From Calidifontibacter indicus (GTDB lineage Bacteria > Actinomycetota > Actinomycetes > Actinomycetales > Dermatophilaceae): a stretch of 64,000 bases of DNA. A program made the translations under genes and the position numbers. Location of the stretch: NCBI RefSeq assembly GCF_003386865.1, contig NZ_QTUA01000001.1, positions 682,001-746,000 of the forward strand, read 5' to 3'. Below the pieces are notes generated by a model. The model was not told the DNA's origin. It did no database searches and saw only the letters and a program-made list of their open reading frames with translations. Below, piece after piece: positions 1-64,000 of the stretch (within the stretch, counting starts at the first letter, position 1; every line of letters starts with the position of its first letter).

Positions 1-354
1 GCAACCGCCGTCGTGTCGCTGTCGCGCGTCTGCCGCGCCGACGACCGCGGCAACGAGAAGCACGTGCAGGCGTGGCTCGTCGACAGCGACGACCCGTCGT
101 CGCACAACGACCTTGCGCTCGGCTTGCACGACGCCGCCGACGCGCTGAAGGAACTGCTGTGGGCAGGCGAGACCGTCTTCCTGCACTGCGTGCACGCCCA
201 CCACCGCACGCCGTCCGTGGCGCTGTTGCACGCGATGAAACACGGCGGACTCTCGCGGGATGAAGCCGTTGCCGCGGTGCGAAAAGCACTGGACCAGAAC
301 AATTTCGACGGCCTGCTGTGGCAGACCGCACTCAAGGAAGGGGAATCCGCATGA
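1..354 (+). CDS. Dual-specificity/tyrosine phosphatase-like protein (5' partial)
   Basis: The reading frame is open from the first base, so the gene starts outside the window. It contains the Cys-x5-Arg phosphatase signature as HCVHAHHRTPSVA (around residues 56-68 counted from GTG 13). The stop overlaps the ATG of the following ADP-ribosylglycohydrolase-like gene by ATGA (351-354), so the two are translationally coupled. In actinobacteria this phosphatase type often sits beside ADP-ribosylglycohydrolases. The pair may reverse ADP-ribosylation or process its products, but the substrate cannot be read from the sequence. Confidence 0.7.
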   Translation, partial: ATAVVSLSRVCRADDRGNEKHVQAWLVDSDDPSSHNDLALGLHDAADALKELLWAGETVFLHCVHAHHRTPSVALLHAMKHGGLSRDEAVAAVRKALDQNNFDGLLWQTALKEGESA

Positions 355-1315
355 ACAATGACATGAGCGAGATCGCGCGGCGGCAGGAGCGGTTCCGCGC
401 CATGATGATCGGCCTCGTGCTCGGCGACGCGCGCCTCGGCCCAGACGGAGAAACGCTCGTTGCCGGCGCGGCCACCGACCTGGCGATGCGTCAGTTGCAC
501 GCGCTGATCCGGTCGTGGCGCCCGCAAGGGTCGCGCAACGAATCGACGCTGATTCAAGCCACGATCAACGACCTGCAGTCGTTCGTCTACAAGACCGACG
601 AGCCGACATCGGTGCAATTGGAACCGCGGCCCTGGTTCGCGGCGAACCCGTTGTTCCACAAGCGGCGAGGCAATGCGCGCGCGACGGTCGAGGCGGTGAA
701 CGAAGGCCTGAAGTACTTCGGCGGCACCTCGAAGGGAGTGCACGGGCTGCTGCGCTCCGCACCGTTGTGCGCGCTCAACTCAACCGCCGACGACGTGAAC
801 GAGATGATCTCGCTGTCTGTGTGCCTCACCACGACATGGACTACGTCGCCAACCCGGCGATCCTGTTCAACGTGCTTCTGGCTCGCCTGGCGACGTCACC
901 CACCACGGAGATCGTGAATGTCATCGTCGACACGTTCGCAGAGGCGCCGGTGACCAAGGTCGACGCGTACTTCACGAGGGCCGCCGGTGAGGTCGATCTG
1001 GCTCACCTGCGCGAGGTCGGTTCGAACGGTCGGGCGCATCGCGTGCTCGCCGCCGCGATGTACCTCGCCACCTGCGAGGTCGACCTCGACGGCGCGATCG
1101 AGTTCGCGCGCCAGACCGCCGATCCGGACGGCGTCGCCGCCGTAGCCGGTGCGCTGATCGGTGCCTCGACCGGTGTCACGCCGTGGATGGACCTGCAGTT
1201 TGCCAAGCACGAATACGCCTGGCATATCGAGGTGTTGGTGCGCGATATGTTCGTGGTGGCCCTGACGGCGGACCAGCCGTTGATGGAGATGGCGGTGCAG
1301 TATCCGGGGTGGTGA
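351..1315 (+). pseudogene. ADP-ribosylglycohydrolase family protein, frameshifted
   Basis: Translation from ATG 351 reads an ADP-ribosylglycohydrolase-like N-terminus (RFRAMMIGLVLGDARL) up to about position 820 (EMISLSV). Homologous sequence then continues in another frame (HHDMDYVANPAILFNVLL) to the stop at 1315. A one- or two-base indel around 820-830 joins the halves into one protein of about 320 residues. It could be a real inactivating mutation or a sequencing error. The usual TDDT-type metal-binding motif is not obvious in the N-terminal part, so activity is doubtful even if the frame is restored. Confidence 0.7.
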
Positions 1316-1779
1316 CGGGGCGGCCAGGCGGGAACTGACTGATCCCCCGGATGCGTCGGCCAATGAGTTCCACTGAGGCTTCGCGCCATGGTCCTCGAGC
1401 CTTCCGGCGTGGACGCCGCCGCAGGTCACTAGCGACAATGTCGACGATCACCCCGTCTGAGCGCCCTTGCGCTCAAGCAGGAGCCAGTGCGGCTGGCTCG
1501 TGGCAGGCAGCCAGTTGCGGCTGATCGGCCCGATGACTCAGGCCTAGTGCCCCCTCGACATCAGGGCGTGACGTACGAGATGCCAATCCGCCTCCCGCAT
1601 CGCATGTTGGGACTTCGGCGACATGGCCAACTGTCGTACTTCTGCTGCGGTCAGGACACCAGGGGCACCGACCCATTCACTCCCATAATCTGCCCGGTAC
1701 GTGGTCACATCAACAACCTCCGTGTCGGCCACGTCGAACTCGGCGCGGCAGTGGAAACACCGCCAGTCCGGAGACTTAG

Positions 1780-3491
1780 CCTCGAGATTTCATCGGGTGT
1801 CGGTGTCGACGGCCGTGTTGTGAACTGAAAAGTGCTCCTGACCTGGGACGATAGGTGTTGCGAAGCAACTATCGGAACCAGTTCGAGGAGCACCTTCCAG
1901 GTGAAGAAGACTACCGGGTTCTACCCGTCTGTTCAGGTCGACACGGCACCGGTGTCGGCGGCTGGTTCGGCGGGCGGGGTGTTGCTGACCACGGCCGCGG
2001 AGGTGACGGGTCTGTCCCCGGCGATGGCGCGGGCTCTGGATGGGTGGCGCAAGCCGGCGGCGGTGCATCACCCGGCCAAGGTGCTCACCGACCTGGCCGT
2101 GACGCTGGCGCTCGGCGGTGACTGCCTGGCGGACGCGGCAGTGATCCGGTCCGAGGCCGACGTGTACGGACCGGTTGGATCCGAGGCAACGATCTCTCGC
2201 ACGATTACCGCGTTGGCCGCGGACGCCCACCGCGTGTTGAAGCAGGTGGCGGCCGCACGACGTGCCGCCCGTGCCCGCGCGTGGGCGCTGGCCGGTGAGC
2301 GCGCACCGACCCACGGTGTGACCGCCACCGATCCGTTGATCGTGGACCTGGACGCCACGCTGATCACCGCGCACTCGGACAAGGAAGAAGCCAAGCCCAC
2401 GTTCAAGAAAGGCTTCGGGTTCCACCCGTTGTGTGCGTTCGTGGACCACGGCCCGGACGGGACCGGTGAACCATTGGCGATGCAGTTGCGGCCGGGTAAC
2501 GCCGGCTCCAACACCGCCGCCGACCACATCCAGGTCACCCGGGACGCGCTCAAACAGCTGCCCGGGATCAACCCGGCCCGGCCGGGCCGCAAGGTGCTGA
2601 TCCGCACCGACGGCGGCGGCGGAACCCAGGAGTACACCAGGTGGCTTGCCCGCCGGGGTGTTTCGTACTCGGTCGGGTTCACCCTGCCCGCGTGCCTGCC
2701 CGAGCTGTACCGGCTGATCCCGGCCAAGGCGTGGCAGGCAGCACTGAACGCCGATGGCGAGGTCCGCGAAGGCGCGGACGTGGTCGAACTGACCGGCCTG
2801 CTCACGTTCCGCGGTCTGTTGTCCGGCTGGCCGGCAGGGATGCGGGTCATCGTGCGCCGGGAACGACCCCACCCCGGAGCGCAGTTGCGGTTCGACGACG
2901 TCGACGGGTACCGGTTGACCGCGTTCGCGACCAACACCACCCGCGGGCAACTGGCGAACCTGGAGTTGCGGCACCGGCGGCGGGCGCGGTGTGAGGACCG
3001 GATCCGGATCGCGAAGGACACCGGGCTGCGGAACTTGCCGCTGAAAGGGTTCACCGCCAACCAGATTTGGTGCGCCATCGTGATGCTCGCGGCCGACCTG
3101 ATCGCCTGGACCCAGCTGATCGGGTTCGACGCCGAGCACGAGGCACGCCGCTGGGAACCAAAGAAACTACGGTTACGGGTCTTCACGATCCCGGCCGCTA
3201 TCGCTCGGCACAGTCGCCGAATCCTGTTGCACATCAAGGAAACCGCAGCAAACGCCGACCTCGTGATCACTGCCTGGAAACGACTACACGACCCCGCGCC
3301 GGCAGCGACCGCGCCGGGGTGACCACCGGCACCCGTCCCGACGACCCCGCACGACTACCGGCCACGTGGAAACCGGCGCCCACCGCGAACGACATCGCGG
3401 GGACTTGTCACACCCATCAGGCAGAACCGACACCAGAACCGGCGATCACGCCGTCAACGACGGCACACGTCCGCCCGATGAAAGATCGAGG
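1780..3491 (+). mobile_element. IS1380-family insertion sequence
   Basis: The element is 1712 bp with one transposase gene. Its ends form imperfect inverted repeats: CCTCGAGATTTCATCGGG at 1780-1797 and its partner at 3474-3491, matching at 16 of 18 positions. It is flanked by the 4-bp direct repeat TTAG (1776-1779 and 3492-3495), the target-duplication length known for IS1380. It lies inside a minus-strand zinc-ribbon gene. The intact transposase and matching target duplication suggest a recent insertion that may still be mobile. Confidence 0.93.
1901..3322 (+). CDS. IS1380 family transposase
   Basis: The product is a DDE transposase of about 473 residues starting at GTG 1901, with a GAGGAG ribosome-binding site about 9 bases upstream; the open frame reaches back to 1832 without such a site. 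Family hallmarks include VDLDATLITAHSDKEEAKPTFKKGFGFHPL (first catalytic Asp), LIRTDGGG (second Asp) and the C-terminal CEDRIRIAKDTGLRNLP with the catalytic Glu region. The frame is intact. It is the only gene of the element and catalyses cut-and-paste movement. Confidence 0.93.
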   Translation: MKKTTGFYPSVQVDTAPVSAAGSAGGVLLTTAAEVTGLSPAMARALDGWRKPAAVHHPAKVLTDLAVTLALGGDCLADAAVIRSEADVYGPVGSEATISRTITALAADAHRVLKQVAAARRAARARAWALAGERAPTHGVTATDPLIVDLDATLITAHSDKEEAKPTFKKGFGFHPLCAFVDHGPDGTGEPLAMQLRPGNAGSNTAADHIQVTRDALKQLPGINPARPGRKVLIRTDGGGGTQEYTRWLARRGVSYSVGFTLPACLPELYRLIPAKAWQAALNADGEVREGADVVELTGLLTFRGLLSGWPAGMRVIVRRERPHPGAQLRFDDVDGYRLTAFATNTTRGQLANLELRHRRRARCEDRIRIAKDTGLRNLPLKGFTANQIWCAIVMLAADLIAWTQLIGFDAEHEARRWEPKKLRLRVFTIPAAIARHSRRILLHIKETAANADLVITAWKRLHDPAPAATAPG

Positions 3492-3958
3492 TTAGTTTTC
3501 CTGTACTTGATGTCGGAAGCTCCACAACTGGGGCAAAGGCGACGGTCGACGGTCCCTGTACCTGTGGTGATCCGTTCGACCGTGGAGAAGCCCAGTAAAC
3601 CAACCTTGTCCCACAGAACGACTCGGTCGCCCACCGAGATGGCTCGGAAGTTCGGGACCCGACTGTTCCACGAGTAGAACTTGCTTATGTCGTCGTCGTA
3701 CCCGTCGTTCCCGCCGTACGACCGATCAGCCGACGCCAGCGCCATCAGGAGCCAGGTGCGCCGTTCGGGGGTAGGTTCAGCAGCCATGACCAGATCTTAA
3801 GAAGAGTCATCCGCCGGCGCACCGCGGGGATGCTGGATCGCCGGGTGTGTGCCCCAGTCGGGAATCGCGCTCGAAATTTCGCCCCGCAGGCGTTTCTGCC
3901 TAGGACAGCCACTAACCTCACGGGCAAAGGGTGAAGAGTCTCATCGAGAGGGGGATGC

Positions 3959-5434
3959 GTGTCTGAATGGGACATCGCGGAGCCGCGGGCTGACGCACTG
4001 ATCGAGTCGCTCCGAGCGTTCGGATACACGCCAGAAGCCGCGATCGCTGACATCGTCGATAACAGCATCTCGGCGGGTGCCAAGACCATACGTATCGACA
4101 TGATCTGGGCAGGTCGCGATTCGATCGTTTCCATCGTCGACGACGGCAAGGGCATGACCGAGGGTGATCTGTACGTCGCGATGCGGCCCGGAAGCATGAG
4201 CCCCCTTGATGCCCGTTCAAAGGGTGACTTGGGCCGATTCGGGCTCGGGCTGAAGACTGCGTCGTTCTCCCAAGCTCGCGAACTCACCGTCTCGTCCCGA
4301 ACGCCGGCGGGCACCGCCATCCGACGGTGGGACCTCGACACCGTCGCGAAGACGGGGGAGTGGCGACTTCTGCGCACGGGCCCTCTGGCCGAGTCGGTAG
4401 ACCTTCAGCCACTTCGGCCATGCGGCACAGTCGTCACTTGGACTAAATGCGATCGGTTGGTCGGCGACGTCGACGCGGGCGACTCAAAGGCCCACGATCG
4501 CTTCCTCGGACTCATCCGGCGCGTCAAACATCATCTAGAGGCGACGTTCCATCGGTTCTTAGTCGGGCGAGGCCGGCTCTCGATGAGCCTCAATGGTCAG
4601 CCGCTCGCAGCATGGGACCCATTCCTGACCGATCACCCCGCGACTCAGCTGCTGTTCTCGGAGGAGCTCCCATTCCAAGGGGAGTTGGTAAAGGTGAAGG
4701 CGTACGTGCTTCCCCACCGCAGCAAGCTCTCACCCGCCGAAGTCGAACGTGGCCACGGCGCGATGGGCTGGAACCAACAGCAGGGCTTCTACCTCTATCG
4801 CTCCAACCGCCTCTTGGTCCAAGGCGACTGGCTAGGGCTTGGTTTGACGAAGGACGAGCACACTAAACTCGCGCGGATTGCGATCGACTTCCCTGCCAGC
4901 CTTGATCACGCATGGCAGGTTGACGTTAAGAAGTCAGCCGCACGTACTCCAGGACCGCTGGTTACTGAGCTGTTTCGTATTGCGAAGGTTGCTCGATCGC
5001 GAGCCGAGGAGGTGTACAGATTTCGTGGCAAAATCATGGCCTCCAAGAGCAGTCAACCATTTATCGTTGCGTGGGAGCAGTACACGGATCGGGCAGGCGA
5101 GATCCGCTACAGGGTCAACAGGTCCCACCCCGTGATCGTTGCTCTCATGGACGCCAATGCTGGACGAAAGAATGATATAGAGAAGGCGCTCCGTTTTATC
5201 GAGGAGACCGTCCCGACCACGCTCATCGGCGTCAGTATCGCTGATTCGTTGGATCACCAACCGACGCCGTTCGGAGGTGCGACCAAAGATCTCAAGCCAA
5301 TCATTAAATTCGTCTTCGCTGACCTCATCAAGGATGGCTACTCGGCGGATGAAGCCTTGAACCAGATCGCTGTCATCGAGCCGTTCGCGCAGTTCCCTCA
5401 AGTCGTTCAAGCCCTCAGGGAGAGTCAGAAATGA
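3959..5434 (+). CDS. MORC/MutL-like GHKL ATPase (first paralogue)
   Basis: The product has 491 residues and starts at GTG 3959 behind a GAGAGGGGG ribosome-binding site. The N-terminal Hsp90/MutL-type fold shows the N box ADIVDNSISAGA (Asn35), the DDGKGM motif (61-66) and the glycine-rich lid GRFGLGLKT (92-100). The remainder contains WNQQQGFYLYRSNRLL and DEHTKLARI, blocks shared with the second GHKL protein at 16196-17521. MORC-like ATPases are known from bacterial restriction-type operons and are thought to clamp DNA upon ATP binding. The gene overlaps the next by ATGA (5431-5434) and opens the operon. Confidence 0.9.
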   Translation: MSEWDIAEPRADALIESLRAFGYTPEAAIADIVDNSISAGAKTIRIDMIWAGRDSIVSIVDDGKGMTEGDLYVAMRPGSMSPLDARSKGDLGRFGLGLKTASFSQARELTVSSRTPAGTAIRRWDLDTVAKTGEWRLLRTGPLAESVDLQPLRPCGTVVTWTKCDRLVGDVDAGDSKAHDRFLGLIRRVKHHLEATFHRFLVGRGRLSMSLNGQPLAAWDPFLTDHPATQLLFSEELPFQGELVKVKAYVLPHRSKLSPAEVERGHGAMGWNQQQGFYLYRSNRLLVQGDWLGLGLTKDEHTKLARIAIDFPASLDHAWQVDVKKSAARTPGPLVTELFRIAKVARSRAEEVYRFRGKIMASKSSQPFIVAWEQYTDRAGEIRYRVNRSHPVIVALMDANAGRKNDIEKALRFIEETVPTTLIGVSIADSLDHQPTPFGGATKDLKPIIKFVFADLIKDGYSADEALNQIAVIEPFAQFPQVVQALRESQK

Positions 5435-8244
5435 GCAACACAATTTTGGTTCGCGGGTCAGTCATGTTGAAAATCGATCAGTACGCCAAGCAGAACAAGC
5501 CTGTGACCCCAGAGCAGATCAGGTCTTGGGTGGACAACTTCGCCGACGTGGTGGAGGGGATGGACCCAGGCGACATGGTCGATCGTGAGCAGATCGCAAA
5601 GGAGATTGAGGGCGATGTCAATGTGCACATCGGCACCTGGAACTCGATGTCAGACGACTCGGACCATATTCCGTGGCTGCATGCACGCCTCGAAGACAAG
5701 GAGGCGTGGAAGTTCTGGGATCGCTATAAGCGGTTCATGCGGGACGAGCTCAAGCTGCCACCGAAGTCGATCACACGACTGGATGAGGTAACAGACGAGA
5801 TCCTCGGCAGGTTGGAGGACCCGAAGCGCGAGGGAGGCTGGGATCGGCGCGGTCTTGTGGCTGGTCAAGTCCAGTCCGGCAAAACGGGAAACTACACGGG
5901 CCTAATCACAAAGGCGATCGATAACGGTTACAAGCTGATTGTCGTTCTAGCTGGCGTACATAACAGTCTTCGCAGTCAGACGCAAGCTCGGATCGACGAA
6001 GGAATCCTCGGTTTCGACACGAGGGCGATCCGCCAAGCCCAGCAGGCAGACGGCGCCAACCGCATCGGAGTGGGCAAGCTCGCAGGTGAATGGCTACACG
6101 TCAGCTCCTTCACATCGTCTTCCGAGTCCGGGGACTTCAGGCTGAATGTCGCTCAGGCAATGGGAGTGGTACCCGGAGGATCTGACCCGATCATTCTGGT
6201 GGTCAAGAAGAACAAGTCCATCCTCGATAATCTCTACAAGTGGTCGACGCATCTCAAAGGTACGACGGATCCAGAGACGGGGAAGTTCAGGGTCAAGAAC
6301 GTGCCGGTTCTTGTTATCGATGATGAGGCCGACCACGCATCGGTGAACACAAAGTTCGCGAAGGACGACAGCGAGATCGATCCGTCGGAAATCAATCGCT
6401 TGATTCGGAAATTTCTCGACACGTTCGAACAGACTGCGTACGTCGCGTACACGGCGACTCCGTTCGCGAACATCTTCATCGACCCAGATGCTGATCATTC
6501 CACGGTTGGCGAGGATCTGTTCCCGCGAAGCTTCATCATCAACCTTCCGGCCCCGAGCACCTATATCGGGCCTGAACGTGTGTTCGGACTTGACGCTGAC
6601 AACGCCAACGCAGTGGAAGGTGTCGAGGCCCTCGACATTGTCAGGGAGACGTCGGACTACGAGGAGTGGCTTCCGGACAAGCACAAGGCTCTCGACCAAT
6701 TGGGTGGTGAGCTGCCGAGCAGCCTCGAGGACGCGATTGTCTTCTTCCTGATGGCAGGAGCTGTCCGTAGATTACGTGGGCAAGCGCACAAGCACCACTC
6801 GATGCTGATCCACGTTACGCGCTTTACCGTCATGCAGCGTCGGGTCGCCGATCAAGTTGCGGAATATTTGGCGAACGTCACGGACAGACTGGAGTTCGGG
6901 GAAGGATCGTCGCCCCTCCTGGCCGCGCAGATCGACCGTCTCTGGCATGAGGATCTCCTTCCGACCAGTCTGGACATCTCGCGGCGTGAGGACCTTGCAT
7001 CACAGGTCGGGGACATTCCGACCTTGGACGAGGTAAAGGCCGAGATGGCTGAGGCAGGTCGTCAGACTCGACTCCACGTCGTCAACGGTACGTCTGCTGA
7101 CGCATTGGAGTATGTCGACCATCCCGATGGCATCAGCGTAATCGCGATTGGTGGGGACAAGCTCTCGCGCGGCCTTACATTGGAGGGCCTCTGCGTTTCG
7201 TACTATCTCCGTGCCAGCCGTATGTACGACACCCTCATGCAGATGGGAAGGTGGTTTGGCTACCGTCCAGGTTATCTGGACCTCTGTCGCCTGTACACGA
7301 CATCTGCCTTGGTCAACTGGTATGAAAAGATCACGGCTGCAAGTGCCGAGCTCCAAGCAGAGTTCGAGGCAATGTCCGCCGTCGGGTCTACCCCACAACA
7401 GTTCGGTCTCCGCGTTCGTCAACTTCCTGACGGCCTCTTGGTGACCTCGCCGCAAAAGCTTAAGCATGCTGCGACCTACTCCATATCCTTCAGCGGAGGA
7501 ATCTCTGAAACGGTGACATTCCTGCCGGACCAGCGCGAGGCGAACCTTAAGACACTTGCTGAGCTAATGGTCTCGCTGGGAGATGACCACTCGCCGGTCG
7601 GCGATGGTCGCGTGTGGAGAAACGTGGATGCAGACACGGTCATCAGGTTCTTGTCCGAGTACAAGGCGGACAAGGCAGCGCTGAAGAGTCGTCCGGAACC
7701 TCTCGTCAAGTACATCAAGACGCGTCGAGCGGAGGGTGAGCTGGGCTCGTGGACCGTCGTGATCGCCGGCCGACAGAACGGCTTGGAGCACTGGGACGTG
7801 GCCGGGGACACGCTCAGCCTCATCGAGCGGAGCAACCAGGCCGGCAAGGAGACGGCCCGTTATACCGTGCGACGGGTCGTGAGCCCTGCGCATGAGCTTG
7901 TCGACTTCACCGCGGGGTCGCCCGGCTGGGACCGCGCTCTTGCAGAGACCGTTGCGGCGTGGGAGCTGCGGCCGAACAAGAAGGCGGGCGCGAAGCCGCC
8001 GTCCTTGCCCAGCGGGCGGGCGGAACGATTCCGCCGGTCGGTTAACGACGGCCTGCTGCTCGTGTACCCCTTGTCGGCCACGTCATGGTTGAAAACCCAT
8101 GAGGGGGAGTGTCTTTCCGGCGAACCGTTCGTCGGGTTCGCGGTGTCGTTCCCGCATTCTGTGGGGGCGAAGCCTTTGGAGTACAAGGTCAACCCGGTCT
8201 TCCTAAAGAACGTCTTCGGATGGGATGACGACGACGATGCGTGA
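5431..8244 (+). CDS. Z1 domain helicase/NTPase
   Basis: The protein has 937 residues. A superfamily 2-type core is visible: Walker A GQVQSGKT (145-152), Walker B DDEAD (297-301), the motif III-like AYTATPFANIF, and C-terminal IGGDKLSRGLTLEGL and QMGRWFGYRPGY. The latter blocks typify the Z1 domain found beside MORC-like ATPases and AIPR proteins. The likely role is ATP-driven movement along or remodelling of foreign DNA for the adjacent nuclease. Starts at 5431 and 5464 are both possible; 5431 gives the ATGA overlap with the upstream gene. The 3' end overlaps the nuclease gene. Confidence 0.92.
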   Translation: MSNTILVRGSVMLKIDQYAKQNKPVTPEQIRSWVDNFADVVEGMDPGDMVDREQIAKEIEGDVNVHIGTWNSMSDDSDHIPWLHARLEDKEAWKFWDRYKRFMRDELKLPPKSITRLDEVTDEILGRLEDPKREGGWDRRGLVAGQVQSGKTGNYTGLITKAIDNGYKLIVVLAGVHNSLRSQTQARIDEGILGFDTRAIRQAQQADGANRIGVGKLAGEWLHVSSFTSSSESGDFRLNVAQAMGVVPGGSDPIILVVKKNKSILDNLYKWSTHLKGTTDPETGKFRVKNVPVLVIDDEADHASVNTKFAKDDSEIDPSEINRLIRKFLDTFEQTAYVAYTATPFANIFIDPDADHSTVGEDLFPRSFIINLPAPSTYIGPERVFGLDADNANAVEGVEALDIVRETSDYEEWLPDKHKALDQLGGELPSSLEDAIVFFLMAGAVRRLRGQAHKHHSMLIHVTRFTVMQRRVADQVAEYLANVTDRLEFGEGSSPLLAAQIDRLWHEDLLPTSLDISRREDLASQVGDIPTLDEVKAEMAEAGRQTRLHVVNGTSADALEYVDHPDGISVIAIGGDKLSRGLTLEGLCVSYYLRASRMYDTLMQMGRWFGYRPGYLDLCRLYTTSALVNWYEKITAASAELQAEFEAMSAVGSTPQQFGLRVRQLPDGLLVTSPQKLKHAATYSISFSGGISETVTFLPDQREANLKTLAELMVSLGDDHSPVGDGRVWRNVDADTVIRFLSEYKADKAALKSRPEPLVKYIKTRRAEGELGSWTVVIAGRQNGLEHWDVAGDTLSLIERSNQAGKETARYTVRRVVSPAHELVDFTAGSPGWDRALAETVAAWELRPNKKAGAKPPSLPSGRAERFRRSVNDGLLLVYPLSATSWLKTHEGECLSGEPFVGFAVSFPHSVGAKPLEYKVNPVFLKNVFGWDDDDDA

Positions 8245-9232
8245 CGTATTGGACCCAGCCCTGTGGGCGAAGATCGCGGAGGATCCGCTGCATGAAGGCG
8301 CGGTGTTGCGCCGAGTGTTGCCCGGGTTGCCGCATGACGTGTTCATCGGCGAGATTCGCCCGAGCAGAAATCGGGTGCTCGAACTATCGGTGCTCGGATT
8401 GGCCTCTAACATGCCCAAGCGGTGGCGCCAGTCCAGAGGGCTGGAAATCACGGTCGACTCGACGACCTCCGACCGCACGAAGGTGCGTCTCCGATCGATG
8501 ACGAAGCTCGGGGATCCACTCTTTACGGAACTCGCATCCGATGTTGTCAGCACGCTCGCTTCATTCTCCGGCGCCGATGCCGCGACGCGGGTCGTCGAAC
8601 GTGTCCTCGCTTGGCAGGACTTCTACGCGCGACGGGGTGAACCGTTCTCTGAGGAACGAGCAGCGGGTCTGTTCGGCGAACTGACACTTCTGGGAGGCTG
8701 CTTCGTCGACGTGTTGGGCATATCCGCTGCGGTGTTTGGGTGGACAGGTCCGGACCCCGCACTTCAGGATTTCCAGTTTGCCGACCTTGCCGTGGAGGTA
8801 AAGACCTACCGCGGGCTCGGCGCCGGACACATGAGGATCAGCTCCGAGCGTCAGTTGGAGCACGTCGGCGTTACGGCGCTCTACGTGGCGTACGTGTCGC
8901 TAGATCAGCGCCAAGACGGCACCGGCACCACGCTTCTCGAACTGATAGGTGATGTTCGCCGACGGTTGAGCGACTCGGACCATGCTTTGCACCTCTTTGA
9001 AGGAAAGCTCCTGAACAGTGGCTGGCGCGATTCGCATGCGGAGTTTCGTGCCGAGCGCTACGAGGTTCGCTCCGTCGAGTTCTTCTTGGTCTCGGACACA
9101 TTCCCGCGCCTGGTCGCTAGCGAACTCCCAACTGGCATCAGCAATGTGAGCTACCTTGTTGAGCGAAGCGCACTGAGTCCGTACTTGACGGAGAGAAATG
9201 CAGTTGTGGCGCACCTGAGGACGAAGCAATGA
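8225..9232 (+). CDS. PD-(D/E)XK motif nuclease (DUF4420)
   Basis: The protein has 335 residues from ATG 8225, or 331 from ATG 8237. The nuclease core is seen as AAGLFGEL (helix with Glu), then QDFQFADLAVEVKTYRG, where the Asp and the ExK carry the PD-(D/E)XK metal site. This is the arrangement of the PD-(D/E)XK protein family encoded next to Z1 and AIPR genes. It is likely the DNA-cutting effector of the operon. It overlaps the Z1 gene at its 5' end and the AIPR gene by ATGA at 9229-9232. Confidence 0.87.
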   Translation: MTTTMRDVLDPALWAKIAEDPLHEGAVLRRVLPGLPHDVFIGEIRPSRNRVLELSVLGLASNMPKRWRQSRGLEITVDSTTSDRTKVRLRSMTKLGDPLFTELASDVVSTLASFSGADAATRVVERVLAWQDFYARRGEPFSEERAAGLFGELTLLGGCFVDVLGISAAVFGWTGPDPALQDFQFADLAVEVKTYRGLGAGHMRISSERQLEHVGVTALYVAYVSLDQRQDGTGTTLLELIGDVRRRLSDSDHALHLFEGKLLNSGWRDSHAEFRAERYEVRSVEFFLVSDTFPRLVASELPTGISNVSYLVERSALSPYLTERNAVVAHLRTKQ

Positions 9233-11277
9233 GCACGAATGAGATCTCGGCGTTCATCGTTGATCTCCATCAGGAGTTGGCGCTCACGGCGTCTCAGGAA
9301 GGAGCCGAGCGCAGCATCCCAGAGGCATTCACGGAGTACATGTTTGACGTGCTCACTGAAGCCGGCGAGATCGACGGCGCAAATGTGGCGATGTACGAGG
9401 CCCGAGCGGCTAGGGCCTCGGGGTTCACTTTCAGTGAGGACGAATCGACGCTCTGGCTGTTTCTGACCGACTATCGCGGCAGTCTGGATCTCGAGTCATA
9501 CACGAAGACCTCGTTGGACGCAGCGGTGAGGCGAATGGTGGGGTTCCTTGAGCAAGCTGCCGGCGGCCTCTGGCGGCAGCTGGAGGAGACGTCACCGGCT
9601 TGGGACATGGCTCAGCGCATAGCCGAGACATGGGCGAAGGTGGGCGAAATCCGCTTGATGGTCCTCACGAACTCGGATCTTCGAACGAACGTTGTAGCCC
9701 CAGAGCCGATAGATTCGCGGCCGGTCCACGTGTCAGTGTGGGACGCCACGAGACTGCACCAGCTCATGACGAGCGGACGCACCCAAGAGCCGATCCACGT
9801 CGACGTCGTTGCATTGTGGGGACAGGCAATACCGTGCCTTGGCCCACAAGGGGACCCAGGACGTTACGAGGCATATTTGACTATGCTGCCCGGAGAGTTT
9901 ATCTCGAAAATTTACGAGGAGCACGGGCCGCGATTGCTCGAGCTCAACGTGCGCTCCTTCCTCCAATCTAGAGGCAAGGTGAATCGTGGAATCCAGGAGA
10001 CGATCAAGGATGAGCCTCGAAGTTTCCTCGCCTACAACAACGGCATATCAATGACCGCCGCCGCGGTCGACGTGGTCGAGCTGCCGACGGGTGGCATGGG
10101 GATCTCCACGATCCATGACCTCCAAATCGTCAATGGAGGTCAGACCAGTGCTTCCCTGCACTACGCCAAAGTGAAGGCTAAACAGGACCTTTCGGGGGTC
10201 TATGTCCAAGCCAAGTTGTCAGTTGTGGAACCGACCTATTTGCACAATCTTGTGCCGCGGATCAGTCAGTTCGCGAACAGTCAGAACAAGGTCAATATGG
10301 CGGATTTCAGTGCTAACGACGCGTTCCACGTCGAGGTTGAGAAGCTATCTCGATCGGTCTGGGCCCCGGGTAAGGGCGGTACAGCGCGGATGACCCGCTG
10401 GTTCTACGAACGGGCTCGCGGACAGTACGCGGATGCTCATGCTCGCGAACGGACACCTGCGAAACAGCGCGAGTTCAAGGCTGTTCATCCGCTCAGCCAG
10501 AAGTTCACCAAGACCGATCTCGCAAAGTTCGAAAACACTTGGGATCAGCTGCCGTGGATTGTGTCCTACGGCGCGGAGAAGAACTTTCGTGAGTTCATGC
10601 TTCGCATCGAACGGCGAGGCGCGTCCTTCAAGGTGGACCAAGGGTACTTCGAGCTGCTGGTCGCCAAGGCGTTGCTGTTCCGCTCGACCGAGAAGCTCGT
10701 CGGAAGTCTCAACCTCGGCGGTTATAGGGCACAGACCGTGGCCTACACACTCGCCAAGTTGGCACACCAGACTGAACAGCGCGTGGATCTCAGGGCACTT
10801 TGGCGGTCGCAAGACTTGCCGGAGCCACTCGCCCAAGCCATCATCGAACTGGCGCCCCAGATCCACGAGATACTTTTGCAGAGTGCCGGCACTAGGAACA
10901 TCAGCGAATGGGCGAAAAAGGAGGATTGCTGGAAGGCGATCCTGTCGATGCCGTGGGCCTTACCCGACGATCTGGCAAAGTCACTCACGACTAGCGGCCA
11001 GCGTACGCGGACCACGGCTGACACAAGTGTTGGCGAGATGTTGAGCGACGATGAACGCGCGGCCGTCGTGGCGGTCACGTCCATTACTGCTGACGACTGG
11101 TTCGCTCTTAGTCAATGGGCGAAGCAGACTGGGAACTTGCAGCCTTGGCAACGTAGCCTTGCCTTCAGTCTTGGTCGAGTCGTGAAGGACGGCAGGACGC
11201 CCTCGAGGAAGCAGGCGAACCAAGGCGCGCTAATTTTAGAAGAGGCCAAGCGGTTGGGCTTCGCGGGTGCGCGTTGA
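9229..11277 (+). CDS. AIPR family protein
   Basis: The product has 682 residues and matches the abortive-infection phage-resistance (AIPR) family. Diagnostic blocks are RSFLAYNNGISMTA (about residues 264-277), LQIVNGGQTSASLHYA (about 299-314) and ISQFANSQNKVNMADFSAND (about 344-363). The family is known from phage-resistance and restriction loci, but its biochemical activity is not firmly established. The fixed order GHKL-Z1-nuclease-AIPR suggests a shared complex. The start overlaps the nuclease stop (ATGA) and the stop overlaps the next start (TTGA, 11274-11277). Confidence 0.92.
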   Translation: MSTNEISAFIVDLHQELALTASQEGAERSIPEAFTEYMFDVLTEAGEIDGANVAMYEARAARASGFTFSEDESTLWLFLTDYRGSLDLESYTKTSLDAAVRRMVGFLEQAAGGLWRQLEETSPAWDMAQRIAETWAKVGEIRLMVLTNSDLRTNVVAPEPIDSRPVHVSVWDATRLHQLMTSGRTQEPIHVDVVALWGQAIPCLGPQGDPGRYEAYLTMLPGEFISKIYEEHGPRLLELNVRSFLQSRGKVNRGIQETIKDEPRSFLAYNNGISMTAAAVDVVELPTGGMGISTIHDLQIVNGGQTSASLHYAKVKAKQDLSGVYVQAKLSVVEPTYLHNLVPRISQFANSQNKVNMADFSANDAFHVEVEKLSRSVWAPGKGGTARMTRWFYERARGQYADAHARERTPAKQREFKAVHPLSQKFTKTDLAKFENTWDQLPWIVSYGAEKNFREFMLRIERRGASFKVDQGYFELLVAKALLFRSTEKLVGSLNLGGYRAQTVAYTLAKLAHQTEQRVDLRALWRSQDLPEPLAQAIIELAPQIHEILLQSAGTRNISEWAKKEDCWKAILSMPWALPDDLAKSLTTSGQRTRTTADTSVGEMLSDDERAAVVAVTSITADDWFALSQWAKQTGNLQPWQRSLAFSLGRVVKDGRTPSRKQANQGALILEEAKRLGFAGAR

Positions 11278-13679
11278 CTGACGGAAGTGACGACTTGCAG
11301 GAAACGTCGGGCATGGACTGTTGCGAGGCGCTGTCCTTCGATGCTCCGGAAATAACCCCTTTCCGCCAGTCGATCCGGGAATGGACTCTGCTCGAACTCT
11401 TGAAGGAGGACGGTTTCACGACGTTCGGTAGCGCTGCGCGCCTATCGAAATCTGAACTCTGTGCCCTATCGAACATTGGTCCACAAAATGCCGACGAAGT
11501 CATTGACCTTCTCGATCGGATCCGGGAAGCGATGCCGTCGGACCATCGGGCTCTGGGTTCAGAGGTGCCAGGATCCGCTGCGACAGACCACTTGTCATTT
11601 GCGACGTCTGGGACCACATCCGATATGGATGCAGAGAAAGGATCGGACGATGCTGAGCGCAGTTCGCAGCGGGAAGATCCGCCGCTAACTGAACAACGCC
11701 CCGGAGGCGACGACCGGCTTGCAGCGGGCAGCTTGGGTCGCGAGTTTCCTAGCCTCGCGCTCATCGGTACGAGACGGCTGGATGACCCTCTGCTCACGAC
11801 GGCGTGGGTCGAGCTAGGCGATGACCTTACACACAGCTGGCTCGCCAAGACCGGTGCCGTGGTTGTTGGCGACTTGCTCGACCTCACCCGCCGCGACCTT
11901 CTCGATGTGCGTGGACTCGGGCCAGCCAAGGTTCGGCGCCTCTATCACTACTTGGAGCGGCTCGCCATCGCGGCGTCTGCCTTGTCAGCCTGGGACGATG
12001 ATCCAGTAGCACTACCAGACCCGAGTGCTCAGACGGACCCGTCGAGTCGCGGCCCCGATCCAGAGGTTCGCGCCAACCTAGAGATCGTCCTCGCGTGGGC
12101 GGCTGCGGCTGCAGGTGCGACCACCTGGGGCGAGGCTTTAGCTGCGTCTACAGGAGCCATGCCTGCGGATGTTGCAGAAGCTTGGGAAGCGTTGCGCGAC
12201 GTGGCCTTGCCGGTGGCGGCCGACGAGTCGCCGCTGGCTGAGTTCCTCGCCGATGACCCAAGACGGGCGCGTGTACTTCTCGCGCGACTTGTGAGTAACG
12301 AGCCCCTCACCTTGCAAGAACTTGGCCTTGAGTTCGGGCTGACGCGTGAACGAATGCGGCAGATAGAGTCGGTGGGCTTGGACCGCCTGCGATCCAACTT
12401 CGCGTCTTCGCCAACATGGCGCACCGTGAGATGGGCGGCGGAACGTCTTGTAGCGCACGCAGGGACATATGCGCCGAGCCGCGTCTTGGCGGACGTTCTA
12501 TGGAAATGGAGTCCAGAGGAACAGAGACTCATTGCGCGGTTGGCAGGATACGACCGCATTGATCCGGTATTGGTCCGTGGTGGGCTGAAGTTGCCGAGCG
12601 TCAATGAGTTGCCCACCATGGCTGAGACTGCGTTCGTCGTGGATGAGTACGAGCTGATCGAGCATCTTCGCTCCTCGGGCGTGCTCGAACAGCACATCGA
12701 CTTCGTACTCAACTCGATTCCCGGCGTTTCACGGGTTGATGGGCAGCTGGTTCGGTGGGGTGGCTCGGTCGTGGAAAAGGCTATCGCGGTTCTCGAGCTC
12801 CGCGACGAACCCCAGGATATCGATCGGTTGGTGGCCGCCGCATACGGCGAGGGTGGATCGAGGTCAGCGCGCAACAGGATCCTTGAGGATCCCCGCATGC
12901 TGAGAGTCACGAAGAACAAGATTGGTCTGAGACGGTGGGGTGGTGCCTACTACCGGGGAGTGGCCGAGGCCATGTTAGAGAGCTTGGCCGGTGGTCCGAT
13001 GGACTTAGACGAGCTGGCGGACGAACTTGCGCAACGCTATGAGATCTCCTCGGCCTCCGTTCGCATGTACGCGGCGGCGCCGGCCTTCAAGGTGACGGGG
13101 GAGGTGATCACTCTTCGATCTCGACACGATCCGTACGTGCCGAGAGACAAGCCGTGGAAGGTCCGTGGTCTGTACCGGCAGCCCGGGGTTCCTATGATCG
13201 TGTGGTGCATTGTCGTTGACAAAGACATACTCCGAGGCAGCGGGCGGAGCATCCCGCAGGAGATCGCGTTGGACCTTGGCCTCGGACCGGGTGATCGGAC
13301 AGAGTTGTCGACCGCAGTAGGTCTAATCCCCGTTGCATGGAGCGAGACAGCCAATTCCGGGCCGCATATCGGATCGATACGCGAGCTGGTGGTCCACGCC
13401 GAGGCTTCAATCCACGATCGACTGGCCCTCCGGTTCCACCCGGTGGACCACGCACTGGAGGTGCGACTCATCAGCCCCCACACCGAGGATGATATCGTGG
13501 ATGATTTGGTTCGGCTCACGACACTCCCGAGAGCGTTGGCGGAAGACCGCACTCGGCTCGCTGAATCTGTTGGCACGGCGCCGTCGGACCTAGTTGCGGC
13601 ACTTGAAGCGCGGGGTGACGTCGAAGTGGCTTCCTTGGTCGCCCGCCTGCCCGCGCCAGCGAGTCGACCCTCGGCATGA
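11274..13679 (+). CDS. HhH / sigma region 4-like / HARE-HTH multidomain protein
   Basis: The 801-residue protein begins with TTG 11274 overlapping the AIPR stop. Domains in order: an RNAP alpha-CTD-like HhH (about 40-85, LSNIGPQNADEVIDLL); an acidic low-complexity linker; a second HhH (about 185-230, LLDVRGLGPAKVRRLYHYL); a sigma-70 region 4-like HTH (about 335-375, LTLQELGLEFGLTRERMRQI); and a winged HTH resembling HARE-HTH (about 495-550, DIDRLVAAAYGEGGSRSARN). The C-terminal 200 residues are unassigned. It is most likely a DNA-binding or modification-sensing component, or a regulator of the operon. No catalytic site is visible. Confidence 0.72.
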   Translation: MTDGSDDLQETSGMDCCEALSFDAPEITPFRQSIREWTLLELLKEDGFTTFGSAARLSKSELCALSNIGPQNADEVIDLLDRIREAMPSDHRALGSEVPGSAATDHLSFATSGTTSDMDAEKGSDDAERSSQREDPPLTEQRPGGDDRLAAGSLGREFPSLALIGTRRLDDPLLTTAWVELGDDLTHSWLAKTGAVVVGDLLDLTRRDLLDVRGLGPAKVRRLYHYLERLAIAASALSAWDDDPVALPDPSAQTDPSSRGPDPEVRANLEIVLAWAAAAAGATTWGEALAASTGAMPADVAEAWEALRDVALPVAADESPLAEFLADDPRRARVLLARLVSNEPLTLQELGLEFGLTRERMRQIESVGLDRLRSNFASSPTWRTVRWAAERLVAHAGTYAPSRVLADVLWKWSPEEQRLIARLAGYDRIDPVLVRGGLKLPSVNELPTMAETAFVVDEYELIEHLRSSGVLEQHIDFVLNSIPGVSRVDGQLVRWGGSVVEKAIAVLELRDEPQDIDRLVAAAYGEGGSRSARNRILEDPRMLRVTKNKIGLRRWGGAYYRGVAEAMLESLAGGPMDLDELADELAQRYEISSASVRMYAAAPAFKVTGEVITLRSRHDPYVPRDKPWKVRGLYRQPGVPMIVWCIVVDKDILRGSGRSIPQEIALDLGLGPGDRTELSTAVGLIPVAWSETANSGPHIGSIRELVVHAEASIHDRLALRFHPVDHALEVRLISPHTEDDIVDDLVRLTTLPRALAEDRTRLAESVGTAPSDLVAALEARGDVEVASLVARLPAPASRPSA

Positions 13680-13796
13680 GTCGCTGACCAGCCGTCCAAC
13701 GAAGCTGCCAAGGATGGAGGCGAGTTCGACTCGGCGCCGGTCGAAGCGACCGCACAGGTCTCGGGCTTCCATCGCTGACCTGTCGGTCCGGGATCC

Positions 13797-13802
13797 TAGA
13801 AT
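13797..13802 (+). promoter_or_regulatory. Putative -10 element (TAGAAT) of a leaderless methyltransferase transcript
   Basis: TAGAAT ends 6 bases before ATG 13809, and no ribosome-binding site separates them. This spacing is what a leaderless actinobacterial transcript would show. A convincing -35 box is not obvious in the 129-bp gap after the HARE-HTH gene. An own promoter would let the protective methyltransferase be made independently of the nuclease genes. This is an inference from position. Confidence 0.4.
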
Positions 13803-13808
13803 GTTGGA

Positions 13809-15761
13809 ATGGCCATCGCACCGCCTCGGGGACGACCGAACGTCAAGCTTGTTCGCGGGCCGTTCCTCAAGTTCGAGCCGCATCCTGACCACGTAGTCGA
13901 CGGCGAGAGTTTCAGGGAACTCTGTGCGCGCCTCCGAGACGCCCCTGAACCGCCGCTGCTGGTCGCAGACCTGTTCTCGGGTGCTGGTGGTATGAGTCTT
14001 GGGCTCGAGCGAGCGGGTATGAAGGTTGTCTTCGGTGCCGACCACGACCCCGACGCTCTGGAGACCCACGCGCACCACTTCGCCGGCTTCTCCGCGGGTT
14101 GGGATCTCGGCGATCCTGCCGTCGTCGCAGAGGTCGGCGAGTTGCTGCGGTCGGTTGAAATCGACGTGTTGGCGGGTGGGCCTCCGTGTCAGCCGTTCTC
14201 AAAGGCCGGTCGATCGGGCATGAGGCATCTCGTCCGGCAAGGTATCCGGGACGCGCATGATAAGCGTCGCGATCTTTGGGAGTCCTACCTCGAGGTCATC
14301 CGACTGGCGAAGCCGCGGGTCGTCATCATGGAGAATGTGCCTGAGATGGCGCTGGATCGTGAGATGTTCATTCTTCGGACGATGGCGCTGACTCTCGAGC
14401 ACATGGGTTACTCCGTGCGCGCCCGTGTTACGGAAGCTTGGCGATATGGCGTGCCTCAGTTCCGACAGCGTCTCATCCTCGTGGCGATGCGCGACGGTCG
14501 CTCATTCGACTGGCCCCAGGAGGTCGCCAAGAAGGTCACCGTCATGAACGCGATCTCTGACCTCCCGGTCGTGGAGGGTGGCTGGCGGCCAAAGGGTGGC
14601 GCTCGAGGCTGGGCCGAGTACGACGGCCCGCGCACCGACTTCCAGCGCGCGATGCGCCGAGGTGTGTCGGACAACAGCGTGGGGCGGGTGTACGACCACA
14701 TCACCCGTCCAGTCCGCCCCGATGATCTCGCTGCGTTTGAGTTGCTGGACACGAACATGCGGTACTCGCAGCTCCCGGAATCCCTCAAGCGCTACCGCGA
14801 CGACATCTTCGACGACAAGTACAAGCGGCTGGACGGCGACCACCTCTCCCGGACGATCACCGCCCACATCTCCAAGGACGGATACTGGTACATCCATCCC
14901 GAGCAGAACAGGACTCTCACGGTCAGGGAGGCTGCCAGAATCCAGACCTTTCCTGATGACTTCCGATTTGCAGGATCTCCGACCGCCGCCTTCCGCCAGA
15001 TCGGAAATGCCGTACCCCCATTCCTCGCGGAGGCCATTGGACGGCAGGTGATTCGTACTCTGAACGCTCCGCCGCAGCGTGCGTTGAAAACACATGAGAC
15101 TGCAGGAAAACTCGCATCTTGGTTTGACTCCGACCCCGCGTGGGCGCCATGGCTCAGGACAGGAAACCGTTGGCATGCCATCGTCGGTGAAACGCTACTC
15201 GGGACGGAGACCGCAGCGAATGTCCGGTCCGTGTGGCCGCATCTGGCGAAGCTTTCCTCACCTCCGGAACTACTGGTGAACCGCGAGACCGCCCGTGAGG
15301 TCGCTTCGTGGATCGGGAAGGACTCCGACCTCGAGCAGTTGATCCTCGCTGCCCGCAGATCGGAGGAGTCAGGAACACCGTGGACGGTCAACGATGAACT
15401 GTTGGCGGAGCTGGTGGCTGAAAAGGTCGTATCCCGTGTTGCGGCTGAGCTGGCGATGATCGTCGACGCAGAGGGAGAGGAGCCCGTCATCGCGACGGCT
15501 GGTGCCCTACGTGTCGCCGGTCGGTTCGAACTTGGGCGCGAGCGGTGGTTGACCAACCGGAACACCGACGGGCGTTTGGCGATCGGACGATTGATCGGCT
15601 TCGCCGACAACAGCCGGCGTGCACACTTGGGTCTCATCGCGCTCGGAGCGACGGTGTGCTCGCCGAAGGGGCCGGACTGCGGGGTCTGCCCGTTGGAGGA
15701 GTGGTGCAGCTACGAGCGAGCTGATCGCGGCCGCAAGGACGACTCCCCAACGGGTGCCTGA
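13809..15761 (+). CDS. DNA (cytosine-5-) methyltransferase fused to an Fe-S HhH (EndoIII-like) domain
   Basis: The protein has 650 residues. Residues about 50-420 form a complete C5 methyltransferase: DLFSGAGG (motif I, 54-61), GGPPCQPFS with catalytic Cys127 (motif IV), ENVP (motif VI, from 175), QFRQR (motif VIII), a target-recognition stretch, then RTITAH, LTVREAARIQTFPDDF and RQIGNAVPP (motifs IX/X). Residues about 440-650 look like an endonuclease III/MutY-type HhH domain ending in Cys617-x6-Cys624-x2-Cys627-x5-Cys633, the canonical 4Fe-4S loop spacing. The usual catalytic Lys of the HhH hairpin is not evident, so the domain may only bind DNA. The 3' end overlaps vsr by 52 bases, convergently. 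Confidence 0.88.
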   Translation: MAIAPPRGRPNVKLVRGPFLKFEPHPDHVVDGESFRELCARLRDAPEPPLLVADLFSGAGGMSLGLERAGMKVVFGADHDPDALETHAHHFAGFSAGWDLGDPAVVAEVGELLRSVEIDVLAGGPPCQPFSKAGRSGMRHLVRQGIRDAHDKRRDLWESYLEVIRLAKPRVVIMENVPEMALDREMFILRTMALTLEHMGYSVRARVTEAWRYGVPQFRQRLILVAMRDGRSFDWPQEVAKKVTVMNAISDLPVVEGGWRPKGGARGWAEYDGPRTDFQRAMRRGVSDNSVGRVYDHITRPVRPDDLAAFELLDTNMRYSQLPESLKRYRDDIFDDKYKRLDGDHLSRTITAHISKDGYWYIHPEQNRTLTVREAARIQTFPDDFRFAGSPTAAFRQIGNAVPPFLAEAIGRQVIRTLNAPPQRALKTHETAGKLASWFDSDPAWAPWLRTGNRWHAIVGETLLGTETAANVRSVWPHLAKLSSPPELLVNRETAREVASWIGKDSDLEQLILAARRSEESGTPWTVNDELLAELVAEKVVSRVAAELAMIVDAEGEEPVIATAGALRVAGRFELGRERWLTNRNTDGRLAIGRLIGFADNSRRAHLGLIALGATVCSPKGPDCGVCPLEEWCSYERADRGRKDDSPTGA

Positions 15762-16165
15762 GGGTCGGTCGATGGTCGAACTGTGCGTTCGACCTCGGCC
15801 GTCGCGGCGTCCAAGTCGGTGCACTCACGGATGCGCACGACGGTCCACCCGAGGGCTTCGAGGTGCTCGTCCGTCTGGCGGTCGCGGGCGACATTCTGCG
15901 CGAGTTTCGTACGCCACCACTCCGTGTTCGTCTTGGGAAGAGACCCGTGTTCCGTGCATGCATGCCAGAAGCAGCCGTCAACGAAGACGGCCACCCGGGC
16001 TCGCGGGAAGAGGATGTCTGCTCGACGTCGTGGCATGCCGGGGAGTGGCGCGTCGACGCGATATCGGAGTCCATCCGCGTGGAGTCGTCGACGTAACCTC
16101 AGCTCGGGTACGGTATCGCGGCGCGCTTGCCGGGACATCCGCTTCGACACATCGGATGCAGTCAT
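15710..16165 (-). CDS. Very short patch repair (Vsr)-type endonuclease
   Basis: The protein has 151 residues and the Vsr fold: SRQARRDTVPELRLRRRLHADGLRYRV, then RRADILFPRARVAVFVDGCFWHACTEH (catalytic Asp and the VDGCFWH signature), TNTEWWRTKLAQNVARDRQTDEHLEALGW and VVRIRECTD. Vsr enzymes nick T:G mismatches made by deamination of 5-methylcytosine, which fits the adjacent C5 methyltransferase. In MORC-type operons it may instead act as a restriction nuclease. It is the only minus-strand gene of the module, and its end overlaps the methyltransferase end. Confidence 0.9.
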   Translation of the reverse strand: MTASDVSKRMSRQARRDTVPELRLRRRLHADGLRYRVDAPLPGMPRRRADILFPRARVAVFVDGCFWHACTEHGSLPKTNTEWWRTKLAQNVARDRQTDEHLEALGWTVVRIRECTDLDAATAEVERTVRPSTDPQAPVGESSLRPRSARS

Positions 16166-16195
16166 ACCGCCTGTATACGCTCATTGGAGGCCGGG

Positions 16196-17521
16196 ATGAA
16201 CTTCATGCCCAGTCGCGCACCGTCACCAGGAAGGACCGCCGTGTCGCACGCGGACAGAATTCAGATCGCACCATCGGCTGCTCGTCTCACCGGGTCGCTC
16301 CGTGACATCGGCTACGACTTCCACACTGCGGTGGCCGATTTGGTCGACAACTCCGTTACTGCGGGGGCTACTACCGTCTCTGTCGAGGCGACGTTCTCGC
16401 CGGGTGATTCGTACGTGCTGATCCACGACGACGGCAACGGTATGACCGAGAGCGAGCTGATCGAAGCTCTGCGCTTCGGCACGCGCCGGACCTATGACGA
16501 TGGAGACCTCGGGCGGTTCGGGCTCGGGCTGAAGACGGGAACCTTCTCCCAGTGCCGCCGGCTCACCGTGGTGACCCGGCGCGGTAAGGGCCCGCTCTCC
16601 TCTATGACCCTCGACCTGAACCTAATCGATCGGATGGACGACTGGGTCGTCACCTCCAACGAGATGAGCGCAGGCATCGAAGCGGCGACGGACATGCTGG
16701 GAAGTTCGCACGGAACCGTCGTGGTGTGGGAAGACCTCGACCGAGCCGTTCCGGATCGCCACGCCGACACCGGGTGGGGGCGCCGAAGGCTGAACCACCT
16801 GGCGGCGAAGACCAGCGAACACCTCGGCTTGGTGTTCCACCGCTTCCTCGAAGGCGCAGTTCCCGGTGCGCCGAAGGTCAGGATGCTGGTAAACGGCGAG
16901 GAGGTGATGCCCTGGAACCCCTTCGCGCCCGACGAGGCCGAGCGCCAAGTGCTGGATGCGCAGAGCTTCGAGATCGAGACGGCACACGGCGCGCACGACG
17001 TGCGCTTCCAAGGTTTCGTCCTGCCTCCGCGTGACCAGTTCTCCAGCCAAGAGGCGTTCGAGCGGCTGTCTGGGCCGCTGAACTGGAACCGGCAGCAGGG
17101 CCTTCATATCTATCGTGCAAACCGCATCGTCCAGTTCGGTGGCTGGAACGGTGTCCGCGGGATCGACGAGCACACCAAGCTCGCGCGTGCCAGTCTCGAC
17201 TTCGGGACGGGGCTCGACGAGGAATTCCAGATCAACGTGGCGAAGATGCGGACGTCCATCCCACCGTCGCTCAAGAAGATGCTCGAGCGGCCGATCCACG
17301 AGGTGTGTGTGCGCGCGGACGACGTCTATCGCCGCGCCGCGAACAGTGGACCGCGGTCAGCTACGCCTGCTCGGACTAGTGAGCCTGCGGAGATGCGAGA
17401 GGTCGGAATTGCCCTCAAGTCAGCTCTGCTCGAGACGAGTGGCGGAATAGATCAGTATCGATCCGTCCTCCGCACGTTGCGCCGGCAGCATCCTGAACTC
17501 GCGAAGTCGCTTAAGGTCTGA
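16196..17521 (+). CDS. MORC/MutL-like GHKL ATPase (second paralogue)
   Basis: From ATG 16196 (GGAGG at 16186-16190) the protein has 441 residues. GTG 16241, with AGGAAGGA just upstream, is an alternative start. ATP-binding motifs are ADLVDNSVTAGA (Asn52), DDGNGM (78-83) and GRFGLGLKTG (from 106). The C-terminal half shares LNWNRQQGLHIYRANRI and DEHTKLARASLDF with the first GHKL gene at 3959-5434. The paralogues bracket the operon and could form a heteromer or two alternative clamps. A strong hairpin terminator follows at 17538-17571. Confidence 0.88.
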   Translation: MNFMPSRAPSPGRTAVSHADRIQIAPSAARLTGSLRDIGYDFHTAVADLVDNSVTAGATTVSVEATFSPGDSYVLIHDDGNGMTESELIEALRFGTRRTYDDGDLGRFGLGLKTGTFSQCRRLTVVTRRGKGPLSSMTLDLNLIDRMDDWVVTSNEMSAGIEAATDMLGSSHGTVVVWEDLDRAVPDRHADTGWGRRRLNHLAAKTSEHLGLVFHRFLEGAVPGAPKVRMLVNGEEVMPWNPFAPDEAERQVLDAQSFEIETAHGAHDVRFQGFVLPPRDQFSSQEAFERLSGPLNWNRQQGLHIYRANRIVQFGGWNGVRGIDEHTKLARASLDFGTGLDEEFQINVAKMRTSIPPSLKKMLERPIHEVCVRADDVYRRAANSGPRSATPARTSEPAEMREVGIALKSALLETSGGIDQYRSVLRTLRRQHPELAKSLKV

Positions 17522-17537
17522 GGGGCCACGAGGGTGA

Positions 17538-17571
17538 GCGCGTCGTCCGACCCCCTGCTCGGACGACGCGC
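17538..17571 (+). terminator. Hairpin terminator after the second GHKL gene
   Basis: Perfect 13-bp arms (GCGCGTCGTCCGA and its complement) flank an 8-base loop, 17 bases after the stop of the GHKL gene. No clear T-run follows, as is common in high-G+C actinobacteria. It probably ends the defence module transcript and may also stop the minus-strand transcript from the other side. Confidence 0.7.
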
Positions 17572-17582
17572 CCGCCCCACCC

Positions 17583-17801
17583 CTACGCCTGCGAGGTGAG
17601 GTGCAACTGTCGGCGGTGCGGGCACTTGTAGCTGCGCTGCTCGCGCCGTCTGCAATCCGAGCCGTGCTCATTGGCTCGAGTCCGAGCAAGCTCTGCGCTC
17701 CACAGCGCGGGGATCGTCGCAGCATGGTCGGGGAAGCAGATCTTGTCGGTGACAGCGCACCGGCGGTGCGGAGTGAACTGACTGCGCTTGCTCGGTCGCA
17801 T
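17583..17801 (-). CDS. Small putative zinc-ribbon protein
   Basis: The 72-residue frame begins at ATG 17801 and ends SYKCPHRRQLHLTSQA. Small mobile-element or phage-associated proteins often end in a similar CPxCxxxHLTSQ block. Here the second Cys of the CPHC pair is Arg (CPHR), so zinc binding may be lost. Four Cys residues occur in total. It lies just downstream of a minus-strand secreted-protein gene. Function is unknown and the assignment rests only on the C-terminal pattern. Confidence 0.42.
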   Translation of the reverse strand: MRPSKRSQFTPHRRCAVTDKICFPDHAATIPALWSAELARTRANEHGSDCRRREQRSYKCPHRRQLHLTSQA

Positions 17802-17809
17802 AGGTCAGC

Positions 17810-18327
17810 TCACCGCTTCGTCCAGGCGTTGCAGCCGCGCGACTCGAAGAACTTGTCGGCCGCCTTGATGGTGACGAGCGACTGGCCCGAGCTGTTGCTG
17901 TTGTCGATGATGTTGTCGAACCCGTCCGATCCGCTGAGGCGCGCCCAGTAGCAGTTGCCGTTGTCCGGTGCTGTCGAGATGTACGTGCCCGGCTGCACGT
18001 CCACGCCGACCTGGAACGTGCCATCGCCGGGGATGCTCGAGCCGTGCTGCGTGGTGGCCGACGTGTCCGGCGCCGCTGACTCGGTCACGGTGACCGTCTC
18101 CGCCGGTGCAGCCGCTGCCGTCTCGTAGACGGTCTGTGCCGGTTCGTGAACGGTGACGGTTGATGCGTCGGCGGCAGTCGTGGCACCCGATCCGGACGAC
18201 GAGCCGGCAGCGATGCCGAGAACGAACGCTCCGATGGCGGTGCCACCGTACTTGAGCCACGGTTCCGGCGCGACTTACGCGCCGGCGCGGAATTTGCCTG
18301 GGGTTGCTGCTGGACCTGGTTGTACAT
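17810..18327 (-). pseudogene. Membrane-anchored secreted protein with N-terminal frameshift
   Basis: ATG 18327 gives MYNQVQQQPQANSAPARK. The true frame then shifts near 18277: VAPEPWLKYGGTAIGAFVLG, a TM or signal segment, a Thr/Ala-rich stretch, and a conserved extracellular domain (GDGTFQVGVDVQPGTY, NGNCYWARLSG, FFESRGCNAW) to the stop at 17810. One inserted base restores a protein of about 172 residues. The C-terminal domain is common in actinobacterial exported proteins of unknown function and has two Cys that could form a disulfide. This is either real decay or a sequence error. Confidence 0.65.
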
Positions 18328-18487
18328 GTCTGCCTCGGTGTGGGCACGCCCGTTGCGTGCAATGTGGCAAGACTTGCTGTCCTATGGGCAATTCGAACAG
18401 GAGAAGCACTAATAAGGGGCTTATCAGAAAGATCGAGTAGAAGTGAAGGAAGCGTCGTAAGGTTCAACCCATGACCACCACGGTCTG

Positions 18488-18910
18488 ATGGCGGGTCTCC
18501 TCGATCGATGGCTCGCACGATGGGGAGAGCCGGCTTGGGTGGGCGAATTGGTTGCCCACGTCAATGACGAGTTGAAGCGGGCACTGGGCGGTCCTCACCT
18601 CCAGCTCGGGTCGAGGCACTTCATGAAGCCCAACCTCGACCGCGATGTGCTCCGGCGCATTTGGACGTACGACATCGAGCCCTTTATCGAAGACCAGTTC
18701 TTCGGTGATGCAGCCAGAATCGAGGAGTTCCGGTTCGCGCAAGTCTGGGCCCGATTCGCGCACCTCGCCGCGGAGTCGATCAGCGAGAACCCGCCGACGA
18801 CGCGGCCGAGGGCTGAGAAATGCCGGTCCTCTCGGAGCACGAGTCGATCTATCTGGACCTGTCGCGTTCGCAGGCGGGGGCCTTGCAGCGAACGGGCTTC
18901 GTCGATGTGA
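18488..18910 (+). pseudogene. McrB C-terminal fragment
   Basis: Only about 110 residues of McrB-like C-terminus remain (LGSRHFMKPNLDRDVLRRIWTYDIEPFIEDQF...). The GTPase Walker motifs are absent. The frame runs past the expected end into mcrC. A TGA in another frame at 18814-18816, just before the mcrC ATG, looks like the original stop, which implies a small frameshift near 18790-18810. McrB is the GTP-driven motor of the methylation-dependent McrBC nuclease. Without its motor domain this copy cannot work. Confidence 0.65.
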
Positions 18911-19565
18911 GCCTCGCCATGGGTGATCGCTGGCGGGTAACGGCGTCGTCCTACGTGGGATCACTCGTAGTGGATGGGGTCGCATTGTTGATCCGGCCAA
19001 AGATCAACCCCGAGAATATATTCTTGCTCCTTGAACCCGGTCTACCGCCACACTCCTGGCGGAAGGAAGCGTTCGACTACGACCTCACCTCCGACTTGTT
19101 GCCATCGGTCATCGCCTTCTTCGCTCGGACAGTCGAGACCACTCTCGGACGGGGAGTGCTGCGCTCCTATCAAGTCCGCACCGACCCGCTGGTGGCCCTA
19201 CGTGGACGACCCGACGTCGTCGGACAGTTCAAGCGATCCGGCGTACTCACACCCGTGGGCTGCGCATACGACGAGTTCTCTGAGGATGTGCCAGAGAACA
19301 GGGTGCGTAGGGCCGCCATCCGACTCGCGTTGCGCGTCCCGCGGGTGGATCCGAGTGTCGATCTCCCGAGGGGGTGTTGATCTACTGCCGTCGCCAGGGA
19401 GATTCTGAGCAAAGCACCGTGATAGTGAGGAACGCGGGGAAGAGGCTCGTGCTTCGATCACTCGACCTGACAGGTTCACCTGAGCAGGTCGAGCACGAGA
19501 TCGCCGCGCTTGCCGATGCGATCTCGGGGACAAGTTCGACGGTGTGGGCGCGCGACGGGGGTTAG
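18820..19565 (+). pseudogene. McrC remnant with internal deletion
   Basis: From ATG 18820 there are about 180 residues of McrC N-terminus (LSEHESIYLDLSRSQAGAL, GRPDVVGQFKRSG, DEFSEDVPENRVRRAAIRLAL) ending at a TGA at 19380. The McrC C-terminus then follows in another frame (GVLIYCRRQGDSEQSTVIVRNAGKRLVLRSLDL) to 19565. About 150 residues, including the PD-(D/E)XK nuclease core, appear to be deleted at the junction near 19350-19375. The McrBC system is therefore dead on both subunits. Confidence 0.75.
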
Positions 19566-19578
19566 CGGCTCTTCGCCG

Positions 19579-20634
19579 TTAGAGAGGCCCATCTTGGGCC
19601 GGTGGCATTCTGTCGATGTCAACGAGAGTGACGAAATTTGGTAGTGACAGCGTGCTGGCCGGTCTGTCTACTACAATATTTCGGGATGGGAGTGAGGGGA
19701 ATTCGTCGTAAATGAAAGGCAGACCCTCAAGGGGTGGAGGAGTGGTGTCTCGAACTGGTCCCGCGTCTGCCCCTCGTGGGGCTTGGTTCGTGAAATCCGC
19801 GCTTTCGGGCCCGGCTGCTTCGGGAGATGTGTTGACTCTCAGTGACGAGACTCTGGACTCCTCGAATTCGTCTACCCGCCGGTCAGTAATCGCTTGGATA
19901 TATCCAGGAGTTTCTCCGCTGCAGATTCCTCCTGAAACTTGGGGGTCCCAAAAATCGTCGATATTGTGCGCATCAGCGGGAAACTTCTGGGTTGCTAGAC
20001 TTTTCACGATCGACGACAGTGATTCGCCGGCGGCCAGTCGATTGACCAAGCCGCCAAAGATTTGTGACCATGGCACACTGTTGGCTAAATGTTTATGGGC
20101 AAGGAGTGTTGCCCGGCCATTATGATCGGGGCCATAAACGTCGCGTACATGACGAGCGAGTTGCGCGCTACATCCCCGGCGCGGGTCTGTTTGCAGAGTG
20201 GCGAGCGGAGCGGGGGGTTCGGAGGAGTAGAAGACGTACAGAGGCATCCAGCGGCACGCGACGTCCTCTGCCGGTGGGTCGATAAGGGTGTCCATCTGCT
20301 GGCGGCGCGCATGCCGCGGATGTCCGAGTTCCGAGAAGCTGCCAGTGCGGTTGACAATCTTTGCCTGCACACGAATCTGGACCCACTGGTCGTCGTGCCC
20401 GATTAGCCATTCCCAGTCTGCGCCGGTCGCGGACTCGTTCGGTTCGTTCGTATCGATGTACACGAGCTTACTCCAGAAGCGACGAAGGCGGTAAAGGCTC
20501 AACTCCGTGGCGGTGACCTCCCCAAAGCGAAGTCGATATCCGTCTACTCGTGTGTCGCGCACCATGCTCCAGATATCGGACGATTGGGCATCCATTGCGT
20601 TCTGCAGAGACCGGAAGAATGACAGCTCAGACAT
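19579..20634 (-). CDS. DUF6615-like protein
   Basis: The protein has 351 residues. The N-terminal half carries RRFWSKLVYIDTNEPNESATGADWEWLIGHDDQWVQIRVQAKIV. This TGADWEW...W..xRVQAK pattern typifies DUF6615, found in bacterial defence islands. The acidic residues followed by QAK recall a PD-(D/E)XK-like core, but that is inference. Base composition is clearly less G+C-rich than in neighbouring housekeeping genes. The start (20634) lies 5 bases after the stop of a small upstream fragment. Confidence 0.6.
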   Translation of the reverse strand: MSELSFFRSLQNAMDAQSSDIWSMVRDTRVDGYRLRFGEVTATELSLYRLRRFWSKLVYIDTNEPNESATGADWEWLIGHDDQWVQIRVQAKIVNRTGSFSELGHPRHARRQQMDTLIDPPAEDVACRWMPLYVFYSSEPPAPLATLQTDPRRGCSAQLARHVRDVYGPDHNGRATLLAHKHLANSVPWSQIFGGLVNRLAAGESLSSIVKSLATQKFPADAHNIDDFWDPQVSGGICSGETPGYIQAITDRRVDEFEESRVSSLRVNTSPEAAGPESADFTNQAPRGADAGPVRDTTPPPLEGLPFIYDEFPSLPSRNIVVDRPASTLSLPNFVTLVDIDRMPPAQDGPL

Positions 20635-20638
20635 TTGA

Positions 20639-20868
20639 TCACCTTGGTTGATTTATCAAGTGGAGAGTCAATTCAGGCTGGTGGAAGGGTATGCGAAGCC
20701 CCTCAAACCTGTTGGCGACGATGTCCAGTTCAAGGAAGTCGGTGCCGTCGGTGTCGATGATCTGCTCCTCCCCGAGGTGACTCGAGGCTTGGAACCACGC
20801 GGCCACGTAGCCTTCGAGTTCATCTCCCGGCCCGGTGCGTCTGGAAGTACGGCTACCTGCGCACTCAT
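20639..20868 (-). pseudogene. Truncated, frameshifted fragment of an unidentified protein
   Basis: From ATG 20868 the frame reads MSAQVAVLPDAPG. The plausible continuation is in a different frame: DELEGYVAAWFQASSHLGEEQIIDTDGTDFLELDIVANRF, then LINQPR and a stop at 20639. The LELDIVAN block could be the start of a nuclease-like fold, but too little remains to name a family. It lies directly upstream of the DUF6615 gene. Confidence 0.35.
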
Positions 20869-21126
20869 GATTCCCCCTTATGTCCGTGCAGAGGACTGGT
20901 CGACACTTGCCACCAGCTCGAGGCCGAGCGGTGCGTGCACGAGCGGTCTTGTGCCACTCAGGGTATTGGTACATGACTTGCTTTTGTCGCCGTGTCGGGG
21001 CGTGAATCCAGCCGAATCAAGTTCACCGACGTCCGGTACATCGCGAAGGAGACGATACGGTCGCGACGACGCGGCCGCCAACGAATCGATGTCGACGCCG
21101 CCTGGAACCCCGATGCTGCCACCGCA

Positions 21127-21999
21127 CTATCCGCGGCCGAACCAACTGCTGCACTTGGCATTGTGGACGCGCAGCCACTCGGCGTTCGGATGGGCCGCCT
21201 TGTCGTTCGGCATCCGAAGTTGTTGGCCGTGTAGATCGGTGTATTCCTTCGACTCCCGCACCTGAGGCGCAAGGTGCACCCGGTACGCATCGTCGATGGT
21301 CAGCAGGTGCAGGTCGAACAGTGTGTGGATGTCGGACCGGAGCAGGAGGGAGTTCGTTACCACGTTGGTGTGCGGCCCCTTGTACTCCATGATGTGGGCC
21401 GCTTCCAGGATCGGCAGCACGTTGGTGCCGGTGACCGCGCAACGCCGGCCGTAGGCCCTCACCGCGTCCTCGCGGAACTTGCCGCTTCCCTGCCTGCGAA
21501 CCACGTCCGCCGGCACTCGGACTCGGTTGTCGGATGCCATGTCTTCCATTGACAAGGGTCCGGATTCGTCGGTGCTCCACATCGGGTCGGCGCGGAGGTC
21601 GACGCCTGCGACCTGCGACTCGAGCCAGCGAATGGCGTCGGGATCCTTCGTGCTCGGCTTGGTCTGGAATGCCTGAAGACCGGTATTTGCTTTCACATCC
21701 TTGCCGGTTGGTTGTCCCACTGAGGTCGGGTGATCGACCACGAAGTTGAACCGGTACTTGTAGTCGTTCCGTTTCGCGTCGTCGATGTTCCAAGGCAGTC
21801 CTGTACCCAGCGGGGTTTCGTAGAGGTCGTCGAGCACACGCACGCTGCCGACGAAGCTCTCACCCGACTGCCAGAAGTAGACAATGTCTCCTGCCCGGAC
21901 GTCTCGCCGTCTCGTGATGTCCCAGAACGAGTTCTCGCAGGCGATCCGCCAGTGCTCGGGGTTCTCCCGGTCGATGGCCATGATCCAGGCTGAAGACAT
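21127..21999 (-). CDS. EVE-like domain HNH endonuclease
   Basis: The 290-residue protein starts at ATG 21999 behind GAGGAG. The open frame extends 10 codons further to 22029 without a better site. The N-terminal 150 residues read as a PUA/EVE-like module (WIMAIDRENPEHWRIA, GDIVYFWQSGESFVGSVRV), a fold used by other nucleases to sense modified bases. The C-terminal HNH nuclease has REDAVRAYGRRCAVTG, LPILEAAHIMEYKG and NSLLLRSDIHTLFDLHLLTID, with the catalytic His in EAAHI. It is likely a modification-dependent restriction endonuclease. Confidence 0.85.
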   Translation of the reverse strand: MSSAWIMAIDRENPEHWRIACENSFWDITRRRDVRAGDIVYFWQSGESFVGSVRVLDDLYETPLGTGLPWNIDDAKRNDYKYRFNFVVDHPTSVGQPTGKDVKANTGLQAFQTKPSTKDPDAIRWLESQVAGVDLRADPMWSTDESGPLSMEDMASDNRVRVPADVVRRQGSGKFREDAVRAYGRRCAVTGTNVLPILEAAHIMEYKGPHTNVVTNSLLLRSDIHTLFDLHLLTIDDAYRVHLAPQVRESKEYTDLHGQQLRMPNDKAAHPNAEWLRVHNAKCSSWFGRG

Positions 22000-22075
22000 G
22001 CTGCTCCTCGAAGAAGAGCGGGGAGGCATGTCCTGGTGCGAAAGCCTGTCGATCCGCGGTTGATGGATTTACCTG

Positions 22076-23926
22076 TCAGACAATCGATTTCAAGTAGGTC
22101 AAGGTCGCGGGGTCGGTGGAGTGGATGCCGACACCACGCAACCCGCGGGTGAGCAGCACCTTGTAGACGTGCCGCACCAACCGGTCGAACTGCTGATCGG
22201 GTACGCGGGTGCGGTTCTTGAAGTCCGGGTCACGGTTGGCAGCGCGCACGGTCACCCAGCGACCGTCCCGCCACACGAGGTCGGGGCCGATGATCACGCC
22301 GGCGTAGTCGTACTCGAAACCCTGCGCGGTGTAGATGCAGCCGACCTGGCCGAAGCCGGCCGGGTCGGTCGCCCACAGCGCCGCCGCCGGTGCGCCACCG
22401 ACTGAGCGGTCGCCCTTCAGATTCCACGGACGTGCCCAATCACCGATCCGGACGTCGGGCACGAGGGTCTGGTCGGGCCGCGGCTCGCTCCACGGCCAGC
22501 AGTAGCCGGCGGCGATCCGGGCGGAGTAGCCGGCGTCCTGCTTGCTCCGCAGCCACGCTTCGAGTTCCTCGGGCGACTTCATCGCGTGCACCTCGAACCG
22601 GTCGGTACCCGGCCAGCGCACGTCGCCCGGCTCAAGCTCGAGCAGGCGCTTCACCCAGGTGATGTATTCCTTCGAACCACCCGACCGGAACTGTCCGTCG
22701 AGATCGACCCGGAGCACGTCGATGCCACGAGCGCGCGCAGCGTCCTCGATGTCCTCGACGGTTCCGAGCTCACCAGGACGCACCACTTGGTACTGGTCGA
22801 GGAGAAACACCGGAACCCGTGCGGCACTGAGCAATTCGTCGACCTGTGGCCGCCCGGTCCGAAACTGCGCCTTCGTGAACCGGTTTGCGGAGGTCTGCCG
22901 GATGCGGTGCGCCTCGTCGAGGATGAGGCAGTCGAGGTCGTTGGGTTCGGCGGCCACGAACGAGTTGAAGTACTGGAACGCCTTCTGCACGCGAGGCGCT
23001 CGCCGACCGGCCACCTTGCGCAGCGTCTGGGTGAACGACCGCGAACCGGTGGCGTGCACCACCGTCCGGCCTTGCCGGGCGAGTTCGCCCATGAGCGAGA
23101 GGGCAATGACGCTCTTGCCGCTGCCGGGACCGCCCGAGACGATCACTGCGGTCTTTGTGTTGCGGCGGCGCGCGTCGTTCACGCAGTGGAGCACGTAGTT
23201 GTAGGCGTCGAGCTGCTCGTCCAGCAACACGAACTGCTCGCGGTGCTGCACCTCTTCGGCAGCAAGGGCCATGAGCTGCTTCGACGGAGCGATGCCGCTG
23301 CCGATCAGCCGGTCGGCAGCCTCGGCGCCGCTGGTCGGCGCAAAGGTCGAACGCAACAACTCCTGGAATTCGCCGCGCCGCTGGCCGGTGATGAGTCGTC
23401 CGAACTCATCGGACGGCTTCGCAAGGAGATCGTGCACGTCGGAGTCGGTCGCGTTGTGCAAGTAGGCGATTCCGCGGACGCTCTGCTCCTTGCCGCGCAG
23501 TGTCATCACGAAGTCGGTCAGGTATTCGCAGTAGCCGCGCACCTGATCGATCGGGTGGCTCACCGGTCGGGCGTAGCCGGGCACGCTCACGAGGTCATCG
23601 CTGTCCTCGAACATCGTGGCGTCGGTCCACTGCTTCAGTTCGACCGCCAAGTAGGTCGGTTCGCCGTTCGAGTCCACGCCGGCTAGCACCACATCGGCCC
23701 GCTTGCTGGTCAGCGGCAGTTGGTACTCGATGAGCATCTCGACATCAGGCCGACCAGCGCTCACGAGATCGGCCGCGAGTGCGGGGAGGCTCCGGCTCCA
23801 CGACCTGCGCTCGGCGGGCGACGGCCACTGACCCGTTCGCGTCGCCAGCTGCTCGGCCAGGCGCTCCTCCAGGTATTGCTCAGCGACGGAGAAGCTGCCA
23901 GCAGACTGGCGCAGCAGCGACGACAT
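22076..23926 (-). CDS. PD-(D/E)XK nuclease-DUF2075 helicase
   Basis: The protein has 616 residues. The N-terminus has a PD-(D/E)XK-like site (IEYQLPLTSKRADVVLAG...YLAVELKQW). The C-terminal two thirds is the DUF2075 ATPase: Walker A VSGGPGSGKSVIAL, Walker B CLILDEAHRIRQ, FLLDQYQVVRPGE, and the terminal helicase motif GCIYTAQGFEYDYAGVIIG. This layout resembles Schlafen-like nuclease-helicases seen in antiphage loci. It lies downstream of no obvious partner and 76 bp from the EVE-HNH gene on the same strand, so the two may be co-transcribed. Confidence 0.88.
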   Translation of the reverse strand: MSSLLRQSAGSFSVAEQYLEERLAEQLATRTGQWPSPAERRSWSRSLPALAADLVSAGRPDVEMLIEYQLPLTSKRADVVLAGVDSNGEPTYLAVELKQWTDATMFEDSDDLVSVPGYARPVSHPIDQVRGYCEYLTDFVMTLRGKEQSVRGIAYLHNATDSDVHDLLAKPSDEFGRLITGQRRGEFQELLRSTFAPTSGAEAADRLIGSGIAPSKQLMALAAEEVQHREQFVLLDEQLDAYNYVLHCVNDARRRNTKTAVIVSGGPGSGKSVIALSLMGELARQGRTVVHATGSRSFTQTLRKVAGRRAPRVQKAFQYFNSFVAAEPNDLDCLILDEAHRIRQTSANRFTKAQFRTGRPQVDELLSAARVPVFLLDQYQVVRPGELGTVEDIEDAARARGIDVLRVDLDGQFRSGGSKEYITWVKRLLELEPGDVRWPGTDRFEVHAMKSPEELEAWLRSKQDAGYSARIAAGYCWPWSEPRPDQTLVPDVRIGDWARPWNLKGDRSVGGAPAAALWATDPAGFGQVGCIYTAQGFEYDYAGVIIGPDLVWRDGRWVTVRAANRDPDFKNRTRVPDQQFDRLVRHVYKVLLTRGLRGVGIHSTDPATLTYLKSIV

Positions 23927-24167
23927 CCTTGGCTCCCGGGCAGCACGACAAAGGCGTGCGGGGGAGCGTGTCCATCAAGGAAGCTCGTCGATCCGCGTTG
24001 ACGGTGGAACTCTATGACAAACGACTTCCTCGGAGATGACCTCGCCTCCGGTAAGGGTCAGTGGTGCCCGATAGCGTCTGCTTTGAACGACCGGGGACAA
24101 GGGGCACCATGATTCGCTACTCGACAACGCACGCACAGCGCACCGACCTGACGACGGGCCGGACCTC

Positions 24168-25952
24168 GTGATGCTGCCGAACGGCGTCGCGAACACCTAC
24201 GACCGCCCGTACGCACTTGTTGACGTCGAGACAACCGGCCTGACCGCGAGTCGCGACCGCGTCGTCCAGATCGCGATCGCCCAGATGGAGCCCAACGGTG
24301 TCGTGACCGATCAGTGGTCAACGCTGATCGATCCCGAGCGTGACCCCGGCCCGGTCGAGATCCATGGCATCACCCGAGCAAGGTTGCGCGGGGCACCCAG
24401 GTACGCCGATGTCGCTCCGCGGATCCACGAGATGCTCAGCCGGCGCGTGGTCGTGGCGCACAACGCTCGGTTCGACTGGGACTTCCTTGCCCACGAAGCG
24501 CACCGAGCCGGGCACCGCTTTCCGGCCGACACCAGACTGTGCACCTGCCAGTTGTCGCAGCGGTTCGACCTGCCCGTGGCCGATTTCAGGTTGGCGAGCC
24601 TGTGCGACTACTGGGGCATCAAGCAACACCGTGCCCACGATGCCGAGGACGACGTGCGTGCTCTCGTCGAACTCACCCGTCATTCGCTCGCGTTGGCGCA
24701 CCGGTTGGGACTGCCGTTGCCCTACGCGCGACCACGCCCCCTCGGTGGTTACCCGCCGGTTGCGCCGCGCACGCCCTGCATGTGGCGGTACCCCGGCCGG
24801 CACGTGCCTGGCCAACCACTGCGGCAAGGCATGACGGTGGTGTTCACCGGTCAGACGCACCGCGACCGGGCGATGCTGATCGAGACGGCAACCCGGTGCG
24901 GTCTCGACGTGATGAACTCGGTGAGTTCACGCACCAGCGTCCTCGTGTCGAACGGCGAACTCGGCACGCGCAAGGGGGATCTCGCGCTCAAGCACGGCAC
25001 CAGCCTGATGACCGAGGAGCAGTTCATGGGGCTGCTCGACTCCGTCGAACCCGGTGACCCGAGAACGATGGCGCAGGTTGTCGTGCAGACGATGCCTGAC
25101 GCGGTGCCCGTGCTCAGCCCACCGAGACCGCGCGCCAAAGTGGCTGCCCCCGGGCGGTTCTCGCGCAGGCGCGTGATCATCCTCGGCGGCTCGCACGATG
25201 AGGCGGCCGACGTGCGAACCCGTGTGCAGGAGGTTGGTGGCACCTGCGCGGTGAACCTCACCGTCACCGTGACGGACTTTGTCGCGCTGGCGGACGCCGA
25301 GAAGGACGCACGCATCTCCAAGGTCAAGGATCGAGCTCTGACCGAGCTCGACCCTGTGACACTCGAGCCTGTCGGTGCCTCGCAGCCCAGCGCGAATGAC
25401 GAGGCGCAGCAACTCGATTCGGTGGATGTGGTGTCGCTCCCGCGAGGTGGCGTCACCGATATCGCGCACCTCGACTTCACCGTTATTGCCACCTGGGTCG
25501 CTGCCGAGGCGGTCGGCGAAGTCGACGTCGTCGCATTCGTCTCGGATCCGACAGGCAGCGTCGCGCGCGACGAGGACTTCTGTTTCTACAACCAACCGAC
25601 CCATCCGACCGGCCTCGTTGACCTCGACCTCGCAACGCCCGACCAGGCGTCCGTCGACGTTCGGGCAGGGACACTTCCGATCGATTCACGAATCACCCTT
25701 GCCGCCGCGATCGATGGTGATGGCACGTTCGGAGACCTCGGCGCTATTGAGCTGAGCGTGCGATCGAGCGAGGGCTCGTTGCTGGCGCGCGCGACGCTCG
25801 ATGCGGCCGCCGACGAAACGAGCATGCTTCTCGCTGAGGTGTATTGGCGTAGCGGGGCGCTTCGGTTCCGAGCGATCGGTCAGGGCTACCAACGGCGCCT
25901 GGCTGGGCTTGCCGTCGGCTACGGGGTCGACATCGAGGAGGACGTGGAGTAG
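24168..25952 (+). CDS. DnaQ-like exonuclease-BRCT-TerD fusion protein
   Basis: The protein has 594 residues from GTG 24168. Residues about 12-190 form a DEDDh 3'-5' exonuclease: ALVDVETTGL, VVAHNARFDWDFL, HDAEDDVRAL. Residues about 215-305 form a BRCT domain (QGMTVVFTGQTHRDRAMLIETATRCG, TSVLVSNGELGTRKGDLA). Residues about 335-380 resemble a second, weaker BRCT. The C-terminal 180 residues are a TerD-type domain (GSVARDEDFCFYNQPTHPTG, SRITLAAAIDG). TerD proteins bind calcium and belong to the tellurite/stress and phage-resistance system. The architecture links DNA 3'-end processing to a Ter-type sensor. Confidence 0.87.
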   Translation: MMLPNGVANTYDRPYALVDVETTGLTASRDRVVQIAIAQMEPNGVVTDQWSTLIDPERDPGPVEIHGITRARLRGAPRYADVAPRIHEMLSRRVVVAHNARFDWDFLAHEAHRAGHRFPADTRLCTCQLSQRFDLPVADFRLASLCDYWGIKQHRAHDAEDDVRALVELTRHSLALAHRLGLPLPYARPRPLGGYPPVAPRTPCMWRYPGRHVPGQPLRQGMTVVFTGQTHRDRAMLIETATRCGLDVMNSVSSRTSVLVSNGELGTRKGDLALKHGTSLMTEEQFMGLLDSVEPGDPRTMAQVVVQTMPDAVPVLSPPRPRAKVAAPGRFSRRRVIILGGSHDEAADVRTRVQEVGGTCAVNLTVTVTDFVALADAEKDARISKVKDRALTELDPVTLEPVGASQPSANDEAQQLDSVDVVSLPRGGVTDIAHLDFTVIATWVAAEAVGEVDVVAFVSDPTGSVARDEDFCFYNQPTHPTGLVDLDLATPDQASVDVRAGTLPIDSRITLAAAIDGDGTFGDLGAIELSVRSSEGSLLARATLDAAADETSMLLAEVYWRSGALRFRAIGQGYQRRLAGLAVGYGVDIEEDVE

Positions 25953-26014
25953 CCGCGGAGGGTCAGGCGAGGCCATGCTGCGTCGCCCACACTGCGATCC
26001 GGTTGCCACGTGCC

Positions 26015-26233
26015 TCAACGAAAGTCATGCACGCCTGTCCGGCGGATGCACTCAAGCGTCAGGTCGCTGCGGTCCTTGATGCGCGGGTGGAAGCCCTTCG
26101 CGCCGTTGATCGTCACCTTGCCGCCGATCCGGTTGGCAGGAAACACGAGGTGCCCGCCGATGGTTCGGTAACTCCGAGCAAATCGGTTGAGGAGCGAGGG
26201 GCGAATCTCGTTTACCAGGGCAGCTTCAGAACG
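26015..26233 (-). pseudogene. DUF6994-like C-terminal fragment
   Basis: The gap between the exonuclease and SMI1 genes encodes about 72 residues on the minus strand without a start codon: NEIRPSLLNRFARSYRTIGG, then LVFPANRI, TINGAKGFHPRIKDRSDLTLECIRR and a stop at 26015. The block GGHxxFP..R..G..TINGARGF...IKDRFDLTLECIRR is what I recall as characteristic of DUF6994. Both ends are truncated. The family is found near restriction and defence genes; its function is unknown. Confidence 0.55.
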
Positions 26234-26280
26234 TTAAGCGGAGTCGCCCGTGCATCGGACGTGGGTGCTTTCATGATTTC

Positions 26281-27387
26281 GTGCCCTTCGACCTCACCGA
26301 ACTCCACGCGCTCGTGCCCCAGGTGTGGGCGCTGAGCGACCCTGCGCACTCGCAGGTGAGGGTGTCGCTCGGTCGAAACCCGCAGCGGTGGTGGCGGCGC
26401 CGGATCCGGGTGGACGGTGTCGCGATGCGGCAGCATCCTGCGGTGTGGCCGCTGTTCGAAGGGAAAGAGGGGTTTGAGCTCACCATTCGTGCGGACGGGT
26501 CGGTGCGGTTCGTGCCCGAGTACCCCTCGCCGCACGTGTTCGGATACCTGGGCTCGGGACCGCTGGAGATCGTCCGTGACCCGGACGCTCGTCCCCCCGG
26601 GCGGGTTGCGTCCGCGGCCGCACAGAACGTCGGGCCGGAAGATCGCGACATCGGTTACCTGCGGAAGTTGTTCCGTCCGGGTGACGCGGAGGAGGTCGGA
26701 CGGAGGCGTGCGTCGATCGAGGAACAGGAGCGCCGATCGGGTCCGCTGCCCGCTCAGGCGCGGGCCTATTTGGCGGTGTCGGCGGGACACTCGAGCATCG
26801 ATCCGGCGGTGCCGCACACTCCGCTCGTGCAGGAGTTCGTGGGGGCGGGGATGTGGGGGCCGCTCAGCGTGAAGACCCGCGATCCGCAACGCTGGGCTGG
26901 GTGGTGGCGCACCAGAGTCGACCTCGAAACGCGTCACTTCCCGGTCGGTGTGCAGCCGGCGGTTGTGTCCGAGCACTGGCTTCCGGTCGGCGATCCCGAC
27001 GAGCGCGGCATGTACTGCGTCGACATGGTGCCCGGCGACGGCGGCACGGTCGGCCAGTTGATCTTCCTGCCCGGCGACCAGTGTGTGGGTGCGCAACTGG
27101 TTGCCGACTCGCTCGCGGCAGCCTTCCGCGGCGACCGGCCCACGCCGCGAGGCTTCCTTCCACCGATGACGATTCCCGACCACATCGTCACCTGCATGAC
27201 GGCTGCGGAGCTCGAAAAGCGCCTTGCCGCAGGCGAACTGCCCCCGACACTGCAGGCCGTTGCGGTCGAGGACGGTCGGGCGCGGCTCGACGTGGTGAAC
27301 GCGCTGCTTCGGTATTGGGGACTGCCGCAGGTGGATGCGTTCGAGTGGACTTGGCGGCAGGAGCTGCCGTCACGCCCCGGTGCCTGA
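26281..27387 (+). CDS. SMI1/KNR4-like protein
   Basis: The 368-residue protein starts at GTG 26281. The C-terminal half has the SMI1/KNR4 look: SEHWLPVGDPDERGMYCVDMVPGDGGTVGQLIFL followed by LVADSLAAAFRGD. In bacteria this fold usually acts as an immunity protein in toxin systems, or as an adaptor. The N-terminal 150 residues are not recognised. No matching toxin gene is adjacent. Confidence 0.55.
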   Translation: MPFDLTELHALVPQVWALSDPAHSQVRVSLGRNPQRWWRRRIRVDGVAMRQHPAVWPLFEGKEGFELTIRADGSVRFVPEYPSPHVFGYLGSGPLEIVRDPDARPPGRVASAAAQNVGPEDRDIGYLRKLFRPGDAEEVGRRRASIEEQERRSGPLPAQARAYLAVSAGHSSIDPAVPHTPLVQEFVGAGMWGPLSVKTRDPQRWAGWWRTRVDLETRHFPVGVQPAVVSEHWLPVGDPDERGMYCVDMVPGDGGTVGQLIFLPGDQCVGAQLVADSLAAAFRGDRPTPRGFLPPMTIPDHIVTCMTAAELEKRLAAGELPPTLQAVAVEDGRARLDVVNALLRYWGLPQVDAFEWTWRQELPSRPGA

Positions 27388-27497
27388 CGCTGAGGGGGTG
27401 CGAGCCGCTGCTGAGCCCGTCATAGCCCAGTCGCCGCGCAATCCTCCATGGGAGGCAAAGCGGCACAGACCATGGCGGTGGGTGCGACAATCACCGC

Positions 27498-27959
27498 ATG
27501 CACGAGTACTCGGGGTCCACTGCCACGGGCATCAACCAAGAGCTCGCGACGCTCATCGCGCAGGCGGAGCGGGGTGAGCCGTGCCCTCGCGTCACGCTGC
27601 TCACAGCGGCCGGTCTCGTCCAAGGGATTCCCGCTTCCCGCAGCAGGGCCCTTGAGGCCCGACGCGCCGCTGTACGCGAGGCTCTCAGGACATCTGGGGT
27701 GAAGTCTCTGCTCAATCGAAGAGGGCCGGCACCCGAAGAGCTCGCACGGCCGATGCTCCAGTACATCGACAACTGCCCCCCGACGCCGGGGCACATGCAC
27801 CTGGTGCCGGCCGCTGTGATGCCGCTGCAAGGTGCGGCATTGAACATGCCGACGATGACCGTAAATCTGAGCCACGTCGTCTCATGGTGGCTTGGACTGG
27901 CGGATGTCAGCCCTCAGAGGTCGCCGGGGTCTGCGGTCGGATTCGTTGTCGACTTCTGA
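27498..27959 (+). CDS. Hypothetical protein
   Basis: The 153-residue frame starts at ATG 27498 (MHEYSGSTATGINQELATLIAQAERG). It looks soluble, with basic helical segments and a hydrophobic C-terminus (VVSWWLGLAD), and no recognised motif. Its TGA (27957-27959) lies directly in front of, and in frame with, the GIY-YIG remnant. That alignment is probably coincidental, because no GIY or YIG strand occurs in this protein. Confidence 0.4.
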   Translation: MHEYSGSTATGINQELATLIAQAERGEPCPRVTLLTAAGLVQGIPASRSRALEARRAAVREALRTSGVKSLLNRRGPAPEELARPMLQYIDNCPPTPGHMHLVPAAVMPLQGAALNMPTMTVNLSHVVSWWLGLADVSPQRSPGSAVGFVVDF

Positions 27960-28035
27960 CCCGCGTTGACCACGTGGATGCACGATCACCTGCGAGTCAT
28001 CACACTGAATCGCCCCGGAGTGTCCGGAGACTTTC

Positions 28036-28983
28036 TCAAACGGTCAGCGCAGCGGTTTGCTGGGCTGTTTTGCGAGCGTAGTACGCCTCCTCAAGCTCGA
28101 CGGGTGGGATGTCGCCGCAGTACTCGTACAGGCGCCGATGGTTGAACCAGTCGACCCATTCGGTGGTCGCGATCTCGACGTCATCGGCGCCCTTCCAGGG
28201 CTTGGCTCGCTTGATCAACTCGGTCTTGTACAACCCGTTGATCGACTCCGCTAACGCGTTGTCGTACGAATCCCCAGTACTACCAATGGAATCCGCGACA
28301 CCGGCCTCGGCCAGGGCTTGACCGAACCGGATCGAGGTGTACTGAGACCCCCGATCGTGGTGATGCACCAACGCGCTGAAATCGGCTGTCCCGTAACGGT
28401 TTCGGGTCCAGACAGCCTGCTCGAACGCATGCAACACGAAGTCCGTCGTCATCGACGTCGACACCGACCACCCCAAGATCCGCCGCGCGTAGGCGTCGAC
28501 GACGAACGCGACGTACACCCACCCCGACCACGTGCTGACATAGGTGAAGTCGGCGACCCACAGCCGGTCCGGCGCCAACGGCGCGAACCGGCGACACACC
28601 AGATCATCCGGACGCCGATCAGCGGCCGACGCGTCGGGCGTCGTGGTCCGCTTGACCGTGCCGCGGATCGCGCCCCGCCACCCGCGTTCACGCATGATCC
28701 GCTCCACCGTGCACCGGGCAACCCGGTGGCCTTCGCGGTTGAGTTGCAACCACACCTTCCGAGCCCCGTACACGCTGTAGTTCTCGGTGTAGACACGGTG
28801 AATCTCTCTGGTCAGCAACGCTTCTCGCCAGTCCGAGGTGGTCATCGGGCGATCCACGAGTTCGTAATAGGTCGATGGGGCGATCGTGATCCCGTGCTCG
28901 GTCAGCACGGAACAGATCGGCTCGACACCCCACCGCAGACCACCAGGTTCACGCCGATCGGCGTGCACCCTGATGAAGTCCAC
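28036..28983 (-). CDS. IS3 transposase OrfB (integrase core)
   Basis: The protein has 315 residues with an HTH_21 segment (YSVYGARKVWLQLNREGH) and an rve integrase core: RLWVADFTYVSTWSGWVYVAFVVD (first Asp), LVHHHDRGSQYTS (second Asp) and DSYDNALAESINGLYKTE (catalytic Glu). It begins with GTG 28983, two bases after the OrfA stop region, and is probably translated largely as an OrfAB frameshift fusion, as in other IS3 elements. Confidence 0.93.
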   Translation of the reverse strand: MDFIRVHADRREPGGLRWGVEPICSVLTEHGITIAPSTYYELVDRPMTTSDWREALLTREIHRVYTENYSVYGARKVWLQLNREGHRVARCTVERIMRERGWRGAIRGTVKRTTTPDASAADRRPDDLVCRRFAPLAPDRLWVADFTYVSTWSGWVYVAFVVDAYARRILGWSVSTSMTTDFVLHAFEQAVWTRNRYGTADFSALVHHHDRGSQYTSIRFGQALAEAGVADSIGSTGDSYDNALAESINGLYKTELIKRAKPWKGADDVEIATTEWVDWFNHRRLYEYCGDIPPVELEEAYYARKTAQQTAALTV

Positions 28984-28985
28984 GA

Positions 28986-29318
28986 TCAGCCGCGTGGCCG
29001 GTCGAGCTCGGCTGCGAAGAAAGCCGAGGCTGCCTTCAGGATCGAGTTCGCTCGCTTCAACTCGGCGACCTCGCGCCGCAGCCTGCGCAGTTCCTCCGAC
29101 TCGGCCGTCCCGACCCCGCCGACACCGCCAGCAGCGCCGGCGTCAGCCTCTGCCTGACGCACCCACTTCCGAAGCGTCTCGGCCGACCCGATCCCCAACA
29201 AAGGAGCGACCCGCTGGATCGCCGGCCACTCACTCTCGTCCGAGGGCCGCTCGGTCACCATCCGCACCGCGCGCTCCTTGAGCTCCGCGGGATACCTCTT
29301 CGTACCAGTGCCTGCCAT
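28986..29318 (-). CDS. IS3 transposase OrfA (DNA-binding)
   Basis: The protein has 110 residues: an N-terminal HTH (KRYPAELKERAVRMVTER, LLGIGSAETLRKWVRQAE) followed by the leucine-zipper-like coiled coil ELRRLRREVAELKRANSILK that mediates multimerisation. It ends AAELDRPRG and abuts orfB. OrfA alone normally acts as an inhibitor; the OrfAB fusion transposes the element. Confidence 0.92.
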   Translation of the reverse strand: MAGTGTKRYPAELKERAVRMVTERPSDESEWPAIQRVAPLLGIGSAETLRKWVRQAEADAGAAGGVGGVGTAESEELRRLRREVAELKRANSILKAASAFFAAELDRPRG

Positions 29319-29542
29319 GACTCCAACCTTCCCAACAACTGGAGTCTCCGGACATGCCGGGGCGATTCACACTGCCGGTCGATGACGCGGACACACTGGG
29401 TGGGTTGGAGTCGGCGGTGCTTGAGCTGATAGACCCTCCACTGAATCTCGATAAGGGTTCAACGGAATTCGCTAAGTACTCGGCTGTCCGAGCTCAGGAA
29501 GAAGGACAGCCGGCGCCGACGGTAGGCGGTTCCTAACCTTCC

Positions 29543-29935
29543 TTACGCCGGAGGAAGAGCTGCGGCGAGCACGCGCAGGTCACCGACAAGATCTCTCACT
29601 ACCGCGGCCTCATCGAGTGCGCCGTCCACCAGTGCGGTGCAGTCACGCCGTCCCACGATGAGCCTCTCCACGCGGGACGCAGAATTCCGCCTTCGACCCT
29701 CAGCTCGGCTCGCCCCTTGTACCGCTTGGCATCGATGACCCACACCCCACCAGTCGTCACGACAAGGTGGTCGATGTTGGTGCGTGTGCCGGGAATGCGG
29801 CGGTCGTCCAGCACCGCTATGGACGCGCCGTATAGGCGCGGCTGCGCGGTTGGCGCATTTGAGTTCCAGGCAGCTCGCTCGTCGCAAAGCCTGCGCCCCG
29901 CAACCCGTATTTGCGCGGTCCTGGCGTCTCTTTGA
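29543..29935 (-). pseudogene. NERD (nuclease-related) domain fragment
   Basis: The minus strand reads WNSNAPTAQPRLYGASIAV, LDDRRIPGTRTNIDHLVVTT and GVWVIDAKRYKGRAELRVEG, a clear NERD core with the D..H and D(A)K positions. Sequence then continues in another frame (RVERLIVGRRDCTALVDGA) to the stop at 29543. No start codon is found upstream, and the usual C-terminal third is missing. It is therefore truncated at both ends and frameshifted near 29670. Confidence 0.6.
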
Positions 29936-29942
29936 AATGTAA

Positions 29943-29974
29943 AGCCCGGGCTCCACGATCGTGGAGCCCGGGCT
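29943..29974 (-). terminator. Palindromic terminator of the lipoprotein gene
   Basis: A perfect 32-base palindrome, each half AGCCCGGGCTCCACGA or its complement, starts 15 bases after the lipoprotein stop codon on the minus strand. Four further T residues follow in the transcript direction (aaa/ttt at 29939-29943). This is a typical intrinsic terminator. Confidence 0.85.
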
Positions 29975-29988
29975 GGACATGTCTGGTG

Positions 29989-30606
29989 TCAGAGCTTCCC
30001 GCTGTAGATGCCGTCTGCGCGGTCGAAGCGGTCCATCGAGTTGACGGTCAGGGTGAAGTCCTGGCCGGGCGTGTAGCCATAGGCGACGTTGTACGTGAGC
30101 GACTTGCCGGGCAGGATCTTCGCCGTCGGCAGTTCGATGCCTTTGGCGGAGTCGAAGACCTTGTCGGTCTGCTGATCGCCGGAGGTCGCACTCTCGTTGA
30201 AGTTGAACGACTCGTACACCTTGTCGGTACCGTTCTTGATGACCACGGTCAGCTTCACGAACTTCTTGAACTTGCTGTCCGTAACCGCGTATTCCGACGG
30301 GGTGAACGGCACGGGCTTCGACACCGTCACTGCGAGCTTGTCGTCCCAGGTGAACGTCGAGCCGAACGGCTTCGTAAGTGACGATCCGTCCGACGCAGCC
30401 GAGGTCTCACTGGACTCGGACGCGGCCGGCGACTCCGAACTTGACGCCGACCCGTCGGTGCTCGACGACTCGGCCGACGAGGATTCGGATGTCTGGGTCT
30501 CAGCAGAACTGCTGGTCGACGAGGACGACGACACGTTGGTCGTCGAGTTGCAGCCCGCGAAAAGGGGCACAGCAATAAGAGCAGCAACGATGCTGAGGCG
30601 CTTCAT
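29989..30606 (-). CDS. Putative lipoprotein, DUF4352-like
   Basis: The 205-residue protein has a lipoprotein signal peptide (MKRLSIVAALIAVPLFAGC, lipobox LFAGC, Cys19), a Ser/Thr/Glu-rich linker of about 55 residues, and a beta-rich domain (FTWDDKLAVTVSKPVPF, KFVKLTVVIKNGTDKVYE, LTYNVAYGY) like DUF4352/telokin-type extracellular domains. It should be anchored outside the membrane. It is a single gene with a strong terminator. The ATG follows an A-rich spacer and an AGGGAG-type site. Confidence 0.75.
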   Translation of the reverse strand: MKRLSIVAALIAVPLFAGCNSTTNVSSSSSTSSSAETQTSESSSAESSSTDGSASSSESPAASESSETSAASDGSSLTKPFGSTFTWDDKLAVTVSKPVPFTPSEYAVTDSKFKKFVKLTVVIKNGTDKVYESFNFNESATSGDQQTDKVFDSAKGIELPTAKILPGKSLTYNVAYGYTPGQDFTLTVNSMDRFDRADGIYSGKL

Positions 30607-30846
30607 TTTTTTTCTCCCTTGGTGGGGCCCATCCCTTGTGCCCCCAGCGGAGACTAGCTCCTTGATCGCTCAACAAGTGATGTCGTGACGGACTTGTGAT
30701 CTTGGTCGGTCGCGAGCCATGTCTCGCGGCCGGCGCCGTCGGCGCTTGACCGGGTAGACGGCGTCCGGGCGGTCCTTGTCCAGGGGGTCAACTGACAGTA
30801 CGTCGCTGAGCCGCAGAAAGGGCTCGCCGAGCGTCACAGATCTCGG

Positions 30847-31572
30847 CTAACTCGTTGCCTGCAAACGCAACCCGGCCAACAGCAGATCGAGCCCGGCCGC
30901 GAACTGGTCGCGATCCTCGTGCTCCGCGAACTCCTCGAGGATGTGGTGCATGAACGGGAACTCGGCCGAGTCGAGCGCCCGCCACTGAGCGACGGCGTGC
31001 TCGAAGTATTCCTGCCGGCTCATCGTGCCGTCGAGCACCTCCTGCGGGGGTTGCTGCCCGATGTCGGCGGCGCTGCCGACGACGAACCCGAGCACCGCCG
31101 ACACCGCGTGGAAGCTCTGCAGGGGAGTGAGCTCGAGGCGCAGCACCTGTTGGCCGAAGCGTTCGTAGAGCTGCAGGCTGTTGGGTTGGCTGATCGTGTT
31201 GCGCATGAAGTAGTCGGCCAGCCACGGACGCGCGGCGATCGCGTCGAACGCGACGAGTGCCATCGCGCGCAGGTTGTCGATCGGGTCGGCGTCGCCGATG
31301 AATTCCTCGGTCTGCTCGAGCACGTCGCCGATGACGTAATCGCTTGCTTTGTCGCGCAATTCGTCCTTGTTCGACACATACCAGTAGATGCTCGTCGCCC
31401 CGCCACCCAGCCGTGCGCCGAGCGCCCGGAAGGTCAACGCGCTGTCGCCACCCTCGTCCATGAGAGCGACGGCTTCGGAGATCACCGCGTCCATCGAGTG
31501 CGAGGCGCGCGGGCGCTCGCGGTTGCGCGTGGCGCGGCTGGAGCCGGTGGTGCGAGGGGTCATGGCGCCCAT
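30847..31572 (-). CDS. TetR family transcriptional regulator
   Basis: The protein has 241 residues (ATG 31572, or ATG 31563). The N-terminal HTH reads SMDAVISEAVALMDEGGDSALTFRALGARLGGGATSIYWYVSNKDEL, followed by a TetR_C-type ligand domain. It is divergently transcribed from an MFS exporter, and an 18-bp inverted repeat lies between them. It is therefore very likely the local repressor of that pump and of itself. Confidence 0.9.
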   Translation of the reverse strand: MGAMTPRTTGSSRATRNRERPRASHSMDAVISEAVALMDEGGDSALTFRALGARLGGGATSIYWYVSNKDELRDKASDYVIGDVLEQTEEFIGDADPIDNLRAMALVAFDAIAARPWLADYFMRNTISQPNSLQLYERFGQQVLRLELTPLQSFHAVSAVLGFVVGSAADIGQQPPQEVLDGTMSRQEYFEHAVAQWRALDSAEFPFMHHILEEFAEHEDRDQFAAGLDLLLAGLRLQATS

Positions 31573-31596
31573 TTCATCACAGCGGCTTGCGCGTCA

Positions 31597-31644
31597 TCGA
31601 ACACTGTTCTATTCTCGCACTCGTCTGAATAGAACAACGTTCGA
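31597..31644. promoter_or_regulatory. Long inverted repeat, putative TetR operator
   Basis: Arms TCGAACACTGTTCTATTC (31597-31614) and its partner (31627-31644) match at 16 of 18 positions around a 12-base spacer. The repeat lies between the divergent TetR and MFS genes. It ends 14 bases before the MFS ATG (31659) and 24 bases before the TetR ATG, so a bound repressor would cover both promoters. Confidence 0.75.
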
Positions 31645-31658
31645 TAAAGGGAGGAGCC

Positions 31659-33104
31659 ATGACCGCCATCACTGCCGACGCGGCGACCAGCCGCACCTAC
31701 GGCTCGCTGCGCGCCTCCTGGATCCCACTGGCCGCGCTCTGCCTCGCCTTCTTCGTCGAGATGGTCGACAACACCCTGTTGACCATCGCCCTGCCCACCA
31801 TCGGCCGAGACCTCGGCGGCAATACGACTGCGCTGCAATGGGTCACGGGCGCCTACACGCTCACCTTCGGTGGGCTGCTGCTCACCGCCGGCTCACTGGC
31901 CGACCGGTTCGGACGCCGTCGGGTGCTGCTTGTCGGCCTTGCCGCCTTCGGACTCATCAGCCTCGCGGTCGTCGCGGTGCACAGCACCGGCGAACTCATC
32001 GCCCTGCGCGCCGCGCTCGGCGTGGCGGCGGCCGCGATGGCGCCGATCACGAACTCGCTCGTCTTCCGACTGTTCGACGAACAGCACCTGCGGATGCGCG
32101 CGATGACCCTGATGATCGTGGTCGGCATGAGCGGGTTCGTGCTCGGGCCGCTGCTCGGCGGCACCGCGCTGGCCCACGTCAGCTGGGAATGGCTGCTGGT
32201 GGTCAACGCACCGATCGCGCTGCTCGCGTGGTTCGGCGTACGCCGCGGAGTCGCGCCCGACCGTCCCGAAGACCTCACCGACGACACCCTCGACCTGCCC
32301 GGCGCGCTGTTCAGCATCGCGACCATCGGGCTCGCCTGCTACGCCCTCACCAGGGGCGTCGAGCACCGCTGGACGGCGCTCGTCACCGTTGCCTGCGCGG
32401 TGGGTGCGGTGCTTGCGGCCACCGCCTTCGTGATCCACGAGAACCGCACTGCCGCACCGATGCTCGATCTTCGACTCTTCCGCGACGGCACGGTGCGCGG
32501 CGCCGCGATCGCCCAGGTCGGCACCTCGATCGCGATGGCCGCGGTGATGTTCGGGTTGATCCTGCACTTCCAGTACGCCTACGGCTGGAGCCCGGTGCGC
32601 GCCGGCCTCGCCAACCTGCCGATGATCCTCACGATGATCGTGGCGACCCCGCTGTCCGAGGGGCTCGCCCGCCACTTCGGCCACCGCATCGCCACCGCCG
32701 TCCTGCTCACCGGCGGCCTCGCCGCCATGGCCTGGGGCGTCGACCACGGCTACTGGGCGGTTGCCGCCGCGAAGGTCGTCATGACCATCGGCCTGCGCAC
32801 CGTGATGACCGTCTGCGCCGTCGCGCTCATCGGCGCCATGCCCGCCAATCGCACCTCCATCGGCGCCGCCCTCAACGACACCGCGCAGGAGGTCGGCACC
32901 AGCATCGGCACCGCCGTCGTCGGCACCCTCATCGCGGTGCTCGTCACCGCCGTGCTGCCCGACGGGGCGTGGAGCTACGACCTCGTGCAGTCGTTCTTCC
33001 ACGGCGAGAGGGTCACGTTCGCTGCGCTCGCGGTGGTGGTGGGGTTGGTGACCGGGTGGGGTGCGTTGACGCTGACGGATTCTCGTGAGGTGGAGGAGAG
33101 ATAG
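31659..33104 (+). CDS. MFS drug exporter (DHA2/EmrB-QacA type)
   Basis: The protein has 481 residues with about 14 hydrophobic helices. The N-terminal half carries the exporter motif FFVEMVDNTLLTIALPTIGRDLGG and LADRFGRRRVLLVGL (motif A), then LGPLLGGTALAHVSWEWLLVVNAPIALLA (motif C). It sits behind a GGGAGG site and a palindromic operator shared with the TetR gene. Likely a proton-driven multidrug or toxic-compound exporter; the substrate is unknown. Confidence 0.9.
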   Translation: MTAITADAATSRTYGSLRASWIPLAALCLAFFVEMVDNTLLTIALPTIGRDLGGNTTALQWVTGAYTLTFGGLLLTAGSLADRFGRRRVLLVGLAAFGLISLAVVAVHSTGELIALRAALGVAAAAMAPITNSLVFRLFDEQHLRMRAMTLMIVVGMSGFVLGPLLGGTALAHVSWEWLLVVNAPIALLAWFGVRRGVAPDRPEDLTDDTLDLPGALFSIATIGLACYALTRGVEHRWTALVTVACAVGAVLAATAFVIHENRTAAPMLDLRLFRDGTVRGAAIAQVGTSIAMAAVMFGLILHFQYAYGWSPVRAGLANLPMILTMIVATPLSEGLARHFGHRIATAVLLTGGLAAMAWGVDHGYWAVAAAKVVMTIGLRTVMTVCAVALIGAMPANRTSIGAALNDTAQEVGTSIGTAVVGTLIAVLVTAVLPDGAWSYDLVQSFFHGERVTFAALAVVVGLVTGWGALTLTDSREVEER

Positions 33105-33141
33105 GTGGACACCGGGGCGCGCGGATGGAACTGCTGCACGG

Positions 33142-33252
33142 ATAGGTGAGCGCGCTTTCGCCGCCCTCGTCCAGCAGGGCCACGGCTTCGGAGATCAACG
33201 CGTCCATCAAGTGGGAGGCGTGCGGACGCCGCCGGGTGCGGCCAGTCCGCCT
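33142..33252 (-). pseudogene. TetR N-terminal fragment, partial copy of the 30847-31572 regulator
   Basis: The minus strand encodes RPHASHLMDALISEAVALLD and EGGESALTY, nearly identical to residues 19-48 of the TetR regulator on the other side of the MFS gene (RPRASHSMDAVISEAVALMD, EGGDSALTF). The similarity stops abruptly and the HTH recognition helix is missing. The rest of 33105-33397 shows no gene. It looks like the leftover of a duplicated TetR gene. Confidence 0.6.
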
Positions 33253-33397
33253 GCTCGGACGGATCTTTGGGCCCGCTGCCGGGTGGTGGGTCAGAGGAGG
33301 CCGTTCTCCTTGATCGGCGAGCTCGGCGCGACGAAGCACTCGACCGGAACCGTCGGTAACTCCTTCGACAGACGCACTCGCGGAGGCGCATCACGTC

Positions 33398-34048
33398 TCA
33401 CCGGAGCGGCTCAGACGCCGCAATCCAGTTGAGCACCGCCAACACCCGCTGGTTGCCGTCGGGGTCGGACTCGATCCCCAGCTTGGTGAAGATCGAGCGC
33501 AGGTGGGCGTCTACGGTTCGCCGGCTGATGACAAGGTCGGTGGCGATGCCAGGGTTGCTGCGTCCCGTCGCGACGAGGCCGAGTACCTCGCGCTCTCGCT
33601 CGGTCAGGCACTGGAGTCGCCCACTGGCGCGCATCGCGTCAGGAAGAACGCCAGGATCGATCACGGTCGCGCCGGAGACGACCGCTTCGAGCTGCCTCAG
33701 GAACGTGCCGGAATCCAGTACCCGGTCTTTGAGCAGATAGCCGAAGCCGGCCGCGCGTCCGCGGGTCACCCGGGAGACCACTCGCGGGTCGACGGCCTGC
33801 GAGAGAAGCATGACGGCCAGTCCGGGGAACCGGTCTCGCAGAAGGACCACCGCGCGGCTGCCCTCATCGGCGTACGACGGTGGCATCCGGATGTCGGCGA
33901 CGACGAGGTCGGGCCGCAGACGGACAGTCTCGCTCACGAGGCTGCGGCCATCGCCGACCTCCGCGACTACATCGTGCCCGGCCGAGCGAAGCAGCCGCGC
34001 GAGACCATCGCGCAACAGCACTTGGTCCTCGGCGATCACCGTCCGCAC
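33398..34048 (-). CDS. NarL/FixJ family response regulator
   Basis: The protein has 216 residues: a receiver domain (MRTVIAEDQVLLRDGLARLL, phospho-acceptor Asp in LVVADIRMPP, lysine in YLLKDRV) and a LuxR-type HTH (LTEREREVLGLVATGRSNPGIATDLVISRRTVDAHLRSIFTKLGI). It overlaps the 3' end of the histidine kinase gene by 13 bases, so the two form one operon. Confidence 0.93.
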   Translation of the reverse strand: MRTVIAEDQVLLRDGLARLLRSAGHDVVAEVGDGRSLVSETVRLRPDLVVADIRMPPSYADEGSRAVVLLRDRFPGLAVMLLSQAVDPRVVSRVTRGRAAGFGYLLKDRVLDSGTFLRQLEAVVSGATVIDPGVLPDAMRASGRLQCLTEREREVLGLVATGRSNPGIATDLVISRRTVDAHLRSIFTKLGIESDPDGNQRVLAVLNWIAASEPLR

Positions 34049-35958
34049 GGCAGCACCGCCTCGACCAAGGTGCCGTTCTCCTCACGGTCCGACACGATCA
34101 AGAGCCCGCCATGCGCATGGACTCGCTCCGTCAGGCCGCGCAGCCCGGACCCGAGACGCACGTCGGCGCCCCCAATGCCGTCGTCGCTCACCCTGACCAC
34201 AACCGAGTCGTCGTGGATGGCGATCGTGACATCGATGCGGTCGCACCCTGAGTGCTTGATCGCGTTGTTGATGGCTTCCCCCACGACGAAGTAGGCGCAT
34301 GCCTCGACCGACGCCAAAGGTCGCCGGCCGGCCAGGTCGGGCGACAGGTCGAGGGTTCCGATCCGTGCTCGTACGGGCTGGACGAACGCGCGCACGGCCG
34401 CCCCAAGCCCGTCATCGACCAGGATTTGCGGCAGCCGCCCGCCAGCCATCGCGCGGACGTCCTGCACCGCCCCCCTCAGCTCGCTGACGGTCTCGGAGAT
34501 CGCCAACCGGGCGACCGGGTCGTCAATGTAGTCACGGCTCATCTGTAGGTTCAAGGCAAGGCCGAGCAGTCGGCCCTGGAGTCCGTCATGGAGGTCTTGC
34601 TGCAGCCGTGCCCGCTCCACCTGGGCGGCGACCGAGGCCCGGCCCGACTGCCATGCCTCACGGGCCTCCATCAATGCCGGAGCCAGGACAAGTCCACAGT
34701 CGCCCCACGCCGCGGCATCGCGCCGAGCCCGAGTGTCGCCGGAGACGAGGAGAACGACATCCTCGTCTTGCTCCCGAGCCAGCACAACGTTCTCACTCGG
34801 GGTCAGGGCCAAGACCTGGCCTTCTACGTCGACCCACCTCCCGTCCTCGACGTTGAACGCCAGCGCGGCACCCTGGTCTCCCAGCAGGCGGCGAACCACG
34901 GACTCGGCGACCCCGCGGTGCCGGCCCGCCAGCAAGCCAGTCGCCCGCTCAATCTCCAAGCGCAGCTCGGCGACAGGGTCCACCACACCGGCGACCCATT
35001 GCAGGACTCGCGTCGCGCTCCACCCGAGCACGACCGTCAACGCCACTGCAATGAGTACGGCGGCCTCGCGCGTGGGCAGCAGCGTGATGGTGGCGAGCGC
35101 CACCCCGGATGCGACCAGGACGACGACTGCGAGGACCATCGCACGCATCAGACCGACCACAACGGTGCTGCGCAGAAGGGGCGAACTGTCGTCACTGAGA
35201 GCCGCGACCGACAGCAGGGCGCACCCTGTGGTGGCGACCGAGAAGCCAAGGAACAACGCCGCGATGGTGGGGTCCCCTCCCAGGGCGAGTGCGGAGCCGA
35301 GGCCACCCAGCGTTATGCACCACACGATGATCAGGACGGGTACGAGCGAGGCCAGCCCCGCAATGATCCCGCGACGACGCCGATGCCCGGCCGTGCCTCG
35401 CACTGCGGTCCAACATGCCACCGGCGCCAAGGCGAAGGAGCCGAACCACAACAGGCCGGCCACCGCGAGCAGTGGCCCACCGGACGGCTCTACCGATAGG
35501 CCCAGACCGGTCAGCACAGCGCCGACTGCCGCGACAGCGAGCACGACGCCTGCCCAACCACGGCACGAGCGACCGGTTACGTGCCCGCTGACCAGCACCG
35601 GCGCAAGTTGGACCATCGTCAGCGGCAGCACATGGCCGGCACTGGCAAGGACGGCCACCGGCCGACCGCCGACGTCGGCCGCGGCCAGGCCCAACAGCGT
35701 GGGGTACGCCAGCACACCCGTACCGAGGACGAACAACGCCAACCCGGACGCCACGCTGTGCCCGGTGCGCGATGTGACAGCCAGGATCAGCGCACCCGCC
35801 GCAGCCATCGTCCAGCGCACCGCCGCTTCCACGTGATAGTCCTCTTCCCGCCACGTAAGCGTGAGTGACACAACGAAGGCGCTCAACCCGACGAAGCCGA
35901 CAAGGGCGCACGCGGCCATCGTCTTTGACTGCACTGAGCCCGATGACATGCACCCCAT
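34036..35958 (-). CDS. Sensor histidine kinase (NarL-system type)
   Basis: The protein has 640 residues when started at ATG 35958 (MGCMSSGSVQSKTMAACALV). The frame is open to 36189, but that part is low quality and overlaps the divergent gene's leader. About ten TM helices occupy the first 360 residues. A HisKA_3 helix follows (RARLQQDLHDGLQGRLLGLALNLQ, His in LHDG), then a HATPase_c domain (VVGEAINNAIKHSG, VRVSDDGIGGADV, GSGLRGLTERV). It phosphorylates the response regulator at 33398-34048. The signal is unknown but is probably sensed in the membrane. Confidence 0.88.
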   Translation of the reverse strand: MGCMSSGSVQSKTMAACALVGFVGLSAFVVSLTLTWREEDYHVEAAVRWTMAAAGALILAVTSRTGHSVASGLALFVLGTGVLAYPTLLGLAAADVGGRPVAVLASAGHVLPLTMVQLAPVLVSGHVTGRSCRGWAGVVLAVAAVGAVLTGLGLSVEPSGGPLLAVAGLLWFGSFALAPVACWTAVRGTAGHRRRRGIIAGLASLVPVLIIVWCITLGGLGSALALGGDPTIAALFLGFSVATTGCALLSVAALSDDSSPLLRSTVVVGLMRAMVLAVVVLVASGVALATITLLPTREAAVLIAVALTVVLGWSATRVLQWVAGVVDPVAELRLEIERATGLLAGRHRGVAESVVRRLLGDQGAALAFNVEDGRWVDVEGQVLALTPSENVVLAREQDEDVVLLVSGDTRARRDAAAWGDCGLVLAPALMEAREAWQSGRASVAAQVERARLQQDLHDGLQGRLLGLALNLQMSRDYIDDPVARLAISETVSELRGAVQDVRAMAGGRLPQILVDDGLGAAVRAFVQPVRARIGTLDLSPDLAGRRPLASVEACAYFVVGEAINNAIKHSGCDRIDVTIAIHDDSVVVRVSDDGIGGADVRLGSGLRGLTERVHAHGGLLIVSDREENGTLVEAVLPCGR

Positions 35959-36064
35959 GGTGGCGCCCGGAGGCGGCCAGCGGAATAGGCGAGAACACCG
36001 ATGCCTGACTCCTCGAGCTCTCATAGCGTCGCTGGTCCGACCTGTCGATGCCCAAGGAGCCGAT

Positions 36065-36739
36065 GTGACAACCGAGACCATCCCGGCCTCAGCGCCGGCG
36101 CGCCCCCCGATCCGCGACGCCGTACCGTTCGCCACCTTCGCCGCAGTCGGCGGTTCCGTGGTGCTTGCCCTCGTCAACGGTCTCGCCAACTGGATGCTGA
36201 CCCAGGAGACGTACGAGACGACAGCCGACTACTTGAAGATCATCGACGCGCACCGCACCGTGGCGCTGGTCAGCGACGGGCTCGGGCTTCTGGCTGTCAT
36301 TCTGCTGGTGCCGGGAATCTGGGCCGTGGCCCACCGTCTCCGAGAGCGGTCGCCGATCATTGCCGGCCTCGGGGGCTGGCTGGCAGCCTCGGGCTACGTG
36401 GCCTGCATGGTGCTCGTCATCGAGGGACAGATCATGATGGCAGTCGTCGACTCAGGCGGGGACCCGGCTACGTACATCGACGCGGCGGACAATCACACGA
36501 CCTCTGTGCAGCTCCTGATCTATGTCGTCTTCGGCATCGGTGGCCTGCTGGGTCCGCTTCTGCTCGGCGTCGCGATGCTTCGCCAGCGCGATAGGTATCC
36601 GGTCTGGGCCGGTGCTGCACTGATTGCCAGCCCAGTGGCCCGGATCGGCGGCCTGGCTTTGGGCCTTCACATGTTGCCCAGCGTTGCCTCACTGATGATG
36701 GGCCTTGCCTTCGCCATGGTGATGCTCCGGCGTCGATGA
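36065..36739 (+). CDS. Six-helix integral membrane protein, DUF4386-like
   Basis: The protein has 224 residues from GTG 36065, placed 5 bases after AAGGAG. TM segments include FATFAAVGGSVVLALVNGLA, GLGLLAVILLVPGIWAVAH, LGGWLAASGYVACMVLVI, LLIYVVFGIGGLLGPLLLG and a C-terminal pair. It is divergent from the histidine kinase gene (107 bp apart) and could be its regulated target. The family assignment is tentative; a similar protein is encoded at 37565-38245. Confidence 0.65.
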   Translation: MTTETIPASAPARPPIRDAVPFATFAAVGGSVVLALVNGLANWMLTQETYETTADYLKIIDAHRTVALVSDGLGLLAVILLVPGIWAVAHRLRERSPIIAGLGGWLAASGYVACMVLVIEGQIMMAVVDSGGDPATYIDAADNHTTSVQLLIYVVFGIGGLLGPLLLGVAMLRQRDRYPVWAGAALIASPVARIGGLALGLHMLPSVASLMMGLAFAMVMLRRR

Positions 36740-36772
36740 CCCCAGGCGGCCGACTTGCCGGATGGTCCCTCC

Positions 36773-37462
36773 TCACCCGCGCGGCGACTGCCAGCCGTCT
36801 GCCCTCAGCCGCTCGATCCCGCCGACGAGCACATCGACCGCGAACTCCATCTCGAAGTCCTCGTCGCAACCGTCCGCTCCGGGTCGACGCGCCTGGGCGT
36901 CGGCCGAGATCGCGAGGATCGAGGGATAGTCGGCCGGGTCGGGGGTGCGGCCGCGTCCGGGAGGTGTGCGGGCGTCGGAGGGGCTGCGTCCGTCGTGGTC
37001 GGTGAACAGCTCGGGGCTGAACCCCCAGATGCGGTTGCCGAGCAGGTGCATCACGTGGTGGGTGAGGTCGGGCGTGAACCCCGCGCCGATGAACACCGCG
37101 CTGAGCCGTTCCATGTGGTCGAGCACGGCTGCGGTGCGTTCGGTGCGCGACTCGATGGCGCGCCGCGCCCACGGGTGCCGGCCGAGCACCGTCCGGGCTT
37201 GGCGCAGTGCCGCTCGGACGCCGCCCTGCCAGTCGCTCGGGTCGGACGGCGCATCGCTCGCCATGTCGGCGACGACCACGTCGACCATGCCGGTCAGCAG
37301 GTCGTCCTTGTCGGCCACGTGCTTGTAGAGCGCCATCGGCGTGACGCCGAGCTCGTCGGCGAGCCGGCGCATCGTCACCGCGTCGAGCCCCTCCGCGTCG
37401 GCGAGACGCACCCCGCTGCGCAGCACGCGGTCGCGGTTCAACGGTGTGGTGGCGGCTGGCAC
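36773..37462 (-). CDS. TetR family regulator (TetR_C-type)
   Basis: The protein has 229 residues from GTG 37462 (VPAATTPLNRDRVLRSGVRL), preceded by GAGGAG. The frame extends to 37522 but would then run through the operator region. The HTH is DAVTMRRLADELGVTPMALYKHVADKDDLL, typical of TetR proteins with a TetR_C ligand domain. It is divergent from the DUF4386 gene, with two large operator half-sites between them, so it probably represses that gene and itself. Confidence 0.88.
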   Translation of the reverse strand: MPAATTPLNRDRVLRSGVRLADAEGLDAVTMRRLADELGVTPMALYKHVADKDDLLTGMVDVVVADMASDAPSDPSDWQGGVRAALRQARTVLGRHPWARRAIESRTERTAAVLDHMERLSAVFIGAGFTPDLTHHVMHLLGNRIWGFSPELFTDHDGRSPSDARTPPGRGRTPDPADYPSILAISADAQARRPGADGCDEDFEMEFAVDVLVGGIERLRADGWQSPRG

Positions 37463-37489
37463 TGATCTCCTCGGGCTGTCCGGATTGAC

Positions 37490-37543
37490 AGGTATACAGC
37501 GTACACCTACCGTTGTGGGCATCGAGGTGTACGCCGTATACCT
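37490..37543. promoter_or_regulatory. Paired palindromic operator for the TetR regulator
   Basis: AGGTATACAGCGTACACCT (37490-37508) and AGGTGTACGCCGTATACCT (37525-37543) are reverse complements with one mismatch. Each is itself a rough palindrome (AGGTxTAC...GTAxACCT). They lie between the TetR start and the ATG of the DUF4386 gene (37565), separated by 16 bases, which fits two repressor dimers on one face of the helix. Confidence 0.78.
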
Positions 37544-37564
37544 CCTGTTCCCGGAGGACGAACC

Positions 37565-38245
37565 ATGTCCAGATCCACCCCGACCGCTCGCGCTGCCGCG
37601 GGCCTGTTCCTGATCACCTGGGTGACCTCGGTCGTCGCGCTACCGCTCTACGGGGGGTCGGCCTTCGGCACCGACGCCCCCCTCGCCGGGCGGACGTCGG
37701 TGCTCACCGCGGCGCTGCTCGAGGTGGTGCTCGCGGCGGCAGTCGTCGGCACCGCGATCGCGTTGTACCCGCTGCTGCGACCCTTCAGCCAAGGTGTGGC
37801 GGCCGGCTACCTGGCCCTACGAACCCTCGAGGCCACGGTGATCCTCAGCGGCGTCGTCGCGATCCTGCCCGCCGTCGCCCGCCCCGCCACCGATGCAGCG
37901 CCGGGCCTCGATGCGCACCTCGTGCAGGCACTGCACCTGATGCACGACTGGACCTTCCTGGTCGGCCCCGGTCTGCTGAATCCGATCAACGCCGCGCTGC
38001 TAGCCACACTGCTGCTGCGCCGTCGATTGGTGCCACGCATCGTGCCGTGGCTCGGCCTCGGCGGCGCGGTGGTGGTCGCTGCGATGAACCTCGCCGTCAT
38101 GTTCGGGCTCATCAAGCCTGTGCCGGCGCTCGCGGTGCCGCTGTTCGCCTGGGAAATCGGTTTGGCGGCAACGCTTTTCGTTCGCGGTCTCAAGCCACCG
38201 GCGCTAAGGACTCCCACAGGTGATGCGATCGCGGTTCCGGCATGA
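37565..38245 (+). CDS. DUF4386 domain-containing membrane protein
   Basis: The protein has 226 residues and about six TM helices. It opens ARAAAGLFLITWVTSVVALPLYG and has HLVQALHLMHDWTFLVGPGLLNPINAALLATLLLRRRLVPR, the DUF4386 pattern. A GGAGG site precedes the ATG, which lies 21 bases after the TetR operator. Function of the family is unknown; the setting implies induction by the TetR ligand. Confidence 0.83.
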   Translation: MSRSTPTARAAAGLFLITWVTSVVALPLYGGSAFGTDAPLAGRTSVLTAALLEVVLAAAVVGTAIALYPLLRPFSQGVAAGYLALRTLEATVILSGVVAILPAVARPATDAAPGLDAHLVQALHLMHDWTFLVGPGLLNPINAALLATLLLRRRLVPRIVPWLGLGGAVVVAAMNLAVMFGLIKPVPALAVPLFAWEIGLAATLFVRGLKPPALRTPTGDAIAVPA

Positions 38246-38412
38246 GTCGGTCCGTTTCGACCCGCTGATCGCGGCATTCCTGGGGGCGTCGGCTCACGGC
38301 CACGCGACCACGATGGGCAGGTGTGCCCATGCCGGCGGCGCAACCACCGGGGTCCGGGCGGCATCGCAACCGCGGAGTCTCCACCGGGGAGGCCGAACGG
38401 TAGGAGACCATC

Positions 38413-39012
38413 ATGAACCGCACTCGCACCGCCCTCGTCGCGGCCGCCGCACTCATCACGACAGCGACGTTGACCGGCTGCCAGTCGGCCGACGACACGC
38501 TGCCGCCCGCGACGTCGACCGCCACCACGACGTCGACGACGCCGAACGACATCAAGATCATCGACCTCACCGGCAAGAAGAACGCCCGCGGCATGGACGT
38601 CGCGTTGGTCAGCCCGACCGGCAACCTGCTGTGCGCGATGTCCGACCAGCCGGCCGAGCAGGGCGTCGAGCCGTACGCCGCGTGCCAGGGCGGCAAGATG
38701 CCCAACTGGGACTTCTCGCAGAAGTTCTGCGGCGTGGACACCGGCGCGGCGGTGACCACCGTCCAGGTCGACCACATCGCCCGCTGGGTGTGCCGCGGCG
38801 ACGTCGTCGGCGTCGCCCAGATCGAGGAGCAGGACTGGTGGCGCGGCCGTGGCTTCCCGATGCAGGACAACATGGCGGTGCTGCCGTACGGCTACGCGAT
38901 CCAGACCGGCACCCTCACCTGCACCTCGCAGATCGAAGGCGTCACCTGCACGAACCACCAGACCGGCGCGACCTTCTTCACCAACAAGTCGGTCACCCGG
39001 TTCGACGGGTAG
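38413..39012 (+). CDS. Putative lipoprotein
   Basis: The 199-residue protein has a lipobox signal peptide (MNRTRTALVAAAALITTATL then TGC, Cys23), a Thr/Pro-rich linker, and a domain with six further Cys residues (LLCAM, AACQGG, KFCGVD, WVCRGD, TCTSQ, VTCTN) that may form disulfides. Similar exported proteins of unknown role are common in actinobacteria. GGTAGGAG precedes the ATG. Confidence 0.72.
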   Translation: MNRTRTALVAAAALITTATLTGCQSADDTLPPATSTATTTSTTPNDIKIIDLTGKKNARGMDVALVSPTGNLLCAMSDQPAEQGVEPYAACQGGKMPNWDFSQKFCGVDTGAAVTTVQVDHIARWVCRGDVVGVAQIEEQDWWRGRGFPMQDNMAVLPYGYAIQTGTLTCTSQIEGVTCTNHQTGATFFTNKSVTRFDG

Positions 39013-39050
39013 TACGGCTCCGGACGCGGCTGATCGGCCAGGATGGATCC

Positions 39051-39509
39051 ATGACTGTGATCCGCCCCGCCGCACCGACCGACGCCGACGACATGGCGGA
39101 GGTGCAGAACGCGATCTATCGGGCCGGCCTGCGGTCGACCCCGGTCGACGTCGAGCAGATCCGTGAGCGCTACCTCGACCAGACCTACGGGATCGCGTGC
39201 CCGGTGGCCGAGCAGGACGGCCGGGTCATCGGCTTCCAGTCGCTCAAGCGGGCGTGGCCGGACAACCCCTACGACGTCGCCGAGGGGTGGGGGATCATCG
39301 GCACGCACATCCACCCCGACGCCGGCCGTGGCGGGTTGGGCCGCAAGCTGTTCGCCGAGTCGCTGGCGGCGGCGAAAGCGGCCGGCCTGCAGCACATCGA
39401 CGCGACCATCGGCGCCGACAACGAGGCCGGTCTGGCCTACTACGCGGCGATGGGCTTCGTGCCGTATCGGGACGGGGACGGTGCGATCCCGCACCGCCTC
39501 GACCTCTGA
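39051..39509 (+). CDS. GNAT family N-acetyltransferase
   Basis: The protein has 152 residues: an N-terminal strand MTVIRPAAPTDADDMAEVQN, then WGIIGTHIHPDAGRGGLGRKLFAESL with the acetyl-CoA-binding pattern (R/Q)xxGxG/A, and a terminal IGADNEAGLAYYAAMGFVPYRDG. It starts 39 bases after the lipoprotein stop. The substrate cannot be predicted. Confidence 0.88.
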   Translation: MTVIRPAAPTDADDMAEVQNAIYRAGLRSTPVDVEQIRERYLDQTYGIACPVAEQDGRVIGFQSLKRAWPDNPYDVAEGWGIIGTHIHPDAGRGGLGRKLFAESLAAAKAAGLQHIDATIGADNEAGLAYYAAMGFVPYRDGDGAIPHRLDL

Positions 39510-39523
39510 GCCGGGCTGCGGGA

Positions 39524-39802
39524 TCAGTGGTCCCGCAGGGCCTTGATCAACTCGTCCTTGTTCATGTCCGACCGGCCGTCGATGCCGACCTTGCGGGCGC
39601 GGTCCATGAGTTCGTCCTTGGTCATGTCGTCGTACGAACCCGACTCGCCACCCTTGCGGCCGACCTCCTCCCGTGAGGTGTTCGCCGCCGCGTTGGCGAT
39701 GCGGGCCGACTTCTCCTTCGAGTCGCCCTCGTCGCGCAACTTCTCGTAGAGCTCGGGGTCCTTGACCGACGGACCCGGGTCTTCGCGCTTCTTCTCAGGC
39801 AT
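39524..39802 (-). CDS. DUF7218/Rho N-terminal-like small protein
   Basis: The protein has 92 very hydrophilic residues: GPSVKDPELYEKLRDEGDSKEKSARIANAAAN followed by a SAP/Rho-N-like element (MTKDELMDRARKVGIDGRSDMNKDELIKALRDH). The first block is conserved in actinobacterial DUF7218 proteins, and the second is a nucleic-acid-binding helix-extended-loop motif. It is probably a small DNA/RNA-binding or stress-related protein. It converges with the GNAT gene. Confidence 0.78.
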   Translation of the reverse strand: MPEKKREDPGPSVKDPELYEKLRDEGDSKEKSARIANAAANTSREEVGRKGGESGSYDDMTKDELMDRARKVGIDGRSDMNKDELIKALRDH

Positions 39803-40022
39803 CGCTGCTCCTTGATCGGGGACATCTCAACGATGCCACGCACGGCGCCGCGGCGGTTCGCCCGATGGGGTGGTGTCCGTCGACGGTCGTTCCGTTCGTT
39901 CTTTCGCACACCTCGACGGCGACGATGGTGGACGCAGTCGTCGAGGCTTCACGGGACGGCGGTGCCGGCGCTCCTCGACCGCTAGGTACGATGGATCAGT
40001 CACTCGCCGATCGGAGCCGCTC

Positions 40023-40433
40023 ATGCCCAGCACTCGCACCCTCGCTCGCGTCGCACTCGGCACCTTCCTCACCTTCGCCGGCACCGGCCACCTGTCCTTC
40101 GCCCGCCAGGAGTTCCAGGCGCAGGTGCCCGACTGGTTCCCCGCCGACAAGGACGTCGTCGTGTTGGCGTCCGGGGTGGTGGAGATCGTCCAGGGTTTGG
40201 CCTTGGTGAGCGGATGGAACCAGCGGACGGTCGGCAAGGTCGTCGCCGCGTTCTTCGTCGCCGTCTTCCCCGGCAACATCAGCCAGTTCCTCGAACACAA
40301 GGACGCTTTCGGTCTCGACTCCGACGCCGCACGTGCCGTGCGCCTCGCCTTCCAGCCGCTGTTGGTGGCCTGGGCGTTGTGGTCGACGCACGGGCCGGAC
40401 GAGCGCGAAGACGGGGAGGCTGCAGCGGGCTGA
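40023..40433 (+). CDS. DoxX-like membrane protein
   Basis: The protein has 136 residues from ATG 40023 with four hydrophobic helices. It shows LARVALGTFLTFAGTGHLSFARQEFQAQVPDWFP, GVVEIVQGLALV and VVAAFFVAVFPGNISQFLEHKDAFG, the pattern of DoxX/DUF417-like proteins of actinobacteria. Its function is unknown; family members are linked to quinone or redox processes. Confidence 0.8.
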   Translation: MPSTRTLARVALGTFLTFAGTGHLSFARQEFQAQVPDWFPADKDVVVLASGVVEIVQGLALVSGWNQRTVGKVVAAFFVAVFPGNISQFLEHKDAFGLDSDAARAVRLAFQPLLVAWALWSTHGPDEREDGEAAAG

Positions 40434-40476
40434 GCGATTTCTCGCGGTTTCGAGACGCGCTCCTTCGTCGCGCTCC

Positions 40477-41631
40477 TCAACCACCGAGCGAGCTCGCCGC
40501 GCGGGCCCGCGCGGCACACCGCCGCAGATGGTCGCGTTCCGCGGTGCTTGTCGCGGCATCGGCGGCGTCCGCGTATTCGGTTGCAGCCACAGCGAACTCG
40601 CCTCGCTGCTCGTGCAGGTAGGCCGACACCGCGAGCCATCGCGGCGTGTCTGCCGGCACCTCCGACAACGCGCGCAACCAGAGTGCTGGACCGTCCGCCT
40701 CGCCGACCGCGACCGCACGATTCAGCCGCACCACCGCGCTGTCCGCGGTGAGCCGCACCAACTCGTCGTACCAACCGACGATCTGCGGCCAGTCGGTCTC
40801 GTCGGCGGTGCGGGCGTCGGCGTGCAGCGCGGCGATCGCGGCCTGCGCCTGATACTCCCCGAGCCGATCACGCGCCAGGGCGGCTTGCAACGCCTCCACA
40901 CCCTCGGCGATCTGCGAGGTGTTCCAGAGCGAGCGGTCCTGCTCGCCGAGCGGTACCAACCGTCCCTGCGCGTCGGTGCGCGAGGCCCGTCGAGCGTCGT
41001 GGATGAGCATCAACGCGAGCAGGCCGGCGACCTCGGGTTCGTCTGTGAGAGAAGCGAGTCGGCACGTCACCCTGATCGCCTCGGCGGCAAGATCGACGTC
41101 GCCGCCGTAGCCCTCGTTGAAGATCAGGTAGAGCACCCGCAGCACGGTCGCGAGGTCGCCCGGCCTGTCGAGGCGGTGGCCGCGCAGCGTGCGCTTCGCC
41201 CGACTGATCCGCTGCGCCATCGTGGCCTCGGGCACCAGATGAGCCCGCGCGATCTGCGCCGTCGTCAGTCCGGCCACCGCGCGCAACGTCAACGCCACCG
41301 CGGCCGACGACGACAGCGCCGGATGCGCACACCGGAAGTACAGCTGCAGAGTGTCGTCCTCATCGGGAACGAGCTCGGGCGCCGGCTCCCGCTCCACCGC
41401 CTCCTCCCGGCGCCGTCGCGCCTGATCAGACCGCGCCGCGTCGACCACCTTTCGCCAGGAAGCCGTTACCAGCCAAGCGAATTCGTCGCGGGGAGGATCA
41501 GTCGGCCAACTGCTCAGGGCGCTCACCAAGGCGTCCTGCACGGCGTCCTCGGCGGTCGCGAAGTCGACTCCACGCCGCTCGAGGACGCCGATCACGCCGG
41601 GCACGATCTCCCGCAGCCGGGCCTCGTCCAT
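40477..41631 (-). CDS. ECF sigma factor, ECF42 (DGPF-associated) type
   Basis: The protein has 384 residues from ATG 41631. Sigma region 2 (DFATAEDAVQDALVSALSSWP...FAWLVTASWRKVVDAAR) and region 4 (VALTLRAVAGLTTAQIARAHLVPEATMAQRISRAKRTLR) are followed by the long C-terminal extension (DUF6596, then TPR-like repeats: NEGYGG, LIHDARR, LGEYQAQAAIAALHA). This layout and the upstream DGPF gene define the ECF42 group. It is co-transcribed with that gene, 5 bases apart. Starts further upstream run into the DGPF gene. Confidence 0.9.
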   Translation of the reverse strand: MDEARLREIVPGVIGVLERRGVDFATAEDAVQDALVSALSSWPTDPPRDEFAWLVTASWRKVVDAARSDQARRRREEAVEREPAPELVPDEDDTLQLYFRCAHPALSSSAAVALTLRAVAGLTTAQIARAHLVPEATMAQRISRAKRTLRGHRLDRPGDLATVLRVLYLIFNEGYGGDVDLAAEAIRVTCRLASLTDEPEVAGLLALMLIHDARRASRTDAQGRLVPLGEQDRSLWNTSQIAEGVEALQAALARDRLGEYQAQAAIAALHADARTADETDWPQIVGWYDELVRLTADSAVVRLNRAVAVGEADGPALWLRALSEVPADTPRWLAVSAYLHEQRGEFAVAATEYADAADAATSTAERDHLRRCAARARAASSLGG

Positions 41632-41636
41632 CGACG

Positions 41637-42053
41637 TCAGCCGTGGCAGTTCTGCGGGTCGTCGGGGGCCGAGGTGAGGAACGGCCGCACCTCGAGCCTC
41701 TCGTGGATCGGGCGCCCGCCCTTGCCCGGCGCCGCCGACAGTTCGCCGGCGAGCTCGACCGCGCGGTCCCACGAGTCGACGTCGATGATCATCCAACCGG
41801 CGATCAGGTCCTTGGTCTCCGCGAACGGCCCGTCAACCACCGGCGGTTTGCCCTCGCCGTCGTACTGCACCCACGCGCCCTTCGGCGCCAGCGCCTGCCC
41901 GTCGACGTACTCGCCGGTGCCGGTGAGCTTCGTCGCGAAGTCGTTCATGTACGCGATGTGGGCGTCGATCTCGTCCTGCGTCCACTCGTCCATCGGGTGG
42001 TCGTTCACGCCGGCCGGAGCGCCGCGGTAGTGCTTCAGCATCAGGTACTTCAT
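41637..42053 (-). CDS. YCII-related/DGPF domain protein
   Basis: The protein has 138 residues: MKYLMLKHYRG..., DGPFAETKDLIAGWMIIDVDSWDRAVELAGEL and IHERLEVRPF. The DGPF signature and YCII-type ferredoxin-like fold are clear. Genes of this type accompany ECF42 sigma factors and are among their known targets. It is likely the first gene of the sigma operon, and its AGAAGGAG-like site precedes the ATG. Confidence 0.9.
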   Translation of the reverse strand: MKYLMLKHYRGAPAGVNDHPMDEWTQDEIDAHIAYMNDFATKLTGTGEYVDGQALAPKGAWVQYDGEGKPPVVDGPFAETKDLIAGWMIIDVDSWDRAVELAGELSAAPGKGGRPIHERLEVRPFLTSAPDDPQNCHG

Positions 42054-42232
42054 GGTCGTTCTCCTTCTGAGCCTCGGACGGCCGCAGTGGCCGCCTCACT
42101 GTGGAGACGGAGCCGGATCGCCGTTCTTGACATCGTCCTCGACCTTTGTCAGATGCGGTCCGGTGATTCGCGCAGCTCGTTCATCCTGCGCTCGATGTCC
42201 GGAGCCGGCCACCAGTGGTGAGAGTGATCGTC

Positions 42233-42604
42233 CTACGCCGGAATGAGGAGTACGTGCTGGCGATCGCGGGGGCTCAGCCACGCCGCGATTTCGGCATCGA
42301 ACGTGGCGAGGACGGCGCCCGACTCTGCTGCGAGATTGACCAGATGGAGGTCGGTGACCTGGCGATGACCCATGATCACCGCGGTGTCGACCGTCGGTCG
42401 CGTAAGTGTCGTGTCGTCGACAAGGAAGGTCCACCGGGAGTCGGCGCGCATCCCGCGCATGACCGCCAACGCTTCCGCTGCTTCGCGTTGGCTGCCCGTG
42501 ATGACGGGGTTGAGCAGCATTCGAATGAGTGATGACTCCGTGATCGAGCAGGTTGCCCACGCGCTTCGATCGGCCAGGAATCGATGGGCGCTTCGGTGAT
42601 GGCA
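42233..42604 (-). pseudogene. VapC-type PIN toxin, N-terminally truncated
   Basis: Reading the minus strand from about 42604 gives CHHRSAHRFLADRSAWATCS, ITESSLIRMLLNPVITGSQ and, after a linker, VIMGHRQVTDLHLVNLAAES, ending VLLIPA at 42233. WATCSITE and DLHLVxLA...LATFD are VapC signatures. The N-terminal strand with the first catalytic Asp (usually DVNVLIAL) is missing: a TGA stands in frame directly upstream. No vapB antitoxin gene is seen. An internal ATG at 42520 could give only 95 residues. Confidence 0.6.
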
Positions 42605-42676
42605 TCAGCACATCACGGCATTGGTCGGCCCGAGACCGATCCGCGCAGCGACTCGACGCGGCGTACGGTCGGTGCG

Positions 42677-44332
42677 GTGAGTGGGTCCACCTCCTTCGAA
42701 CGAGTCGTCGCCGCCCGCGGCCACGACGGATACCGGCAGTACCGCATCCCCGCGCTCGCGGTGAGTCCGCGCGGCACGCTGAGCGCCGCGTACGACGGCC
42801 GCCCCAACCTCGACGACCTGCCGAACCCCATCGACCTGTTGCTGCGCCGCAGCTTCGACGGCGGACGCACCTGGCAGCCGCAGCAGGTGGTGCGGACGGG
42901 TGTCGGGCTCGAGGGGTTCGGCGATCCAAGTCTGTTGGTGGACAACGAAACCGGTCGGATCTTCATGTTCCACGCGGCCGGCACGAAGGCCGGCTTCTTC
43001 GAGTCGGGCGTCGGGGTCGAGCCGGCGGACGAGGCGCAGCACGTCGATCTGTCGTGGAGCGACGATGACGGGCAGACGTGGCAGCACCGGCGGATCACGG
43101 GGGAGTTGAAGGCGGCCGCTTCGTCTGCCGGAGGGGTTTCGACGCGGGCTGCTCGCAAGGTCGCGACGCCCGGCTCAACCGGCGAGAACATGGCGGGCAT
43201 CTTCGCGGCATCGGGTGTGGGAATTCAGATCCACACCGGACCCTTCGCCGGCCGCCTGGTGCAGCAGTTCGTGGTGCTGGTCGACGGCAAGATCCGCGCG
43301 GTCAGCGGGCTGAGCGACGACCACGGCGACACCTGGCGGCTCGGGTCGCTCATCGGCCCGAGCGCAGACGGTGTCGACCCGAACGAGAACAAGGTGGTCT
43401 GCCTCGCCGACGGGCGACTGCTCTGGCACAGCCGCGCGTATCCCGTTCGCCTGCAGGCTATTTCGACGGACGGCGGAGAGACCTGGTCGACGCCCACACC
43501 CGTCCGCGATCTGCCCGACCCGTCGGACAACGGATCGGTGGCGCGGTTCGACGGACTCCCGCAGCTCGATCTCGCCCGCCCCGAGACCGACACCTGGCTC
43601 ATCGCGAGCCACAACCACGACACCGCGCTGCGCCGCAACACCGTGCTGCGGCTCTCGACCGACGAAGGACGCACCTGGCCGCACACCCTGTCGATCTGTG
43701 CCGGCTCGTCGGCCTACTCCACGGTGCAGCGGCTGCCCGACGGGCGCATCGGCGTGCTCTACGAACGGCAGGGATACACCGAGATCGTCTTCACCTCGAT
43801 CGATGCGCAGCAATTGATCGACGCCGGCGAACTGCCCGCCGACGGCCGCCGGCCCTTCGCGTTCGACCTCGTACTGCGCTCGATCACGCCGGGCCGCCCG
43901 GACACCTGGCAGCACGTCGGCGAGTTCCACGTCGTGCCGACCGCGGTCGAGGGCGTCGACCGGCGCGCGTGGAAGGAGGTCGGCCAGGCGTACGGCGCCG
44001 AGGGCCAGGTGATCGGAACGCGTGAGGCGCAAGACCTCAACTACGGCCCGCCGCGGCCGGGCTACCGCGCGGGCGACCTGCTCACCTTCGCCGGACGCGT
44101 CCGCAACACCGGCGACGAACCCCTCGTCGTCGAACTCACCGGGCCCGACGTGCCCGCCGAGATCGAGCTCGAACCGGGGCAGGAGTTCGTGCTCGACGCG
44201 TCGTACCAAGTGACCCCGGCCGACATCGCGCGCGGCGAAGTGGTCGTCGAGTTCACCGCGTCCGCCGGTGGTGTCGACCGGCGCACGACCCACCGGTTCG
44301 ACACGGAAACCGGAGCCGTGCAGGTGGTCTAG
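42677..44332 (+). CDS. Exo-alpha-sialidase (GH33-like)
   Basis: The protein has about 551 residues from GTG 42677; earlier starts (ATG 42599) are possible. Sialidase hallmarks are the RIP motif (YRIPALAVS), the Asp residue region AYDGRPN, and five Asp boxes of form SxDxGxTW (SFDGGRTW, SDDDGQTW, SDDHGDTW, STDGGETW, STDEGRTW). The C-terminal 90 residues form a beta-sandwich-like NEW3/CARDB-type domain (LLTFAGRVRNTGDEPLVVEL). No signal peptide is evident, so it may be cytoplasmic or released by an unusual route. It removes terminal sialic acids from glycans. Confidence 0.85.
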   Translation: MSGSTSFERVVAARGHDGYRQYRIPALAVSPRGTLSAAYDGRPNLDDLPNPIDLLLRRSFDGGRTWQPQQVVRTGVGLEGFGDPSLLVDNETGRIFMFHAAGTKAGFFESGVGVEPADEAQHVDLSWSDDDGQTWQHRRITGELKAAASSAGGVSTRAARKVATPGSTGENMAGIFAASGVGIQIHTGPFAGRLVQQFVVLVDGKIRAVSGLSDDHGDTWRLGSLIGPSADGVDPNENKVVCLADGRLLWHSRAYPVRLQAISTDGGETWSTPTPVRDLPDPSDNGSVARFDGLPQLDLARPETDTWLIASHNHDTALRRNTVLRLSTDEGRTWPHTLSICAGSSAYSTVQRLPDGRIGVLYERQGYTEIVFTSIDAQQLIDAGELPADGRRPFAFDLVLRSITPGRPDTWQHVGEFHVVPTAVEGVDRRAWKEVGQAYGAEGQVIGTREAQDLNYGPPRPGYRAGDLLTFAGRVRNTGDEPLVVELTGPDVPAEIELEPGQEFVLDASYQVTPADIARGEVVVEFTASAGGVDRRTTHRFDTETGAVQVV

Positions 44333-44553
44333 GCGTATGGTTCTTGGCGAGAGGGCCGATCCGGATGATCGACCAAGGCCCCCCGCTTGGGTTCAGTACG
44401 GAGGCGGCGTCCACGTTCGAGCGTGGGCGCCGTTTCACATGGCAGGCCGGCCAGGTGGTTCGGCAGCGACGCAAGCGCGACGCGGGATGTCCCGGCCCGT
44501 CGGGGCCACCCACTAACCTCGCTGCAGAAGGAAGTCCACGGGAGGGAGCAGAC

Positions 44554-45594
44554 ATGAGCGACAACGGAGGCGGCTGGGACGAACCCACCCGCGCGATGCC
44601 CAACGTCGGTGATCAGGCTGCGCAGCAAGCAAACCAGCAGCAGCCGGGTCAGCAGGGCCAGCAGCCGCACCAGCAGCCGAACCAGCAGCCGAACCAGCAG
44701 GGTGGTCAGTACGGCGGCCAGCAGTACGGCGGTCAGCAGTACGGCCAGTCCAGCCAGGGTGGTCAGCAGTACGGCCGGCAGCCGCACCAGCCGTCGCACC
44801 AGCAGCCGAACCAGCAGGGTGGCCAGTACGGCCAGCCGCAGCACCAGCCGTACGGCGGCCAGCAGGGTCAGCAGGGTCAGTACGGCCAGCCGGGGGGACA
44901 GCCGTACGGCCAGCAGCCGGGAAACCAGGGCTACGGCCAGGGCGGTCAGCCGCAGTACGGTAACCAGCCCGGTCAGTACGGTCAGCAGCCGCAGCAGAAT
45001 CAGTGGAATCAGCCAGGTTACGGCCAGCCGGCGTACGCCGGTGCGAACGCGGGTGCCGCCACTGGCGCGCCGGCGAGCGGCCTCGGCAAGACCCTCGGTT
45101 GGGTGCTCGTGGCGCTCGGTGTCGTGCTCGCGCTCGTGTGCTTCGGCACCTGGGCCAATGCCAACGTCAAGATCTCGAGCGGGGTTTACAACCTCGACAT
45201 GACGATGAAGATCGACGGGTTCGGCGGCACCTCCTACGAGGGCCTGCCCCCGGGAGCCGATCAGCCCGACAGCAACGACAGCAGCAGCGACGGTCGTGAC
45301 CCGTTCGGCTTGCCGATCCTGATCCTCGGCGTCGGCGTGGCGGCGATGGGTGTGCTGCGCGGAATGCGCAAGCGGTGGGCAGGCTGGATCGCTGCCGGAC
45401 TTGCGGCGGTCGCGACGCTGCTCGCGATCCTCGACTTCGCGGATGTGCAGGACAAGGTCGACGAGCTGAAGAACACCTCAGGCCTGCCGGCCGGAAGCTC
45501 CGCGAGCGTCAGCACCGGCTGGGGTCTTTGGATGGCGTTGCTCCTCGGCATCGTGACAATCGCGGTCGGCGTCGTGTCGTCGATCAAGAAGTAG
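44554..45594 (+). CDS. Gln/Gly-rich multispan membrane protein
   Basis: The protein has 346 residues from ATG 44554, preceded by GGGAGGGAG. Residues about 24-165 are a repetitive Gln/Gly/Pro/Tyr region built from QQPNQQ, GGQYGQ and QPYGQQ units, without Cys or charge. Four TM segments follow (TLGWVLVALGVVLALVCFG, LPILILGVGVAAMGVL, WIAAGLAAVATLLAI, LWMALLLGIVTIAVGVVSS). The N-terminus is probably a disordered cytoplasmic tail, as in many actinobacterial membrane proteins. Function is unknown. Confidence 0.75.
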   Translation: MSDNGGGWDEPTRAMPNVGDQAAQQANQQQPGQQGQQPHQQPNQQPNQQGGQYGGQQYGGQQYGQSSQGGQQYGRQPHQPSHQQPNQQGGQYGQPQHQPYGGQQGQQGQYGQPGGQPYGQQPGNQGYGQGGQPQYGNQPGQYGQQPQQNQWNQPGYGQPAYAGANAGAATGAPASGLGKTLGWVLVALGVVLALVCFGTWANANVKISSGVYNLDMTMKIDGFGGTSYEGLPPGADQPDSNDSSSDGRDPFGLPILILGVGVAAMGVLRGMRKRWAGWIAAGLAAVATLLAILDFADVQDKVDELKNTSGLPAGSSASVSTGWGLWMALLLGIVTIAVGVVSSIKK

Positions 45595-45614
45595 CGCAAC
45601 TCCAGGCGCGTAAC

Positions 45615-45645
45615 GGGCGGGGTCACCAATGCGGTGGCCCCGCCC
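45615..45645 (+). terminator. Hairpin terminator after the Gln/Gly-rich protein gene
   Basis: Arms GGGCGGGGTCACC (45615-45627) and GGTGGCCCCGCCC (45633-45645) pair at 12 of 13 positions with a 5-base loop, 20 bases after the stop codon. It lies 40 bases before the HAD gene. Confidence 0.72.
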
Positions 45646-45684
45646 TTCGCATGCCCGCGAACCCGCTGCTCGTACAGTGGCAAC

Positions 45685-46470
45685 GTGACGAAACTCCTGA
45701 TCGGCCTCGACGTCGACGGCACCATCATTCATTACAACGGTGACGCCTCCGATCGCGTGCGCAAGGCGATCGGTGCGGTGGTGGAGGCGGGTCACCACGT
45801 CGTGATCGCCACCGGCCGCTCGATCACCGGCACCGTGCCGATCATCGAGATGCTCGGGCTCACCGAGGGCTATGTGGTGTGTTCCAACGGTGCCGTCACC
45901 GCGCAGATCGACCGCAGCGAGCCGCACGGTTACCGGCTGCTCGACAGCATCACGTTCGACCCGCGTCCGGTGCTCGACCGGCTCAAGGGCGCGTGGCCCG
46001 ACGGACTCGTCGCGATCGAGGTGATCGGCGAGGGCTACCTGGTCAGCGATCACTTCCCCGAAGGCGAGCTGCTCGGTGAGGTGCACGTGGTGCCCTGGGA
46101 CGAACTCGCCCAGCCGACCACCCGCATCACCTTCCGTTCGCCCACCGGCACCGCCGCCGAATTCGTCGAGTTGGCAGCCGGATTGGGCCTGCACGGGGTC
46201 AACTACGGCGTCGGCTACAGCGCCTGGCTCGACATCAACCCGGCGGGCGTCAGCAAGGCGTCGGCGCTGGAGAAGGTGCGCGAGCACTTCGCCGTCGACG
46301 CCGCCGACACCGTCGCCGTGGGCGACCACCGCAACGACATCGAGATGCTCGGGTGGGCCGGCCGCGGCGTCGCCATGGGCCAGGCCCCGGACGACGTGAA
46401 GGCCGTGGCCGACGAGGTCACCGGCACCGTCGAAGAAGACGGCCTGGCGCAGGTGCTGGAGTCGCTGTGA
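45685..46470 (+). CDS. HAD family phosphatase (Cof type)
   Basis: The protein has 261 residues from GTG 45685. HAD motifs: LLIGLDVDGTII (motif I), VVIATGRSI (motif II), GVSKASALEKVREHF (Lys) and VAVGDHRNDIEMLGWAGRGVAMGQA (motif IV). A C2-type cap lies between them. Cof-type HADs dephosphorylate sugar phosphates or flavin/pyridoxal intermediates. The exact substrate is not predictable. Confidence 0.9.
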   Translation: MTKLLIGLDVDGTIIHYNGDASDRVRKAIGAVVEAGHHVVIATGRSITGTVPIIEMLGLTEGYVVCSNGAVTAQIDRSEPHGYRLLDSITFDPRPVLDRLKGAWPDGLVAIEVIGEGYLVSDHFPEGELLGEVHVVPWDELAQPTTRITFRSPTGTAAEFVELAAGLGLHGVNYGVGYSAWLDINPAGVSKASALEKVREHFAVDAADTVAVGDHRNDIEMLGWAGRGVAMGQAPDDVKAVADEVTGTVEEDGLAQVLESL

Positions 46471-46485
46471 ACCGCCCCGCCCCCT

Positions 46486-46548
46486 CGAATCCGCGTGAGT
46501 TTGTGGGGTTCGTGCTGCGAGCGAACCCCACAAACTCACGCGGATTCG
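46486..46548. repeat. Perfect 27-bp-arm intergenic palindrome (copy A)
   Basis: Two perfect 27-base arms (46486-46512, 46522-46548) surround a 9-base loop. The arm core is GTGAGTTTGTGGGGTTCG. A copy with the same 18-base core and loop length occurs at 59383-59447. It lies between the HAD gene and the co-directional rRNA methyltransferase gene, 15 bases after the HAD stop, where it could act as a terminator. The conservation of the core argues for a repeat family rather than a random hairpin. Confidence 0.85.
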
Positions 46549-46573
46549 CGGTGGTGCGGACGCCGGAGGCGGC

Positions 46574-47383
46574 ATGGCCGACCTGCTGATCACGTCGGCC
46601 GCGAACCCGCGCTTGAAGCAGCTGGTGTCGTTGCGGCGCCGACGCACGCGCGAGGAGCAGGGCGTCACGCTGCTCGAGGGCTACGACGAACTCGCGCTCG
46701 CGCTCGAAGCCGGCGTGCGGCTGCGCACGCTCTACCACTGCCCCGAGCTCATGCTCGACGCCGAGCACCAGCAGCAACTCGTCGACGACGAGCGCGCTCA
46801 CGGTGTCGAGGTCGTACGGCTGTCGCGCGCGGCGTTCGAGAAGGTGGCCTACCGAGAAGGTGCCGACGGGTTCCTCGCGGTGGCGCCCGCCGTCCGGCAC
46901 GGCCTGGACAATCTCGCGCTGCCGGACAACCCGCTCGTGCTCGTCGCGGAGGGCGTCGAGAAGCCCGGCAACCTCGGCGCGATGTTGCGCACGGCCGACG
47001 CCGCCGGTGTCGACGCCGTGCTCGCCGCCGACCCGGTCACCGACTGGGGCAACCCCAACGTCGTGCGCGGGTCGAAGGGCACCGTCTTCTCGGTGCCGGT
47101 CGCGTCGGCGTCCACGGTCGACACGTTGAAGTATTTGCGCGACAACGGAATTCGGTTGTTCGCGGCGACGCCGGACACCGACGTGCTGCACACCGACGTC
47201 GACCTCACCGGCCCGGTCGCGATCGCCGTCGGCACCGAGAAGTACGGCCTCACCGACGAGCTGATGGACGCCGCCGACTCGCGCATCCGCATCCCGATGG
47301 TGGGCCGCGCGAACTCGCTCAACGTCGCGACCTCAGCCGCGATCGTGCTCTACGAGGCGGTGCGCCAGCGTGGTACCCGGTGA
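46574..47383 (+). CDS. SpoU/TrmH-family RNA 2'-O-methyltransferase
   Basis: The protein has 269 residues: an N-terminal RNA-binding segment (ITSAANPRLKQLVSLRRRRTREEQGVTLLEG) and the SPOUT knot motifs AEGVEKPGNLGAMLRTADAAG (1), AVGTEKYGLTDEL (2) and RIPMVGRANSLNVATSAAIVLYEAVRQR (3). It transfers a methyl group from S-adenosylmethionine to ribose in rRNA or tRNA. Resistance-type orthologues exist, but this one looks like a housekeeping copy. Confidence 0.92.
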   Translation: MADLLITSAANPRLKQLVSLRRRRTREEQGVTLLEGYDELALALEAGVRLRTLYHCPELMLDAEHQQQLVDDERAHGVEVVRLSRAAFEKVAYREGADGFLAVAPAVRHGLDNLALPDNPLVLVAEGVEKPGNLGAMLRTADAAGVDAVLAADPVTDWGNPNVVRGSKGTVFSVPVASASTVDTLKYLRDNGIRLFAATPDTDVLHTDVDLTGPVAIAVGTEKYGLTDELMDAADSRIRIPMVGRANSLNVATSAAIVLYEAVRQRGTR

Positions 47384-47477
47384 CCTCCGGCGGCTTCGCG
47401 TGGTGCGTCCGGGCGAGTGCGCCCCGGGGATGACCCCGATTACAGCGCGGTGGTGGGCCAGTGGCACGATCTATGGC

Positions 47478-48131
47478 ATGCGAGTCGACCATGTGGTGTA
47501 CGCCGCTGAAGCCGAAGGCCTGCTGCCGACGGCCAAGCGGCTGGGGGAAGCGCTGGGTGTCGAGCCCGGTGACAGTGGGGTTCATCCCAGGTTCGGGACG
47601 CGCAACGTGATTCTTCCGTTGGCGAACCACCGCTTCGTCGAGGTCGTCGAAGTGCTCGACCACCCGGCCTCCGACAAGGCGCCGTTCGGTCAGGCCGTGC
47701 GCGCCCGCTCCGAGCAGGGCGGCGGCTGGCTCGGTTGGGTCGTCGAGGTCAAGGACATGGCAGCCGCCGAGAAGCTCGTCGGCCGTCCGGCAGCACCCGG
47801 CAACCGGCACCGTCCCGACGGCACCGAGGTCACCTGGAAGCAGCTCGGCGTCAAGGGCCTGATGGCCGACGCCCAGGTGCCCTTCTTCATCGAGTGGAGT
47901 GGCGACCAGCCGCACCCCTCGCAGATCGGCAACAGCGAAGCCGACCTCACCGCGATGCGCATCGCCGGCTCGCCCGAGCGGGTGCGCGAATGGCTCGGTC
48001 TCACCGGCGAGCCCGGTGTCGACCGCGAGGAGTGGGAGCCGCAGATCGACTTCGATTTCATCGCCCCCAACGGCACGCCCGGTCTGATGTCGGTGGTCTT
48101 CCAGACCCAGAACGGCACCGTCGAAATCTGA
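47478..48131 (+). CDS. VOC/glyoxalase-like domain protein
   Basis: The protein has 217 residues starting MRVDHVVYAAEAEGLLPTAKRLGEALGV. It continues HPRFGTRNVILPLANHRFVEVVEVLDHP and RPDGTEVTWKQLGVKGLMADAQVPFFIEW, typical of the Glyoxalase_3-like family. Metal-binding His/Glu positions are plausible (HPRFGT, VEVVE), but the reaction is unknown. Single gene. Confidence 0.83.
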   Translation: MRVDHVVYAAEAEGLLPTAKRLGEALGVEPGDSGVHPRFGTRNVILPLANHRFVEVVEVLDHPASDKAPFGQAVRARSEQGGGWLGWVVEVKDMAAAEKLVGRPAAPGNRHRPDGTEVTWKQLGVKGLMADAQVPFFIEWSGDQPHPSQIGNSEADLTAMRIAGSPERVREWLGLTGEPGVDREEWEPQIDFDFIAPNGTPGLMSVVFQTQNGTVEI

Positions 48132-48220
48132 GGCGAAATCTGATTCGACGTGCGAAGCTGCTCCCGATGTGGGGCCGCTTCGTCGTATCCGGCGAGGATC
48201 GGACGGTGGACAATGGCACC

Positions 48221-48664
48221 GTGAACTCGCTCCCGCCGCCGGCCGCGCAATGGTCGGGCAGCAACGCCTTCCGCCTGATGCCCGACGACGAACTCGCCGA
48301 ACGCCGCTCGAGCGCCACCAGCACGCTGCACGCCGGCGGCAAGAGCTGGACCCTGGAGTACGACTGGGTGCACCCGGCCGATGGCACACAGTCGGGCATT
48401 CTGCTCATCGGATCGGCAGGCGACGACGGGCAGGTGACCGTCGCGTGGACCGACTCCTGGCATCAGCAACCGACCCTCGGGGTGCTCCTCGGCCGGTTCG
48501 TCGACGGCACCATCGCGGTCGAGATGGACTACGCGCCCGGGTGGTCGTGGCGCATCGCGCTGCGCCTCGGCGACGACGAGCTGCGCATGGTCATGCACAA
48601 CGTGATGCCCGACCTGCCCGACGGTTACGTCGTGATGGACGCCGCCTGGTCCCGGGAGGCCTGA
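48221..48664 (+). CDS. DUF1579-like small protein
   Basis: From GTG 48221 the protein has 147 residues (VNSLPPPAAQWSGSNAFRLM). ATG 48167 would add 18 residues. It is a compact beta-rich protein: SSATSTLHAGGKSWTLEYDWVHPADGTQSGILLIGSAGDDGQVTVAWTDSWHQQPTL and WSWRIALRLGDDELRMVMHNVMPDLPDG. It recalls DUF1579/lipocalin-like proteins with a WTDS..H pattern. Function is unknown. Confidence 0.65.
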   Translation: MNSLPPPAAQWSGSNAFRLMPDDELAERRSSATSTLHAGGKSWTLEYDWVHPADGTQSGILLIGSAGDDGQVTVAWTDSWHQQPTLGVLLGRFVDGTIAVEMDYAPGWSWRIALRLGDDELRMVMHNVMPDLPDGYVVMDAAWSREA

Positions 48665-48779
48665 GCTCGCCTGACTCCCACGCCATGGGTCGATGATCGG
48701 CCCTGCCGAGCGCTGCACGTCAGGCGCCGGAAGGAGCGGGAGTCACATCCAGAGACACCCCAAACGACGGTCTCGGCTC

Positions 48780-48848
48780 GAGTTGGTGGCCGCCGGGTGA
48801 GTTGGTGGTCCTTGACGGACTTCGACCTGCGCCCATGGCCACCAACTC
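48780..48848. repeat. Imperfect intergenic palindrome (copy C)
   Basis: GAGTTGGTGGCC (48780-48791) pairs with its complement at 48837-48848, and a second GAGTTGGTGG follows at 48799-48808. It lies between the DUF1579-like gene and the convergent end of idi, in a gene-free stretch of about 220 bp. The GAGTT-x-GTGG theme resembles copies A and B but with other flanks. It could be a bidirectional terminator. Confidence 0.55.
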
Positions 48849-48885
48849 CGCTGTAGGCCACCAAGTCACGACCTCGACCTGGGCC

Positions 48886-49428
48886 TCAGTCAGCGAGTTC
48901 TTCCGGAAGTTCGGACACCTGCAACGCGCACCACGGACTCACGTCGCGTTCGCCGGAGAGCACCTGTGAACGGAAGGCGGCCCAGTCGTGCCACTCGATG
49001 GCGGCGACCTCAGCCGGGTCGGGGCTCAGGTCGTCCGGCTCGGTGCAAACGGCGACGTAGACCGGGCAGACCTCGTTCTCGACGATTCCATTGTCCATCA
49101 CCGCGCGATACCGGAAATCCGGCAGAGCCGGGCGGAGATCGGTGAGTTCGATGCCGAGTTCCTGGCGGGTGCGGCGCCGGACGGCGTCCTCGACCGACTC
49201 GCCAGGAGCAGGGTGGCCGCAGCAACTGTTCGTCCACGCACCGGGCCAGGTCTCCTTGCGCAGCGCCCGTTTGGTCACCAGCACGCGTCCGGACTCATCG
49301 ATGACGTAGCAGGAGAACGCAAGGTGCAGGGGTGTCGATTGGTGGTGCACCTCGCTCTTGGGGCAGGTGCCGACGGCGTTGCCGTGCTCGTCCAGCAGGA
49401 CGACTTCTTCAATGGTCTGTGCAGTCAT
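48886..49428 (-). CDS. idi: Isopentenyl-diphosphate delta-isomerase, type 1
   Basis: The protein has 180 residues and a Nudix-like fold: VVLLDEHGNAVGTCPKSEVHHQSTPLHLAFSCYV, TWPGAWTNSCCGHPAPGESVEDAVRRRTRQELGI (active-site Cys in SCCGHP) and IVENEVCPVYVAV (catalytic Glu region). It interconverts IPP and DMAPP, supplying isoprenoid precursors. It is the last gene of the carotenoid operon. Its start overlaps the preceding small membrane-protein stop by ATGA (49425-49428). Confidence 0.95.
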   Translation of the reverse strand: MTAQTIEEVVLLDEHGNAVGTCPKSEVHHQSTPLHLAFSCYVIDESGRVLVTKRALRKETWPGAWTNSCCGHPAPGESVEDAVRRRTRQELGIELTDLRPALPDFRYRAVMDNGIVENEVCPVYVAVCTEPDDLSPDPAEVAAIEWHDWAAFRSQVLSGERDVSPWCALQVSELPEELAD

Positions 49429-49766
49429 CTGCTGCCTCCTGAACTCGGGATACGGAGTACTAGTGCGTTCGGTGCCGGGCTCGGCACAGGTGCTGTCGCG
49501 AAGTGCGGCTGCAGCCAGACGGTCGGCACCGCTGCGAAAAAGCTGCGGTCGACGTCCGCGGGGCCGGAAACCTGCAGTCCGATGCCGATGCGGTTGGTGG
49601 CGTGGGTCGGGTCGTCGAGCAGCGGCGCGGTGATCCAGTGGGTGAGCGCGTACCCGATCAGGATGAGGGACAGCGGCGACAGCGCGATCAGCAACTGGGC
49701 AATGGGCCCGTGCCGCGTTGGTTCGACCTCTGGCTCGGACGTCGGGATCACGGTTGGATTCGTCAT
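49425..49766 (-). CDS. Small membrane protein of the carotenoid operon
   Basis: The protein has 113 residues and one or two hydrophobic segments (QLLIALSPLSLILIGYALTHWI), then HATNRIGIGLQVSGPADVDRSFFAAVPTVWLQPHF. The latter block resembles the N-terminus of larger PAP2-type membrane proteins, but no phosphatase motif follows. It may be a truncated relative or a short accessory subunit. It overlaps both neighbours by four bases. Confidence 0.6.
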   Translation of the reverse strand: MTNPTVIPTSEPEVEPTRHGPIAQLLIALSPLSLILIGYALTHWITAPLLDDPTHATNRIGIGLQVSGPADVDRSFFAAVPTVWLQPHFATAPVPSPAPNALVLRIPSSGGSR

Positions 49767-50245
49767 CGCGCCCGCCGCAGGAGTGGCTCAGTGCGGAAGC
49801 GGTTGTATCGCTGAATCGCTATGAACGGCAGGTTGATCGCGATTCCGTACCCGATGAGCACGGCAGCGATCGCGGGCGGGTTCCACAGCACGAACACCGG
49901 GCCGGCGAACATTGCCCACCAGTGGCCGAGTTCGGCGCGGCGGGTCTCGCGGACGAACAGTTCCAGACCGGATTTGTCGAGGGCGGGCAGCTGGCGTTTG
50001 CTGACCCCGCCGGCGAACAGTGCGCCGGCCTCCGGCACAGCGTCCTTCCACCGGTTGATCCGCAGCCGGCGGCGGTACCAGCGTCCGCCCTGCTCGAAGG
50101 CGAGCGGGCGCAACAGCCGGTGATCTCGGGCGAGCCACTGCGGGGTGAGTCGGTGGGCTGCGTATCCCGTCGCCGCATGGATGACACCCCAGGCGGCGAT
50201 GTCGGCCAACGCGGTCCAGCCCTGCGGCATGACGTAGTCGAGCAT
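49763..50245 (-). CDS. CrtO-like carotenoid glycoside acyltransferase
   Basis: The protein has 160 residues from ATG 50245. It shows GGRWYRRRLRINRWKDAVPEAGALFAGGVSKRQLPALD, LFVRETRRAELGHWWAMFAGPVFVLWNPP and NLPFIAIQRYNRFR, the pattern of the CrtO acyltransferase of staphyloxanthin synthesis (glycosyl-4,4'-diaponeurosporenoate acyltransferase). It likely transfers a fatty acyl chain to the sugar attached by the preceding glycosyltransferase. Membrane protein with two to three TM segments. Confidence 0.8.
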   Translation of the reverse strand: MLDYVMPQGWTALADIAAWGVIHAATGYAAHRLTPQWLARDHRLLRPLAFEQGGRWYRRRLRINRWKDAVPEAGALFAGGVSKRQLPALDKSGLELFVRETRRAELGHWWAMFAGPVFVLWNPPAIAAVLIGYGIAINLPFIAIQRYNRFRTEPLLRRAR

Positions 50246-51339
50246 CACGCCCCCAACCGCACGGTCCGCCCGCGCCAGCGCACCGAGCCACGCAGGGTGT
50301 TCACGGTGGAGATTGCGAACAACAGGTCGAAGGCCAGCAGGGGCAGCGGGAACAGTGCCCAGGTCCACCAGCGGAAGGACCCGACACGGCGCAGAATGAC
50401 CCGGAGTTGGAGCGCGAACACCACCCACGCGAGCAGCCATATGCCTGCGTCAAGAGCCTCGTCAGCCGTCCACATGGCGAGCAGTGTGTTCACGGCGACG
50501 AGGTGGTGGGCGCAGATCCACAGCCCGGTGGCAAGGCCGGCCCGCGGATCAGTGGCGGCTGCACCGGACGCCATGTTCTTGGTCCATCCGGCGACCAGCT
50601 GTCGGATCCCGTTGGGATAGCTGCGCATTCGGATCTGCGAACCACCGGCAACGCAGTGCACCGACAGCCCGGCCTTTTCGTAGGCGGCTGCCAGTTCGAC
50701 GTCGTCCAGGATCTCCCCACGCACCGCTGCGTGCCCGCCCGCGCGCTCGTAGTCGTCTCGGGAGGTGAGCAGACAGGGGCCGAAGGCCATCGGACGTCGT
50801 CCGACTCCGGACGCGAACACACCGCTGGCCATCACCGCGACGGCGTTGAAGTATGCCGACAGTTGCTCATAAGTGCGCTGCACCCGGTGATACGGCTGCA
50901 CGGAGATCAGGCCGCCGAACCTTCGATGCAGGTCGACGATGCCGCCGAGGGCGCCGGACGCAAGCACCGTGTCGGCGTCCAGGAACAGCAGTAGTTCCGC
51001 GTCGGTGGAGTTGGCTCCGACGTGACAGGCCCACGCCTTGCCGGTCCACCCCGGCGCAGGGGTGCCGGGCGAGATCACCTCGACGCCGGCCTCGCGGGCG
51101 AGCGCGGCCGTCGCATCCGTCGATGCGTCGTCGATGACGAGCACGCGCACCGGGACGCTCGACCGGTCCAAGGATTCGAGTAAGGCCGGCAAGGATGCCT
51201 GCTCGTTGCGAGCCGGGACGATCGCGCACACGTCACCGGCGGCGCTTCCGCTCGCAGCGACGACGCGGAACCGGACCATCAGCACGTAGCCGGCGAGTAC
51301 GGCGGCGACGAGCACCACCGCGTACAGCACCTCAAGCAT
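50245..51339 (-). CDS. Family 2 glycosyltransferase, CrtQ-like
   Basis: The protein has 364 residues with an N-terminal TM anchor, then a GT2 domain: CAIVPARNEQASLPALLESL, VLVIDDASTDAT, LLLFLDADTVLASGAL (DxD motif) and GPCLLTSRDDYERAGGHAAV, DDVELA. Two or three C-terminal TM helices follow. It resembles CrtQ, which glycosylates a carotenoid carboxylic acid or alcohol. It overlaps the P450 gene by 8 bases and the acyltransferase gene by one. Confidence 0.85.
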   Translation of the reverse strand: MLEVLYAVVLVAAVLAGYVLMVRFRVVAASGSAAGDVCAIVPARNEQASLPALLESLDRSSVPVRVLVIDDASTDATAALAREAGVEVISPGTPAPGWTGKAWACHVGANSTDAELLLFLDADTVLASGALGGIVDLHRRFGGLISVQPYHRVQRTYEQLSAYFNAVAVMASGVFASGVGRRPMAFGPCLLTSRDDYERAGGHAAVRGEILDDVELAAAYEKAGLSVHCVAGGSQIRMRSYPNGIRQLVAGWTKNMASGAAATDPRAGLATGLWICAHHLVAVNTLLAMWTADEALDAGIWLLAWVVFALQLRVILRRVGSFRWWTWALFPLPLLAFDLLFAISTVNTLRGSVRWRGRTVRLGA

Positions 51340-52711
51340 GGTGATCCGCAGGAGTCAGTCGCAGGGGCATTCCGCCGCGCGGATGCACAGCAACGAGCGT
51401 CTCCGGCTCCGGCCGCGTCCAGCCCGCAGGCGTGTCGAGCCGGTAGGACGACAACAGTTCGCCGATCACCACGAGCATCTCGCCGAGCGCGAAGTCACGT
51501 CCGATGCACAGCCGCGGACCCTGTCCGAACGGGATGTAGCCCGATGTCGGAACGCCCTGTATGAATCGCTCCGGCCGGAATTGCGTTGGCTCGGGCCAGG
51601 ATTCGCCTCGTCGGTGCAACAGCCACGGGCTGATGATCGCCAATGTGCCTGCCGGGAGCTCGATGTCACCGACCCGCTCGGCAGCGAGTGAACGCCGGGA
51701 GATCGCCCAGGCAGGCGGGTACAAGCGCAGAGCCTCGTCGATGGCGGCACGGGTGATCGGCAGTTGCTCGCGGGGGGTCAACATGGAAACCGGCGAACCG
51801 AGCGCGCCGAGTTCGGCGCGCATCCGATCCTGAATCTCGGTGTGCTCGGCCAGCAACATGAGCGTCCAGCTGAGCGCGGCGGCGACGGTCTCGTGACCCG
51901 CGATCACCATCGTGATCAGTTCGTCCCTGATCTCGACGTCGGTGAGCTCGCTGTCGATGAGCAGACCGAGCAGATCGTCGCCGTGAAAGTCAGGCGTCGA
52001 GGGCGCCGCGGTCCGGCGTCGAGCGGCGATGATGTCGGTAGCCACCGCGTCGAGTTTCCTTCGCACCGAACGCAATCGGAGGTTCGTGCGGGTCGGCGCC
52101 CACTGTGCGGTCGGCAGCACCGATCGACCGAGGCGGACGATGAACTCGGCGGCACCGCTGGATGCGCCGAGGAGGCGTTCGGTGCTGGCGGTGAGGTCGC
52201 TGGAGAAGAGAGCACGGCCGACTGCGTCCAAGCCGATGCGATGCATCAGCGGACTGACGTCGACGACGGACCCCGAGTGGGCAGCAGGGGTGTGATCGGC
52301 AAGGACGGTGCGGGCGGCGTCACGCACCTGCTCGCCGACTGCCTCCAGACGCCGGCGGTGGAAAACCGGCGCGGCCAGGCGTCGGTGCTTGATCCAGTTC
52401 GGTTCGGCGCAAGCAAGCAGGCCGGGCCCGGTCACCCGTGCCAGCGCGGCGTACTGCACGGTCTGCTTGCTCCAGTTGCGAGCCGAGGTCTGCAGCACCT
52501 GGCGAACGTGAGCGGGGTCGTTCAGCAACACGGCCGGTGCACCGGGCACGGGGAAGGCGACGGTGTCGCCGAAACGTTCGGTCACCTCGGTCAGGAAGGT
52601 GAGCGGGTCACGACGGACGGACCGGAAGGCGCGCGCCATGTCGGCAGAACTCGGCCCTGGCACACCGATATCGGCCGGTTGCAGCGCTTGCAGCCGGTCA
52701 GCGAGGTTCAT
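51332..52711 (-). CDS. Cytochrome P450 of the carotenoid operon
   Basis: The protein has 459 residues from ATG 52711. P450 signatures: I-helix ITMVIAGHETVAAALSW, ExxR in AIDEALRLYPPAW, WPEPTQFRPERF, and the haem loop FGQGPRLCIGRDFALGEML with the axial Cys. Its place between the cyclase and the glycosyltransferase suggests that it oxidises the carotenoid to make the hydroxyl or acid that receives the sugar. Electron-transfer partners are not encoded nearby. Confidence 0.92.
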   Translation of the reverse strand: MNLADRLQALQPADIGVPGPSSADMARAFRSVRRDPLTFLTEVTERFGDTVAFPVPGAPAVLLNDPAHVRQVLQTSARNWSKQTVQYAALARVTGPGLLACAEPNWIKHRRLAAPVFHRRRLEAVGEQVRDAARTVLADHTPAAHSGSVVDVSPLMHRIGLDAVGRALFSSDLTASTERLLGASSGAAEFIVRLGRSVLPTAQWAPTRTNLRLRSVRRKLDAVATDIIAARRRTAAPSTPDFHGDDLLGLLIDSELTDVEIRDELITMVIAGHETVAAALSWTLMLLAEHTEIQDRMRAELGALGSPVSMLTPREQLPITRAAIDEALRLYPPAWAISRRSLAAERVGDIELPAGTLAIISPWLLHRRGESWPEPTQFRPERFIQGVPTSGYIPFGQGPRLCIGRDFALGEMLVVIGELLSSYRLDTPAGWTRPEPETLVAVHPRGGMPLRLTPADHHA

Positions 52712-53040
52712 GCCGACGCCTTCTCCCGGCGTCCCGACCAGACCCACACCGCGCAACTGGTGAGCACCAACGCGAATCCGAAGGCGAGGTCCTCGACAGG
52801 TGCGAAAAGAAGGCGTCCACGTCCGAACGCCACGACCTCGGAGTCGCCGATGATGACGTCAGGGTTGTACTGCACGATGCGGCGGCCGGTCAGCCAACCG
52901 TTGGTCAGGATCTGGAAGAACACGATGATCGCGTACGACAACCACCACGTGCGCGACGTGGTCAGCCGGGTGCGCAGACCCCATCGGTCGAGAGCGATGC
53001 TCGCCACGACACCGAGGACGGCCAGGACGGTGTACGACAT
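52708..53040 (-). CDS. crtYd: Lycopene cyclase domain protein, CrtYd-type subunit
   Basis: The protein has 110 residues and three TM helices: YTVLAVLGVVASIALDRWGLRTRLTTSRTWWLSYAIIVFFQILTNGWLTGRRIVQYNPDVIIG and PVEDLAFGFALVLTSCAVW. The block YNP..I.G.....P.EDL.FGFAL is diagnostic of heterodimeric CarR/CrtYcd cyclases. Together with the CrtYc subunit upstream it forms beta- or epsilon-type end rings on lycopene. ATGA overlaps at both ends. Confidence 0.87.
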   Translation of the reverse strand: MSYTVLAVLGVVASIALDRWGLRTRLTTSRTWWLSYAIIVFFQILTNGWLTGRRIVQYNPDVIIGDSEVVAFGRGRLLFAPVEDLAFGFALVLTSCAVWVWSGRREKASA

Positions 53041-53405
53041 CAGCGTTCCTGTCCGTCGACCGGGTCACGTCTGACCGTTGCGCGAATACCGCCGTGGCGC
53101 CGGACTGTTAGAACCCCTTCGAAGGTGATGACGCTGACGATGGGGATTACGACGAAGAAGAGGATCTCCTCCGGTGGCAGACCGCCGATAGACCAGGGCA
53201 GGGTCTGATCGGCGTCGAACCACCAGTGTCCGGCGTGGGTCACCAGCACGTCCCAGATCAGGAAAGGAGTTCCGGCGAGGACCACGGTGAGCAGCAGCCG
53301 GCGCCACCTGCGGCCCAACTCCAGCCCGAACGCGGGGATCAACGGCAGCGTCGCGCCCACGCAGAAGACCAGCATCGCCAGGTAGGCGAAGCGTTCGAGA
53401 CTCAT
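53040..53405 (-). CDS. crtYc: Lycopene cyclase domain protein, CrtYc-type subunit
   Basis: The protein has 121 residues from ATG 53405 with three TM helices. PFLIWDVLVTHAGHWWFDADQTLPWSIGGLPPEEILFFVVIPIVSVITFE is the signature of the first cyclase domain (HWWF, GLPxEEILFF). It partners the CrtYd-type protein in the next gene. It overlaps crtI by ATGA (53402-53405). Confidence 0.88.
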   Translation of the reverse strand: MSLERFAYLAMLVFCVGATLPLIPAFGLELGRRWRRLLLTVVLAGTPFLIWDVLVTHAGHWWFDADQTLPWSIGGLPPEEILFFVVIPIVSVITFEGVLTVRRHGGIRATVRRDPVDGQER

Positions 53406-54979
53406 CGACCGTCCACCAGGGTCGGGGAACTGGACCGATCGCCGGTGAGGCGCTTGAGCACGAGTTCGGCGCTGATCAGGCACATCGGTAGTCCGACGCC
53501 CGGCACCGTGCTGGCACCCGCGTAGTAGAGCCCGTCCACTTTCGACGACACGTTCGACGGGCGCAGGAAGGCGCTCTGGCGCAGCGTGTGCTCCAGACCG
53601 AGCGCGCCGCCGCGCCAGGCGTTGTAGTCGTCGGCGAAGTCGGCCGGACCGATGGTGTGCCGCACCACGATTCGTTCCCGCAGATCGGGTACGTCCGCCC
53701 ACTGCGTAATTTGGTCGAGGGCCGCATCGACGGCTCGCTCGACCTGCTCGTCGCCGGTGCCTTCCGGGCCGCCGTGGCCGATCTCGGTGTCGGCAGGGAC
53801 AGGAATCAGCACGAACAGGTTCTCGTGCCCCTCGGGGGCCACGCTCAGGTCGGTCGCCGACGGCTTGCAGACATAAATGGACGCGGGTTCGGGGACGCGC
53901 GCAGCTTTGCCGAAGATGTCGCCGAAATTCTGTTTCCAGTCCGCGGTGAAGAACAAGGAGTGATGTGGCAGCTGCGGCATCTCACCTTCCACACCGAGGA
54001 GGGCGAGCACCGCACCGGGCCCGGGTGAGCGCTTGGTCCACGCCTTCTCCGGGTGGGTCTGCTGCTTCTCGGGGAGCAGGGTGGTCTCCAGGTGGTGCAG
54101 ATCGGTCGCACCGACGACGACGTCGGCCTCGATCACGGACGCTGCGCCATCCGCGCTGAGGTGCTCGACGCCGGTCACGGTGGGCTTGGTGGACCCGTCG
54201 GTCAGAATCCGGGTGACAGCCGAGCCTGTGTGCAACCGGGCTCCGTGCTTCTCGGCAAGCGCCGCGATCACGCGGATGAGTTCGGTGAAACCACCCTGTG
54301 GGTAGAGCACCGATCCGGCGATGTCGAGCCGGCTCATCAGGTGGTACATGCTCGGCGCGCGATCCGGTGAAGAACCGAGGAAGACCGCCGGGTATCCCAG
54401 GATCTGACGAATTCGATTGTCGCTGAAGCGATCCGCGACGAACCCTTGGAGCGACTGGGTCAGCAACCGGGACAGTTTCGGACTGCGCCGGATGACGTCG
54501 GTGCCGAAGAACGACGCCGTCGAATCGAAGTTGGAGTAGAGGAAGCGGCGCATCGCCGTGTCGTACGTGTCCTGCGCCGACGACAGGTAAGCGTCCAGGC
54601 TCTTGCCCGCGCCCGGCTCCAGCGACTCGAAGACGGCCCGGTTGACATCGCGGTCCGGACGGACGTCGACGGACCCGGGGTGATCCTGGAAGAACACTCG
54701 ATAGCTCGGGTCGAGCCGGACCAGGTCGAGTTCGTTCTCGACGGTGGTGCCGAGAAGCTCGAAGAAGTGCTCGAACACTTCGGGCATCAGGTACCAGGAC
54801 GCGCCGGTGTCGAACCGGAAACCGTCCCGCTCCAGGCTGCCGACGCGGCCGCCCAGTACGTCGTTCTTCTCCAACAGATCGACGTCGTGGCCCTGGGCCG
54901 CGAGCAGACCCGCAGTGGCCAGACCGGCGATCCCACCACCGATGACCACGACCCGTCGCGAACCGGTACCCGCCGTCAT
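53402..54979 (-). CDS. crtI: Phytoene desaturase
   Basis: The protein has 525 residues from ATG 54979, which overlaps the crtB stop. The N-terminal FAD-binding motif is RRVVVIGGGIAGLATAGLLAAQGHDVDLLEKNDVLGGR, and the C-terminal desaturase signature is GLYYAGASTVPGVGLPMCLISAELVLKRL. It introduces four double bonds into phytoene to give lycopene. The length is usual for bacterial CrtI. Confidence 0.95.
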   Translation of the reverse strand: MTAGTGSRRVVVIGGGIAGLATAGLLAAQGHDVDLLEKNDVLGGRVGSLERDGFRFDTGASWYLMPEVFEHFFELLGTTVENELDLVRLDPSYRVFFQDHPGSVDVRPDRDVNRAVFESLEPGAGKSLDAYLSSAQDTYDTAMRRFLYSNFDSTASFFGTDVIRRSPKLSRLLTQSLQGFVADRFSDNRIRQILGYPAVFLGSSPDRAPSMYHLMSRLDIAGSVLYPQGGFTELIRVIAALAEKHGARLHTGSAVTRILTDGSTKPTVTGVEHLSADGAASVIEADVVVGATDLHHLETTLLPEKQQTHPEKAWTKRSPGPGAVLALLGVEGEMPQLPHHSLFFTADWKQNFGDIFGKAARVPEPASIYVCKPSATDLSVAPEGHENLFVLIPVPADTEIGHGGPEGTGDEQVERAVDAALDQITQWADVPDLRERIVVRHTIGPADFADDYNAWRGGALGLEHTLRQSAFLRPSNVSSKVDGLYYAGASTVPGVGLPMCLISAELVLKRLTGDRSSSPTLVDGR

Positions 54980-55842
54980 CGCAGGTCCTGACGAACGGCA
55001 TTGCCGGCGATGCGCAGCTTGACGTGTCCGGGCACACGAACCCGTTCGCGTCGGATCTGCTCGGCCGGCGTGGCGCGTAGACGGACGCCGAGTTCGGCGA
55101 ACGTGTCGTGTGCGACCTGGACGGCTCGTCGGCTGGACGGGGGGAGGTGGTCGATGGCGTTCTGGGCGGCCGCGAGGTCGGCGTCGATGTCGTTCAGGAT
55201 GCGGTCGCGATCGGCGTCGGTGAAGTTGTCGGGGTCGACCCCGGGGAAGTAGCCACGGTCGAGCGTATCGGTGTCCTGGGCAAGGTCGCGCAGGAAGTTG
55301 ATGTTCTGGAACGCGGCGCCGAGCCGTCGCGCCCCCGGCGCCAGTTCGTCGTACCGCGCGGACCGGTCCGCCTCGGTTGCCAGGAACACCCGTAGGCACA
55401 TCAGCCCGACGACCTCCGCCGACCCGTAGACATAACGGTCGATGCTTTCGAGGGTGTGCGGTGCGGGGTCGAGGTCACGCGCCATCGATGCGAAGAAGGG
55501 GTCGATGAGGTCATCGCCGATGTCGCAGGCCCGAGCGGTCAGCGCGAAGGCGTGCACGATGAGGTTTGCGCTGTAGCCGGTGACCAGGGACTGACGGACG
55601 TCGGCGAGGAGCGCGTCCAGCATGGCCGAGCGCTCGGTGCTGCCCAGGCCCGCATCCGGGTTGTCGACGATCTCGTCGGCGATCCGGACCAGTGCGTACA
55701 CGTTGCGGACGTGGCATCGCACCGGCTCACGCAGCAGCCGGGATGCCATCCCGAACGAGCTGGAATACCGGCGGATCACCAGGTCGGCACAGTCTCGGGC
55801 CACCGAGTCGTAGAGCTCGTTCGTGCCGTGAACACTCCTCAT
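54976..55842 (-). CDS. crtB: Phytoene synthase
   Basis: The protein has 288 residues from ATG 55842. Squalene/phytoene synthase motifs: SSSFGMASRLL, YALVRIADEIVDNPDAG (first Asp-rich region, ADEIVD) and RRLGAAFQNINFLRDLAQDTDTLDRGYFP (second Asp-rich region, RDLAQD). It condenses two geranylgeranyl diphosphates to phytoene. Overlaps crtE and crtI by ATGA. Confidence 0.95.
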   Translation of the reverse strand: MRSVHGTNELYDSVARDCADLVIRRYSSSFGMASRLLREPVRCHVRNVYALVRIADEIVDNPDAGLGSTERSAMLDALLADVRQSLVTGYSANLIVHAFALTARACDIGDDLIDPFFASMARDLDPAPHTLESIDRYVYGSAEVVGLMCLRVFLATEADRSARYDELAPGARRLGAAFQNINFLRDLAQDTDTLDRGYFPGVDPDNFTDADRDRILNDIDADLAAAQNAIDHLPPSSRRAVQVAHDTFAELGVRLRATPAEQIRRERVRVPGHVKLRIAGNAVRQDLR

Positions 55843-56921
55843 GCCGCTTCGCTGTCGTCGAGCAGCAGGGTGAGGCTGTCGGTGATGATCGCCGGCAGTT
55901 CCGTGGGCAGGCCGAGCGCCGTGATGTGCGCGTGCGCGAGGCGCAGGTGCTCGTGCATCAAGCCGGTCACGAACTCTCGTGAGCCGTTTCGGGTGAGCAG
56001 TCGGCGCACTTCTGCCAGCTCGGCGTCGCCGAGGTCGCGTCCGAGATGACTGTCGATCTCGTCCCACTCGTCGGTGGAACGTGCGTGGCTCAGCAGCGGG
56101 GTCTGCTTGCGGGTGCGCAGATCGCAGGTCGTGCTCTTAAGGGTCAGATCCGGATTGCCGAACACACCCAGCAGGTCGTCGGCGAGCTGGAAGGCGACGC
56201 CGAGGTGGCGCCCGACGACATCGCACTCCTGCACGATGTCGGCTCCGGCACCTGCCAGCAGCGCGCCCGCCTGCAACGGAAGGGAGAAGGAGTAGGCGCT
56301 CGTCTTGTGTTCTGCCATCGCCAGGCTGGCGTCGGTGGATGCCGGTTCCAGTCCGAGCGAGAGGCGGACGTCGGCCAGTTCACCCGCGGTCGTGATCTGC
56401 AGCGCAGTGTCGAACAGGTCGAGCAGACGGTTCGTGACGGCGGGGGAGACGCCGCAGGTGGCGATCGCGCGCAACGCGGTGGCCATGGCCAGATCTCCGG
56501 CGAGAATACCTGCGGTGAAGGCGAGTTCGGCGGCTGCGTCCTCGTCCGCGCCGTGCTCTCGAGCCCAGGTGCGGAAGGTGCCACTGACGTTCGGACGCCC
56601 GCGACGGATGTCATCCCCGTCGATGACGTCGTCCTGGATGACGAAGGCGGTGTGCAGTAATTCGATCGCCGCACCGACCTGTGCGACAGCCTCGTGCTCG
56701 GTGCCGTCGAACGTGTCGTGAGCGGCACGGACGAGAGCCGGTCGGAATCGCTTTCCTCCGATGCTCGCGTCCTCGAGTGCATTCCACAGACGCGTGTGGT
56801 CCGGGCTCCTCAAAGCGGCCCTGCTGCGCCCATCCCCGAGCATCGCCGAAAGGGCCCGGTCGGCGGCCGCGGTGTCGCGCCAATGACAAGCAGCCGGCCG
56901 AGTACCGGTCTGAGTGGCCAT
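55839..56921 (-). CDS. crtE: Geranylgeranyl diphosphate synthase
   Basis: The protein has 360 residues. GGKRFRPALVRAAHD, first Asp-rich motif FVIQDDVIDGDDIRRGRPN, and HLGVAFQLADDLLGVFGN as the second Asp-rich motif. The latter reads DDLLG instead of the usual DDxxD, as in some actinobacterial CrtE. It is the first gene of the operon, with AAGGAG before the ATG, and faces the MerR/B12 regulator gene across 110 bp. Confidence 0.93.
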   Translation of the reverse strand: MATQTGTRPAACHWRDTAAADRALSAMLGDGRSRAALRSPDHTRLWNALEDASIGGKRFRPALVRAAHDTFDGTEHEAVAQVGAAIELLHTAFVIQDDVIDGDDIRRGRPNVSGTFRTWAREHGADEDAAAELAFTAGILAGDLAMATALRAIATCGVSPAVTNRLLDLFDTALQITTAGELADVRLSLGLEPASTDASLAMAEHKTSAYSFSLPLQAGALLAGAGADIVQECDVVGRHLGVAFQLADDLLGVFGNPDLTLKSTTCDLRTRKQTPLLSHARSTDEWDEIDSHLGRDLGDAELAEVRRLLTRNGSREFVTGLMHEHLRLAHAHITALGLPTELPAIITDSLTLLLDDSEAA

Positions 56922-57031
56922 CGAGTCTCCTTGGTCGTGGATTTCTCAGACTGACCGCCGTGCGATAAAGATGTCAAAGCTTTGTCCAAGGTTTCGCACT
57001 GCTGTCGCACGCAAGAGGTTAGATTGAGCCG
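56922..57031. promoter_or_regulatory. Divergent crtE/carH-like promoter region
   Basis: The 110-bp gap has the perfect palindrome CAAAGCTTTG (56975-56984). On the minus strand it overlaps a TTGACA -35-like box (complement of 56972-56977), which would drive crtE. On the plus strand TTAGAT (57019-57024) lies 7 bases before the GTG of the regulator, fitting a leaderless transcript. The palindrome over the crtE promoter is a candidate binding site for the MerR-type regulator. Confidence 0.5.
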
Positions 57032-57925
57032 GTGGCTATTGAACCTAGCATGCGCATCGGGCGCCTCGCCGAACTCGTCGGCGTCTCGAGCGATGTACTT
57101 CGCGTATGGGAGCGCCGGTACGGGCTGTTCGAGCCCGAGCGCACGCCCGGAGGATACCGCCTGTACTCCGAGGCCGACCTCGACCTCGCGCGCCGGGTGC
57201 TCGCCTTGCGGGAGAAAGGCGTGCCGATTTCGGCCGCCGTTTCCGCAGTCACCCAGGGCCGGCCGATCCGCTCGGCGAGCGCGGAACAGGGGTTGCAACT
57301 GCGGCGGGAACTCGAGGCTGCTGCAGGTGAATTCGACGAGTTCACGTTCGTGTCGGTGCTCGACCGCGCTATCGACGAGTTCGGTGTCGCCGATACCATT
57401 CACGACATTCTGATGCCGCACCTGCAGCAGGTGGGCACGGAATGGGAAGCGGGTCGGATCAGCGTCGCGCAGGAACACTTCGTCAGCCATATCGTTCGTC
57501 GACGGGTCGGCGCGCTGGCCAGGCTGGTGGACGACGCGGACGCTCCCATCGCGGTGCTGGCCTGCCCGCCCAAGGAGTTGCACGACATCCCGCTGCTCGC
57601 CCTCGGCGTCCTGATGTCCGATGCCGGATGGCGGGTGCGTTACCTCGGCAGCAACACCCCGCTGAAGGACCTCTACGGAGCATGCGAACGACTCGACCCC
57701 GACCTCATCATCATGTCGGGCACCCGGCGCACCGTCTTCGAGGCCCGTGCAGGAGCCCTGCGTCGGCTCTCGCAACGCTGGCCGATGGCCATCGGGGGAC
57801 GAGGCGCGACGCCCTCGGTCGCCGCCGTGATCGGTGCCGACCGCTTGCCCGAACACCTCCGAGACTCAGCCGAATTCCTGCTGACGTCCCGGGATCAATA
57901 TCGCCGGCCCGCCGCCGGTCAGTAG
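57032..57925 (+). CDS. MerR family regulator with B12-binding domain (CarH/LitR-like)
   Basis: The protein has 297 residues from GTG 57032. N-terminal MerR HTH: MRIGRLAELVGVSSDVLRVWERRYGLFEPERTPGGYRLYSEADL. The middle helical bundle holds the CarH light-sensor motif Trp138-x9-Glu148-His149 (WEAGRISVAQEH). The Rossmann B12 domain has ELHDIPLLALGVL with His184 as the probable lower cobalt ligand. The usual ExHxxG has Pro187 in place of Gly. CarH proteins bind adenosylcobalamin, repress in the dark and release DNA in light. Divergence from crtE makes the carotenoid operon the obvious target. Confidence 0.87.
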   Translation: MAIEPSMRIGRLAELVGVSSDVLRVWERRYGLFEPERTPGGYRLYSEADLDLARRVLALREKGVPISAAVSAVTQGRPIRSASAEQGLQLRRELEAAAGEFDEFTFVSVLDRAIDEFGVADTIHDILMPHLQQVGTEWEAGRISVAQEHFVSHIVRRRVGALARLVDDADAPIAVLACPPKELHDIPLLALGVLMSDAGWRVRYLGSNTPLKDLYGACERLDPDLIIMSGTRRTVFEARAGALRRLSQRWPMAIGGRGATPSVAAVIGADRLPEHLRDSAEFLLTSRDQYRRPAAGQ

Positions 57926-57977
57926 ACCCTCCCGGCGTCTGCCGGTCCGTTCACCACGATTCCCCCGGAGGAAGCTT

Positions 57978-59363
57978 ATGAACTCGTCCCGTCTTGCCCT
58001 GGTCACCGGAGCAACCGGCCACGTCGGCGGCCGTTTGGTGCCGGCACTGCTCGACGCGGGTTTCCGCGTGCGGGTGCTCAGTCGTCACCCCGATTCACTT
58101 GCGTCGGCATGGGCCGAGCGCGTGGAAGCAGTCGAGGGTGACGCCTCCGAACCTGCTGACCTGGCGAAGTCTCTCGCCGACGTCGACGTCGCGTACTACC
58201 TGCTGCACTCAATGGACGGCGAGGGTGACTTCGAGGAACGCGACCGAGAAATGGCGTCCAGATTCGCCTCTGCTGCAAAGAAGTCCGGCGTCGACCGGAT
58301 GGTCTACCTGAGCGGACTGCACCCTTCTGGCGAATTGTCGCCGCACCTCGCATCGCGGGTGGAGGTCGGCAAGATCCTGCTCGACTCCGGTGTGCCGACC
58401 GCCGTGCTGCAGGCCGGCACCGTGATCGGCGAGGGATCGGCGTCCTTCGAGATGCTGCGTCACCTGTCCGAGCGACTGCCGCTGGTCATCGCTCCCCGCT
58501 GGCTGAAGAGCAAGATCCAGCCGATCTGCGACGACGACGTCATCCATTACCTCGTCGGCGCGGCTGACTTGCCGCAGGAGGTGAACCGCGCCTTCGACAT
58601 CGCCGGCCCGGACGTGCTCACCTACGCCGACATGATGCGCCGGTATGCGTCCGCAATCGGGTTGCCAAAAAGGCGGATTGCGACGGTTCCGGTGCTCACG
58701 CCGAACCTCGCCGGTCATTGGGTCGGGCTCGTCACCCCCGTGTCGGCAGGGGTCGCCAAGCCGTTGGCCGGGAGCCTGGTGCATGACGCAGTTGCGTCGG
58801 AGAACGACATCGACGAGTACGTGTCACCGCCCGAGGGTGGCCTCGCCGGGTTCGAGGAGTCGGTGCACCGCGCGACCAAGGACGTCGACACCCGCGCGTG
58901 GTCGCGTTCGGTCAAGACCTCCGCGGCGATCGTGGGGGTAACAGCCCTCGTGGGTTCGTTGCTGACCGACCCGAACAGCCGCTGGTACAAGAGCCTCGAC
59001 CTGCCGCCGTGGCAGCCGCCGGCCTGGGCCTTCCCGGTGGTGTGGAGCGCGCTCTACGCAGGTACGACAGTGGCGTCGGCAGCCGCCATCGCCGAACTGC
59101 CTGAGCCGCAGGCGAACTCGTTCAAAACGGCGCTCGTGGCCAACATGGTGCTCAACGCCGGGTGGAGCGGCGTGTTCTTCCGGGCGCACCGACCCGTCGC
59201 TGCCACGGTTGTGGCCGGTGCACTGGCGGCCAGTAGCGCCGATCTGGCTCGCCGCGCCGGCGCATCGCCGGGCACTCTGCGCAAGCTGACGCTCGGGTCG
59301 TACGCCGCGTGGTGCACCTTCGCCACGGCACTCAGTGGGGAGATCGCTCGGCGCAACCACTGA
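57978..59363 (+). CDS. NAD(P)-binding (SDR-like) protein fused to TspO/MBR
   Basis: The protein has 461 residues. Residues 1-300 form an atypical SDR: LVTGATGHVGGRLVPALLDAGFRVRVLSR (Rossmann), VYLSGLHPSG, VLQAGTVIGEGSASFEML and IAGPDVLTYADMMRRYA. Residues about 310-461 are a TspO/MBR domain with five TM helices: DPNSRWYKSLDLPPWQPPAWAFPVVWSALYAGTT and NMVLNAGWSGVFFRAHRP. TspO binds porphyrins and is tied to light and carotenoid control in some bacteria. GGAGGAAG precedes the ATG. The gene is 52 bp downstream of the CarH-like gene and may be co-transcribed. Confidence 0.88.
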   Translation: MNSSRLALVTGATGHVGGRLVPALLDAGFRVRVLSRHPDSLASAWAERVEAVEGDASEPADLAKSLADVDVAYYLLHSMDGEGDFEERDREMASRFASAAKKSGVDRMVYLSGLHPSGELSPHLASRVEVGKILLDSGVPTAVLQAGTVIGEGSASFEMLRHLSERLPLVIAPRWLKSKIQPICDDDVIHYLVGAADLPQEVNRAFDIAGPDVLTYADMMRRYASAIGLPKRRIATVPVLTPNLAGHWVGLVTPVSAGVAKPLAGSLVHDAVASENDIDEYVSPPEGGLAGFEESVHRATKDVDTRAWSRSVKTSAAIVGVTALVGSLLTDPNSRWYKSLDLPPWQPPAWAFPVVWSALYAGTTVASAAAIAELPEPQANSFKTALVANMVLNAGWSGVFFRAHRPVAATVVAGALAASSADLARRAGASPGTLRKLTLGSYAAWCTFATALSGEIARRNH

Positions 59364-59382
59364 GCGGGCTACCGTCCCGCCG

Positions 59383-59447
59383 CCGAATCGGCGTGAGTTT
59401 GTGGGGTTCGGACGCGGCACGAACCCCACAAACTCACGCCGATTCGG
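59383..59447. repeat. Perfect 28-bp-arm intergenic palindrome (copy B)
   Basis: Two perfect 28-base arms (59383-59410, 59420-59447) with a 9-base loop sit in the 111-bp gap between the convergent ends of the SDR-TspO gene and purB. The 18-base core GTGAGTTTGTGGGGTTCG is identical to copy A (46486-46548). It can serve as a two-way terminator. Confidence 0.85.
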
Positions 59448-59474
59448 AGGCGGAGCGCAGCCACAGCAGCGTGG

Positions 59475-60902
59475 TCACGGCTGCGCCGTCGGCTGCTCCA
59501 GGTAGGCGACGAGCTGCGGCGCGAGGCCGACGTAGCTTGCCGGAGTGAGTTCGAGGAAACGCGCCTGCACCTCTTCGGGCAAGCCGAGGCCGCGCACGAA
59601 CTCCTGAAGGTCGGCTTGGTTGATGCGGCGGCCGCGGGTGAGTTCCTTGAGCCGCTCGTAGGGCTGCTCCATGCCGGGCACGCCCTGCGCGCCGAGCGCG
59701 CGCATCGCCGACTGGATCGGTTCGCCGAGCACCTCCCAGTTGGCGTCGAGGTCGGCGGCCATCGCCTCCGGCACGGCGTCGAGACCGGCGAGCCCGCGTC
59801 CGGCGTTGTCGATGGCGAGCAGCGAGTGGCCGAACGCCGTGCCGATGTTGCGCTGCATCGAGGAGTCGGTGAGGTCACGCTGCAACCGCGACTGCACGAG
59901 CGTCGAGGCCAGCACGTCGAGCAGCGCGTTGCTCACCTCGAGGTTGGCCTCGGCGTTCTCGAAACGGATCGGGTTGACCTTGTGCGGCATCGTCGACGAC
60001 CCGACCGTGCCCTGGCCGCGCACCTGGGCGAAGTAGCCCATCGAGATGTAGGTCCAGACGTCGGTGCACAGGTTGTGCAGGATGCGGTTGAACCGCGCGA
60101 TGTCGGCGTAGAGCTCGGCCTGCCAGTCGTGGCTCTCGATCTGCGTGGTGAGCGGGTTCCAGGTGAGCCCGAGCGACTCGACGAACGAGCGGCTGATCGC
60201 CACCCAGTCGGTGCTGGGGACGGCGGCGGTGTGCGCGCCGTACGTGCCGGTGGCGCCGTTGATCTTGCCGAGATACTCGGCGCGCTCGATGCGGCGCACC
60301 TGGCGGCCGAGGCGGTGGGCGAGCACCGCGAGCTCCTTGCCCATGGTGGTGGGGGTGGCCGGCTGACCGTGGGTGTGGGCGAGCAGCGGCACGTCCTTGA
60401 GGTCGCGCGCCATGGTGGCGATCGCCTCGACCAGCGCCGTCGCGCGCGGCAACCACACCTGCTGCGTGGCGCCCTGCACCATCAGCGCGTAGGACAGGTT
60501 GTTGATGTCTTCGCTGGTGCACGCGAAGTGGATGAGCTCGGCCAGGCCCTTGGCGTCGTCCGCGCCGACGACGGCCGTGAGGCGCCGCTTGAGGTAGTAC
60601 TCGACCGCCTTCACGTCGTGCACGGTCTCGCGCTCGATCTCGGCGAGCTCGGCGACGTCGTCGAGGTCGAAGTCCTCGACGACCGCGCGCAACTGGTGCT
60701 GCTCGGCCTCGGTGAGCGGGCGGACGCCGGGCACCGCACCCTGGGAGGTGAGGTGGATCAGCCACTCGACCTCGACGTTGACCCGCTGCCGGTTGAGCGC
60801 GGCCTCGGAGAGGTGGTCGACCAGTGCCGCGACCGCGGCGCGGTAACGACCGTCGAGGGCGCCAAGGGCGATGGGCGGCTGGGCTTCGGCGAGGGAGCGC
60901 AT
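59475..60902 (-). CDS. purB: Adenylosuccinate lyase
   Basis: The protein has 475 residues: ALGALDGRYRAAVAALVDHLSEAALNRQR, the fumarase-superfamily signature GSSTMPHKVNPIRFENAEANLE, and FACTSEDINNLSYALM and LAHTHGQPATPTTMGKEL. It splits SAICAR and adenylosuccinate in purine synthesis. It is of the E. coli-like long type (about 456 residues). Housekeeping gene, no partner nearby. Confidence 0.95.
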   Translation of the reverse strand: MRSLAEAQPPIALGALDGRYRAAVAALVDHLSEAALNRQRVNVEVEWLIHLTSQGAVPGVRPLTEAEQHQLRAVVEDFDLDDVAELAEIERETVHDVKAVEYYLKRRLTAVVGADDAKGLAELIHFACTSEDINNLSYALMVQGATQQVWLPRATALVEAIATMARDLKDVPLLAHTHGQPATPTTMGKELAVLAHRLGRQVRRIERAEYLGKINGATGTYGAHTAAVPSTDWVAISRSFVESLGLTWNPLTTQIESHDWQAELYADIARFNRILHNLCTDVWTYISMGYFAQVRGQGTVGSSTMPHKVNPIRFENAEANLEVSNALLDVLASTLVQSRLQRDLTDSSMQRNIGTAFGHSLLAIDNAGRGLAGLDAVPEAMAADLDANWEVLGEPIQSAMRALGAQGVPGMEQPYERLKELTRGRRINQADLQEFVRGLGLPEEVQARFLELTPASYVGLAPQLVAYLEQPTAQP

Positions 60903-60944
60903 GGGCTCATTCTTCCAGCGGCCCGGCGCGCTCGCCGCGTCAGG

Positions 60945-61718
60945 TCAGGCGTCGTCGACCTCGAGCAACCCGAACAGCTCACCGTGCTTGGCCTGGGCGA
61001 TCGCCTCGCGGCCGGCGGGCGTCTCGAAGCTCATCAGGATGTAGCCGTCGAGCTCCTCCGCCATCTGGGCCGACGAATCACGTTCTGCCACACCGAAATG
61101 CGGCAACCAGGAGGCGTTGACGTCGTCGGGCAGCTGGGACGCGGCGTGGATGTTGCACGGGATCGAACCCTCGGGCAGGTCGACCCGCACACCGAACTCG
61201 GTCTCGTCGACGTAGCGGTAGCCGAACACCTCGGCGTAGAACTTCTTCGCGCCGTCGAGGTCGCGGGTGAGCAGGGTGTGCGCGGCGATCGCGCCGGCCT
61301 CACCCGAGCGGCCGTAACCGGTGAAGTCACCGGCCTGCCAGATGCCGAAGGTGCCGCCGCTGGGGTCGGCGCAGAAGGCCGCTCGACCCGCGCCGGGCAC
61401 GTCCTGCGGACCCATGAGCACCGTGCCGCCGGCCGCGGTGACCCGCTGCGCGGCGGCGTCGACGTCGGACGACGCGAGGTAGGTCGTCCAGACCGTCGGG
61501 GCGTTCTTGTCCTGGGCGACCGTGATCGCAGCCGCCGGACGGTCGTCCTTGAGACAGATCGTGTAGTGACCCTGCTCGGCGGGCGCATCGACGATGTGCC
61601 ACCCGAACAGTCGGCCGTAGAAGTCCTTGGCGTGGTGCAGCCCGCGGTGCGCTTCCTCGTAGGCGCACTCCACCCAGCAGGGCGACCCGTCGGGCAGCAC
61701 TCCGTCGTGCACAGTCAT
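60945..61718 (-). CDS. VOC family protein with two glyoxalase domains
   Basis: The protein has 257 residues from ATG 61718 (AAGGAG upstream); the frame is open to 61778. Each half reads as one VOC module: PCWVECAYEEAHRGLHHAKDFYGRLFGW...DPSGGTFGIWQ and AIAAHTLLTRDLDGAKKFYAEVFGYRY...FGLLEV. Such double-VOC proteins may act as bleomycin-resistance-like binders or hydroxylases. No specific reaction can be assigned. Confidence 0.87.
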   Translation of the reverse strand: MTVHDGVLPDGSPCWVECAYEEAHRGLHHAKDFYGRLFGWHIVDAPAEQGHYTICLKDDRPAAAITVAQDKNAPTVWTTYLASSDVDAAAQRVTAAGGTVLMGPQDVPGAGRAAFCADPSGGTFGIWQAGDFTGYGRSGEAGAIAAHTLLTRDLDGAKKFYAEVFGYRYVDETEFGVRVDLPEGSIPCNIHAASQLPDDVNASWLPHFGVAERDSSAQMAEELDGYILMSFETPAGREAIAQAKHGELFGLLEVDDA

Positions 61719-61836
61719 GGTGGGCTCCTTCGTCGAACGTTTGTCGTCTGTTCCGACCCTAATCCGTTGCACTGCCAACCGAACCCGTTAGGCCGTTCCG
61801 ACGTCGTCGGGGGCTCGGATCTGTCACTCTCAGTGC

Positions 61837-62259
61837 ATGCCTGCTGATGCCGCGACCCGGCGCCTGCTCGCGTCTGATCCGTTCAGTCGATGTCGCCGAA
61901 CGGCTGACGTGACGGTGGCGAGCGCCGAAGACCTACGCACCCTGCTGGCAGAGGTCGAGCTGAAGCTGATCGAGTCCGAATTTCTGCGCAGCACAGCGAT
62001 GTCCGTGCACATCGACATCGCGGCCGCAGTGGTCGAGGCGTTCCTGGAAGGCGAGGAGAGCCTCGAGGCGCTCGACCCGGCGCGGGAGGCCCGGCTGCGG
62101 CTCGTCGTGTCGGGGCTGCACTACCTGGTGATGGAGCAAGACCTGGTGCCGGACGGCGGCCCGCACGGGTATGCCGACGACCTTGCGGTGATGCGTTGGG
62201 TGACCCGCGTGGTCGCCGGCGGCGAAGGCCACCCGGTCGACGAATTGAACGGCTACTGA
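61837..62259 (+). CDS. DUF1232-like (YkvA) protein
   Basis: The protein has 140 residues. The C-terminal stretch RLRLVVSGLHYLVMEQDLVPDGGPHGYADDLAVMRWVTRVV follows the DUF1232 pattern YLxxxxDLIPD...GYxDDLxV, a motif of small membrane-associated proteins. The N-terminal half is unassigned. The 3' end overlaps the phosphatase gene end by 7 bases, convergently. Confidence 0.62.
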   Translation: MPADAATRRLLASDPFSRCRRTADVTVASAEDLRTLLAEVELKLIESEFLRSTAMSVHIDIAAAVVEAFLEGEESLEALDPAREARLRLVVSGLHYLVMEQDLVPDGGPHGYADDLAVMRWVTRVVAGGEGHPVDELNGY

Positions 62260-62750
62260 AGGCGATTCGACAGCAGGTTCGGCAGTTCGGCGAGCAGGCC
62301 ACGGCATGCCGCCTCGACCTCGTCGCGGCACCGGTCGAAGCCCGCGTCGTCGCCGAAGTAGGGGTCGTCGACCTCGTCCTTGTCGGCCGTCGGGTCGAAC
62401 TCGCGCATCAACCGCACCTCGGCCGCACCCTCGACGTGCTGGGCCATGCGCTCCACCTCGTCGAGGTGACCGCGGTCGGCCACCAGCACCACGTCGCGTT
62501 CGGCGAGGTCGGGCGGGGTGAGCTGCTTGGCCCGGTGAGCACGTCCGTCGTAGCCGCCGCGCTGCAGCGCCTGCACCGTGCGCGGGTCGGCCGGCTCGCC
62601 GACGTGCCACGAGCCGGTGCCGGCGGAGTCGACAATCACCTTGTCGCTCAAGCCTTCCCGCTCGAGAAGGTCGCGCAGGATCACCTCGCCCATGGGGGAG
62701 CGGCAGATGTTCCCGGTGCAGACGAACTGGACGCGATAGGGCTTGCTCAT
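62253..62750 (-). CDS. Low molecular weight protein tyrosine phosphatase
   Basis: The protein has 165 residues from ATG 62750: YRVQFVCTGNICRSPMGEVILRDLL (P-loop CTGNICRS with catalytic Cys), SAGTGSWHVGEPADPR and DPYFGDDAGFDRCRDEVEAAC (DPY with the general acid Asp). It dephosphorylates tyrosine residues. The start overlaps the GNAT stop (62747-62750). Confidence 0.95.
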   Translation of the reverse strand: MSKPYRVQFVCTGNICRSPMGEVILRDLLEREGLSDKVIVDSAGTGSWHVGEPADPRTVQALQRGGYDGRAHRAKQLTPPDLAERDVVLVADRGHLDEVERMAQHVEGAAEVRLMREFDPTADKDEVDDPYFGDDAGFDRCRDEVEAACRGLLAELPNLLSNRLQ

Positions 62751-63553
62751 GCCCTCGATTCTGCGTGACGGTGCCAGACGTACGGCGTGGTGGTGGTGAT
62801 CTTCACCAGGCCGCTCCGCTCGAGGATCGGGCGCGAGGTCTCGAGGCTGTCGCTGTGCAGGTAGCGCACGCCGCGCTCGCGGGCGTGCCGGGCGCGGGCC
62901 GCGGTGAGCCCACGGTAGATGCCCTTGCCGCGCCAATCCGCTTGTGTGACACCGCCCCACAGCCCGGCGAACTCGGTGCCCGGCACGATCTCGAGGCGTC
63001 CGGCGCTGATCGCCTGCCCGTCGAATTCCGCCATCCAGAGGCTGCCGTAGCCCTTCGACCGGGCGAGCCGCTCCTCGGCCTGCTCGGGGGTGGGGCCGTC
63101 GCCGAACACGTCGAACTGCAGCACTGCGGCGCGGGTGATGTCGGCGGGGTCGGTCGCCTGCTTGATGGTGACGCCGTCCGGCAGCGGCACCTCGGCGACG
63201 AGGCGCTCGACCGATCCGGCCATGACCGTCTCGATCTCCTCTGCGCCGAAGCCGTGCGCGAGCAAGCGCTCGGTGAGATCGACGGGGAGGTCGTGTCCCC
63301 TTGTTTTCCACTCGAATTGGTCGACCGCTGTCTCGTCGCGGTAGTAGGCGACGGTGCGTGCGATGAGCGCGTCGAGGTCGCCGACGCCGTCCAGGTCGCG
63401 GTAGCTGACGAACCCGCCCCAGCTGAAGACACCTCGCACCAGCGGTCCGTCCTCGGACACCTGATCGGCACCCGCCACCTCGGCGTCGCGGCGCAGTTGC
63501 TCGTCGTACGCGCGCAGCAGCGCAGCGGGGTTTTCGGGAGATTGCTCGGTCAT
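62747..63553 (-). CDS. GNAT family N-acetyltransferase
   Basis: The protein has 268 residues from ATG 63553. The catalytic fold is in the C-terminal half: LWMAEFDGQAISAGRLEIVPGTEFAGLWGGVTQADWRGKGIYRGLTAARARHARERGVRYLHSDSLETSRPILERSGLV, with RGKGIY as the acetyl-CoA loop. The N-terminal half looks like a degenerate second GNAT copy. It is likely co-transcribed with the phosphatase. Confidence 0.88.
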   Translation of the reverse strand: MTEQSPENPAALLRAYDEQLRRDAEVAGADQVSEDGPLVRGVFSWGGFVSYRDLDGVGDLDALIARTVAYYRDETAVDQFEWKTRGHDLPVDLTERLLAHGFGAEEIETVMAGSVERLVAEVPLPDGVTIKQATDPADITRAAVLQFDVFGDGPTPEQAEERLARSKGYGSLWMAEFDGQAISAGRLEIVPGTEFAGLWGGVTQADWRGKGIYRGLTAARARHARERGVRYLHSDSLETSRPILERSGLVKITTTTPYVWHRHAESRA

Positions 63554-63611
63554 GGGCTCATCCTCGCGGCTGCCGGACGGACGGCGCATCCAGATATCCG
63601 GGGTCGCCGGC

Positions 63612-63708
63612 GAGTTGGTGCGCGAACGGGAGTTGGATGGACTTGCGGGAGGAGGATCTCCCGCTGTCGCAACCAACTCCCGCAAACGCAACCAATGCGC
63701 ACCGACTC
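63612..63708. repeat. Nested intergenic palindrome (copy D)
   Basis: Three nested pairings: GAGTTGGTGCGC (63612-63623) with 63697-63708 (11 of 12), CGGGAGTTGG (63627-63636) with 63673-63682, and GCGGGAG (63645-63651) with 63658-63664. It lies in the 187-bp gap between bioD and the GNAT gene, both on the minus strand. Structure and GAGTTGGTG theme recall copy C. Confidence 0.55.
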
Positions 63709-63740
63709 CGCGGCGCGGTCGGCCGGGGAAACCGGACGCG

Positions 63741-64000
63741 TCAGAGGGTGAGCCAGTCGCCCGCAGCCGCGCGGAACTGCTCAGGGTCGAGGTCGCCGGC
63801 TCCGGCGGGCACGCCACCGAGCAGCTGGCCCTCGGCGAGCTTGCGGAGTTCGTCGACGTTGGTGCGCTCGGCGAGGCCGGGCTCCGCCGGCTGCGAGCCG
63901 ACGACCACCCCGACGAGGTCGAGGCCGCGCACCCGCAGCGCCTCGAGGGTGAGTGCGGTGTGGTTGAGGGTGCCGAGACCGGCGCGGGCGACCACGACGA
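63741..64000 (-). CDS. bioD: Dethiobiotin synthase, C-terminal part (5' partial)
   Basis: The frame is open to the window edge and ends at 63741. It reads VVARAGLGTLNHTALTLEAL, then RGLDLVGVVVGSQPAEPGLAERTNVDELRKLA, the C-terminal half of BioD with the AGLGTLNHTALT nucleotide/substrate loop. BioD closes the ureido ring of dethiobiotin with CO2 and ATP. Other bio genes would lie outside the window. Confidence 0.85.
   Translation of the reverse strand, partial: VVVARAGLGTLNHTALTLEALRVRGLDLVGVVVGSQPAEPGLAERTNVDELRKLAEGQLLGGVPAGAGDLDPEQFRAAAGDWLTL

Follow-up and report, generated by a model that had tools for sequence, protein, structure and literature searches.

A C5 cytosine methyltransferase fused to a probable pseudo-glycosylase domain with a conserved 4Fe-4S loop motif, in an MZA-like island of Calidifontibacter indicus

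Introduction

Mig.Mth, the T:G mismatch glycosylase whose chain is deposited as 1KEA, is an active, stand-alone enzyme with an Fe-S loop, and on an archaeal plasmid its gene is found together with one for a C5 methylase. MutY, MUTYH and EndoIII share with it the helix-hairpin-helix (HhH)-GPD fold and a C-x6-C-x2-C-x5-C loop. In MUTYH, by the account given in PMC12000561, R241 forms hydrogen bonds to a cluster Cys, to an Asn and to the DNA backbone, the Asn in turn bonding the Asp; mutation of R245 or P295 empties the cluster site, with R245H and R245C losing cluster loading (its Table 1), and the roles of the 4Fe-4S cofactor are called enigmatic.

C5 methylases also occur in defence loci, among them MZA-like islands and DISARM. 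In the MORC/paraMORC restriction-modification operons (Iyer et al. 2008, PMC2292703), GHKL ATPases are found with helicases, C5 methylases, Vsr and AIPR proteins, as in the locus described here; the words glycosylase, HhH and helix-hairpin are absent from the text of that paper, its figures left out. The present locus lies in a 64,000-nucleotide stretch of C. indicus DNA (the window; contig NZ_QTUA01000001.1, positions 682,001 to 746,000) and encodes a C5 methyltransferase with a C-terminal tail related to these glycosylases. The domain family, the methyltransferase, Mig-like repair and the defence genes are all of kinds already known. The combination of a C5 methylase with a pseudo-glycosylase in which the Fe-S loop is retained, and for which living intermediates exist, was not found described in open-access full texts, most subscription papers lying outside that search.

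Results

The fusion protein and its methyltransferase domain

The fusion gene and its two domains are as follows.

13809..15761, + strand: the entire 650-aa fusion of a C5 cytosine methyltransferase with a pseudo-HhH-GPD domain, one of six full-length rows in alignment A1
13962..15053, + strand: C5 methyltransferase domain, aa 52-415 (Pfam PF00145, E 2e-59)
15090..15731, + strand: pseudo-HhH-GPD domain, aa 428-641 (homology by sequence, profile and AlphaFold model)

The protein belongs to the C5 cytosine methyltransferases by both family score (171.6 bits against the NCBIfam dcm model, cut-off 100.65) and motifs: GPPCQPF, ENV, QFRQR and GNAVPP are all intact and form invariant columns in A1. 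The complete C5 methyltransferase proposed in an earlier sequence-only reading is thus confirmed, and the open reading frame and the spacing of Cys617, Cys624, Cys627 and Cys633 are as that reading described them. Its start for the tail, 15100, was nearly right, the domain beginning slightly upstream at about 15090.

A sequencing or frameshift artefact as the origin of the fusion is ruled out, as the full-length form recurs in many independent genomes. It was found in 6 of 396 sampled genomes of the window's phylum, the window's own genome counted (each sample comprised 393-400 genomes and is no census); further fusion relatives were taken from the best 80 matches of one scan. A plasmid search returned one near full-length relative, H1, from Synechococcus elongatus, the tail of which is also catalytically dead in the sense defined below. 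Searching a phage collection with the fused relative L070 gave matches to the methyltransferase only, in 8 records, none reaching 80% coverage, and a PHROGs search with two tails gave zero matches.

The tail is homologous to HhH-GPD glycosylases over its whole length

Taken alone, the tail has 1KEA as its best sequence match in the PDB (E 2.8e-6, residues 9-209 of 223). The genome's own MutY is matched by residues 434-641 (E 5.2e-6), and the NCBIfam MutY model matches the tail with E 4.1e-6, far under its equivalog cut-off. A profile of 16 related tails (A4) matched solved chains with E values of 3e-17 to 2e-16, MutY from 3e-17 and 1KEA at 1.8e-16, and aligned by hhalign with a profile of four intact stand-alone glycosylases (A3) at 99.7% and E 3.4e-25 over 203 columns. 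For a second group of dead tails (A5, 18 sequences) the hhalign match was confined to the last 89 columns (96.1%, E 3.4e-9). Pfam EndIII_4Fe-2S scores 11.2 and 12.9 bits on the window tail, under its cut-off of 20.5, so routine annotation would miss the tail. Because A4 also matches ordinary MutY-like genes (in 163 of 396 genomes), it is unusable for counting the fused form.

Structure prediction agrees with the sequence matches. The AlphaFold model of the tail, built from a 47-row alignment (A2), has a pLDDT of 92.8 and a pTM of 0.85; it is not wholly independent of the intact enzymes, because A2 holds two catalytically intact rows, L057 and L070. Prediction from the single sequence was poor (pLDDT 39.6). 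Foldseek placed 1KEA first for the model as well (E 4.6e-5), and the rows listed with E up to 0.001 comprise 22 chains, all of them Mig, MutY or EndoIII. The comparison with EndoIII that the sequence-only reading had proposed was run with VIA-align and gave a Z score of 14.1, against 18.6 for MutY and 15.8 for Mig; a fold unrelated to HhH-GPD was not found. The tail is thus placed in the HhH-GPD superfamily by descent, with domain-wide homology and, in the model, a two-lobed all-helical fold, and the earlier assignment of an EndoIII/MutY-class domain with an Fe-S loop is borne out. A chance pattern of Cys residues is ruled out by the full-length homology and by conservation. Descent of the tail from a Mig/MutY-type HhH-GPD glycosylase is almost certain.

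The excision site is lost

An alignment of 59 tails or glycosylases separates 7 rows with the catalytic Asp (intact) from 52 without it (dead), the window among the latter. Two sites in the window mark the loss.

15420..15440, + strand: what remains of the helix-hairpin-helix hairpin (aa 538-544, EKVVSRV, opposite LPGVGEY in the alignment)
15495..15497, + strand: Thr563, which takes the place of the catalytic Asp in the alignment (D144 in Mig, D236 in MUTYH)

All 52 dead rows lack the catalytic Asp, the Asn two residues after it and the Tyr of the hairpin, with G, T, N, S, A, V, R or K in place of the Asp. None of these rows has PGVG or PGIG in the hairpin; its first Gly is kept in 21 and its second in 5, so the hairpin is eroded in the dead rows, not erased, and some contact with a DNA lesion could remain. 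The window and all other dead rows therefore lack two marks of an HhH-GPD enzyme, the intact LPGVG hairpin and the catalytic Asp. At Mig positions F27, R47, A50, Y126, D144 and L187 the window has A, T, A, V, T and L, which is not the Mig-type set for T:G. In contrast to stand-alone, active Mig.Mth, the window tail is fused to a methyltransferase and is without the equivalents of Asp144, Asn146, Tyr126 and Arg47; it differs from MutY/MUTYH and EndoIII, whose fold and cluster loop it shares, in lacking the catalytic Asp, the Asn and an intact hairpin. The Prochlorococcus tails L068 and L069 align poorly, and their Arg and Asp columns are therefore unsure.

The sequence-only reading had singled out a hairpin without the catalytic Lys. 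The Lys is indeed absent but is not decisive, because the corresponding residue in the Mig.Mth hairpin is Tyr126 (according to PMC2714593) and 7/7 intact rows have Tyr there; the active site is gone all the same, through the Asp, Asn and Tyr, and loss of the Asp replaces loss of the Lys as the key lesion. Judged from the alignment, the window tail has, with near certainty, lost base-excision catalysis and would be a pseudo-glycosylase.

The 4Fe-4S side is kept

The C-terminal half of the tail presents the opposite picture to the excision site.

15090..15473, + strand: helical barrel half, aa 428-555 (mean share of the commonest letter 0.41)
15510..15512, + strand: Arg568, equivalent to GsMutY R149 and MUTYH R241, the link from cluster to active site (47/47 dead four-Cys rows)
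15522..15524, + strand: Arg572, equated with MUTYH R245 through the ungapped offset (kept in 0.979 of the 47 dead rows with four Cys)
15657..15707, + strand: 4Fe-4S cluster loop, C617-x6-C624-x2-C627-x5-C633 (Cys spacing, alignments)

All four Cys are present in 47 of the 52 dead rows, the window included, and each of those 47 has Arg five residues after the Asp position. Pro622, the counterpart of MUTYH P295 by offset, is conserved in 0.872 of them, so that Arg568, Arg572 and Pro622 stand at the positions of MUTYH R241, R245 and P295. With the Arg and Cys kept and the Asn and Asp gone, the cluster half of the MUTYH-type chain of contacts is retained and its active-site half lost. As the loop has the C-x6-C-x2-C-x5-C spacing and the residues for cluster loading in MUTYH are kept, the tail very probably loads a [4Fe-4S] cluster. 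Five dead rows have lost the Cys (the actinobacterial L059, L062 and L064 and the Prochlorococcus L068 and L069), and some relatives can therefore do without the cluster; the Asp+5 position reads K, K and A in the three actinobacterial rows and R, in a poor alignment, in the Prochlorococcus rows.

With gap columns counted as letters, conservation averages 0.56 over the Fe-S half of the tail but 0.41 over the barrel half. In P0003 (from L220) the barrel half is shorter by about 76 residues, with 86 residues between the end of the methyltransferase and the Arg where dead rows have 153-189 (median 162), yet the Arg and the four Cys are kept. In a set of pairs with rows in common, all from dead-form relatives and none including the window, the tail dN/dS is 0.050-0.275 for the 13 of 16 pairs that were computable (synonymous sites are saturated in the other three), and that of the methyltransferase is 0.047-0.159 in the same 13 pairs. 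Tail dN exceeds methyltransferase dN in 10 of the 13, the exceptions being L033/L079, L050/L051 and L033/L037. By these measures the dead tails are under constraint.

Intact relatives and the methyltransferase tree

Four methyltransferase fusions with an intact glycosylase were found in Chloroflexota: L057, L070, L222 and L204, the last with the N-terminal part of its methyltransferase outside the open frame and the methyltransferase thus broken. The alignment gives the tails of L057, L070 and L204 an LPGVG-like hairpin, Tyr, Asp and four Cys, and L222 is likewise by eye. The intact L070 tail has 1KEA as its best PDB match (E 6.3e-29), and at Mig F27, R47, A50, Y126, D144 and L187 the tails of L057, L070 and L204 have F, R, A, Y, D and Q. 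EcMutY V45A, which has the same Ala/Gln pair, is described as binding T:G 1273 times tighter than wild type without excising it (PMC2714593). From its residues, the fused intact form would likely excise T:G, although its Mig-type residues are joined by Gln at L187 and the Ala/Gln EcMutY binds without excision.

Separate intact glycosylase genes also adjoin C5 methyltransferases: in L206, L207 and L211, beside 5 of 6 non-fused Chloroflexota methyltransferases (L223-L227 but not L228), and in 5 of 7 loci inspected in the sample of the window's phylum (L238, L239, L240, L242 and L247). L072 has a separate intact Mig-like glycosylase gene (8785-9639, +) upstream of its methyltransferase, in an MZA locus.

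In a methyltransferase tree of 66 rows, the fused proteins and L072 form a clade of 57 rows (support 100/98). Support for the node joining the dead lineage is 95/74, where the tool asks for 95 and 80. The position of the root is unsure, as it falls on a pair of long branches whose union may, by the tool's own warning, be false. The tree needs one change between intact and dead, two losses of the Cys and two changes between fused and separate; as L072, with its separate glycosylase, falls inside the fused part, a single fusion is not proven.

The defence island and Vsr

The fusion gene stands among the following genes.

3959..5434, + strand: MzaB-like GHKL ATPase (PADLOC 5.9e-103)
5431..8244, + strand: MzaC-like Z1 helicase (PADLOC 3.5e-209; Pfam Z1 9e-77)
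8225..9232, + strand: MzaD-like PD-(D/E)XK protein, DUF4420 (Pfam and PADLOC)
9229..11277, + strand: MzaE-like AIPR protein (Pfam AIPR 1.9e-92; PADLOC MzaE 5.6e-106)
11274..13679, + strand: MzaA-like protein that has sigma-70 region 4 and weakly matches HhH_5 / RNA-pol alpha-CTD (Pfam, PADLOC, NCBIfam)
15710..16165, - strand: Vsr-like nicking endonuclease, antiparallel to the fusion gene and overlapping its 3' end (NCBIfam vsr, 107.4 bits against a cut-off of 97.85; Pfam Vsr 1.1e-17)
16127..17521, + strand: second MzaB-like GHKL ATPase (PADLOC MzaB 4.8e-60)

Homologues of MzaB, C, D and E are co-located in the order of MZA (MzaABCDE), and the sigma region is common to MzaA. The window differs from MZA in missing all the NCBIfam equivalog cut-offs (MzaA to MzaE 31.7/800, 426.6/850, 763/1500, 143.2/420 and 435.5/1050 bits) and in adding the methyltransferase fusion, Vsr and the second GHKL ATPase; the island is thus MZA-like. 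The window methyltransferase also matches DrmMII of DISARM (PADLOC, 2.8e-84), and DrmA and DrmB had zero matches among the nine window proteins scanned. The Vsr nickase that the sequence-only reading placed next to the fusion gene is secure, its vsr score being above the cut-off. Downstream, the product of positions 18820-19380 (+) resembles, by eye, McrC of methylcytosine-dependent restriction, and an HNH endonuclease-like protein lies at 21127-22029 (-; PADLOC HNH 1.8e-12), with a homologue between the two methyltransferases of L043.

Two relatives carry two fused dead-form methyltransferases each, with Vsr: L043 (9920-11938, +, and 14830-16716, -) and L066 (9532-11769, +, and 12224-14308, -). 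The paired enzymes come from different branches of the tree, perhaps for an asymmetric target site.

The fused intact form is found beside MZA genes in L070 and beside another GHKL protein in L057, and an intact-tail fused methyltransferase adjoins DISARM DrmA in L229 (5443-12700) and L216 (2758-10155), in L229 with DrmB too; with the intact form beside MZA, DISARM and GHKL genes, the fusion module is common to several defence systems. Dead-form loci have an MzaC match in 39 of 52 and a Vsr match in 36 of 52, some stretches being short and one of the 36, L103, having only a Vsr fragment about 10 kb away. Vsr was found in none of four fused-intact loci and none of nine separate-intact loci, of which the L218 and L226 stretches span just 3.5-4.2 kb. 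The genome of L070 has zero Vsr matches and that of L057 one, on another contig. These data fit a take-over of T:G repair by Vsr once the glycosylase died. When tested, such a replacement was not established, the tree offering a single independent pair, and as 16 of the 52 dead loci are without Vsr it stays a suggestion.

Discussion

The history that these observations support best would begin with a Mig/MutY-type glycosylase acting as the repair partner of a C5 methylase from a separate, adjoining gene, as still seen in Chloroflexota and others. One such glycosylase would then have fused to the methyltransferase with its catalytic residues intact (as in L057, L070 and L222), and a large lineage, the window among its members, would later have lost the Asp, Asn, Tyr and full hairpin while keeping the 4Fe-4S loop and its packing residues. 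In the protein that resulted, the [4Fe-4S] cluster would staple the C-terminal half into a positively assisted surface for binding the DNA backbone, and the stapled lobe with its conserved Arg may contact DNA or a partner and help the methylase at its sites; where a Vsr gene is present, Vsr would do the T:G repair. In MUTYH the conserved Arg reaches the DNA backbone as well as a cluster Cys. The tail would serve as a module for DNA binding or docking that needs no catalysis. We give about an even chance to the specific role, a non-catalytic DNA-binding or scaffold module of a modification methylase in an MZA-like island, and rather favour the account as a whole, from glycosylase descent through fusion and catalytic death to a cluster-stapled non-catalytic module.

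The sequence-only reading had suggested that the protein could watch for mismatched or deaminated methyl-C sites. Its ancestry speaks for this, Mig.Mth being the nearest solved relative and the intact relatives lying beside, or fused to, C5 methylases. A tail that still recognised T:G at the methylase's own sites without excision, handing it to Vsr or protecting it, would also sit well with Vsr in 36 of 52 dead-form loci and in none of the intact ones, and the excision-weak EcMutY V45A, with its 1273-fold tighter T:G binding, is a precedent (PMC2714593). Intact lesion reading is nevertheless argued against by the loss of the Tyr, Asn, Asp and full hairpin in 52/52 rows, by the better conservation of the cluster side and by the lower conservation, and the partial deletion in P0003, of the barrel half, the one that would read the lesion. 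The Vsr contrast amounts to one independent comparison on the tree, with 16 dead loci lacking Vsr, and V45A raised mutation by blocking repair (same source), so passive binding could even hinder Vsr. We consider such a mismatch reader unlikely. An active glycosylase with a rearranged active site is extremely improbable: the window retains a Glu aligned to Mig E42, but just 18 of the 47 dead four-Cys rows do, the catalytic Asp has given way to eight different residues, and MutY D138N and D144N are, by their PDB titles, the mutants of trapped or anti-substrate structures.

The same reading had offered, as another possibility, a switch driven by the Fe-S redox state. Conservation in the tail is strongest for residues on the cluster side, and 4Fe-4S clusters are often electrochemically active (PMC9266487), both of which would suit a redox or charge-transport switch in which the oxidation state of the cluster gates methylation or the defence system. 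A structural role accounts for the same conservation, however, and five relatives keep the tail without the Cys; we regard this switch as distinctly improbable. That the tail is a neutral relic with no present function is very unlikely: it diverges faster than the methyltransferase (dN in 10 of 13 pairs) and the Cys were lost twice on the tree, but the dN/dS range, the four Cys in 47 of 52 rows and the Arg in 47 of 47 do not suit a neutral leftover.

The non-catalytic, cluster-stapled module thus remains the preferred reading. With the cluster ligands and the linking Arg kept and the Asn and Asp lost, the family offers natural proteins for measuring cluster function without excision. It is quite unlikely that the Fe-S half, freed from catalysis, is reused as a cluster-based switch or sensor through which the state of the cluster or the integrity of the DNA would control self-marking; if this were true, the family would be a natural experiment separating MutY-type cluster function from base excision. 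Its members trace a path that starts with a methylase paired with a repair gene, passes by way of a fusion that looks active and ends in a defence methylase with a pseudo-enzyme as one of its parts. This path bears on how modification systems handle the deamination of their own methyl-C.
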